A stretch of 38,154 nt of DNA. Source: Faecalibacterium sp. Lineage in GTDB: Bacteria > Bacillota > Clostridia > Oscillospirales > Ruminococcaceae. The position numbers were made by a program, and so were the translations under genes. Position 1 is the stretch's first letter; every line of letters begins with the position of its first letter. The notes below the pieces were generated by a model that searched no databases, was not told where the DNA came from, and saw nothing but the letters and a program-made list of their open reading frames with translations. This document shows, piece by piece, positions 1 through 38,154 of the stretch. The stretch lies in the NCBI GenBank assembly GCA_029264955.1, contig JARHYC010000015.1, forward strand, positions 1-38,154, given 5' to 3'.

Positions 1-171
1 TTCCACGTCCTTGACGGTCAGTGCATCACCGTTCTGGTAGACAGCATAAACCTGCTGACCGTTTGCCCAACCGCAAGCTGCGCTGACAGCGCCATCGGCA
101 AACAGTGCGGTATATGCACCATCATCGAAGAACTTGGACAGGATTTCCTGCTGATTCATTTTCGAAGCCAT
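1..171 (-). CDS. N-terminal part of a probable carboxyltransferase subunit (runs off the window)
   Basis: Only the first 57 codons lie in the window; the gene continues past position 1. The start is the ATG at 171, with a GGGAGG ribosome binding site about 8 nt upstream and a promoter further up. The visible part reads as an alpha/beta start: a helix ending in FFDDGAYTALF, then a glycine- and alanine-rich strand with ACGWANGQQVYAV. This resembles the beginning of small carboxyltransferase subunits of biotin-dependent carboxylases and decarboxylases in Clostridia, where a similar segment follows the 'DDGxF' motif. The assignment rests on this resemblance only; the diagnostic oxyanion-hole glycines are outside the window. 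Confidence 0.42.
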   Translation of the reverse strand, partial: MASKMNQQEILSKFFDDGAYTALFADGAVSAACGWANGQQVYAVYQNGDALTVKDVE

Positions 172-236
172 GTATAGACCTCCCGCTTCTGTGATTATTA
201 TTTCAAGCAATGTCGAAATGCACCAAAATTATAATT

Positions 237-265
237 ATTATACTATTTCACTCAAGAAGCCACAA
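237..265 (-). promoter_or_regulatory. Promoter of the partial carboxyltransferase gene
   Basis: On the minus strand, TTGTGG (265-260) and TATAAT (242-237) are separated by exactly 17 bp. The start codon follows about 66 nt downstream of the -10. The rest of the 172-333 gap is AT-rich and shows no other clear signal. Confidence 0.6.
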
Positions 266-333
266 GTATTTTGAGCACTTTACAATGAAGAAAAGGAAGC
301 CCCTTATTTGTCATTTTTTAGACAAAGTGACAA

Positions 334-1227
334 TTAGCCCTGTTTTTTCTCAAATTTCCGGCCTGCGGTGCGCCCGCCGGGCTTACGATTGCCGTTTGCG
401 GGGCGTGCGCCGGGCTTGCGGTCAGCGGATGCGGGGCGACGCTTTTTGCGTGCCGCGGCAGCTTCCTGCTGGCTGGTGGTGCGGGTGCGTGCGCGGCCCT
501 TTGCCGCTGCTGCACGCAGCCCGGACAGCTCCTGCTTGGTCAGGTCACGATATTCACCGGGCTGCAGCATACCCAGCTTGACAACGCCTTCGGCATTGCG
601 CTTCAGGCGCACAACCTCCAGGCCGACAGCTTCGCACATACGGCGAATCTCACGGTTTTTCCCTTCGCGCAGGGTCATTTCCATAACGGTGCGGCCCGGC
701 TCGTCCACAACAACATTGACGATTGCGGGCAGGGTCTTTGTGCCGTCATCCAGCACAACGCCCTGGGTCAGCTTGACCACCTGCTGCTCGGTTGCGCGGG
801 GGCGCACGGTAACACGGTACAGCTTGCTGATTTCGCCGGACGGATGGGTCATAGCCTGTGCGAATGCACCGTCGTTGGTCATCAGCAAAAGACCTTCGCT
901 GTCCTTATCCAGGCGGCCTACCGGGTAGATACGCGCGGGCACGTCCTTGACCAAGTCCAGAACGGTCTTGCGGCCCAGCTCGTCGCTGGCGGTGGTAACA
1001 TATCCACGAGGCTTGTACAGCATGATATAGTACATCTGCTGCTTTTTGTTGTAGATGATGCGCTGACCGTCAACGGTCAAAATGTCCTGATTGGGGTCCA
1101 TCTTGTCGCCAACCTTAACGGGGTGACCGTTCAGCTTTACACGGCCCTCGTTGATGATCTGCTCCGCAGCGCGGCGGGAGCAGAGGCCCTGCTCGGCCAT
1201 AATCTTCTGAATTCTTTCCTGTGCCAT
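334..1227 (-). CDS. rluB: RluB/RsuA-family pseudouridine synthase (probable 23S rRNA)
   Basis: Converts a uridine of rRNA (helix 89 of 23S rRNA in characterised RluB) to pseudouridine. Residues 1-60 form an S4 RNA-binding domain (QKIMAEQGLCSRRAAEQ, INEGRVKLNG). The catalytic domain carries YPVGRLDKDSEGLLLMTNDG with the conserved catalytic Asp at about residue 107, and REGKNREIRRM further on. The ATG at 1227 is chosen because the S4 domain starts there and an AAAGGG sequence lies upstream; an in-frame ATG 48 nt upstream would only add a non-conserved extension. The last ~55 residues are a Lys/Arg/Ala/Pro-rich low-complexity tail. It is the last gene of the scp block, 89 nt after ytfJ. Confidence 0.9.
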   Translation of the reverse strand: MAQERIQKIMAEQGLCSRRAAEQIINEGRVKLNGHPVKVGDKMDPNQDILTVDGQRIIYNKKQQMYYIMLYKPRGYVTTASDELGRKTVLDLVKDVPARIYPVGRLDKDSEGLLLMTNDGAFAQAMTHPSGEISKLYRVTVRPRATEQQVVKLTQGVVLDDGTKTLPAIVNVVVDEPGRTVMEMTLREGKNREIRRMCEAVGLEVVRLKRNAEGVVKLGMLQPGEYRDLTKQELSGLRAAAAKGRARTRTTSQQEAAAARKKRRPASADRKPGARPANGNRKPGGRTAGRKFEKKQG

Positions 1228-1316
1228 ATTTGTATTCCCTTTTCTTTCATACATAAACTTGTGTGTGAATTTCAAACAAGGGGCGGTCAGAAACGATCGC
1301 CCCTCACATGGTATGG

Positions 1317-1742
1317 TTATTGTGCAGCGTCGGTCTTGGCAGTTTTTGCCGCGGGGGCTGCTTTTTCTTTCTTGCCGGAGTTGACCAGCTCGGTCAGTCG
1401 GTCCACCAGCTCAGGCAGCATCGTCAGCGCACGGTCCATGGCGTTGCCGGAGTTGGACAGCTGAATGGTGCGCACATTGCCGCCCTGAATCACCAAAAAG
1501 GCAACCGGGGTAACCGATACGCCTGCACCGCCGCCGCCACCGAACAAATCCTTATTGGCTGCGTTTTTACCCTCAAAATCGGAACCACCGGAAGCGAAAC
1601 CGAAAGTAATCTTGGATACCGGCAGAATCACGGTTCCGTCCTCGGTATGCACAGGATCGCCGATGACCGTATTGGCATCGACCATTTCCCGCACCTTATC
1701 CATCGTAACACCCATAAAGCCTTGAATTGTATGCTCAGCCAT
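1317..1742 (-). CDS. ytfJ: GerW/YtfJ-family sporulation protein
   Basis: A 141-residue member of the YtfJ/GerW family, which is sporulation-associated and needed for germinant-specific spore functions in Bacillus. The family layout is visible: an N-terminal helix (IQGFMGVTMDKVREMVDANT), the strand motif VILPVSKITFGFASGG, a poly-glycine loop (DLFGGGGGAGVSVTPVAFLV) and a C-terminal helix. The tail is Lys/Ala-rich. The ATG at 1742 has AAGGAG 7 nt upstream. It lies 15 nt after the DUF2953 gene, the usual neighbour in Clostridia, so the two are very likely cotranscribed. Confidence 0.9.
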   Translation of the reverse strand: MAEHTIQGFMGVTMDKVREMVDANTVIGDPVHTEDGTVILPVSKITFGFASGGSDFEGKNAANKDLFGGGGGAGVSVTPVAFLVIQGGNVRTIQLSNSGNAMDRALTMLPELVDRLTELVNSGKKEKAAPAAKTAKTDAAQ

Positions 1743-1757
1743 CGTTGTTCTCCTTAC

Positions 1758-2519
1758 TTAATCTTCCTTTCCGGCAAACTGATCCAACAGCACCGGCAGA
1801 ATATTTGCTTTCCAAAGCAGCCAGACAAAGCGCGTGGCCGCTATTACCATTATAAGCAATCGGGCGGATATTTGACAAGAGAAACGGCTTTTTTTCTCGC
1901 CTTTCGCCAGAAAATCCGCTTCCAGACGGAACTCGTCAAAATCCAGCCAGACCGCACGGTTCAATACCCCCAGCCCCGCGTGCAGCCAAGCCTGCATTTT
2001 ACCGTATCGGATGGCGGTATCTGCCGCATCCTCACCCGTCACTGGGAGATATACCCGAATGTGCTTGACCTTTAAGCCGTTCAGGATACGTTTGCCCATT
2101 TTGCCCAGCCCCTTTACTGCCGTTACCATCTGGTCAAAGGTCAGCCGCATCAGCGCATTTTTGTCATGGGGTTTGGCATCGGCAGCTTCTGCCTGCTTTG
2201 CCGCAGCGTTTGGCTTGGGCACCTGTTCCGCCTGAGACGATTTCGAAGCTGTCGCTTTGGGTGGCTTTGAAGCCGCAGTTTTTGCCTTGGGCTTCTTTGT
2301 GGATTTGGCTTTCGTTTTTTTCGCCGGCTTTTCTTTCCGGGGCAGCAAGGTATATTTGAATCCCAGCGCCCCCACCTTCACCGTCAGGTCCTCGTCGTGG
2401 TAATCCAGCCACAGCGATACCGGAATCACCAGTGCAAGCAGAATCAGTGCCAGAATAACGAAAAGTAAAATCCCAAGCGCTTTCAACAGAAACAGCAAAG
2501 CCGTAATCAGGGCGGACAT
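1758..2519 (-). CDS. DUF2953 membrane-anchored protein
   Basis: A 253-residue protein of unknown function. It starts with a strong hydrophobic segment (residues 5-35, Leu/Ile/Val/Ala). A strand-rich part (VKVGALGFKYTLLP) follows, then a Lys/Ala/Pro/Ser-rich linker (residues ~60-115), then the conserved C-terminal DUF2953 region (VKGLGKMGKRIL, HIRVYLPVTGEDAADTAIRYG) and a second hydrophobic stretch near residues 220-245. The gene order scpA-scpB-DUF2953-ytfJ is typical of Clostridia. The start ATG at 2519 has GGAGG inside the end of scpB. A role in sporulation is inferred from context only. Confidence 0.75.
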   Translation of the reverse strand: MSALITALLFLLKALGILLFVILALILLALVIPVSLWLDYHDEDLTVKVGALGFKYTLLPRKEKPAKKTKAKSTKKPKAKTAASKPPKATASKSSQAEQVPKPNAAAKQAEAADAKPHDKNALMRLTFDQMVTAVKGLGKMGKRILNGLKVKHIRVYLPVTGEDAADTAIRYGKMQAWLHAGLGVLNRAVWLDFDEFRLEADFLAKGEKKSRFSCQISARLLIMVIAATRFVWLLWKANILPVLLDQFAGKED

Positions 2520-2521
2520 GA

Positions 2522-3064
2522 TTATGCCTCCTCTTCTGTGTCCGGCAGAGATATATCCCCATGCAGCGGCGGCAAATCTGCCAGACTGCGCAAGCCGAAC
2601 ACACGCAAAAAGGTGTCTGTCGTGCGGAAACTCACCGGGTGACCGGGCAAATCCAGCCGTCCGGCTTCTTCAATCAAATCCTTTTCCAGCAAACTGCTCA
2701 CCGTGTGGGAGGAATCCACACCGCGCACCTGCTCGATAAAAGAGCGGGAAACCGGCTGGTTATATGCGATGATGGTCAGGGTTTCCAGTGCCGCGCCGGA
2801 CAGCGGCACATTCCGCCGGGTGTCCAGAATCTGCTTGACCTGGGGGCTGTATTTGTTTTTGGTTGCCAGCTGCCAGTGGTCCTCTAACTGCAACAGACAC
2901 AACCCCCGGTCTTTCTTCTCATAATCCTCTTGCAGCGAAAGCAGCAAACGCTCCACCACAGGCGGCTCAATGCCCAGCACCGCCGCCAGCTTTTCGCCGG
3001 AAACCGGCTCGCCGTGGGCAAACAGCATGGCTTCTGCCGCCGCTTTGTATTCCTTTAAGTCCAT
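2522..3064 (-). CDS. scpB: Segregation and condensation protein B
   Basis: Subunit of the SMC-ScpA-ScpB condensin, which compacts and separates newly replicated chromosomes. The 180-residue product shows the two winged-helix domains of ScpB: MLFAHGEPVSGEKLAAVLGI, then LEDHWQLATKNKYSPQV, and the family signature LSGAALETLTIIAYNQPVSR followed by IEQVRGVDSSHTVSSLLEKDLI. The ATG at 3064 is chosen over one 24 nt upstream because AGGAG sits 7 nt before it. The start overlaps the end of scpA by 10 nt, indicating translational coupling. Confidence 0.95.
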   Translation of the reverse strand: MDLKEYKAAAEAMLFAHGEPVSGEKLAAVLGIEPPVVERLLLSLQEDYEKKDRGLCLLQLEDHWQLATKNKYSPQVKQILDTRRNVPLSGAALETLTIIAYNQPVSRSFIEQVRGVDSSHTVSSLLEKDLIEEAGRLDLPGHPVSFRTTDTFLRVFGLRSLADLPPLHGDISLPDTEEEA

Positions 3065-3789
3065 TCCGATTCTCCTGACGTATCCCATTTGATTTTTTCC
3101 CGACTGATTTTCAGCTCGGCATCGTCATCAATGCAGATGCGGCCATTGCGCACCATTTCCAACACCGCCAAAAAGGTGGCAACCGTTGTGCTGCGGCTGT
3201 CGCTTTTCGAGAACAGCTGATGCAGGCTGTGCAGTTTACCTGTTACCAGACCACGCAGAACGTGCACCACACGGCTTACCACCGACACGATAGGCGTAGA
3301 CACAATCGGCTCGAACACATCCTGCTCTACCTTTTTCCCTTTTTTGCCCTTGCCGCACAAAGCATCCCACGCATCGGCCAGCAGTTTCGGGTCGTGGTGC
3401 AGGTTGTATTCCATCGCCCAAGTCACCGGTGCAGGTTTACGCACGACCATATAGGTATCATCGTACATGACACCCAGCTGACCGGCCATCTTCTTGCAAA
3501 GGTCGTATTCAATCAGCTGACCGGTCAGCTCTTCTTTCATGCGCTCGGCTTCTTCGCTGCGGGGCAAAAGCAGATAGCTTTTCATCTCTACCAGACGGGC
3601 TGCCATCTCGATAAATTCGCTGGCAACATCCAGCCGATGCTCCTGCACGTTGCGAATAACCACCAAATACTGCTCGATCAGATCCAGAATGGGAATATCG
3701 TGCAGGTCCATCTTGTTTTTGCGAATCAGGCTCAGCAAAAGATCCAGCGGACCTTCAAAATTTTCCAGTTTGAATTGCAATTCTTCCAT
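3055..3789 (-). CDS. scpA: Segregation and condensation protein A
   Basis: Kleisin subunit of the SMC complex, bridging the SMC heads and binding ScpB. The N-terminus has the classic kleisin motif (FEGPLDLLLSLIRKNKMDLHDIPI) and the middle has EFIEMAARLVEMKSYLLLP. The C-terminal winged helix (FLAVLEMVRNGRICIDDDAEL, then ISREK) binds the SMC head. At 244 residues it has the usual length. It follows the site-2 protease gene by 21 nt and overlaps scpB, so the three form one transcript. Confidence 0.95.
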   Translation of the reverse strand: MEELQFKLENFEGPLDLLLSLIRKNKMDLHDIPILDLIEQYLVVIRNVQEHRLDVASEFIEMAARLVEMKSYLLLPRSEEAERMKEELTGQLIEYDLCKKMAGQLGVMYDDTYMVVRKPAPVTWAMEYNLHHDPKLLADAWDALCGKGKKGKKVEQDVFEPIVSTPIVSVVSRVVHVLRGLVTGKLHSLHQLFSKSDSRSTTVATFLAVLEMVRNGRICIDDDAELKISREKIKWDTSGESEWT

Positions 3790-3810
3790 GTTGATCCGGG
3801 TCCTTTTCTA

Positions 3811-4467
3811 TCAGGCAAAGAACAGCTTGACCGCGAGTACATCCACAAAGCTGGTTGCACGGTCCAGAACACCGACAGTGTAAGCGTTCAGCATACCCAG
3901 CGGACGGTCCAGTACGCCTACCATCAGCAGCAGGAACATACCGATGAAAATATACTGCTCGTATTTCATGATGTAAAAATACCACTTCTGGGGCAAAAAT
4001 GTGAGCAGAATACGGCTGCCGTCAAAGGGAGGGACCGGAATCAGGTTGAACACTGCCAGCGACACGTTCATAATAATCATGTAATACAAAATCTGGCTCA
4101 CCGCCGCGATCAGCATACCGTTTGCGCCTGTTGCCAGCGATATATACAGCACGATTTTATACAAAATCGCACTGACAAACGCCAGCGTAAAGTTGGCCGC
4201 CGGGCCGGCACAAGCCGTCAGCGCCATACCCAGCTTGGGGTTGCGGAACCGGTATGCCTGCGTCGGTACGGGCTTTGCCCAGCCAACACCGGCAACGATC
4301 ATGCACAGCGCACCCATCGGGTCAAAGTGTGCCATAGGGTTGATGGTCATGCGGCCCATGTCCTTTGCGGTACTGTCGCCCAGCTTCCAGCTGACAAATG
4401 CGTGGGCAGCTTCGTGGAACGGGATGGCCACCAGCATAACCAGAGCGCGGTAAAAATATGTTATCAT
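3811..4467 (-). CDS. Site-2 protease family (M50) zinc metalloprotease
   Basis: An integral-membrane protease of the M50 family. The zinc-binding HExxH is HEAAH at residues 18-22 inside the first transmembrane segment, and the third ligand region is seen in LIPVPPFDGSRIL. Several further hydrophobic segments follow; the length (218 residues) matches the short YwhC-like group without a PDZ domain. The ATG at 4467 is used because AGGAG lies 8 nt upstream; a GTG at 4476 would overlap the ribosome binding site. It is the first gene of the scpA-scpB operon, a common arrangement in Clostridia. The substrate is unknown. Confidence 0.88.
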   Translation of the reverse strand: MITYFYRALVMLVAIPFHEAAHAFVSWKLGDSTAKDMGRMTINPMAHFDPMGALCMIVAGVGWAKPVPTQAYRFRNPKLGMALTACAGPAANFTLAFVSAILYKIVLYISLATGANGMLIAAVSQILYYMIIMNVSLAVFNLIPVPPFDGSRILLTFLPQKWYFYIMKYEQYIFIGMFLLLMVGVLDRPLGMLNAYTVGVLDRATSFVDVLAVKLFFA

Positions 4468-4499
4468 AACGGGCACTCCTATCTATAATAATTCATATT

Positions 4500-4528
4500 A
4501 TTATACCCTGTTTTTGGATTTCAGACAA
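4500..4528 (-). promoter_or_regulatory. Promoter of the M50-scpA-scpB operon
   Basis: TTGTCT (4528-4523) and TATAAT (4505-4500) on the minus strand with a 17-bp spacer, about 33 nt before the M50 start codon. Confidence 0.65.
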
Positions 4529-4541
4529 GTATCGCCGCAGA

Positions 4542-4559
4542 TTTGCGCAATCGCGCAAA
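4542..4559. repeat. Perfect inverted repeat between divergent promoters
   Basis: TTTGCGC and GCGCAAA are separated by a 4-nt AATC loop. The repeat lies between the minus-strand M50/scp promoter and the plus-strand rpmB promoter. It could be an operator or the hairpin of an upstream leader; the sequence alone does not decide. Confidence 0.5.
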
Positions 4560-4585
4560 AAAAGTAAAATTTATCGGAAAAGCTC

Positions 4586-4614
4586 TTGCATTTTTTCACG
4601 CAGTCTGGTAAAAT
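4586..4614 (+). promoter_or_regulatory. rpmB promoter
   Basis: TTGCAT (4586-4591) and TAAAAT (4609-4614) with a 17-bp spacer. The transcript would start near 4621 and reach the GAGGAGG ribosome binding site at about 4654. Confidence 0.7.
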
Positions 4615-4670
4615 AGCTTAGCTGATGATTTATACGATTGCACATCAATATACGAGGAGGTGCAGCAAGT

Positions 4671-4859
4671 ATGGCCAAATGTTCCTGCTGTGGTAAAGGC
4701 GTGGCTTTCGGTATCCAGGTCTCCCACTCTCATCGTCGCAGCAACCGTACCTGGAAGTCCAACGTCAAGCGCGTTAAGGCAGTTGTCGATGGTTCTCCCA
4801 AGTATGTTTATGCATGCGCTCGTTGCCTGCGCTCTGGTAAGATTACCCGCGCTCTGTAA
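4671..4859 (+). CDS. rpmB: 50S ribosomal protein L28
   Basis: Large-subunit ribosomal protein L28, 62 residues. It starts MAKCSCCGKG and carries VSHSHRRSNRTWKSN and VKRVKA, both diagnostic. It has the zinc-binding version with two CxxC pairs (CSCC near the start and CARC near the end). The ATG at 4671 follows a near-perfect GAGGAGGTG ribosome binding site. It is monocistronic: its own promoter lies upstream and a terminator follows within 25 nt. Confidence 0.97.
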   Translation: MAKCSCCGKGVAFGIQVSHSHRRSNRTWKSNVKRVKAVVDGSPKYVYACARCLRSGKITRAL

Positions 4860-4881
4860 GGCGTAACATAACGAAAAATAG

Positions 4882-4916
4882 ACACGGACGATTAGCCACC
4901 GTCCGTGTTTTATTTT
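4882..4916 (+). terminator. rpmB terminator
   Basis: A 9-bp stem, ACACGGACG / CGTCCGTGT (4882-4890 and 4900-4908), is followed by TTTATTTT. Confidence 0.85.
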
Positions 4917-4929
4917 GCCCATTTTTCCG

Positions 4930-4971
4930 AAAACAAAGCACAGGGGGCGCTTTCCCCCTGTGCTTTGTTTT
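4930..4971. terminator. Strong bidirectional terminator
   Basis: An 18-bp perfect stem (4930-4947 with 4954-4971) carries AAAACAAAGCACAGGGGG and its complement around a 6-nt loop. A and T tracts flank it, so it can stop rpmB readthrough and the minus-strand membrane gene that ends at 5050. Confidence 0.9.
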
Positions 4972-5049
4972 TTATGTCAGATACGGCCTCGGTTTTGCGC
5001 GCCGCCTAGATGCAGCTGATCTTTTGCTGAAAAAGGCGCTGCAAAAGGC

Positions 5050-5553
5050 TCAGCCGGCACAGCTTGTTTGTAAACCGGTCCTTTTTTCGATTTCCGCAAT
5101 AAATTTTTCATTGGAAACCGGCTCCATATACAAAAAATGGTAGGTTTCGTCGGATGCCCCCCGAATCTTTGTATCAAACGTGAGCTTAAAGCATTTGAAG
5201 GATTCGCTGTACTCTACTTTTTGAATCTGGCGATACAAAACCTGAACGTCCGCCGCACAGCCTTTTTTCTGCTCCTCGTAATGAATTTTCATCTCATCTT
5301 CGCCAAAAAAGATTTGTGCCAAGGAAAATTCATAATGCGATGCATTCTCCTGCATGGCAGTAAATCTGTTTAGAATCACAACCGGGAGCACCGCACCCAG
5401 CAACGTACTCAGCTGAAACCCTGATGCAAAGAAGCTAATGATCGCCGAAAGAACGAGTATTCCCACAGCAACCCACAACGCTTTTGTAAATATCCGACGC
5501 GCCAAACTCGGCCGAACAAGAACCTTACTGCGAATCGACATTGTAGTTTCCAT
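5050..5553 (-). CDS. Uncharacterised membrane protein with two TM segments
   Basis: I do not recognise a named family. The 167-residue product has a short cytoplasmic start, two adjacent hydrophobic segments (ALWVAVGILVLSAIISFF and LLGAVLPVVIL) and a strand-rich C-terminal half (QIFFGEDEMKIHYEEQ, VQVLYRQIQKVEYSESFKCFKL). This is the layout of YcxB-like proteins with a PH-like domain. The ATG at 5553 has GGGAG 8 nt upstream and is preferred to earlier in-frame ATGs at 5598 and 5577. Its neighbour at 5636-6265 has the same layout, suggesting a diverged pair. Confidence 0.7.
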   Translation of the reverse strand: METTMSIRSKVLVRPSLARRIFTKALWVAVGILVLSAIISFFASGFQLSTLLGAVLPVVILNRFTAMQENASHYEFSLAQIFFGEDEMKIHYEEQKKGCAADVQVLYRQIQKVEYSESFKCFKLTFDTKIRGASDETYHFLYMEPVSNEKFIAEIEKRTGLQTSCAG

Positions 5554-5635
5554 CTTTAGCTCTCCCTTTTCATCCATCCACACACCCATGTATGTCATGT
5601 TTTTCTGACATTACAGATGTTCCATGTTACGCAAC

Positions 5636-6265
5636 TCACACAAACTGAAGGTCCACGCCATGCGCTTTCAGTTCATCAAAGAACGCCTGCTCGTTTTCCA
5701 GCGCCAGGAAAAACGAAAAGCTGGCCATATCTCCGAATTGTCCATGTGTAAATTGGTACGCAATTCTGTCTGCCGCCATGTCCTCATATTCTACCCGCTC
5801 GGTTCTGCCAACAACCGTAAACAGGCTCTGCGCTCTATCGATTTCTGCATGATGGATATTTTCATATGCAATTTGATGTACGATCATGCTTGTATCACAT
5901 TCGAAATCGTAGCGGTTATGGTAACCAAACTGAAAACCGGAATCATTGGAATACAAAAAGATTTTCCGCATTCCACTGTACGGTTTGCCTATATGCCGAA
6001 TGGCCTGATTTTTTGTAATAAAGGCCAAGCAAAACGGCACAACCGACAAAATAATACCCACAGCCACCATCAAAGCTACTGCCTCCATATCCGGAACAGT
6101 AGGGTCCAATCCCTGAATTGCCATAAACGCAATCGCGGCTACCCCCATGAGCAGGAAGAACCAACTGAGCAGATTCAACATCTTCCAAGATTTCTTTTTA
6201 CGGTACCATCGCTTTGTCAGTTTACGGAATTGGCTTTCCTCTATCTTATAGTACGTTTCTTTCAT
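5636..6265 (-). CDS. Uncharacterised membrane protein with two TM segments and a YcxB-like C-terminal domain
   Basis: A 209-residue protein with a basic N-terminus (KRWYRKKKSW), two transmembrane segments (residues ~31-50 and ~62-85) and a strand-rich cytoplasmic half. The soluble half contains FLYSNDSGFQFGYHNRYDFECDTS and a YENIHHAEIDR motif, as in YcxB-like PH-fold domains where a strand is followed by 'Y..I..v'. An AGGAAAGGA ribosome binding site precedes the ATG at 6265, and a good promoter lies 70-100 nt upstream. Function unknown. It probably heads a two-gene transcript with the gene ending at 5050 (82 nt apart). Confidence 0.72.
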   Translation of the reverse strand: MKETYYKIEESQFRKLTKRWYRKKKSWKMLNLLSWFFLLMGVAAIAFMAIQGLDPTVPDMEAVALMVAVGIILSVVPFCLAFITKNQAIRHIGKPYSGMRKIFLYSNDSGFQFGYHNRYDFECDTSMIVHQIAYENIHHAEIDRAQSLFTVVGRTERVEYEDMAADRIAYQFTHGQFGDMASFSFFLALENEQAFFDELKAHGVDLQFV

Positions 6266-6336
6266 TCTGTGTTCCTTTCCTGCTTTTTACTGCATCTGCT
6301 TTTTTATGCCGGGATCCCTGAAAATTCATTTTCATA

Positions 6337-6365
6337 GTAATACCAAATCCGACCCGTTTTGTCAA
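6337..6365 (-). promoter_or_regulatory. Promoter of the membrane-protein pair
   Basis: TTGACA (6365-6360) and TATTAC (6342-6337) on the minus strand with a 17-bp spacer. The rest of the 6266-6586 gap (about 320 nt) holds no convincing gene. A plus-strand promoter for the DUF4250 gene is expected near TACTAT at ~6535, but its -35 is poor. Confidence 0.65.
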
Positions 6366-6586
6366 TATTTTGACATTTTTTCTGTGCAGGGAATTCGTTC
6401 GCTACGCTCCGCGCAAAACAGCAGGCGAATGCGTCCAAACCCAAAAAAACGCAAGCGGCCTGTTCCGGTTTTCTCCCCTTGTGCGTTTCGCTTTGCGCCA
6501 TTGTAAAAATCCGATTGCTTTTCTCGGCTGTTTGTACTATCATGAAAACAACCAAACTTCAATTCAAATCGTCAGGAGGTATCTTT

Positions 6587-6763
6587 ATGCATATCCCACA
6601 AGACCCGGTTTTGCTGATGAGCACCATCAACACCCTATTGCGTGACCAATACCCCAATCTGGAGGCCCTGTGCGAAGACCGCGAGCTGGATGCCGCTTCG
6701 ATTCGTTCTACGTTGGAAGCTGCGGGCTTTGCCTATGTGCCGGAGCAAAACCAGTTCCGTTGA
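6587..6763 (+). CDS. DUF4250 small protein
   Basis: A 58-residue protein of the DUF4250 family, common in Firmicutes and of unknown function. The family pattern is clear: an N-terminal PQDPVLLMSTINTLLRDQYPNL, a central LCEDRELD, and a C-terminal AAGFAYVPEQNQF. The ATG at 6587 follows AGGAGGT at 6574-6580; upstream in-frame codons lack conservation. It precedes the esterase gene by 39 nt on the same strand, so the two are likely cotranscribed. Confidence 0.82.
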   Translation: MHIPQDPVLLMSTINTLLRDQYPNLEALCEDRELDAASIRSTLEAAGFAYVPEQNQFR

Positions 6764-6802
6764 TACGGGCTGCGTCGCATACGATAAAAGGAGTGGATTG
6801 CC

Positions 6803-7552
6803 ATGCAGATCAATTACTATAAAGAGTGGAGCGACTATCTGGGCCGAGAGATGGAGTTCAAGGTATTCGGCCATGGCGGCCGCCCTGTGGTGGTATTCCC
6901 CTGCCTGTCCGGTCGGTTTTATGACTGGGAAAATTTCGGCATGGTAGAAAAAGCCGCATGGTGGATCGACAAAGGGCAGATACAGCTTTTCTGTGTGGAT
7001 TCCATCGACTCGGAAAGCTGGGATGACCGTAACGGCGCCCCTCGCCGCCGCGCGGAAATGCAGGAAAAGTGGTTCAACTATCTGACCCATGAGCTGTACC
7101 CCCGCATGATTGCGCTGAACGGCGGCGAAAATCAGGGCAAAGCACTGGTTGCAGGCACAAGCGCAGGTGCCGGTCATGCCATGAACTGCTTTTTGCGCCG
7201 CCCGGATTTGTTCCATGGCGTGATTGCGCTTTCCGGCCTGTACAGCGCACAGCCTTACTTTGGCGATTACACCGACGATTTGGTGTATCGCAACACCCCG
7301 CTTTGCTATTTGGCAGACCTGCCTAGGGACGACCCGCACATGGAGCTGTACCGTCAGGCAGACCCGCTGCTTTTGTGCGTGGGTCAGGGCGCATGGGAGG
7401 ACGACTACACCACTTCCACCAAGGCGCTTGCCGCTTTGCTGGCGGAAAAAGAAATCCCCGCTCAGTTTGAGCTGTGGGGCTATGATGTGTCCCACGACTG
7501 GTACTGGTGGCAGAAACAATGGCAGATGTTCTTGGGGCGCATTTTCGGCTGA
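6803..7552 (+). CDS. Putative esterase, alpha/beta-hydrolase fold (esterase D/YbbA-like)
   Basis: A 249-residue serine esterase-like protein. The nucleophile elbow is GTSAGAG with Ser at about residue 120, and the likely catalytic His is in DVSHDW at about 231; an acidic residue near 199-200 (AWEDD) could complete the triad. The elbow has Ala where many family members have Gly-Gly (GxSxGG), a modest deviation. Repeated Trp/Tyr residues near the C-terminus (HDWYWWQKQW) are typical of this group. The start ATG at 6803 has AAGGAG about 10 nt upstream. No signal peptide, so it acts in the cytoplasm. Substrate unknown. Confidence 0.82.
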   Translation: MQINYYKEWSDYLGREMEFKVFGHGGRPVVVFPCLSGRFYDWENFGMVEKAAWWIDKGQIQLFCVDSIDSESWDDRNGAPRRRAEMQEKWFNYLTHELYPRMIALNGGENQGKALVAGTSAGAGHAMNCFLRRPDLFHGVIALSGLYSAQPYFGDYTDDLVYRNTPLCYLADLPRDDPHMELYRQADPLLLCVGQGAWEDDYTTSTKALAALLAEKEIPAQFELWGYDVSHDWYWWQKQWQMFLGRIFG

Positions 7553-7574
7553 TGGCCGCTGCAATCTCACAAAC

Positions 7575-7609
7575 AAAAAGGAGTGTATCCAGCGGATACG
7601 CTCCTTTTT
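7575..7609 (+). terminator. Terminator after the esterase gene
   Basis: AAAAAGGAGTGTATCC pairs with GGATACGCTCCTTTTT around a 3-nt loop, with one G-T type position. The stem closely resembles the mtaB terminator at 20554-20589. Confidence 0.88.
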
Positions 7610-7676
7610 CTGTTAGTTTATGCGGCTTATTCCGTCGCAGAATGTTTGCGGCTTACCCAAAGGCAGGCTGCCCGCT

Positions 7677-8162
7677 TTAGTAGCCGATTTCCTTGATAAT
7701 ATCTTTACACTCTGCCTTAGCGTCCGGATAAGCTGTTATATACAGCACCGCATTTGCGTGCCGAATCACACGAACGTAATACTCCGACGAAGACATCGCG
7801 AAATCACCCTTTTCGCCGGACTTCACCTCCGTGAAGGAACTTCCATTTTTATTTTCATACTGGCTGCGCACGTTTTCCACGGCATAGGTATATAGCCCCT
7901 CCGCCGTCATATCGTTGCGCATAAAATAGTATTCAAAGGAATATTTGTCCTCGTCCAGCGCAACCAAAACATACTGATAATCGTCGCTATCGGCGGATTC
8001 GGTCTGGTCTACGATCTCCAGCCCCTTTTCCTCCCCCATAAAACGCTTAAATTCCTTTCCTGTCATTGGCTCCTTTCGACCGCCGCAGGCTGTCAGGGAC
8101 AGAATCATCGTGATGAGCAATCCAACAGCAACCAGTGTTTGTACAGTTTTTTGTTTCATCAT
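7677..8162 (-). CDS. Uncharacterised lipoprotein
   Basis: A 161-residue exported lipoprotein. It has a Lys-containing start, a hydrophobic core (VAVGLLITMILS) and a lipobox LTAC with Cys at residue 26, followed by GGRK. The mature part has no motif I recognise; it is rich in Asp/Glu/Tyr (YQYVLVALDEDKYSFEYYF) and looks like a small mixed alpha/beta domain. AAAGGA lies upstream of the ATG at 8162, and a start at the adjacent ATG 8159 is equally possible. It has its own promoter, and its neighbours do not suggest a function. Confidence 0.75.
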   Translation of the reverse strand: MMKQKTVQTLVAVGLLITMILSLTACGGRKEPMTGKEFKRFMGEEKGLEIVDQTESADSDDYQYVLVALDEDKYSFEYYFMRNDMTAEGLYTYAVENVRSQYENKNGSSFTEVKSGEKGDFAMSSSEYYVRVIRHANAVLYITAYPDAKAECKDIIKEIGY

Positions 8163-8210
8163 AGTACATCCATTCCTTTCTATGTGCTTCCAGCCGGAAG
8201 ATTTGCGTCT

Positions 8211-8239
8211 ATTGTAACAAATTCAATCTCACTTTACAA
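8211..8239 (-). promoter_or_regulatory. Promoter of the lipoprotein gene
   Basis: TTGTAA (8239-8234) and TACAAT (8216-8211) with a 17-bp spacer on the minus strand. A second TTGACA further upstream lacks a matching -10. Confidence 0.5.
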
Positions 8240-8286
8240 GGATTTTCCGTCACATTGTCAAACTTTTCTGTTCTTATACTGCTATG

Positions 8287-8327
8287 CAAAAAACCGCAGA
8301 AAAAGGGCAGCCCCTCTTCTGCGGTTT
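8287..8327 (-). terminator. Terminator after bofA
   Basis: AAACCGCAGAA (8291-8301) pairs with TTCTGCGGTTT (8317-8327). An inner GGGCAG..CCCC helix may extend the stem. In the minus direction the stem is followed by a T run. Confidence 0.82.
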
Positions 8328-8363
8328 GGCGTTGTATCGTGTCATTTCCCCTGCCAATCCCCG

Positions 8364-8558
8364 TTACAGCAGAAAAAACACCAGATGTAATACAAGCAGT
8401 AGTATAATTCCGGGCACCCCCAGCACAGCGGCAACCAAAAGCCCGGGCACACCGGGGCGGATGGCGAACCCCAAATACGGCGCAGCGATTTGCAATAATC
8501 CCAACAGGGCAACTGCGGCGGCGGCGGATGCCATCCAGTTCAGCAAATGGTCAATCAT
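8364..8558 (-). CDS. bofA: BofA-family pro-sigma-K processing inhibitor
   Basis: A 64-residue very hydrophobic protein with two or three membrane segments. The C-terminal half reads PGLLVAAVLGVPGIILLLVLHLV, matching the conserved end of BofA with its 'GxPG' turn. In Bacillus, BofA holds the SpoIVFB protease inactive in the mother-cell membrane. Its start overlaps the end of the DUF2508 gene by 8 nt, and yaaL (DUF2508)-bofA is the conserved order in Firmicutes, which supports the call. A terminator follows. Confidence 0.78.
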   Translation of the reverse strand: MIDHLLNWMASAAAAVALLGLLQIAAPYLGFAIRPGVPGLLVAAVLGVPGIILLLVLHLVFFLL

Positions 8559-8820
8559 GCTCGGTCAGGATGGCACGCAGCCCCAGCCTACGCGCCTGCC
8601 CCAACAGATACCGATACCGGCATTGCAGTGCCTGCCGCTCATAGATGCACTGCTCGATCAAGTCCGGTTCGGTTTCCAGATTGAACACCATCTCATTATG
8701 GCACAAATCTGCTTTGACCTCTTTGATTTCCTCCTCCAAATCGGGATGGTACCGCTTTATCTCGGCATCATATGGCACACGGGGCGAAAGGATGCCTTTT
8801 CGTTCTGTCAATACGGCCAA
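8551..8820 (-). CDS. yaaL: DUF2508 protein (YaaL family)
   Basis: A short coiled-coil protein of the DUF2508/YaaL family, function unknown. Visible family features are EEEIKEVKADLCHNEMVFN, the TEPDLIEQCIYERQALQ segment and QCRYRYLLGQARRLG. The start is not certain. AGGAG lies at about 8831-8835, so a GTG at 8829 is too close and a TTG at 8820, 10 nt away, is used here; no ATG is available. It overlaps bofA by 8 nt. A TATACT -10 lies about 30 nt upstream, with a weak -35. Confidence 0.75.
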   Translation of the reverse strand: MAVLTERKGILSPRVPYDAEIKRYHPDLEEEIKEVKADLCHNEMVFNLETEPDLIEQCIYERQALQCRYRYLLGQARRLGLRAILTEHD

Positions 8821-8924
8821 CGCACTCACACTCCTTTTTCTGTTTACTATTCAGTATAGGAGTATTCCGGTAAAAAATTCCTCGATTGGCTTTTCTTTCG
8901 CAGAACTTTTTTACACATTTTGGC

Positions 8925-8965
8925 AAAACAAAAGGCACGGTATCGCTTACCGTGCCTTTTGTTTT
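8925..8965. terminator. Terminator after rnr
   Basis: A long perfect stem (8925-8942 with 8948-8965): AAAACAAAAGGCACGGTA, a 5-nt loop and its complement. It works for rnr in the minus direction. Confidence 0.9.
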
Positions 8966-8973
8966 ATGATCGT

Positions 8974-11094
8974 TTACCGCTCTGTATTCGGCTTTGCGGG
9001 CTCAAAGTCCACACGGCCCATGCTTACGCTGGCACGGACGATGGTGACCATGATTTCATCGCCCAGGCTCCAGCTCTTGCCGGATACCGGGTCGTACAGG
9101 CGCACGCCCTCGGTCAGCTGGGTACCGGTAGCGGTCAGGCTGCCCGCAGGGACAAAGCCTTCCAGCGAGTTTTCCAGCTCGACAAAGATACCGCGCTGGG
9201 TGACGCCGGAAATCACACCCAGATAGCTTTCGCCCAGATGCTGCTGGGCATATTCTGCCTTGTAGCAGTCGTCCGCGGAGCGCTCGATCTGCATGGCAAT
9301 GACTTCGCGATTGCTTGCCTGCTTGCTTGCGTCCTCGACAAACTTGCCGTAACGCTGCTGCAAGGCAGCCTTGTCTGCCTTTTCCAGAATATCGGTCAGC
9401 ACACGGTGGATGGCAAGGTCAGAGTATCGGCGGATGGGGCTGGTAAAGTGGGCGTAGTCGCTCAGCACCAGACCAAAGTGCCCCTTTGCCTTTTCCTCAT
9501 AGCGAGCCTTTGCCATACAGCGCAGCATACCAGTATGGATGATTTTCTCATACGGGGTATCACGCACGCTGTCCAGAATGGCGGACAGCTCCTTCTGGGT
9601 GGGGACTTCACCGGCAAACTTATCGTTGATGCCGCAGCTCTGCAACAGATTGTGCAGACGCTCCAGCTTTTCGCCGTTTGGCTCTTCGTGTACACGGTAC
9701 ACGAAAGGTGCTTCCTTTACGCGGGCAAAGTGGGCTGCGCTCTGGTTTGCCAACAGCATAAACTCTTCGATCATGGCTTCCGCCTCGCCCTGCACCCGCT
9801 TTTTCAGGTCTACGCAGTGGCCGTTCTCGTCCAGAATCAGCTTGCACTCGCCGCTCTCGATATCCATGCAGCCACGCTCGCTGCGCAGCTTCTTGCGCAG
9901 GCGGTACAGCTGCTGCATTGCCGGGAACTGCGCCGAAACCTCAGCATACTTTTCGTCCAGTGCCGAGGTGGTCTCGCCGGCAAAAATCTGGTTCAGTTCG
10001 CTGTAAACGCCCTTGACACGGCTGCGGATGACGCTCTTGGCAAAGCGATAACCGGTCAGGTTACCGCCCTCGTCCAGACGCATCAGGCAGGAGAATGCCA
10101 GACGCTCTTCCTGTTCGTTCAGGCTGCATACGCCGTTAGACAGCTCCTTGGGCAGCATGGGCACCACCTGATCCGCATAGTACACGCTGGTACCACGGTT
10201 GAACGCCTCGTTATCCAGCACGCTGCCAGGCTTGACGTAGTTGCTGACGTCTGCGATGTGAACGCCCAGCTCGAAGCCGTCAGCGGTCTTTTCCACGCTG
10301 ACAGCGTCGTCGATGTCCTTGGTTTCGGCGCTGTCGATGGTGAAGATTGCCGCATCCCGCAGATCCAGGCGGCCTGCCTTATCTGCTTCGGCAATGGCGG
10401 CATTCTCATACTGTGCCGCAGCAGCCTGTACTTCCTTGGGGAAGGTGCGGTGAATGTCCTGTGCGTACAGCATGGCACGGGCGCACTGCTTGGCTTCTTC
10501 GGCGTTACCAAAGCGCATTACCACGCTCACACGGTGACCATCGTGGCGCATACCGCGCTGCATGATTTCCACAGCGACCTTGTCGCCGTCCTTTGCGCCG
10601 CCTTCGCTGCCCTTGATGATGTTCATGGTCATAGTGGGGCAAACGTCCGGCACGAACATCAAGCGGCCTTCGATGCGGCGCACCGCGCCTACAAAACGGT
10701 TATGCTTTTCTACAACGGCAACAACCTGACCTTCATCGCTGCCTTCCATACGGGGGCGTGCGAACTTTTCCACCAGCACACGGTCGCCGGGCATTGCGCC
10801 CATCAGGAAACGGCCGGGGATGAAAATATCACCTTGTTCATCCTCACGCTTCACAAAGCCGAAGTTCTTGCCCAGCTTGACCAGCACGCAGGGAATCATC
10901 TTATCCGCACGGCCGCTGCGCACGGTGAAGAACACGCCCTCCCGCTGGCAGACAACGCCGCTGCGCACCAGCTCGTCCAGCGCTTCCATCACCTTGCGCT
11001 CACCCGCCTTATCACGAGCCAAACGGCGCTTCAAGTCCTGTACGGTGCTGGGCTTAAAGGTAATTTCATGTTCAACTTGCTCTCGAATTGTCAT
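8974..11094 (-). CDS. rnr: Ribonuclease R
   Basis: Processive 3'-to-5' exoribonuclease of the RNB family, degrading structured RNA and taking part in rRNA and tmRNA quality control. The 706-residue order is: an N-terminal winged helix (VQDLKRRLARDKAGERKVMEALDEL), cold-shock-like domains (NFGFVKREDEQGDIFIPG), the RNB catalytic domain with AAIFTIDSAETKDIDDAVS (metal-binding Asp residues) and GVHIADVSNYV, then YAHFTSPIRRYSDLAIHR, and a C-terminal S1 domain (GVISGVTQRGIFVELEN). GAGGAAATGAGAT precedes the ATG at 11094. It lies downstream of secG, as in many Firmicutes, although a terminator separates them. Confidence 0.97.
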   Translation of the reverse strand: MTIREQVEHEITFKPSTVQDLKRRLARDKAGERKVMEALDELVRSGVVCQREGVFFTVRSGRADKMIPCVLVKLGKNFGFVKREDEQGDIFIPGRFLMGAMPGDRVLVEKFARPRMEGSDEGQVVAVVEKHNRFVGAVRRIEGRLMFVPDVCPTMTMNIIKGSEGGAKDGDKVAVEIMQRGMRHDGHRVSVVMRFGNAEEAKQCARAMLYAQDIHRTFPKEVQAAAAQYENAAIAEADKAGRLDLRDAAIFTIDSAETKDIDDAVSVEKTADGFELGVHIADVSNYVKPGSVLDNEAFNRGTSVYYADQVVPMLPKELSNGVCSLNEQEERLAFSCLMRLDEGGNLTGYRFAKSVIRSRVKGVYSELNQIFAGETTSALDEKYAEVSAQFPAMQQLYRLRKKLRSERGCMDIESGECKLILDENGHCVDLKKRVQGEAEAMIEEFMLLANQSAAHFARVKEAPFVYRVHEEPNGEKLERLHNLLQSCGINDKFAGEVPTQKELSAILDSVRDTPYEKIIHTGMLRCMAKARYEEKAKGHFGLVLSDYAHFTSPIRRYSDLAIHRVLTDILEKADKAALQQRYGKFVEDASKQASNREVIAMQIERSADDCYKAEYAQQHLGESYLGVISGVTQRGIFVELENSLEGFVPAGSLTATGTQLTEGVRLYDPVSGKSWSLGDEIMVTIVRASVSMGRVDFEPAKPNTER

Positions 11095-11213
11095 ATCTCA
11101 TTTCCTCTCATTCCCCATACCGGCCCTCCATCGGAGCCTGCATGGCGCTGCGCCAAACGTGGGCAGCATTCTTTATGCGTATCTCTCTGGTATATCCAGT
11201 AAGTATATCCAGA

Positions 11214-11245
11214 TAAAAAAACAAGCCCCGCACGACGGCGGAGCT
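11214..11245 (-). terminator. Terminator between secG and rnr
   Basis: On the minus strand AGCTCCGC and GCGGGGCT form an 8-bp stem around a 6-nt loop (11245-11224), followed by TG and seven Ts. It should attenuate secG readthrough into rnr. Confidence 0.82.
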
Positions 11246-11260
11246 CGTCTTTCTTTTTTC

Positions 11261-11509
11261 TTAGCCGACGCGGCTGAAAACGGCACAAGCCACGATTGCA
11301 ATCACAAACAGAATACCACCGGCAATCATAGTCAGACGGCTCAGCATACGATCTGTGTGAGAAGCACCAGCATTCATGCCATTGGTAGTATTACCATTGA
11401 TCGCGCCTGCCAGACCCTGGCCGCGGCTGTGCTGGCACAGCGTAACAACAACCAGTGCAACAGATGCAATCAGCAGAATAACACCCATAACGATTTCGTA
11501 CATTTCCAT
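11261..11509 (-). CDS. secG: SecG, preprotein translocase subunit
   Basis: Third subunit of the SecYEG export channel. The 82-residue product has two transmembrane segments (VMGVILLIASVALVVVTL and LTMIAGGILFVIAIVACAVF) joined by a loop containing the conserved QHSRGQGLAGAI. AAGGAG lies about 10 nt before the ATG at 11509. It is followed by rnr, the usual order in Firmicutes. Confidence 0.93.
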   Translation of the reverse strand: MEMYEIVMGVILLIASVALVVVTLCQHSRGQGLAGAINGNTTNGMNAGASHTDRMLSRLTMIAGGILFVIAIVACAVFSRVG

Positions 11510-11533
11510 AATGACAACGCTCCTTAAGGCAGA

Positions 11534-11560
11534 ATTATACCTTGTATATACCTGATTATA
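11534..11560 (-). promoter_or_regulatory. Tandem TATAAT elements upstream of secG
   Basis: Two TATAAT hexamers (11539-11534 and 11560-11555) lie 21 bp apart on the minus strand. Neither has a good -35 at 17 bp, so which one is used is not clear. Confidence 0.4.
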
Positions 11561-11600
11561 GTATCACACAAAACAGCGAATTGCAAGAAGGCTTGACAAT

Positions 11601-12272
11601 TTATTCCTGATTGTCCGCTTCTTTTTTCTTTTTTCCATCAAAACGGTACTCGGTACCGTTCAGGATACGCTTGATATTGGCGCGGTGCAGATACAGTACC
11701 AACGCACCGACAAATGCGGTTACTGCCACCAGCAGCTTCAGCTCGGTACCCTGCATATGCAGCACGAAATAGCCATACAGCCCCGCCACAAAGGGAAAGG
11801 ACAGCCCCATCGCTACGCTGCCTGCCGAAACCATGCGGGTGGGCAGAAAGAACAGCAAAAAGATACAGCCCAGCAGCCCAACCAAAGCCGGCTCGATTGC
11901 CAGCAGACCGCCGGCGCTGACCAGAATACACTTGCCGCCCTTAAACCCGAAGAACACCGGCTTCCAGTGGCCGATGACAGCAAAGATATAGGCCAAGTAG
12001 CCGCCCCACTGGGCTGGCATCATCAGCATATGGGCAAACAGCCACTGCCCCAGCAAAACCGACACATAGCCTTTCAGCACATCGCCTATCGCCGTCAGCA
12101 CCGCTGCTTTTTTACCATAGGTGCGCAGCATATTGGTCATACCGGCGCTGCCGCTGCCGTGCTTGCGCACATCGCCGTGCATCAGCACCTTGCTAACGAT
12201 AATGCCGGTATTGACGCTGCCCAGCAAGTACCCCAGCAGCGCCGTCATACAAAACCACAAAACTTCTTTCAT
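11601..12272 (-). CDS. plsY: Glycerol-3-phosphate acyltransferase PlsY
   Basis: Membrane enzyme that moves the acyl group from acyl-phosphate to glycerol-3-phosphate, the first step of phospholipid synthesis. Family motifs are present: LLGYLLGSVNTGIIVSK, DVRKHGSGSAGMTNMLRTYG, FAVIGHWKPVFFGFKGGK, and a late LYLHRANIKRILNGTE. It has about six hydrophobic segments. The ATG at 12272 has GGAGG 8 nt upstream; an ATG at 12287 would overlap that site. It follows der by 39 nt, the common der-plsY order. Confidence 0.94.
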   Translation of the reverse strand: MKEVLWFCMTALLGYLLGSVNTGIIVSKVLMHGDVRKHGSGSAGMTNMLRTYGKKAAVLTAIGDVLKGYVSVLLGQWLFAHMLMMPAQWGGYLAYIFAVIGHWKPVFFGFKGGKCILVSAGGLLAIEPALVGLLGCIFLLFFLPTRMVSAGSVAMGLSFPFVAGLYGYFVLHMQGTELKLLVAVTAFVGALVLYLHRANIKRILNGTEYRFDGKKKKEADNQE

Positions 12273-12311
12273 AAAGGGACCCTCCACAGGTTCGGGGATG
12301 CGCCGAATGGA

Positions 12312-13652
12312 TCAGACATCCTTTACGCGCGCCTCGCCGCCGCGCTCGCGCACGATCAGGCGGATAGGCGTGTGGTCCAGTCCAAAGCTCTCACGAATGT
12401 TGTTGATGATATAACGCTGGTAGCTGAAATGGAACAGGCTTGCCTTGTTCACGAATGCTACAAACGTGGGCGGGCGGGTGGATGCCTGTGTCAGATAATA
12501 GATCTTCAGGCGCTTGCCCTTGTCGCTGGGCGGCTGCATCCGCGCGGTTGCACGGGCCAGCATTTCGTTCAGAACGCCGGTAGTGATGCGCATATTGTTC
12601 TGCTCGTCCACTTCGCGGATCAGCTGCATCAGGCGGTTCACATTGTAGCCTGTCTTTGCAGAAATGAAGAGGACCGGTGCGTAAGACATAAACGCAAAGT
12701 CTTCCTTGTAGTCCTTGCGCTGCTTATCCATGGTGTAGGTGTCCTTGCCCTCGACAGCATCCCACTTATTGATGACAATGATGCAAGCCTTGCCCTGTTC
12801 GTGGGCATAGCCAGCCACCTTGGAGTCCTGCTCGGTAAAGCCGACGGTAGCGTCCACCATAATCAGTGCCACACGGCTGCGCTCGACAGCAGCCAAACTG
12901 CGCACGACCATGTAGCGCTCCAAGCCCTTATCCACATTACCACGCTTGCGCAGACCTGCGGTATCGGTAAAGATGAACTTGCCGAACTGATTGTCCACCG
13001 GGGTGTCGATGGAATCGCGGGTGGTGCCGGCTTCGTTCGCAACGATCATGCGGTTTTCGCCCAGGATGTAGTTGGTCAGGCTGGACTTACCCACGTTTGG
13101 GCGGCCGATGATAGCAACCGGGATGCGCTCGTCGTCCACTTCTTCTTCGCTGAAGGCCAGGTGCGCGCAGACAGCGTCCAGCAAATCGCCGGTACCGTGA
13201 CCGTGGACAGAAGAAATGGGCAGTACTTCGTCAAAGCCCAGATTGTAGAACTCGTACAGCTCTGCCGGGATCTGACCAATCTTGTCGCACTTGTTGACAG
13301 CCAGAATGATGGGCTTGCGGGAGCGGCGCAGCATATGTGCTACGTCCTCATCCGCTGCGGTCATGCCGGTAACAACGTCAACAACCATAACGATGCAGTC
13401 TGCGGTATCGATTGCGATTTCCGCCTGCTGGCGCATATGTGCCAGAATGCCTTCGGTTGCCGTGGGCTCGATACCGCCGGTATCCACCAGCAGCATCTGC
13501 TTGCCGCACCATTCGCAATCACCGAAAATACGGTCACGGGTGACGCCGGGGGTATCTTCCACGATTGCCAGGCGCTGACCGCACAGCTTATTGAACAGCG
13601 TAGACTTACCCACGTTGGGGCGGCCGACAACTGCTACGATCGGTTTTGCCAT
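12312..13652 (-). CDS. der: Ribosome biogenesis GTPase Der (EngA)
   Basis: Double GTPase needed for maturation of the 50S subunit. Both G domains are complete: GRPNVGKST (residues 10-18) with DTGG and NKCD, and a second GRPNVGKSS with DTAG and NKWD. The C-terminal KH-like domain follows (LKIYYLTQASTRPPTFVAFVN, then YLINNIRE-like RYIINNIRESFGL). The 446-residue length is normal. AAGGAGG precedes the ATG at 13652. It sits between the DUF512 gene (16 nt upstream) and plsY. Confidence 0.97.
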   Translation of the reverse strand: MAKPIVAVVGRPNVGKSTLFNKLCGQRLAIVEDTPGVTRDRIFGDCEWCGKQMLLVDTGGIEPTATEGILAHMRQQAEIAIDTADCIVMVVDVVTGMTAADEDVAHMLRRSRKPIILAVNKCDKIGQIPAELYEFYNLGFDEVLPISSVHGHGTGDLLDAVCAHLAFSEEEVDDERIPVAIIGRPNVGKSSLTNYILGENRMIVANEAGTTRDSIDTPVDNQFGKFIFTDTAGLRKRGNVDKGLERYMVVRSLAAVERSRVALIMVDATVGFTEQDSKVAGYAHEQGKACIIVINKWDAVEGKDTYTMDKQRKDYKEDFAFMSYAPVLFISAKTGYNVNRLMQLIREVDEQNNMRITTGVLNEMLARATARMQPPSDKGKRLKIYYLTQASTRPPTFVAFVNKASLFHFSYQRYIINNIRESFGLDHTPIRLIVRERGGEARVKDV

Positions 13653-13668
13653 AGTACATTCCCTCCTT

Positions 13669-14997
13669 TTATGCTCGATGCCGGTTCAGGCGCAAACCTG
13701 TACGAAGCAGTGCTTTCGCCAAGTCGCCGCCGCCGGCAGGTATAATTTCAAATTTCAAACCCAGCGCTTCGGCAACCTGTGCCGGGGTCATGCCGTCCAA
13801 GAACAAATCCTTCTCGGCACGCAGCATCACTTCCGGGATATACAGCGTTGTTCCGGTCGTTTTGCCTTTGCACTGGGCTACAATATCGGTGCCGGTGACC
13901 AATCCGGCAACGTCCACGTTTCCGCCGAAGAAATCATTCTGGATCGCGTGTACGTTTACATGGATCATAGGATACTGGCGTTCCAGCTCCTGCGACATTG
14001 CCGCAATCAGCGGGGCCGCCAGCGTACCGGTGACGATATCTACGCTCTTTTCACCAAACAAGCGGTGCGGACGGCGCAGTTCTGCCAGAAATTCTTCCTG
14101 AAACAAGCGCCACATCCCCACACCGTTTTCCAGCTGGGCAAAATCCTCGTAGTAATCGGCATCCGGGATCAGCCTGCCTGCTTGCAGGAAAAACTCGTCG
14201 CTGGGAAATACCACACGCCGGCCGTACTTTTCCTTGCTCAAATCGCCGTATTCCTCCAGGATTGCCAGCGTTTCTGCTGCGCCCTGCTGGGTGTACGGTT
14301 CCAGGTGATACAGCTTATCCCGATAGCGTGTCATACCAAACGGCACAGCCGCAATGCTCTGTACCGACGGGCCCAAATCCAACAAATCTGTCAGTGTGCT
14401 GCGCAGATGGTCGCCATCGTTGACGCCCGGGCACATAACCAGCTGACAGTTCAGCTCGATGCCTGCATCCGCCATCTTTTTCAGATAGCGCAGCACCTCG
14501 CCTGCCTGCTTGTTTGCCAGCATCCGAATGCGCAGCTGGGGGTCGGTGGTATGCACCGACACATTCACAGGCGAAATGTGCATTTTAATGATGCGGTCGA
14601 TTTCATGCTCGCCCATGTTGGTCATGGTAATATAGTTACCGAACAAAAAGCCCAGACGCTCGTCGTCGTCCTTAAAATATAGGCTTTCGCGCATACCCTT
14701 CGGCAGCTGGTCGATAAAACAGAACATACAGTGGTTGGAGCAGGAGTGCTTTTTATCGCCCAGATAGGTTTCAAAGTTGCAGCCGAACGGCTCGTAGGTG
14801 TCCTTATCCACCTTGAGCATCTTTTCCACACCGTCGATGCGGGCTTTCAGATGAAAGCTGTCGCTGTCGGTATAAAACTGATAGTCCAGCACATCGTTGA
14901 TCGGCTCATCATCCACTTGCAAAAGTTCATCGCCGGGGGCAAGGCCCAAGTGGGATGCGATACTGTCTTCATCGACTGAAAAAATCCGTACTGCCAT
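13669..14997 (-). CDS. DUF512 radical-SAM protein with N-terminal PDZ-like domain
   Basis: A 442-residue protein widely found next to der in Clostridia; its function is not established. Residues 1-50 form a PDZ-like domain (GLAPGDELLQVDDEPINDVLDYQF). A CxxxCxxC cluster (CSNHCMFC, Cys at 86, 90 and 93) followed by FIDQLPKGMRESLYFKDDD marks the radical-SAM [4Fe-4S] site. The C-terminal DUF512 region carries ELNCQLVMCPGVNDGD and ends DLAKALLRTGLRLNRHRA. GGAGGGAG precedes the ATG at 14997. It is likely cotranscribed with der and plsY. Confidence 0.88.
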   Translation of the reverse strand: MAVRIFSVDEDSIASHLGLAPGDELLQVDDEPINDVLDYQFYTDSDSFHLKARIDGVEKMLKVDKDTYEPFGCNFETYLGDKKHSCSNHCMFCFIDQLPKGMRESLYFKDDDERLGFLFGNYITMTNMGEHEIDRIIKMHISPVNVSVHTTDPQLRIRMLANKQAGEVLRYLKKMADAGIELNCQLVMCPGVNDGDHLRSTLTDLLDLGPSVQSIAAVPFGMTRYRDKLYHLEPYTQQGAAETLAILEEYGDLSKEKYGRRVVFPSDEFFLQAGRLIPDADYYEDFAQLENGVGMWRLFQEEFLAELRRPHRLFGEKSVDIVTGTLAAPLIAAMSQELERQYPMIHVNVHAIQNDFFGGNVDVAGLVTGTDIVAQCKGKTTGTTLYIPEVMLRAEKDLFLDGMTPAQVAEALGLKFEIIPAGGGDLAKALLRTGLRLNRHRA

Positions 14998-15046
14998 AAC
15001 GTCTCCCTCCTTCTGATTGTTCTGAAAAGTGTGCTAAGACAACAAG

Positions 15047-15075
15047 AAGGGGAAGGCAATTTCTGCCCTCCCCTT
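15047..15075 (-). terminator. Terminator after rpmF
   Basis: On the minus strand a 12-bp stem with one G-T pair (AAGGGGAGGGCA / TGCCTTCCCCTT) and a 5-nt loop is followed by a weak T-rich stretch. Confidence 0.72.
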
Positions 15076-15099
15076 TTGTCATTCATCGATTTAGAAGAA

Positions 15100-15279
15100 T
15101 CAGGCCTTCTTGATGACTTCCTTGCCCTTGTAGAAACCGCAGTTGCCACATGCCTGGTGGGGCAGCTTAAATGCGCCGCAGTTGCTGCACTTTACCAGCG
15201 CGGGCGCCTCCAGCTTCCACACGTTGCTGCGACGCTTGTCGCGACGAGCCTTGGAATGATGTCTCTTAGGTACTGCCAT
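15100..15279 (-). CDS. rpmF: 50S ribosomal protein L32
   Basis: Large-subunit protein L32, 59 residues. It starts MAVPKRHHSKARRDKRRSN and has the zinc-binding C-terminal part with CSNCGAFKLPHQACGNCGFY, the four cysteines in two CxxC pairs. The ATG at 15279 follows GAGGAGGTG. It lies 25 nt after the DUF177 gene, the conserved yceD-rpmF pair, and ends at a terminator. Confidence 0.97.
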   Translation of the reverse strand: MAVPKRHHSKARRDKRRSNVWKLEAPALVKCSNCGAFKLPHQACGNCGFYKGKEVIKKA

Positions 15280-15304
15280 TGTGTTTGCACCTCCTCGTTG
15301 GATT

Positions 15305-15805
15305 TCAGTTCAGCAGTGATTTCAATATACTTAACCTCTCGTCCACGGGGGCGCTGCTTTCCGCAGGCTCCTGGCAGGTGCAATCCTGCCGTTTTTTACC
15401 GCAAACGGGGCAAAGTCCTAAACAATCCGAACTGCAGAGCAGCACGGGCGGGACTTCCAGCGAAATTTCCTGGTTCAACCAAGCATCTACATCCAGAATC
15501 CCATTGCCGTCCATAGGCAGTTCAAAATCTTCATCGTCAAAGTCGCGCTCACGCACGATCCAGTGAGAATCCACATTGCACTGCTGTGTGACGGGGTCCA
15601 AACAGCGGGCACATTCGCCGCTGATGGTTGCGACAGCCTCCAAACGAAGATCAACTTCGCCTTCCAGCCGTTGAGCCGTGAATGTAACCTCCACGGGTGC
15701 AGCAACCTTTGCGCCGAAATAATCGACACCAGAAAGGTCTGCGTTAAAGCGCTTTACCGTTGGGCTGACACCCGCCGACAAAAACTTTCTCAGGTCAAAA
15801 AGCAT
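15305..15805 (-). CDS. yceD: DUF177 (YceD) protein
   Basis: A 166-residue YceD/DUF177 protein, cotranscribed with rpmF across bacteria and linked in the literature to large-subunit rRNA metabolism. Visible features are the central ATISGECARCLDPV with its CxxC, an acidic ERDFDDEDFELP stretch, the conserved DVDAWLNQEISLEVPPVLLC, and a cysteine-rich end (CLGLCPVCGKKRQDCTC). AAAGGAGG precedes the ATG at 15805, and a consensus promoter lies directly upstream. Confidence 0.92.
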   Translation of the reverse strand: MLFDLRKFLSAGVSPTVKRFNADLSGVDYFGAKVAAPVEVTFTAQRLEGEVDLRLEAVATISGECARCLDPVTQQCNVDSHWIVRERDFDDEDFELPMDGNGILDVDAWLNQEISLEVPPVLLCSSDCLGLCPVCGKKRQDCTCQEPAESSAPVDERLSILKSLLN

Positions 15806-15834
15806 AGTACCTCCTTTTACAAGGCCGCTTTGCT

Positions 15835-15863
15835 AGTATAGCGCAGGCGAACATCTTTGTCAA
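15835..15863 (-). promoter_or_regulatory. Promoter of the DUF177-rpmF operon
   Basis: Near-consensus TTGACA (15863-15858) and TATACT (15840-15835) with a 17-bp spacer on the minus strand. Confidence 0.85.
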
Positions 15864-15875
15864 CACCTAAAAACA

Positions 15876-15903
15876 AAGGGGCAGCATTTTTTTGCTGCCC
15901 CTT
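15876..15903 (-). terminator. Terminator after the P-loop ATPase gene
   Basis: AAGGGGCAGCA pairs with TGCTGCCCCTT around a short A/T loop. On the minus strand a TGTTTTT run follows. Confidence 0.85.
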
Positions 15904-15937
15904 GCATGTTTTTGATAGAATACGGGGAATCCGGTGT

Positions 15938-16342
15938 TTACAGATACTTTTTGACGTTTGCAGGCAGGGTTGCGGGGTCTGCGCTGACGGTAATCACAGC
16001 ACGGACAGAATCGCCGGTAATCGCAGCAATTTCATCCAGGATAACGCCCAGCTTGTTGGTATCGCGATCCAAAACCTTCAGGATACCATCAATGTACAGA
16101 TCGGTAATATCATAGTTGCCTGCCAGCAGGCCTGCGATAAAGCCATACAGCATTTCGCCGCCCTCGACCTTATACTCGTCCATATCAACCAAACGCGCTG
16201 CATGGGAAATCTCCGTGGTGAGCTTCATGCCCTTTTCCACTACGACGACATTGCCGTTGGTGGCGGTAACTGCGTTGTTGATCATGTCGATGATAGCCTT
16301 GGTTTTGCCGGAGCCTTTGGTGCCAACGATCAGTTTAATCAT
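15938..16342 (-). CDS. Small P-loop ATPase-like protein, conserved in Clostridia
   Basis: A 134-residue protein with an N-terminal Walker A motif, GTKGSGKT (residues 7-14), on a beta strand (MIKLIVG). A second strand, GNVVVVEKG, and an acidic LYIDGILKVLDRD segment could act as Walker B. The C-terminal part is helical and ends VSADPATLPANVKKYL. I cannot name a function; proteins of this kind are usually annotated only as ATP-binding. GGAGG precedes the ATG at 16342, and a hairpin lies just upstream of that site. It follows pgi by 62 nt on the same strand. Confidence 0.7.
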   Translation of the reverse strand: MIKLIVGTKGSGKTKAIIDMINNAVTATNGNVVVVEKGMKLTTEISHAARLVDMDEYKVEGGEMLYGFIAGLLAGNYDITDLYIDGILKVLDRDTNKLGVILDEIAAITGDSVRAVITVSADPATLPANVKKYL

Positions 16343-16362
16343 ATTGGAATCCTCCTATTTAC

Positions 16363-16380
16363 TTGCACCTTGCGGTGCAA
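16363..16380 (-). repeat. Perfect hairpin in the leader of the ATPase gene
   Basis: TTGCACC and GGTGCAA form a 7-bp inverted repeat around a 4-nt loop, between pgi and the ATPase gene. No T run follows in the minus direction, so it is more likely an mRNA structure or an operator than a terminator. Confidence 0.5.
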
Positions 16381-16404
16381 TAGTCAACAATTTTGAACGG
16401 CCCT

Positions 16405-17736
16405 TTATTTCAGCTTTGCTTCCAGTTCAGCCGTCAGATTCTCGTAACCAGGCTTGCCAAGCAGTGCAAACATATTCTTCTTGTAGCTTTCTACGCCCGG
16501 CTGATTGAACGGGTTCACACTCAGCAGGTAGCCGCTGCAAGCACAGGCACGCCAGTAGAAATAAATCAGATAGCCTACATTATAAGCAGACAAATCGTCC
16601 ACTTCGATCATCAGCTGGGGTACCCCACCCTCGATGTGTGCAAGAATAGTGCCTTCCATCGCCTTGCGATTCACAACGCTCATGTTCTGGTTTGCCAGGA
16701 AGTTCAAACCGTCGAAGTTGCCTTCCAGCTCTTCCAGATACAGATCCGATGCGGGCTTCTTCACGTCCACAACGGTCTCGAACATGACGCGTGCGCCATC
16801 CTGAATGAACTGACCCATAGAGTGCAGGTCGGTGGATAGGATGCAGCTTGCAGGGTAAACGCCCTTCTGGTCCTTGCCCTCGGATTCACCAAACAGCTGC
16901 TTATACCATTCGTTCATCATGGTATAATCCGGCTCATAGCACTCCATGATTTCAACAGACTTACCTTTACGGTACAGGATGTTGCGGGCAGCTGCATAGC
17001 GATATGCGTCGTTATCTGCACGATCGTTGGAGAACTTCTCCATTGCATCTGCTGCGCCCTGCATCAAAGCGTTAATGTCGATATCTGCGCAAGCGATGGG
17101 CAGCAGACCCACGGCGCTCAGCACAGAGTAACGGCCGCCGATGTCATCCGGAACAACGAAGGTTTCCCAGCCCTGCTTGTCGGCCAGCTCTTTCAGCGTG
17201 CCGCGTGCCCGGTCGGTAGTAGCGTAAATACGCTTGTTGGCCTCCTCTGCGCCGACCTGCTCTTCCAGCAGCTTGCGCAGTACACGGAATGCCAGCGAAG
17301 TTTCTGTCGTAGTACCGGACTTGGAAATTACGTTGATGGAGAAGCGCTTGCCGCGGCAAATCTCCAGGATATTGTTCAGGTAGCTGGGGCTGATGCTGTT
17401 GCCGCAGAAATAAATCTTTAAGCCGTCCTGCAGCTCGTTGTGGTAGATGCCCTTAACGGCTTCGATCACAGCGCGTGCGCCCAGATAGCTTCCGCCGATG
17501 CCGGCAACCACCAGCACGTCGGAATCCTCACGAATCTTCTTTGCAGCAGCCTGAATACGTGCAAACTCTTCCTTATCGTAATCGCGGGGCTGATACATCC
17601 AGCCCAAAAAGTCGTTGCCGGGGCCGCTCTTTTCTTCCAGCTGCTTGTGTGCCTGCTGAACCTGGGGCCAAATTGCTTCGAACTCGTGCTCTGCAACAAA
17701 TTTGCTTAAATGCTTTGTATTGAACTGTACACTCAT
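16405..17736 (-). CDS. pgi: Glucose-6-phosphate isomerase
   Basis: Interconverts glucose-6-phosphate and fructose-6-phosphate in glycolysis. The 443-residue product is the short bacterial form. Signatures are VVAGIGGSYLGARAVIEA, the sugar-phosphate binding SKSGTTTETSLAFR, DDIGGRYSVLSAVGLLP with the active-site Arg region, STDLHSMGQFIQDG, and NPFNQPGVESYKKNMF with the catalytic Lys region. GGAGG precedes the ATG at 17736, and the gene has its own promoter. Confidence 0.97.
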   Translation of the reverse strand: MSVQFNTKHLSKFVAEHEFEAIWPQVQQAHKQLEEKSGPGNDFLGWMYQPRDYDKEEFARIQAAAKKIREDSDVLVVAGIGGSYLGARAVIEAVKGIYHNELQDGLKIYFCGNSISPSYLNNILEICRGKRFSINVISKSGTTTETSLAFRVLRKLLEEQVGAEEANKRIYATTDRARGTLKELADKQGWETFVVPDDIGGRYSVLSAVGLLPIACADIDINALMQGAADAMEKFSNDRADNDAYRYAAARNILYRKGKSVEIMECYEPDYTMMNEWYKQLFGESEGKDQKGVYPASCILSTDLHSMGQFIQDGARVMFETVVDVKKPASDLYLEELEGNFDGLNFLANQNMSVVNRKAMEGTILAHIEGGVPQLMIEVDDLSAYNVGYLIYFYWRACACSGYLLSVNPFNQPGVESYKKNMFALLGKPGYENLTAELEAKLK

Positions 17737-17779
17737 CTATTTACTACCTCCACGCAGGAAAAGTCTTTTTCATGTACCA

Positions 17780-17808
17780 AGTGTACCTTTACGCCGTCTC
17801 AAAGTCAA
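17780..17808 (-). promoter_or_regulatory. pgi promoter
   Basis: TTGACT (17808-17803) and TACACT (17785-17780) with a 17-bp spacer on the minus strand. Confidence 0.7.
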
Positions 17809-17868
17809 GAAAAAATCGCTAGTTATTGTATAAAGTTTCCAATAATTTCTTGGTCATTTCACCAAATA

Positions 17869-19098
17869 TTACATAGATTCCCTACCTACAGCCCGGCACA
17901 GAATCAAATCAAATGCCGCTGCAAAATCTAATTTCTCTACCTGCATCGCACTTTTTACCGCCCACGAACCCAGCTTTTCTTTATCCGCGTACAGATTCAC
18001 TGTGCCCAGCTCTTGATTTTGATCCAGCGGTGCATCCACCGATTCCGGCAAAACCAACTCGGCGCGCAAATCTTTTCCTCCGCCTTTTTTCACAAGAACC
18101 CGCGGGGGTATGTCGTTGTAATCCAGTTGCACCGCCCCCTGTTTTGCGCCGCGCACCGGCAGATCCAGCGGCGCATTGGGCAATGCCGGGACCGCACCGG
18201 CTTCGTAGTTCGCAAAGCCGTAATCCAGCAGCGCCGCTGCCGCTTCAAAACGCTCTTTACCGGAAGGCGAACCCAGAATCACCGCAATCAAAGAAAGGTC
18301 ATCCCGGACAGCGGTTGCAGACATACAAACGCCTGCGCCGCTGGTTGTGCCTGTTTTCAGTCCGGTCATACCCGGATAGCTTTTCAGCAATTTATTGGTG
18401 TTCACCAAATGGGTTTCGCCGCCGCGCAGCTGATCGGTCCAAATACCGGAATATTCCAGAATCTCAGGGCAGGTATTCAGGATATAACGGCTTAAAATCG
18501 CCACATCGTGCGCCGTGGAATGGTGGTCTGCTGCATCCAGGCCGCAGGCATTGCAGTAATGGGTGTTTTTCATCCCCAGTTCTGCCGCGCGGGCGTTCAT
18601 CTGGGATACAAACGCAGGTTCGCTGCCCCCTACCAGCTCCGCTACTGCAACCGCCGCATCGTTGGCGCTGCAAACGCAAATCGCTTTCAGCATTTCTTTC
18701 AGAGTGAAATGCTCCCCTGGCTCCAGCCAAATCTGACTGCCGCCCATGGAGGCAGCGTGCTCGCTGACCGGGACCTCCTGGTCACATTGCAGTTTGCCGT
18801 CATGGATGGCCTCAAAGGTCAAAAGCAGGGTCATCAATTTGGTGATGGACGCCATGGGCATCTGGGTATCGCCGTTTTTATCATAAAGGATGGTTCCGGT
18901 GTCCTGATCTATTAAGACAGCCGCGCGGCACGGCAAAGAAAGGTCCACCTGTTCGGCGGCAGTTTGCACCACAGGCTCCTTGTTTGCCGGCGGACCCGCC
19001 GTCAGTTTGGGGACATTTTGTGCCGTATAGGCGCATTGCACCAGTAAAACACCGCACAGCAGCACCGCCGCAATCGCGATCCATTTTGATTTTTTCAT
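17869..19098 (-). CDS. dacF: D-alanyl-D-alanine carboxypeptidase (S11, DacF-like)
   Basis: Penicillin-binding protein that trims the terminal D-Ala of peptidoglycan stem peptides outside the membrane. It has a signal peptide (MKKSKWIAIAAVLLCGVLLV). The three S11 motifs are present: SITK (nucleophile Ser at 84, Lys 87), SAN (144-146) and KTG (248-250, in GLKTGTTSGAG). A C-terminal PBP5-like domain follows, from about residue 310. The 409-residue length fits DacF/DacB. GGAGG precedes the ATG at 19098. A sporulation-specific role is possible for the DacF group but is not shown by the sequence. Confidence 0.9.
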   Translation of the reverse strand: MKKSKWIAIAAVLLCGVLLVQCAYTAQNVPKLTAGPPANKEPVVQTAAEQVDLSLPCRAAVLIDQDTGTILYDKNGDTQMPMASITKLMTLLLTFEAIHDGKLQCDQEVPVSEHAASMGGSQIWLEPGEHFTLKEMLKAICVCSANDAAVAVAELVGGSEPAFVSQMNARAAELGMKNTHYCNACGLDAADHHSTAHDVAILSRYILNTCPEILEYSGIWTDQLRGGETHLVNTNKLLKSYPGMTGLKTGTTSGAGVCMSATAVRDDLSLIAVILGSPSGKERFEAAAALLDYGFANYEAGAVPALPNAPLDLPVRGAKQGAVQLDYNDIPPRVLVKKGGGKDLRAELVLPESVDAPLDQNQELGTVNLYADKEKLGSWAVKSAMQVEKLDFAAAFDLILCRAVGRESM

Positions 19099-19177
19099 CT
19101 AGATTCCTCCGCATCTGCATTGAAGTATTACCATCTTATGCAGGTGGAAAGTGCTTTATTTTTCTTTTGAAATATCT

Positions 19178-19213
19178 TATAATAGAGCATACCCTTTTCC
19201 ATCGAAAAAGGGA
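19178..19213 (+). promoter_or_regulatory. mtaB -10 element and leader hairpin
   Basis: TATAAT at 19178-19183 lies about 50 nt upstream of the mtaB start; the -35 at 17 bp is poor. Directly downstream, CCCTTTT and AAAAGGG form a 7-bp hairpin in the leader, a few nt before the CGGAG ribosome binding site. Confidence 0.5.
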
Positions 19214-19233
19214 GTAAAAGATCGGAGTATACT

Positions 19234-20532
19234 ATGCGCGTTAATTTTTACACTCTGGGCTGCAAGGTCAACCTAAACGAGACCGGCGCCCTGGAAAATC
19301 TGTTTCGTCAGGCGGGCTTTACCATCGTCGGCCCGGAGCAAGAAGCAGACGTTTATATCATCAACAGCTGCACAGTCACCAATTTCGGCGACCAGAAGAG
19401 CCGTAAATGGCTGCGCCGCCAAAAGCGTGAGCATCCCGGCGCTGTCACCGTGCTGACCGGCTGCTACCCGCAGGCTTTCCCCGAAGAAGCCGCCCAGTGC
19501 ATGGAGGCGGACTTGGTTTGCGGCAATGGTGACCGCCATTCCATCATTGGCAATGTGCAGAAGCTGCTGGCTGGCCACGAGCGCATCGTGGACATCAAGC
19601 CCCACGCCAAGGGCGAACATTTCGAGGAACTGCCCGTAGAGCGTTTCGAGAGCCACACCCGTGCCTTTATTAAAATCGAGGACGGCTGTAACCGCCAGTG
19701 TGCTTATTGTGTCATTCCCCGCGCCCGCGGTCCTGTCCGCAGCCGCAGCGAGGAAAGCATCCTGAACGAGCTGCGCACGCTGGCAAAGGCTGGTTATAAA
19801 GAGGTGGTTCTGAGCGCTATTTCCCTACCCAGCTACGGTCAGGATACCGGCACGGACCTGACCACACTGGTGGAGCATTGCGCACAGGTGGAAGGCATCG
19901 AGCGCATCCGTCTGGGCAGCATTGACCCGGATATGCTGACGGACGAAGCCATCCTGCGGCTGGCAGCCGTCAAAAAGCTATGCCCCCAGTATCATTTGAG
20001 CCTGCAAAGCGGCTGTACCGCTACCCTGCGCCGAATGCGCCGTGTGTATACCGCGGAGCAGTACATGGACGTGGTGGAAAAGCTGCGCAAGGCTTACGGC
20101 GGCGCGGACAAGGTCAGCTTCACCACCGACTGCATCTGCGGCTTCCCTGCCGAAACCCAGCAGGACTTTGCCGAGAGCTGCGATTTTCTGGACAAGGTGG
20201 GCTTCTTGAAAGTCCATGTTTTCCCCTATTCTCGCCGCAGCGGCACCCCGGCTTACAGCTTTGAGGGGCAAATCTGCGAGCGGGAAAAGCAGGCACGCAG
20301 CCGCAGCATGAACGCCCGTGTGGAGGAAATCCGCACCCACGTTCTGGCTGACTTGCAGGGCACCACCGATGAAGTGCTGCTGGAAACCCCGCTGTCTGCC
20401 ACCATGTTCACCGGCTACACCCGACTATATGTGCCTGTGGTAGTAGAAGCACCCGGCCACAAGAGCGGTGATATCGTCACTGTACGTCTGGGCGAATACG
20501 ACGGTCAGCGTGTACACGCTGCGCTGGTGTAA
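19234..20532 (+). CDS. mtaB: tRNA (N6-threonylcarbamoyladenosine(37)-C2)-methylthiotransferase MtaB
   Basis: Radical-SAM enzyme that adds a methylthio group to t6A at tRNA position 37. The N-terminal UPF0004 domain has three cluster cysteines at about residues 10 (TLGCKVN), 46 (NSCTVTN) and 77 (TGCYPQ). The radical-SAM motif CNRQCAYCVIPRARGPVRSR (Cys 152, 156, 159) is of the MtaB type. FPYSRRSGTPAY and a C-terminal TRAM domain (ATMFTGYTRLYVPV) follow. Length 432 is normal. The start ATG at 19234 has CGGAG 7 nt upstream. Confidence 0.95.
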   Translation: MRVNFYTLGCKVNLNETGALENLFRQAGFTIVGPEQEADVYIINSCTVTNFGDQKSRKWLRRQKREHPGAVTVLTGCYPQAFPEEAAQCMEADLVCGNGDRHSIIGNVQKLLAGHERIVDIKPHAKGEHFEELPVERFESHTRAFIKIEDGCNRQCAYCVIPRARGPVRSRSEESILNELRTLAKAGYKEVVLSAISLPSYGQDTGTDLTTLVEHCAQVEGIERIRLGSIDPDMLTDEAILRLAAVKKLCPQYHLSLQSGCTATLRRMRRVYTAEQYMDVVEKLRKAYGGADKVSFTTDCICGFPAETQQDFAESCDFLDKVGFLKVHVFPYSRRSGTPAYSFEGQICEREKQARSRSMNARVEEIRTHVLADLQGTTDEVLLETPLSATMFTGYTRLYVPVVVEAPGHKSGDIVTVRLGEYDGQRVHAALV

Positions 20533-20553
20533 TCCGTTCCAACGAATACAAAC

Positions 20554-20589
20554 AAAAGGAGTGTATCGTTTTTTCGATACACTCCTTTT
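20554..20589 (+). terminator. mtaB terminator
   Basis: A 15-bp perfect stem, AAAAGGAGTGTATCG with its complement, around a TTTTTT loop, ending in a T run. It is nearly the same stem as the terminator at 7575-7609. Confidence 0.9.
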
Positions 20590-20621
20590 ATTTATGCAAA
20601 TTCCCGCCGGAATCGCTTTTT

Positions 20622-20765
20622 TTATTTTTCCTTTCCAAAGCACGCAATCAAAGCCAACACAACAGCAAGCCCACCGCCAATATACGCATAAAAATGATTG
20701 GTTGCAACGCAAAGCCCCGCCAACGCCACACAAATTGCAAGAATGCCCAGTTTTATCCCTTTCAT
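20622..20765 (-). CDS. Small membrane protein, 47 residues
   Basis: A short gene starting at the ATG at 20765 with AAGGAG 9 nt upstream. The product starts MKGIKLGILAICVALAGL, has a second hydrophobic segment (AYIGGGLAVVLALIAC) and ends FGKEK, so it should span the membrane twice with a basic C-terminus. No family is recognised. It is the last gene of a run of small minus-strand membrane genes. The preceding gap (20766-20979) could encode a 47-residue basic peptide but lacks a well-placed ribosome binding site. Confidence 0.55.
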   Translation of the reverse strand: MKGIKLGILAICVALAGLCVATNHFYAYIGGGLAVVLALIACFGKEK

Positions 20766-20979
20766 AAACCATTCTCCTTTTGTCGTATTGTGTAATTTTC
20801 AAAAAGCTGCTTTATGCTCACCCTCCTATGCAACTGACACTTTATTCATGTATCGCTTTTTTGTCTTTGCTGCGTTTTCCACATTGCGTACCGTATACAA
20901 GCAGCTATTCTTGTCTCGTTCCTCTTTGGTGCAGACCTCGCTCCGCTTACCTTTCGCCTTACCGGTCATGCCCAAATAC

Positions 20980-21678
20980 TTACCCCCTATTTCTCTCCGG
21001 CGGTAGCATTTCTACCTTTTTGTATGCCTTCCTTTGCTGCCAAAAGTCGATGCCAATACACGCAAGGCACAGCAAAATCAACACCCCCAAAATCAGCAGT
21101 GCGCAGTTGCGAAAGAACACCTGTGGCAGTACACGAATGATGGGGTCGGTTTTGTAAGAGAACATCCAGTTGTCCTTGCCGGGGAAAAACAAGGTGTGAA
21201 AAACAGTAAATGCCGCATTAAAATCCAGCGCAGCCAACACGCTGACCACCGCAAAAGTCGCCAAAAGCGCAATCGCCGCCCAGAACAACGGCCCACGCCC
21301 CCCAAAGCGGTAAGAGGTCAAATGAAACTTACGTCCTGCCCACCACAACAGAACCAGCAGCACAAAACTGGTCACCAGCAGGATCAAGTCCAGCTGAAAC
21401 AGAATCCGCACGTCCCGAAAATGCTGTGCGCCCTGCTGCGAAAACGGGAAATCTCCTGCCGAAAATTCGCCAGAAAGCCCAATGCAATAATCCACCACTT
21501 GATTGTATGCCTGCTCGATTTGTGCCGCATCCTTGCCGGACAGTTCCGGCAGCTGCAAGTAATCGATGTGCAGATAATAGAATGGCCGAAACAAAATCGG
21601 TGTTGCAATAGCAGCGGATAAAATCCACACAGCAAGCAGCACCGACGCAACAGCCGTCATCCATTTTTGTGTTTTCAT
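20980..21678 (-). CDS. DUF1461 integral membrane protein (TIGR01906-like)
   Basis: A 232-residue protein with four transmembrane segments: near residues 8-30, 93-112, 130-150 and 190-210. A long extracytoplasmic loop lies between the first two (FYYLHIDYLQLPELSGKDAA). The loop pattern, the short cytoplasmic connections, and the late FPGKDNWMFSYKTDPIIRVLPQVFF with its 'D.I...P..FF' motif match the DUF1461 family, whose function is unknown. It starts 3 nt after the zinc-ribbon gene, so the two are likely coupled. Confidence 0.8.
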   Translation of the reverse strand: MKTQKWMTAVASVLLAVWILSAAIATPILFRPFYYLHIDYLQLPELSGKDAAQIEQAYNQVVDYCIGLSGEFSAGDFPFSQQGAQHFRDVRILFQLDLILLVTSFVLLVLLWWAGRKFHLTSYRFGGRGPLFWAAIALLATFAVVSVLAALDFNAAFTVFHTLFFPGKDNWMFSYKTDPIIRVLPQVFFRNCALLILGVLILLCLACIGIDFWQQRKAYKKVEMLPPERNRG

Positions 21679-21681
21679 GCT

Positions 21682-21897
21682 TCAGCGAAACCTTTCCTTC
21701 AAGGTCTGCAAATCCTTCTGGTCGATCCATTCTTCCGAATAGCCGCAGCTGCAGCACACATAGCGATTCACCAGCACTGCGGAAAAGATGGTCATACCCA
21801 TCTGAATATTATTTCCTGCACCGTAAGCACCTTTCGTTCCCGGCACAAAAACCAAATCTGTCCCGCCGCACTTCGGGCATTTTCCCGTGTTTTTCAT
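21682..21897 (-). CDS. Small zinc-ribbon protein
   Basis: A 71-residue protein with two CxxC pairs, CPKC near residue 7 and CCSC near residue 53, giving a zinc ribbon. Between them lie NNIQMGMTIFSAVLVNRYV and the pattern GTKGAYGAGN. The end is ERFR after a charged helix (DQKDLQTLK). The ATG at 21897 is chosen over one at 21915 because AGGAG sits 8 nt upstream. Proteins of this type are commonly annotated as nucleic-acid-binding zinc ribbon, with no known role. Confidence 0.7.
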   Translation of the reverse strand: MKNTGKCPKCGGTDLVFVPGTKGAYGAGNNIQMGMTIFSAVLVNRYVCCSCGYSEEWIDQKDLQTLKERFR

Positions 21898-22024
21898 ACC
21901 AACAGCTCCTTTCACCGGCAGTTGTCACCTGCCGCAAGATCTGGATTGTCCCTTCTTCCGTAACATTGTTTCGTTCACCGATTCGCGCTGCGCAGCGTGT
22001 GGCTCGCTGACCACTTGCGGCTCC

Positions 22025-22231
22025 TTACTTTTTATCCTCATTGAAATAAATCGTACAGCCGCTTGCCGCTGCAATCGCAAACACAATGCCGGACAATTCC
22101 GACAAATTCACATTCCATGCCATTTCGCCCAGAATTCCGCCGTTTTCCAGCATCAAACCGACCTGCATCCCCAGGACCGCACTCAGCATCACGACGCCTA
22201 CCATAATGGCAATTTTGACCCACTTGTTCAT
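22025..22231 (-). CDS. Small membrane protein, 68 residues
   Basis: Two hydrophobic segments (VKIAIMVGVVMLSAVLGMQVG and LSGIVFAIAAASGCTIYF) are separated by a short loop, and the tail is charged (NEDKK). No family recognised. AAGGAG lies 13 nt before the ATG at 22231, a longer spacing than usual. It sits between the 137-residue gene and the zinc-ribbon gene on the same strand. Confidence 0.55.
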   Translation of the reverse strand: MNKWVKIAIMVGVVMLSAVLGMQVGLMLENGGILGEMAWNVNLSELSGIVFAIAAASGCTIYFNEDKK

Positions 22232-22277
22232 AATCGTACATTTTCTCCTTTTATCCTGTTCGGATGTATCTGTTATC

Positions 22278-22691
22278 TCATCGGCACAAGGCTTCGGGTC
22301 TGCGCCCGATTCCTTTTTTATGGTTTTCTATCTGCGCTTTGAGCCGTTCCGCCAATACAAAACAACCTGCTTTTTCGCACAAGGCAACTCCGTATTCCAG
22401 CAGACGAATATCTGTTGCCAAAGGCAGCTCATCCGCATTATCCACCGCCCACCAAGGGAACACTCTGCTGGTTTTCTCTGCCTGTGCAATCAAAAACAGA
22501 TAGCCAATCAGCTCGCCACCCCGGCGCACAAAAGCATACTGTGGCAATCTGCCATCCACGGATTTTTCCATTTCCTGCTTCATTTCTTTTACACCGCCCC
22601 ATGCGGGATGAAATCCGATACCAAAAAGCTGGTTCAGTATTTTATCTTTTTCGCCCTGCGGCAAAGCCCGGTAATTGATGATTTCGTCCAT
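22278..22691 (-). CDS. Uncharacterised 137-residue protein
   Basis: I do not recognise the family. The sequence has an amphipathic N-terminal part (LPQGEKDKILNQLFGIGFHPAWGG) and a strand pair YAFVRRGGELIGYLFLI that resembles an acetyltransferase (GNAT) core strand. A helix follows (LATDIRLLEYGVALCEKAGC), then a basic tail. The ATG at 22691 has GGAG 9 nt upstream. The open frame continues 47 codons upstream, but that part is low-quality and overlaps the promoter region. A truncated GNAT is possible but not shown. Confidence 0.55.
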   Translation of the reverse strand: MDEIINYRALPQGEKDKILNQLFGIGFHPAWGGVKEMKQEMEKSVDGRLPQYAFVRRGGELIGYLFLIAQAEKTSRVFPWWAVDNADELPLATDIRLLEYGVALCEKAGCFVLAERLKAQIENHKKGIGRRPEALCR

Positions 22692-22718
22692 TTCTGTGCG
22701 CTCCCCTGCTACGGACCA

Positions 22719-22727
22719 ATTATAGCA
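22719..22727 (-). promoter_or_regulatory. Extended -10 promoter element
   Basis: TGCTATAAT on the minus strand: TG-N-TATAAT, about 28 nt upstream of the ATG at 22691. The -35 is weak, as expected for an extended -10 promoter. Confidence 0.5.
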
Positions 22728-22804
22728 CACGCAACTGCAAAAGAACAGCCGCGCTGCTGCACCGCCTACCAAACATCCGCCACATATTCTGTACAAACAT
22801 ACGA

Positions 22805-22843
22805 AAAAGGCAACATCAGGGAGCTTCCCCAACGTTGCCTTTT
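22805..22843. terminator. Terminator after the Na/Pi-cotransporter gene
   Basis: AAAAGGCAAC and GTTGCCTTTT form the stem, with an inner GGG/CCC helix. It stops the minus-strand Na/Pi gene. Confidence 0.85.
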
Positions 22844-22846
22844 CCT

Positions 22847-24682
22847 TTATTTATTTTTTTGTTTTGTGATTTTCCACTCTGTCTTATCGAACTTTTTGTG
22901 TTCGCTTTCGCTCTTTTCGTTTTCTGCCAGCGCGTAGCGGTCCAGATATTTTTCATAGCGGCGCTCGAACGCAGCATTTGCTTCGTTGCTGCTGTACTTC
23001 AGCTCGCCCAGATATGCATGGGTATCGAACTTGTTCTCGGCAATTTCCACGATTGCGACAGCGATGTTAGAGCAGTGGTCTGCTACACGCTCGTAGCTGA
23101 TCAGCAGCTCATCCAGCACAAAACCGTATTCAATGGTGCAGGTACCTTCTCGCAGGCGTGCGATGTGGCGTGCCTTTACCTCACGCACCAGCTCATCAAC
23201 GACCTCTTCCATCGGCTCAATTTTCTTTGCGCCGTATACGTCCACTTTCTGGAATGCGTCCACAGTGCGCTCCAGAATATCACGCACAGCCGCTTCCAGA
23301 ACGTGCAGATCGTCCTGTGCTGCCTGGCTGAAATGAATATCCTTTTCGTGGATTTCCTCTGCCATCTTCACCAGATTGGTCGAGTAATCGCTGATGCGCT
23401 CAAAATCGCTGATTGTATACAGCAGCGTGTTTACCTTGCGGTGGTCATCCGGCGACAAATGCTTTGCCGACAGCTTGACCAGATAGCTGCCCAAAACGTC
23501 CTCGTAATGGTCAACCGCGTCTTCCTCACGGCAGACCTGCTTCGACAACTCCACATTCCAGGTGTGGGTCAGAGCCATTGCCTGCAACAGAGAAACACGG
23601 CTGATTTCCGCCATATCCATACCGGTCAGGTATGCACGGCCGGCTGCCACAGAAGGCGTAGACAGCAGACGTTCGTCCAGCAAAGACTGCTCGTTTGCGC
23701 TTTCGTCCTTGGTATCGGGCACCGTCAGGATTGCCAGCTTTTCCAGCCAGCTTGCTGCCGGCAGCAGCAGTGCTGTGGTAATCACATTGAACAGTGTATG
23801 CACCACCGCAATGCCAAAGGTATCGGTTGCCTGATTAAAGAAAGAGAAATGCACCAGTGCGTTCAGACCATAGAAGCCACCCAAAAACACCAGAGAACCA
23901 ATCACGTTAAAGTACAAGTGTACGCAAGCGGTACGCTTTGCGTTCTTGTTTGCGCCCGTAGAAGACAGCAGCGCAGTAATGGTAGTACCGATATTCTGAC
24001 CCATAATAATGGGCATTGCGGACGAATATGTGACCGCACCTGTCGCTGACAGCGCCTGCAAAACGCCTACAGCCGCCGACGAGGACTGGAGCAGAGCGGT
24101 CAGAACCGCACCAGCCAACATACCCAGCAGCGGGTTCTGGAAAGACAGGAACAGATCCATAAACCACTGTTCGCCTGCCAGCGGGCTCATTGCGGTGGTC
24201 ATGGTCTGCATACCGAACATCAAAATCGAAAAGCCCAGCAGAATCTTGCCTACGCCACGCTTGGGGTCCTTGCAGATCATAAACATGAACACGCCGATAA
24301 AGCCGAGAATCGGGCTCCATGCTTCGGGGTTCAGCATCTGCGTAATAAAGCTGTCGCCCTCCAAACCGGACAACGCAAGCAGCCAGCCGGTGACGGTGGT
24401 ACCCACGTTTGCGCCCATAATCACGCCGATTGCCTGACGCAGCTGCATCAAGCCGGAGTTTACGAAACCGACCGCCATAACGGTGGTTGCGCCGCTGGAT
24501 TGGATGACCGCTGTAACAGCCAAACCCAAGAAAAGTCCACGCAATGGGCTGGAAGTCATTCTGCTCAGGATATCCTGCAGCTTACCGCCTGCGGTCTGCT
24601 CCAGGCTTTTCCCCATCATATCCATGCCATACAGGAACATGGCAATGCCGCCCATTAACGTAAACACGTTGAAAATACTCAT
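22847..24682 (-). CDS. Na/Pi-cotransporter II-like protein with PhoU-like domain
   Basis: A 611-residue membrane protein of the Na/Pi cotransporter family, expected to move phosphate with sodium. Two inverted repeats carry the QSSGATT / QSSSAAVG signatures: AVIQSSGATTVMAVGFVNSGL and ALLQSSSAAVGVLQALSATG. A C-terminal cytoplasmic PhoU-like helical part of about 250 residues follows (DHYEDVLGSYLVKLSAKHLS, INTLLYTISDFERISDYSTN-like). The ATG at 24682 has GGAG 8 nt upstream and starts the membrane domain directly; the open frame continues 17 codons upstream without conservation. The gene has its own promoter. Confidence 0.9.
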   Translation of the reverse strand: MSIFNVFTLMGGIAMFLYGMDMMGKSLEQTAGGKLQDILSRMTSSPLRGLFLGLAVTAVIQSSGATTVMAVGFVNSGLMQLRQAIGVIMGANVGTTVTGWLLALSGLEGDSFITQMLNPEAWSPILGFIGVFMFMICKDPKRGVGKILLGFSILMFGMQTMTTAMSPLAGEQWFMDLFLSFQNPLLGMLAGAVLTALLQSSSAAVGVLQALSATGAVTYSSAMPIIMGQNIGTTITALLSSTGANKNAKRTACVHLYFNVIGSLVFLGGFYGLNALVHFSFFNQATDTFGIAVVHTLFNVITTALLLPAASWLEKLAILTVPDTKDESANEQSLLDERLLSTPSVAAGRAYLTGMDMAEISRVSLLQAMALTHTWNVELSKQVCREEDAVDHYEDVLGSYLVKLSAKHLSPDDHRKVNTLLYTISDFERISDYSTNLVKMAEEIHEKDIHFSQAAQDDLHVLEAAVRDILERTVDAFQKVDVYGAKKIEPMEEVVDELVREVKARHIARLREGTCTIEYGFVLDELLISYERVADHCSNIAVAIVEIAENKFDTHAYLGELKYSSNEANAAFERRYEKYLDRYALAENEKSESEHKKFDKTEWKITKQKNK

Positions 24683-24718
24683 TCTGTACGCTCCATTCTG
24701 TACAAAGAGATGCCTGTG

Positions 24719-24736
24719 CCGGTGCGGCCGCACCGG
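24719..24736. repeat. 18-bp perfect palindrome in the leader of the Na/Pi gene
   Basis: CCGGTGCGGCCGCACCGG lies between the promoter and the start codon of the Na/Pi gene. On the plus strand it is followed by GTGCCTTTTT. In the mRNA it would form a GC-rich hairpin about 35 nt before the start codon. Confidence 0.55.
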
Positions 24737-24810
24737 TGCCTTTTTGCTCTTTGTGATTTGGCTGCTTCAGGATTGCATATCGGGCACTTTTGACAAAGCC
24801 CAACATTTCT

Positions 24811-24840
24811 ATTTTACCCATGATGCAAAAGCCACGTCAA
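24811..24840 (-). promoter_or_regulatory. Promoter of the Na/Pi-cotransporter gene
   Basis: TTGACG (24840-24835) and TAAAAT (24816-24811) with an 18-bp spacer on the minus strand, leaving a leader of about 120 nt. The remaining sequence up to 24965 shows no clear signal. Confidence 0.6.
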
Positions 24841-24965
24841 CTGCAATTTACGCTGCATCGCCTTATTTGTTAAATACGCCCAAATTTTTCAACGATAAGC
24901 AAAAATACACAGCACTGTGCTTTATGTTTATTGCCCCTATTTCAACCCGCGGCACTGCGCTGCGC

Positions 24966-26018
24966 TTATACATTCGGAATCTTTTTCAGCTTTCTATCCA
25001 AAAGGTCCCTAATAGGTTCCGGGCAACGGATAAATTCCAGTACCCCGCGCAGCACCATTTTACACCCTTTCAATCGCTCTGCTCCTTCGGGGTTCGGGGT
25101 CAGCCCCATATTATCCTGTAGCGGTTCCAGCATTTTCTGCGCCATCGAGGTGCGCAAAAGCGGCAGCAGTTTTTTCTGTGCAATAGGGTTTTGCAGCACA
25201 TGACCCACTGTGCAGTCCAGCGACAGCGTAGGCTCCCGGTCGGCCGTTGCATAATGCCCTACTTTGGGTTTGGTCAAACCGTCCTCGCCGAAATCGCCGA
25301 ACACATCCCGCAGCCAGCCAATGGCATCTTTTTGCCAGTTGGGCACACGGGCACAAATGGGCTCAGCCGGATTTTGAATCGAGCTGTCCGCTGTGGAAAA
25401 TCCGTGGGGACCGTAGGCATAGATATGGCTTTCAAAAGAAACATCCGCCTGGGCCAGTGCATCCATAAAGCGCAGGCTGTTCTGAATGGGAACGATTTTA
25501 TCGTTGCGTGTAGCAAACAAAAAGCAAGGGCAGGTGCGCTCGTCCACATAGTCGATGGTATCGGGCGCACTGGGCAAACAAACTTTTACGTCTTCGCCCG
25601 CTACCGCATAGCCCAAAATCGCCGCATTGGGGCGCTGGCGCGACATCGTAGCCGCAGCAGCCGCTAAATGGCCGCCCGCCGAAAAACCAATTACAGCGAT
25701 TTTATCCGGGTACAGATTCCACGCCCCGGCATTCTGGCGAATCACATCCATTGCCTGGTCGTAATCATTCAATGGGGTCGGCCAAGTAGCTTCCTTGCGT
25801 ACCGAATAGTTCAAAATAAAGGTCTGGAATCCAGCCTGCAAAAATCCATAGGCCACCGGGTCCATCTCCCGCTTCGAGCAATATTGGTATCCGCCGCCGG
25901 GCAAAATCAAAATCGCCGGGCGTTTTTTTACATAATCAAACGGACCATCCACTTCCTGTAAATAGGCGGTCAGTGTCACTTTGCGACTTGCCGAGAGCGT
26001 AATTGTTTCTGTTTGCAT
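24966..26018 (-). CDS. Alpha/beta hydrolase (BD-FAE/esterase-lipase type) with extra C-terminal domain
   Basis: A 350-residue cytoplasmic hydrolase. The oxyanion loop is LPGGGY (residues 39-44), the nucleophile elbow is GFSAGGH (Ser 113), and the catalytic Asp and His are in RNDKIVP (Asp 173) and YGPHGF (His 205). The fold resembles acetyl-xylan and other carbohydrate esterases. A further ~100 residues follow the hydrolase domain, starting at LDCTVGHVLQNPIAQKKLLP, a small helical domain I have seen as a C-terminal addition in Clostridial glycoside enzymes but cannot name. GGAGGGA precedes the ATG at 26018. Confidence 0.82.
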   Translation of the reverse strand: MQTETITLSASRKVTLTAYLQEVDGPFDYVKKRPAILILPGGGYQYCSKREMDPVAYGFLQAGFQTFILNYSVRKEATWPTPLNDYDQAMDVIRQNAGAWNLYPDKIAVIGFSAGGHLAAAAATMSRQRPNAAILGYAVAGEDVKVCLPSAPDTIDYVDERTCPCFLFATRNDKIVPIQNSLRFMDALAQADVSFESHIYAYGPHGFSTADSSIQNPAEPICARVPNWQKDAIGWLRDVFGDFGEDGLTKPKVGHYATADREPTLSLDCTVGHVLQNPIAQKKLLPLLRTSMAQKMLEPLQDNMGLTPNPEGAERLKGCKMVLRGVLEFIRCPEPIRDLLDRKLKKIPNV

Positions 26019-26067
26019 CAGTATTCCCTCCCCCGCTTATATGCAAGCGTTCGAACTTATTATTTCT

Positions 26068-26096
26068 ATCATAACACGTTGCCGCCACGGGTACAA
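26068..26096 (-). promoter_or_regulatory. Promoter of the alpha/beta hydrolase gene
   Basis: TTGTAC (26096-26091) and TATGAT (26073-26068) with a 17-bp spacer on the minus strand. A GTTCGAAC palindrome lies just downstream, near the expected transcript start. Confidence 0.6.
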
Positions 26097-26132
26097 CGGA
26101 CTTTCTTTTGCAAATCCGTTTATTTTTCAACA

Positions 26133-26165
26133 AAAAATTCCGTGAATTTTCTCCACGGAATTTTT
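26133..26165 (-). terminator. trxB terminator
   Basis: AAAAATTCCGTG pairs with CACGGAATTTTT around a 9-nt loop. Confidence 0.88.
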
Positions 26166-26196
26166 GTATGATGCTTAAATTGTAATCCGCTCTGTT

Positions 26197-27117
26197 TTAC
26201 AGGGCAGCCAGGTATTCTTCGGCATAGTGGGTAGCCACTGCGCCGTCTGCTACAGCGGTCACAACCTGACGCATTGCCTTGGTGCGTACATCGCCTACCG
26301 CATACACACCGGGTACGCTGGTGCGGGTGCTTTCGTCCGCTTTGATGTAGCCTGCCTCGTCCAGCTCCACCTTGCCCTTGACCAGCTCGTTTGCAGGCGC
26401 ACGGCCGATGCTGACAAACACGCCGTCGCAAGCCAGCTCAGAGATTTCACCCGTCACGGTATCCCGCAGCTTTACGCCGGTCAGCTTGTCGTCACGCACC
26501 AGCGCATCAATGGCACTGTTCCAGCGAATCTCCACATTTTCTGCCTGCATCAGCGGGTCGTGATATACCTTGGTTGCACGCAGGGAATCCCGGCGATGCA
26601 CCAGAATCACCTTTGCCGCCACACGGGACAGCAGCAGTGCATCCTCTACAGCGGTGTTGCCGCCGCCAACAACCACAACCGTCTTGCCGCGGTACATCAT
26701 ACCGTCGCAGGCTGCGCAGTAGTGGATCCCGCGTCCTGTCATTTCCTGTTCGCCTTCCACGCCCAGCAGCCGGGGGCTTGCGCCGGTCGCCAGCACAACC
26801 GTACGACCATAGAAAGTGCCTTCGCTGGTTTCTGCGGACTTGACCGGACCATCCAGCTGCAAGGAGAACACCTCTGCCAGCTCGGTCTTTGCGCCGAAAC
26901 GCTCCGCACCCTGCTGCATCTTTTCGCCCAAGGTAAAACCATCCACGCCCTGCTCAAAACCGGGATAGTTGTCAATATCACTGGTCAAAGCCATCTGACC
27001 GCCTGCGGACAGCTTTTCCAGCACGATTGCGTCTCGGCCGGAGCGTGCCGCGTACATTGCTGCGGTGTATCCGCCGGGGCCGCCGCCCACGATGAGCATA
27101 TCATAAATGTGTTCCAT
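26197..27117 (-). CDS. trxB: Thioredoxin reductase
   Basis: FAD enzyme that reduces thioredoxin with NADPH. The FAD motif is GGGPGGYTAAMYAARSG (residues 11-27), the redox site is CAACDG (Cys 134 and 137; many family members have CATCDG) and the NADPH motif is VVVGGGNTAVEDA. The C-terminal FAD motif is GVYAVGDVRTKAMRQVVTAVADGAVA. The 306-residue length is typical. It follows trxA by 20 nt and ends at a terminator, so the two form a trxA-trxB operon. Confidence 0.94.
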   Translation of the reverse strand: MEHIYDMLIVGGGPGGYTAAMYAARSGRDAIVLEKLSAGGQMALTSDIDNYPGFEQGVDGFTLGEKMQQGAERFGAKTELAEVFSLQLDGPVKSAETSEGTFYGRTVVLATGASPRLLGVEGEQEMTGRGIHYCAACDGMMYRGKTVVVVGGGNTAVEDALLLSRVAAKVILVHRRDSLRATKVYHDPLMQAENVEIRWNSAIDALVRDDKLTGVKLRDTVTGEISELACDGVFVSIGRAPANELVKGKVELDEAGYIKADESTRTSVPGVYAVGDVRTKAMRQVVTAVADGAVATHYAEEYLAAL

Positions 27118-27137
27118 AGTAATTTTCCTCTCTCTGC

Positions 27138-27458
27138 TTACAGGTACTTTTCGATAAAGGCTTCGATCTTAGCCTTGGACTCCGGTGCAACGATGTGGTC
27201 TACCGGCTCGCCGTCCTTGTACAAAACCAGCGTAGGTACCAGCTCGATTTGATATTCCTTTGCCAGCTCCGGTTCGTCGTCGATGTTCACCTGTGCAATG
27301 GTCATCCGGTCTGCGTACTGCTCTGCCAGCTTGTTGAAAGCGGGCGCAATCCGGCGGCAGTATACGCACCAAGGTGCGGAGTATTCAATCAGCGTAAACT
27401 TTTTTTCCTCGCGGACGATCTGGTTAAACTGTTCGTGATTCATATTCATAGCAGACAT
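27138..27458 (-). CDS. trxA: Thioredoxin with a WCVYC active site
   Basis: A 106-residue cytoplasmic thioredoxin. The active site is PWCVYC (Cys 31 and 34) in place of the usual WCGPC, and the cis-Pro loop is LVPTLVLYKDG. The rest of the fold is complete (NKLAEQYADRMTIAQVNIDDEPELAKEYQI). The Val-Tyr dipeptide should change the redox potential, but which way is not predictable here. AGGAG lies 8 nt before the ATG at 27458. A Crp/Fnr-type operator sits in its promoter. Confidence 0.9.
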   Translation of the reverse strand: MSAMNMNHEQFNQIVREEKKFTLIEYSAPWCVYCRRIAPAFNKLAEQYADRMTIAQVNIDDEPELAKEYQIELVPTLVLYKDGEPVDHIVAPESKAKIEAFIEKYL

Positions 27459-27508
27459 ATTCTCTACTCCTTTAGTTGCATTTGTTGGGCTGTTTTTCTG
27501 TTGGGGAT

Positions 27509-27550
27509 ACTATACCGCAAATCCCCTTGCTTTTCTGTGATATTATCACC
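27509..27550 (-). promoter_or_regulatory. trxA promoter with Crp/Fnr-type operator
   Basis: On the minus strand, GGTGA-TAATA-TCACA (27550-27536) contains the perfect inverted repeat GTGAT-ATT-ATCAC (27549-27537, centre 27543). The -10 is TATAGT (27514-27509). The operator centre lies 29 bp upstream of the -10, about -41 from the predicted transcript start, and replaces the -35, which is poor (CAGAAA). This is the class II activator layout. Confidence 0.75.
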
Positions 27551-27562
27551 AATCGATGTGAA

Positions 27563-27591
27563 TTGACAGATTCGCTATTCCCTTTTATACT
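27563..27591 (+). promoter_or_regulatory. Promoter of the Crp/Fnr regulator gene
   Basis: TTGACA (27563-27568) and TATACT (27586-27591) with a 17-bp spacer, a near-consensus housekeeping promoter. A single TGTGA half-site (27557-27561) abuts the -35 and could allow autoregulation. Confidence 0.75.
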
Positions 27592-27631
27592 GATACTTGC
27601 CTACATTCGATATCATTAAGGAGGGTTTGTT

Positions 27632-28285
27632 TTGGAGCTTTCATCCTATTTTCCTGTTTGGGACGACCTGACACCGGACCAGCAGGCTCTTTTGACCCGT
27701 TCCGCTGTACTGCGCACCGCAAAAGCCGGTGAAATCGTACATCACGGTGCTATGGATTGTCTTGGGCTTTTGCTGATTTGCAGCGGTCAGCTGCGGGTAT
27801 ATTTCACCTCAGAGGACGGCCGGGAAATCACCCTGTTCCGCCTGTTCGAACATGACGTGTGTCTGTTCTCCGCCTCCTGCACCATGCGCAGCATCCAGTT
27901 CGATACCACCGTCGCAGTAGAAAAGGACACCCAGTTCTGGGTGGTTCCCCCTGCCATTTTCAAGCAGCTGATGGAGCAATCCCTCCCGGTGTCCAATTAC
28001 ATCAACGAAGTGATCGCCAGCTACTTCTCCGAAGCCATGTGGCTCATGGAGCAAATCATGTGGAAGAGCTTCGACAAGCGCCTTGCCGACTTTTTGCTGG
28101 AAGAAAGCGCACTGGAAGAAAGCCCCCTTTTGAAAATCACCCACGAAAAAATCGCCAACCACATGGGCAGCGCCCGTGAAGTGGTGACCCGTATGCTGCG
28201 CTATTTCCAGAACGAAGGTCTGGTCAAGCTGCATCGCGGCGCCATCGAGATTCTGGACGAAAAGGGGCTGCGCGCCTTGCAGTAA
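27632..28285 (+). CDS. Crp/Fnr-family transcription regulator
   Basis: A 217-residue regulator with an N-terminal cyclic-nucleotide-binding-like sensor domain (residues ~10-125) and a C-terminal winged helix (~150-210). The recognition helix GSAREVVTRMLRYF has Arg-182, Glu-183 and Arg-187, the RE-x3-R spacing by which E. coli CRP reads TGTGA. The sensor domain lacks the FNR N-terminal cysteine cluster but has DVCLFSASC (Cys 77 and 83) and Cys 43 and 50. The start codon is TTG at 27632, with GGAGG 7 nt upstream. It lies between trxA-trxB and the rhodanese gene, whose promoters carry matching operators. Confidence 0.9.
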   Translation: MELSSYFPVWDDLTPDQQALLTRSAVLRTAKAGEIVHHGAMDCLGLLLICSGQLRVYFTSEDGREITLFRLFEHDVCLFSASCTMRSIQFDTTVAVEKDTQFWVVPPAIFKQLMEQSLPVSNYINEVIASYFSEAMWLMEQIMWKSFDKRLADFLLEESALEESPLLKITHEKIANHMGSAREVVTRMLRYFQNEGLVKLHRGAIEILDEKGLRALQ

Positions 28286-28306
28286 GCATTCCCCTTTGCG
28301 TGTGGT

Positions 28307-28696
28307 TTAGTCGGTGACGACTGGTCCGCTCCAACTGTTGATGCCGCCGATTTCCACAAGGTTGGTATAACCCTGCTCTGCCAGCTTTGCAGCAGCCATT
28401 TTGCTGCGGTTGCCGCTGCGGCAGTACACCAAGATTTTCTGCTCCTTGTCGGGCAATGCGTCAATCGGATCGCTGCCGATGGTTTCATTGGGTACATTGA
28501 TTGCGCCGGGGATGTGTCCGCCAGCATATTCTTCCGGAGTGCGCACATCCAGCAGGATAAAGTTGGTTTCCTGCTCCATGACCTGCGCCGCTTCCTCCAT
28601 GGAAATCTGTGCATAATCCGCACCGCTGCAAGCTGCCAAAGACAACGCAGCCAGCATTGCCGCCAACGCCGACAGCACACGTTTGAACTTTTTCAT
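28307..28696 (-). CDS. Rhodanese-domain lipoprotein
   Basis: A 129-residue single-domain rhodanese with a lipoprotein signal: MKKFKRVLSALAAMLAALSL then AAC, with lipidated Cys at 23. The active-site loop is CRSGNRS with Cys 92, the persulfide-carrying residue. The CH2A-like RTPEEYAGGHIPGAINVP is intact, and the C-terminal GGINSW is complete. It should act on the outer face of the membrane, moving or removing sulfane sulfur; the substrate is not known. GGGAG precedes the ATG at 28696. The gene is convergent with the Crp/Fnr gene, 21 nt apart. Confidence 0.88.
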   Translation of the reverse strand: MKKFKRVLSALAAMLAALSLAACSGADYAQISMEEAAQVMEQETNFILLDVRTPEEYAGGHIPGAINVPNETIGSDPIDALPDKEQKILVYCRSGNRSKMAAAKLAEQGYTNLVEIGGINSWSGPVVTD

Positions 28697-28730
28697 AAAA
28701 ATATCTCCCTTATATATAATGTGTATCGGG

Positions 28731-28772
28731 AGTATACCACCCCTTGCCTGACGTATCTGTGACATGGTCACA
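28731..28772 (-). promoter_or_regulatory. Rhodanese promoter with Crp/Fnr-type operator
   Basis: A perfect 15-bp palindrome TGTGAC-CAT-GTCACA (28772-28758, centre 28765) lies 29 bp upstream of the -10 TATACT (28736-28731). This is the same geometry as at trxA: about -41 from the predicted start, with no proper -35 (CAGATA). Both operators read TGTGA or GGTGA, five bases, TCACA. Confidence 0.8.
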
Positions 28773-28836
28773 ATCGCCTGCGGAAAGGGGCGGGCATTTT
28801 ACCCTGGCGGTTTTGTTTTCGACACAGTAACTAAAA

Positions 28837-28879
28837 AGCAAAGGGACTGCATCTGTTTGGGATGCAGTCCCTTTTTGCT
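28837..28879. terminator. Bidirectional-looking terminator between DUF3795 and the rhodanese gene
   Basis: AGCAAAGGGACTGCATC (28837-28853) pairs with GATGCAGTCCCTTTTTGCT (28861-28879). Confidence 0.88.
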
Positions 28880-28910
28880 GTGTTTTTGAAAAAACGCCCA
28901 AAACAACCTG

Positions 28911-29285
28911 TTATCTTTTTCCAGTCAGGATAAACGCAATCAATTTTTCCACATCGTCGAAATCATCGTAGTCCCCGTTGATGCCTTCCCGATGGTAAAC
29001 TACGCCGTTTTTCTCGTTTTGCTCCAAGCAGTCCAGCAGCTTTTCTTCGCCATACCGCTTCACAAACTGGGTGAACGCATACGGCTTGATTTTCTGCAAA
29101 AGCCCCTTGCGGCAATCTTCCGAGCATTCATAGCAGTGGGCAAAATGCTTTTCTGCACTGCATTTCAAATTTTCGCACACCGCCTTGTCCGCACACTCCC
29201 CCGATTGGCAACCCTTGCAAGTAACATTTTCCGAACACAAACAGCACGCCAGCCCACAGGCAGCAATCCCTAAACTACGTTTCAT
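28911..29285 (-). CDS. DUF3795 cysteine-rich protein
   Basis: A 124-residue protein of the DUF3795 family, common in anaerobic Firmicutes and of unknown function, probably a metal-binding module. Cysteines are spaced as in the family: CGLACCLCSENVTCKGCQSGEC, then CENLKC and HCYECSEDC. The C-terminal half is a charged helical part. GAGGAG precedes the ATG at 29285. It ends 30 nt before a terminator. Confidence 0.85.
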   Translation of the reverse strand: MKRSLGIAACGLACCLCSENVTCKGCQSGECADKAVCENLKCSAEKHFAHCYECSEDCRKGLLQKIKPYAFTQFVKRYGEEKLLDCLEQNEKNGVVYHREGINGDYDDFDDVEKLIAFILTGKR

Positions 29286-29348
29286 CTTTCTGCTCTCCTC
29301 TTGTTATACTCTCCACATCCCGCACCGATACTGAGCAAAACTACGCCA

Positions 29349-29489
29349 TCACGATTCCTTTGCCGCATCCAGAATGATTTTCTCGCACTTGGGGCAGAAA
29401 TCCGCCTCTGTATAGCAGAAATCCCAACCGTTGTTGCTGACATCGAACTCCCCTTTTCGCGGAATGCGGAAGATTCCGTTGTATACAAA
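29349..29489 (-). CDS. Small zinc-ribbon-like ORF without a standard start codon
   Basis: The open frame begins after a stop codon at 29492-29490 and reads VYNGIFRIPRKGEF, then DFCYTEADFCPKCEKIILDA, ending at TGA 29351-29349. The cysteines in DFC..DFCPKC look like a real metal-binding end. A promoter (29532-29560) and GGGAGG lie directly upstream, but no ATG, GTG or TTG is in this frame; the nearest TTG is one base out of frame. Either a frameshift has broken the 5' end, or the start codon is unusual. Confidence 0.4.
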   Translation of the reverse strand, partial: FVYNGIFRIPRKGEFDVSNNGWDFCYTEADFCPKCEKIILDAAKES

Positions 29490-29531
29490 TTACTTCCTCC
29501 CTGACAGATTATGGCTCCACGCTTTAGCTGC

Positions 29532-29560
29532 ATTATACCACGCACAAACGTCCAAAACAA
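29532..29560 (-). promoter_or_regulatory. Promoter upstream of the small zinc-ribbon ORF
   Basis: TTGTTT (29560-29555) and TATAAT (29537-29532) with a 17-bp spacer on the minus strand, about 40 nt before the GGGAGG ribosome binding site. DUF3795 could be read from here as well. Confidence 0.6.
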
Positions 29561-29645
29561 TGGAGTTCCGTTAACCTTCCTCTCCATACAAGCGTCAAGC
29601 GATGGCCGTGCTGTCCTGCTTGTACCGCATCCGTTTGCTTATAAC

Positions 29646-29684
29646 AAAAGCAGCGGCGGACCCATGGATCCGCCGCTGCTTTTT
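29646..29684 (-). terminator. Terminator after the beta-galactosidase gene
   Basis: A 15-bp perfect stem, AAAAGCAGCGGCGGA with its complement, around an 8-9 nt loop. Confidence 0.9.
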
Positions 29685-29723
29685 CAGCGTTTTGCTTGCT
29701 TCAATAAGGATACGCCTCGACGA

Positions 29724-35742
<6,019 letters not shown>

Positions 35743-35777
35743 AAAAAAGCGAATGACTATTCGTCATTCGCTTTTTC
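35743..35777. terminator. Terminator upstream of the beta-galactosidase promoter
   Basis: AAAAAAGCGAATGAC pairs with GTCATTCGCTTTTTC around a 5-nt loop. A 42-codon frame (35892-35764) with GGAGG close before its ATG ends inside the stem; it matches nothing I know. Confidence 0.82.
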
Positions 35778-35950
35778 TATCCGCATATGTTCCAGCTTTG
35801 AATTCTCTTGTCAACTCATTTTTCTCGTGGTTCCATTTCCCAGCCGCACCTAATGAAAAGATGAATTTCCATTGTTCGCGAAAGAAAATCATTTTCCCTC
35901 CAAAACAAGCTGTACTCTGCACCGATTCATTAGCCCGCAAGTTTTCATCC

Positions 35951-35997
35951 GCTTCCCGCTCTGAATAACGGGGCTGCCGCTCACAAGTGATTCCTAT
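35951..35997 (-). pseudogene. spoIVB active-site fragment B (47-bp diverged direct repeat)
   Basis: The minus strand reads SLVSGSPVIQSGK, matching the catalytic-Ser SGSP region of the SpoIVB S55 peptidase, and then leaves the family. It is 87% identical (41 of 47) to 37743-37789, and the two begin at the same point (ATAG.AATCACT). Most differences are at third codon positions, so the two fragments come from different spoIVB genes, not from a recent copy. Confidence 0.6.
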
Positions 35998-36043
35998 GCG
36001 CAACCACAACGTTTCCGCAGAGCTGAATTGGGCAAATCCTTGC

Positions 36044-36562
36044 TTACAGCATATTTTTCTTCCACTTTCTGATTTTTGTGCGGAAAGTGCCAAAAGGAGC
36101 CACCGTGTTGATATGGATGAATTTATAAACTTCCCAAACCGCAGCTTTGGTAGCGCCATCGGCCCACTTGCGTCTGTGGGGAGCAAAGAGATCCTCGTCA
36201 GACATTGAATCGATCATCTCATAAATTTGCTGGATATTCGTGTCCAGAATTACCCGCAGCTCATGAATAGACAGCCCGGCATACGTATCCGTAAACCACT
36301 GATACAACGCCCCAAGCTGATTCCATTTGAACAGATCCGAAGGTGTTTTCACCTCCAGACCACTTCTTTCATCCTGCTCCCACTTGAGGAGAAGGGTTGT
36401 CCAGCCAACCTGGTAAGCCAGATTCTCTGCCGGAGTGCGGTCAACATCTTCTGCGCGGAGATCTTTCATATCTTCTGGGATGTTGTCAAACTCAGCAATA
36501 AACTTGGTATAGCTTTTCTTGATTTCGTCTTTCAGCTCTTGTTTACTGGTGTATCTTTTCAC
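36044..36562 (-). CDS. ClbS/DfsB-family (DinB-like) four-helix-bundle protein
   Basis: A 172-residue protein of the ClbS/DfsB (DUF1706) family. ClbS of colibactin producers opens the toxin's cyclopropane warhead; most family members have no known substrate. Family features: SKQELKDEIKKSYTKFIAEF, a LAYQVGWTTLLLKWE helix, and HINTVAPFGTFRTKIRKWKK at the end. The start is GTG at 36562 with GAGGTGG 7 nt upstream. The GTG overlaps the stop of a small upstream frame (GTGA). The DNA is more AT-rich than the core genes, which suggests acquisition. Confidence 0.82.
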   Translation of the reverse strand: MKRYTSKQELKDEIKKSYTKFIAEFDNIPEDMKDLRAEDVDRTPAENLAYQVGWTTLLLKWEQDERSGLEVKTPSDLFKWNQLGALYQWFTDTYAGLSIHELRVILDTNIQQIYEMIDSMSDEDLFAPHRRKWADGATKAAVWEVYKFIHINTVAPFGTFRTKIRKWKKNML

Positions 36563-36699
36563 AAATGAACCACCTCATTTCGGTATCTGTTTTGTAATTT
36601 GCCCCAGTACAATTTCCCAACATACGAAGCAACACGGTATCCTTCATAGATTCCACTTATTTCTGTGCCTTGATAACCGTTTTGTACATTGTATATCAA
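36559..36699 (-). CDS. Small ORF coupled to the ClbS-like gene
   Basis: A 46-codon frame with a possible TTG start at 36699. It reads LIYNVQNGYQGTEISGIYEGY and VASYVGKLYWGKLQN, a plausible strand-rich end of a protein. Its TGA overlaps the ClbS-like GTG start by 4 nt (GTGA), as in translationally coupled genes. No good ribosome binding site precedes the TTG, so this may be the remaining 3' end of a longer gene. Family not recognised. Confidence 0.35.
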   Translation of the reverse strand: MIYNVQNGYQGTEISGIYEGYRVASYVGKLYWGKLQNRYRNEVVHL

Positions 36700-36731
36700 G
36701 GATGCTGTATGAATGTGTACTGGAATTGGGC

Positions 36732-37343
36732 TTACTTATTCTGCTTTTTTACATAGATTTCAAAATCGCAAAACGCACCACCATTTCCCATATATTGCGT
36801 ACGATTCCAACATAGCTTCGGATGCAGATCTTCGTTTTTAATATCGTCTGTATGACAAAAGCACTGTGTAAGCTCAGGACATCCATATTTTTGACAAGTA
36901 TCCAAAAACAGGCATTTCCTCATATCAAATTTACAGCAGGTTGTTTCGGTCTGGTAAAAATCAGCTGCAAAACCCGCTTTCGTTCCAAACTGCCGTTTTG
37001 CAACCCATCGAAACATCGCCGGATACAGTTTATAAAGCCCTAAAACGCTCAATATCTTTTGCATACTTTCCGCACTTTTTTCAGCCTGCTTTCTCCAGCT
37101 TTCATCCATAAAGGTTAATGCATCCTGTTGGGCAACCCCATTCATTTGCAGCGCCTCATAATAACTGATACAGGGAAAAATATTATTTTTGTAATGCACC
37201 TGCTTTTCTTTGCACTCTTGCTTATTTTGCTGACACAATTCTTTCCACCGCATCGTCGCATCAGAAATCACTTTTTCAGATATCGTCTTTCCCCATTGTG
37301 CTTCCACTAAAGTCGCAATCGCATTCATGGTCTTGTTTTGCAT
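36732..37343 (-). CDS. L-2-amino-thiazoline-4-carboxylate hydrolase family protein
   Basis: A 203-residue protein of the ATC-hydrolase family, named for opening a 2-aminothiazoline ring to give cysteine derivatives; most members in gut Firmicutes have no tested substrate. The C-terminal pattern is strong: CLFLDTCQKYGCPELTQCFC, then a DLHPKLCWNRTQYMGNGGAFCDFEI end with the conserved RT...GG..CDF. The ATG at 37343 has GGAG 7 nt upstream. A TATACT lies at 37373-37368. It sits in the accessory patchwork upstream of the ClbS-like gene. Confidence 0.78.
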   Translation of the reverse strand: MQNKTMNAIATLVEAQWGKTISEKVISDATMRWKELCQQNKQECKEKQVHYKNNIFPCISYYEALQMNGVAQQDALTFMDESWRKQAEKSAESMQKILSVLGLYKLYPAMFRWVAKRQFGTKAGFAADFYQTETTCCKFDMRKCLFLDTCQKYGCPELTQCFCHTDDIKNEDLHPKLCWNRTQYMGNGGAFCDFEIYVKKQNK

Positions 37344-37468
37344 CCCATATCTCCTCATCCCACAAATAGTATAACCCCGCCACATACCAGTATATTGGTC
37401 TGTTCCCATGCCGTCAGAAGAATGCCCTCTGCCACTTGCTGTTTGTTGCATAAGTAATGCTTTTCTAT

Positions 37469-37600
37469 TTACCCCTGAATCAATGGCGGAATATCTGCTT
37501 CAGGCAGCAAAAATATAATGATCGTTCCAATCCCTTGAAGTATCGCAATAAAGACAAACCGCAAATTGCAAGTTGCGTTTTTATCTATTGGGATTATATC
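37469..37600 (-). pseudogene. 3' remnant of a membrane protein gene
   Basis: An open frame reading LRFVFIAILQGIGTIIIFLLP then EADIPPLIQG and a stop at 37471-37469. It looks like the last membrane segment and tail of a transporter. There is no start codon with a ribosome binding site, and the 5' side runs into the terminator at 37612-37648, so it is read as a decayed 3' end. Confidence 0.3.
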
Positions 37601-37611
37601 ACACAAAACTG

Positions 37612-37648
37612 AAAAAGCGGCAGAGGAAAAATCCTCTGCCGCTTTTTT
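37612..37648 (-). terminator. Terminator of the spoIVB fragment
   Basis: A 16-bp perfect stem, AAAAAGCGGCAGAGGA with its complement, around an AAAA loop, 5 nt beyond the spoIVB stop codon. It probably came with the fragment as its native terminator. Confidence 0.88.
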
Positions 37649-37653
37649 TTGCC

Positions 37654-37789
37654 TTACGCTGCCGCGTCCAGCATATTCTCGATGAAAATACCATACCCTC
37701 TTGTCGGGTCATTCACCAGTACATGAGTCACGGCCCCCACCAGCTTCCCGTCCTGAATAATAGGGCTGCCGCTCACGAGTGATTGCTAT
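37654..37789 (-). pseudogene. spoIVB: spoIVB 3' end, fragment A
   Basis: The minus strand encodes [18 protein letters not shown] and then [20 protein letters not shown] followed by DAAA and a stop. This is the C-terminal 40-odd residues of the SpoIVB peptidase, which signals sigma-K activation during sporulation: the nucleophile Ser in SGSP and the conserved VNDPT.GYGIFIE are both there. The frame is blocked by a TAG just upstream and the rest of the gene is missing, so it cannot be functional. The 47 bp at 37743-37789 repeat those at 35951-35997 in direct orientation. Confidence 0.82.
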
Positions 37790-37792
37790 TAG

Positions 37793-37852
37793 GGACAAGA
37801 GCTGTTAGATAAATTCGGATTTGAATTACTCGATTTTATCTACGATTATTAG
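37793..37852 (+). pseudogene. Short 3' coding remnant next to the spoIVB breakpoint
   Basis: The plus strand reads GQELLDKFGFELLDFIYDY and a stop, directly after the spoIVB homology ends. A weak AAAACC/GGTTTT hairpin follows. It looks like the truncated end of a gene I cannot name. The rest of 37853-38060 holds no convincing gene; a TTATACT lies just before the TnpV-like gene. Confidence 0.3.
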
Positions 37853-38078
37853 ATGCCGCAGGGCTTTAATAAAATCCTCCAAAACCGTTGATAACAAAGG
37901 TTTTTTCGCAAACAGCTCGCCTTTTCTCTTTATACGGTTTCACCCCTGTTTATGCTTCCCTTGAAGGCTCATAAGGGCAAATGCAAGGGAAAGAAAATCC
38001 CATAAAAAGTTATAACAGAGTGTAGCAATCGGTAGCCTGTGGCATATGTGTGAATATATTATACTGGAGGATTTTAGA

Positions 38079-38154
38079 ATGGACAAGTACAAATACGACG
38101 AGAGCAACGGCCTGTGGTACAAGCTGAAGGGAGACGATTACTTCCCCTGCCTGA
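38079..38154 (+). CDS. TnpV-like transposon protein (start only)
   Basis: Only 25 codons are in the window. The ATG at 38079 has GGAGG 8 nt upstream. The product begins MDKYKYDESNGLWYKLKGDD then YFPCL, matching the start of TnpV-family proteins found on Clostridial mobile elements ('Y....GL.Y...GDYY.P.L'). It suggests that a mobile element begins here and continues beyond the window. Confidence 0.5.
   Translation, partial: MDKYKYDESNGLWYKLKGDDYFPCL

Follow-up and report, generated by a model that had tools for sequence, protein, structure and literature searches.

The locus described here lies in a 38,154-nucleotide stretch of a Faecalibacterium sp. genome (contig JARHYC010000015.1), and this whole stretch is called the window below. 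A gene for a Crp/Fnr-family regulator is flanked on one side by trxA and trxB and on the other by a rhodanese lipoprotein gene, and a palindromic operator stands before each of these neighbors. The features are as follows.

26197..27117, minus strand: trxB, thioredoxin-disulfide reductase (TIGR01292, 364 bits, above cut-off)
27138..27458, minus strand: trxA, thioredoxin with the active site CVYC (Pfam PF00085, E 1.8e-29)
27509..27514, minus strand: -10 hexamer of trxA, TATAGT, its first base 29 nt from the centre of operator 1
27536..27550, centre 27543, no strand: operator 1, TGTGATATTATCACC, one mismatch to a perfect palindrome
27563..27591, plus strand: sigma-A-type promoter of the regulator gene, TTGACA-17-TATACT
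27632..28285, plus strand: Crp/Fnr-family regulator, TTG start, 217 aa (PF13545, PF00027; 3dv8, E 3e-86)
28307..28696, minus strand: rhodanese-domain lipoprotein (PF00581, E 1.4e-20)
28731..28736, minus strand: -10 hexamer of the rhodanese gene, TATACT, its first base 29 nt from the centre of operator 2
28758..28772, centre 28765, no strand: operator 2, TGTGACATGGTCACA, an exact palindrome preceding the rhodanese gene

Operator 1 is placed between the divergent trxA (minus strand) and regulator (plus strand) genes. The original prediction was that operators centred at 27543 (trxA) and 28765 (rhodanese gene) each lie 29 bp from a -10 hexamer, at about -41. Both operators are present, and the distance is exact at both genes. 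Because the first base of the -10 follows the operator centre by 29 nt, the centre falls at about -41 from the predicted start. The regulator gene, which shares operator 1, has a TTGAC-/TATAAT-like promoter located 32-68 nt from the operator in ten loci (43 in the window). With this full TTGACA/TATACT promoter and the variable operator distance, the idea of an operator serving chiefly the regulator gene was rejected. Since the regulator promoter is normal and stands at a variable distance from the shared operator, the phased promoter is that of trxA. As read from the sequence, the rhodanese lipoprotein has a signal peptide with the lipobox LAAC and the active-site loop CRSGNRS. Beside its gene, a cysteine-rich open frame of 124 residues (window 28911-29285) gave no Pfam or NCBIfam match. 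The active site of TrxA is CVYC rather than the usual CGPC, which is found in the second thioredoxin of the genome (L165:3455-3760).

The regulator belongs to the Crp/Fnr superfamily by both of its domains (PF00027, E 2.4e-9; PF13545, E 6.4e-17; both above the cut-off). In its recognition helix, R182-E183-x3-R187 aligns with R180, E181 and R185 of E. coli CRP, so the CRP-type RE-x3-R spacing claimed for this helix is confirmed. R182 and E183 are found in 110 of 110 aligned regulators and R187 in 108 (Lys in the other two). Three cysteines, C43, C77 and C83, are invariant in all 110. In a second set of 25 regulators, 20 of which were chosen for divergence, R182, E183 and R187 are kept in all 25, and C43, C77 and C83 in 24, 23 and 24, respectively; the losses occur in L274, the weakest member, which lacks all three, and in L267, which lacks C77. 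The regulator was also aligned with E. coli CRP and FNR from MG1655 (CRP residues in the usual numbering, with the first Met uncounted). The positions of the cAMP-contacting residues E72, R82 and S83 of CRP are occupied by S80, F90 and D91 in the regulator, and C77 and C83 fall within the region of the cAMP-binding cassette of CRP. The three invariant cysteines would fit a thiol, persulfide or metal-cluster sensor. This three-cysteine subfamily is widespread in Clostridia. Within the genus of the window, the regulators of G081 and G171 are only 44-45% identical to that of the window, while loci of other genera (L012, L013) reach 66-68%; replacement, transfer or paralogy may account for this.

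The operator motif is not enriched in the window when up to two mismatches are allowed (17 matches against an expectation of 15.2, with at least 17 in 36 of 100 shuffles). In the whole genome, the motif has 37 sites with at most one mismatch and 3 exact ones, where its reversed control has 28 and 1. Because mismatch counts in the window and the genome are near chance, the significance of the operators rests on their phasing and on their conservation in relatives. For the latter, 109 related loci were compared, made up of the best 80 of 272 relatives and 29 more (the best 30 matches, one of them the window itself); at least one genome supplies two of the loci (L070 and L087). The 712,977 bases of these loci hold 25 exact TGTGA-N5-TCACA sites. 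Exact sites at other spacings numbered 0, 2 and 0 for 2-4 bases and 1, 1, 0, 0, 0 and 0 for 6-11 bases, and each of 29 other letter orders of the half-site gave at most six. With one mismatch allowed, 95 sites were found at N5 against 5-21 at other spacings, with one letter-order control (TGATG halves) reaching 71. At least one site with no more than one mismatch is present in 70 of the 109 loci, and 39 have none. Thirty of 47 sites near the frame starts of thioredoxin, thioredoxin reductase or rhodanese genes lie 58-82 nt before the start; the remaining distances span -58 to 172, in part an effect of extending every open frame to its earliest possible start. Where trxAB and the regulator gene are divergent, the intergenic site recurs and is exact in L030, L032, L035, L057, L072 and L111. 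In some relatives the partner gene beside the regulator changes and the operator is kept, so that it stands between the regulator gene and rubrerythrin (L099, L100), desulfoferrodoxin (L018) or ccdA (L106), not trxA. The original prediction was that related Clostridia would carry orthologues of the regulator, with TGTGA-N5-TCACA at -41 of trxA and rhodanese genes. Many of them do have the regulator, and the site is found at -41 of thioredoxin and rhodanese genes.

The phasing was assessed in the direction of the target gene. Any hexamer that matched TATAAT in at least five of six positions was scored as a -10; by background alone, such a hexamer is expected at 0.4% of positions. In the thioredoxin-type cluster of 45 sites, which takes in a few thioredoxin reductases, 34 sites have a -10 at +29 (33 of the 44 distinct ones) and five more at +28. 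The same position is occupied at all three rubrerythrin sites, at two of three rhodanese sites, at four of six before short-chain dehydrogenase genes and at two of three before ferredoxin genes, at neither of the two ccdA sites in relatives and at none of the 20 sites read towards the regulator gene. For searches across genomes, operator and -10 were joined in a composite pattern (operator core, 22 bases, TATAMT), which is strict and misses even the window's own trxA promoter (TATAGT). Counts at the free positions of the 92 distinct composite sites are 87 for Y at -43, 91 for R at -39, 77 for G at -33, 71 for A at -32 and 63 for G at -14. The positions of the operator left unconstrained by the pattern are thus palindromic too (Y at -43, R at -39), and these preferences together define an operator TGTGAY-N3-RTCACA, fused to a remnant of the -35 and often followed by an extended -10. 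The claim that these promoters have no good -35 was correct, with the refinement that a GA remnant (-33 and -32) is kept. In class II Crp-dependent promoters, the operator is centred near -41.5 and overlaps a degenerate -35, and the -10 is good. The promoters described here have an operator near -41 from the predicted starts, a degenerate -35 and a good -10.

The composite pattern tracks the regulator, which was scored as present in family genomes at E <=1e-20. In 197 genomes of the family, it was found in 57 of the 88 that carry the regulator (among them the window's genome) and in 2 of the 109 that do not (Fisher p 3e-24; this and the other co-occurrence p-values are indicative only, because related genomes are non-independent draws). 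The assemblies of the two exceptions are just 72% and 79% complete. The reversed control was found in 3 of the 197 genomes, and the exact composite is missing in 31 of the 88 with the regulator. The bare exact 15-bp site, without phasing, is present in 126 of the 197 and was dropped as a marker because it is too unspecific. In 291 genomes of the class, the composite is present in 33 of 70 with the regulator and 15 of 221 without it (p 3e-13). Strong homologues (about 150 bits or more) are accompanied by it in 31 of 50 genomes, and weaker ones in 2 of 20. Most of the 15 regulator-less composites may be background, since the reversed control occurs in 10 of the 291 class genomes. The class and family draws share four genomes; when the two regulator carriers among them are removed, 31 of 68 remain. 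Sites near trxB were found at 10 of 30 loci (25 genomes) with the regulator and 0 of 26 loci (21 genomes) without it (p 0.001), in a comparison of hand-picked genomes (30 of the 88 and 30 of the 109, all at least 91% complete) whose trxB homologues differ in relatedness between the two groups. The 30 loci with the regulator came from 31 matches; 20 have no site, and a -10 at 29 accompanies 5 of the 10 sites. The absence of the phased layout from 107 of 109 family and 206 of 221 class genomes that lack the regulator supports the original prediction of a Crp/Fnr regulator at class II sites on trxAB and the rhodanese gene. Phased sites of a similar kind (GTGACTAAGTCAC type) were seen in G443, which has six, and in G264, G363, G384 and G405 of family f44, in which no regulator was detected; they perhaps serve another Crp/Fnr protein that uses this spacing, or a relative of the regulator that has diverged.

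The regulon extends beyond the window. In the window's genome, a site with a -10 at +29 precedes rubrerythrin, which is followed by a ferritin-like gene. A second site (centre L165:3377) precedes thioredoxin 2 and then desulfoferrodoxin, with the -10 TAGAAT at +29. The latter site is shared with a divergent flavodiiron gene, on whose side no -10 was seen at +29; in relatives, a -10 at +27 accompanies two of three flavodiiron sites, and it is uncertain whether the flavodiiron protein is a target in the window's genome. A one-mismatch site stands before ccdA-tlpA with its -10 (CATACT) at +30, and these genes are probably regulon targets in this genome. Thirty composite loci, one from the window's genome, were laid out with 32 sites. 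Thioredoxin (recognised by similarity to trxA) or thioredoxin reductase comes first at 16 of them, rubrerythrin at 3, a small membrane protein with cysteines at 3, desulfoferrodoxin at 2 and a gene that is ferredoxin-like by motif at 2; a CcdA-redoxin fusion, a short-chain dehydrogenase and a CoA-binding domain protein each come first once, and 3 first genes were unrecognised. In several loci, thioredoxin is followed by a CoA-disulfide reductase-rhodanese fusion or a single rhodanese. A thiol or sulfane-sulfur response joining the cytoplasm and the cell surface had been proposed for this locus. The link between the two compartments is strengthened by the ccdA-tlpA site. The response is wider than thiols or sulfane sulfur, because the regulon also includes rubrerythrin, desulfoferrodoxin and ferredoxin-like genes.

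The computed operator, its phasing and conservation, its co-occurrence with the regulator, the content of the regulon and the invariant cysteines point to the three-cysteine Crp/Fnr regulator as a class II activator that responds to thiol or redox state and turns on disulfide, sulfur and oxygen defence, a reading to which we give a probability of about 0.77. Binding, activation and signal are predictions from sequence data, and the mechanism would be as follows. A dimer of the regulator would bind the 15-bp operator TGTGAY-N3-RTCACA. Placed at -41, the operator would replace most of the -35, leaving the GA remnant, and work with the often-extended -10, so that RNA polymerase would be recruited. 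Disulfide, persulfide or oxygen stress may alter the state of C43, C77 and C83 and thereby switch DNA binding. The predicted targets are trxA-trxB, the rhodanese lipoprotein, rubrerythrin, the second thioredoxin with desulfoferrodoxin and probably ccdA-tlpA. Of their products, TrxB and TrxA would restore cytoplasmic thiols, and rubrerythrin and desulfoferrodoxin would clear peroxide and superoxide. CcdA could pass electrons across the membrane, with TlpA and perhaps also the surface rhodanese as acceptors.

A serious rival concerns the signal. The cysteines may hold an iron-sulfur cluster, or heme, in which case the regulator would sense oxygen or NO and not thiol-disulfide or persulfide changes. 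The three invariant cysteines with their C77-x5-C83 spacing and the superoxide and peroxide reductases of the regulon are in favor of this view, whereas thioredoxin or thioredoxin reductase as the first gene at half of the composite sites (16 of 32) argues against it. FNR binds its [4Fe-4S] cluster through cysteines 20, 23, 29 and 122. Also against the rival, the N-terminal cysteine cluster of FNR is absent from the regulator, a Trp is aligned with C122, and C43, C77 and C83 are aligned with L, V and G of FNR. PgRsp of P. gingivalis, which was modelled on 3DV8, binds heme, a point in favor of the rival; a point against it is that the heme spectrum of PgRsp was left unchanged by single substitutions of Cys76, Met78 and His85 (PMC6955866). 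Taken together, a cluster or heme sensor is possible and somewhat doubtful.

It is also conceivable that the regulator represses, blocking RNA polymerase until it is oxidised, and that the -41 phasing arises only because the site overlaps the -35. The operator does overlap the -35 region, and Crp/Fnr proteins can activate or repress (PMC545781). However, a repressor could bind at other positions and leave a good -35 in place, as is seen at the regulator's own promoter. Here the phasing is exact to the base pair, at the position classical for activators, with a degenerate -35 and a good -10. We therefore regard repression as improbable. Two further HTH_Crp_2 matches above the family cut-off are present in the genome, at C24 and C11, and another Crp/Fnr protein, such as the one at C24, might bind the operators; this is very unlikely because of the co-occurrence of composite and regulator (57 of 88 against 2 of 109), and many sites are gathered around the regulator gene. 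Mismatch-tolerant counts near expectation in the window and the genome would suit a chance resemblance of both operators, an explanation that is already contradicted by the base-pair phasing and the conservation in relatives and is hardly credible.

The preferred reading, that of a thiol- or redox-sensing class II activator, was compared with known systems. E. coli CRP resembles the regulator in its RE-x3-R residues, TGTGA half-sites and, at class II promoters, an operator centred at about -41. In contrast, the regulator has N5 and not N6 spacing (25 exact sites against one), has lost the cAMP contacts and carries three cysteines in its sensory domain. Its score against the whole-protein NCBIfam model of CRP is 34.6, against a cut-off of 266. 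The nearest solved relative is 3DV8 of Eubacterium rectale (216 residues aligned, E 3e-86), which in the alignment has all three cysteines as well as the R/E/R residues of the recognition helix; no role for it was found in the literature searched. In PMC6955866, 3DV8 is a Crp homologue that served as the modelling template for PgRsp of Porphyromonas gingivalis. By its description, PgRsp resembles the regulator in a role in redox and oxidative stress, a 3DV8-based model and a Cys76, and is set apart by heme binding (PMC6955866).

HcpR is a Crp/Fnr regulator of anaerobes (Desulfovibrio, Clostridium and others) deduced by comparative genomics (PMC545781). It has TGTGA-type half-sites like the regulator, and one candidate site precedes an arylsulfatase-thioredoxin-thioredoxin reductase cluster in D. 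desulfuricans. Unlike the N5 operator, its consensus is TTGTGA-N6-TCACAA, which the paper equates with the E. coli CRP consensus; some species have TTTGACC-N2-GGTCAAA instead. The core targets of HcpR are hcp and frdX (PMC545781). The hcp gene was not recognised among the target genes of the regulator that were examined. Set beside the consensus given in PMC545781, N5 spacing appears unusual for the Crp/Fnr superfamily as a whole. No earlier description of the regulon was found in full-text searches of open-access papers. A redox regulon under a putative class II activator of the Crp/Fnr type, with N5 spacing in the operator and three cysteines in the sensory domain, thus appears to be new, with HcpR and PgRsp as the nearest described regulators found.

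To our knowledge, little is understood of the way strict gut anaerobes perceive stress from oxygen and on thiols. The regulator, operator, promoter layout and target list are now joined and directly testable, and they suggest how oxygen-sensitive gut Clostridia could sense redox stress. If the reading is true, the N5 spacing and the exchange of cAMP for cysteines show a Crp/Fnr scaffold turned to thiol or redox sensing, and a surface rhodanese together with CcdA-TlpA in one regulon suggests joint control of the disulfide balance inside and outside the cell. A broader proposal is tentative, a little short of even odds: the regulator might be the main redox switch of many gut Clostridia, with a three-cysteine (persulfide, disulfide or Fe-S) sensor at the place of cAMP in CRP, a membrane-crossing chain NADPH-TrxB-TrxA-CcdA-TlpA/surface rhodanese joined by superoxide and peroxide reductases, and an odd-length N5 operator fused with the -35 at a fixed base pair.

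Two groups of genes were also seen directly after composite promoters. Small membrane proteins with a motif like CSTGSCAITSSP are encoded at L234:1573-1788, L235:107-322 and L233:1583-1804, the last with a tlpA-like gene downstream; the two of the three that were tested had no Pfam family match. In two genera (L238:682-1472 and L253:1512-2302), the promoter is followed by genes for a ferredoxin-like protein and for a membrane protein that matches Fer4_5 weakly, possibly a novel electron-transfer pair.
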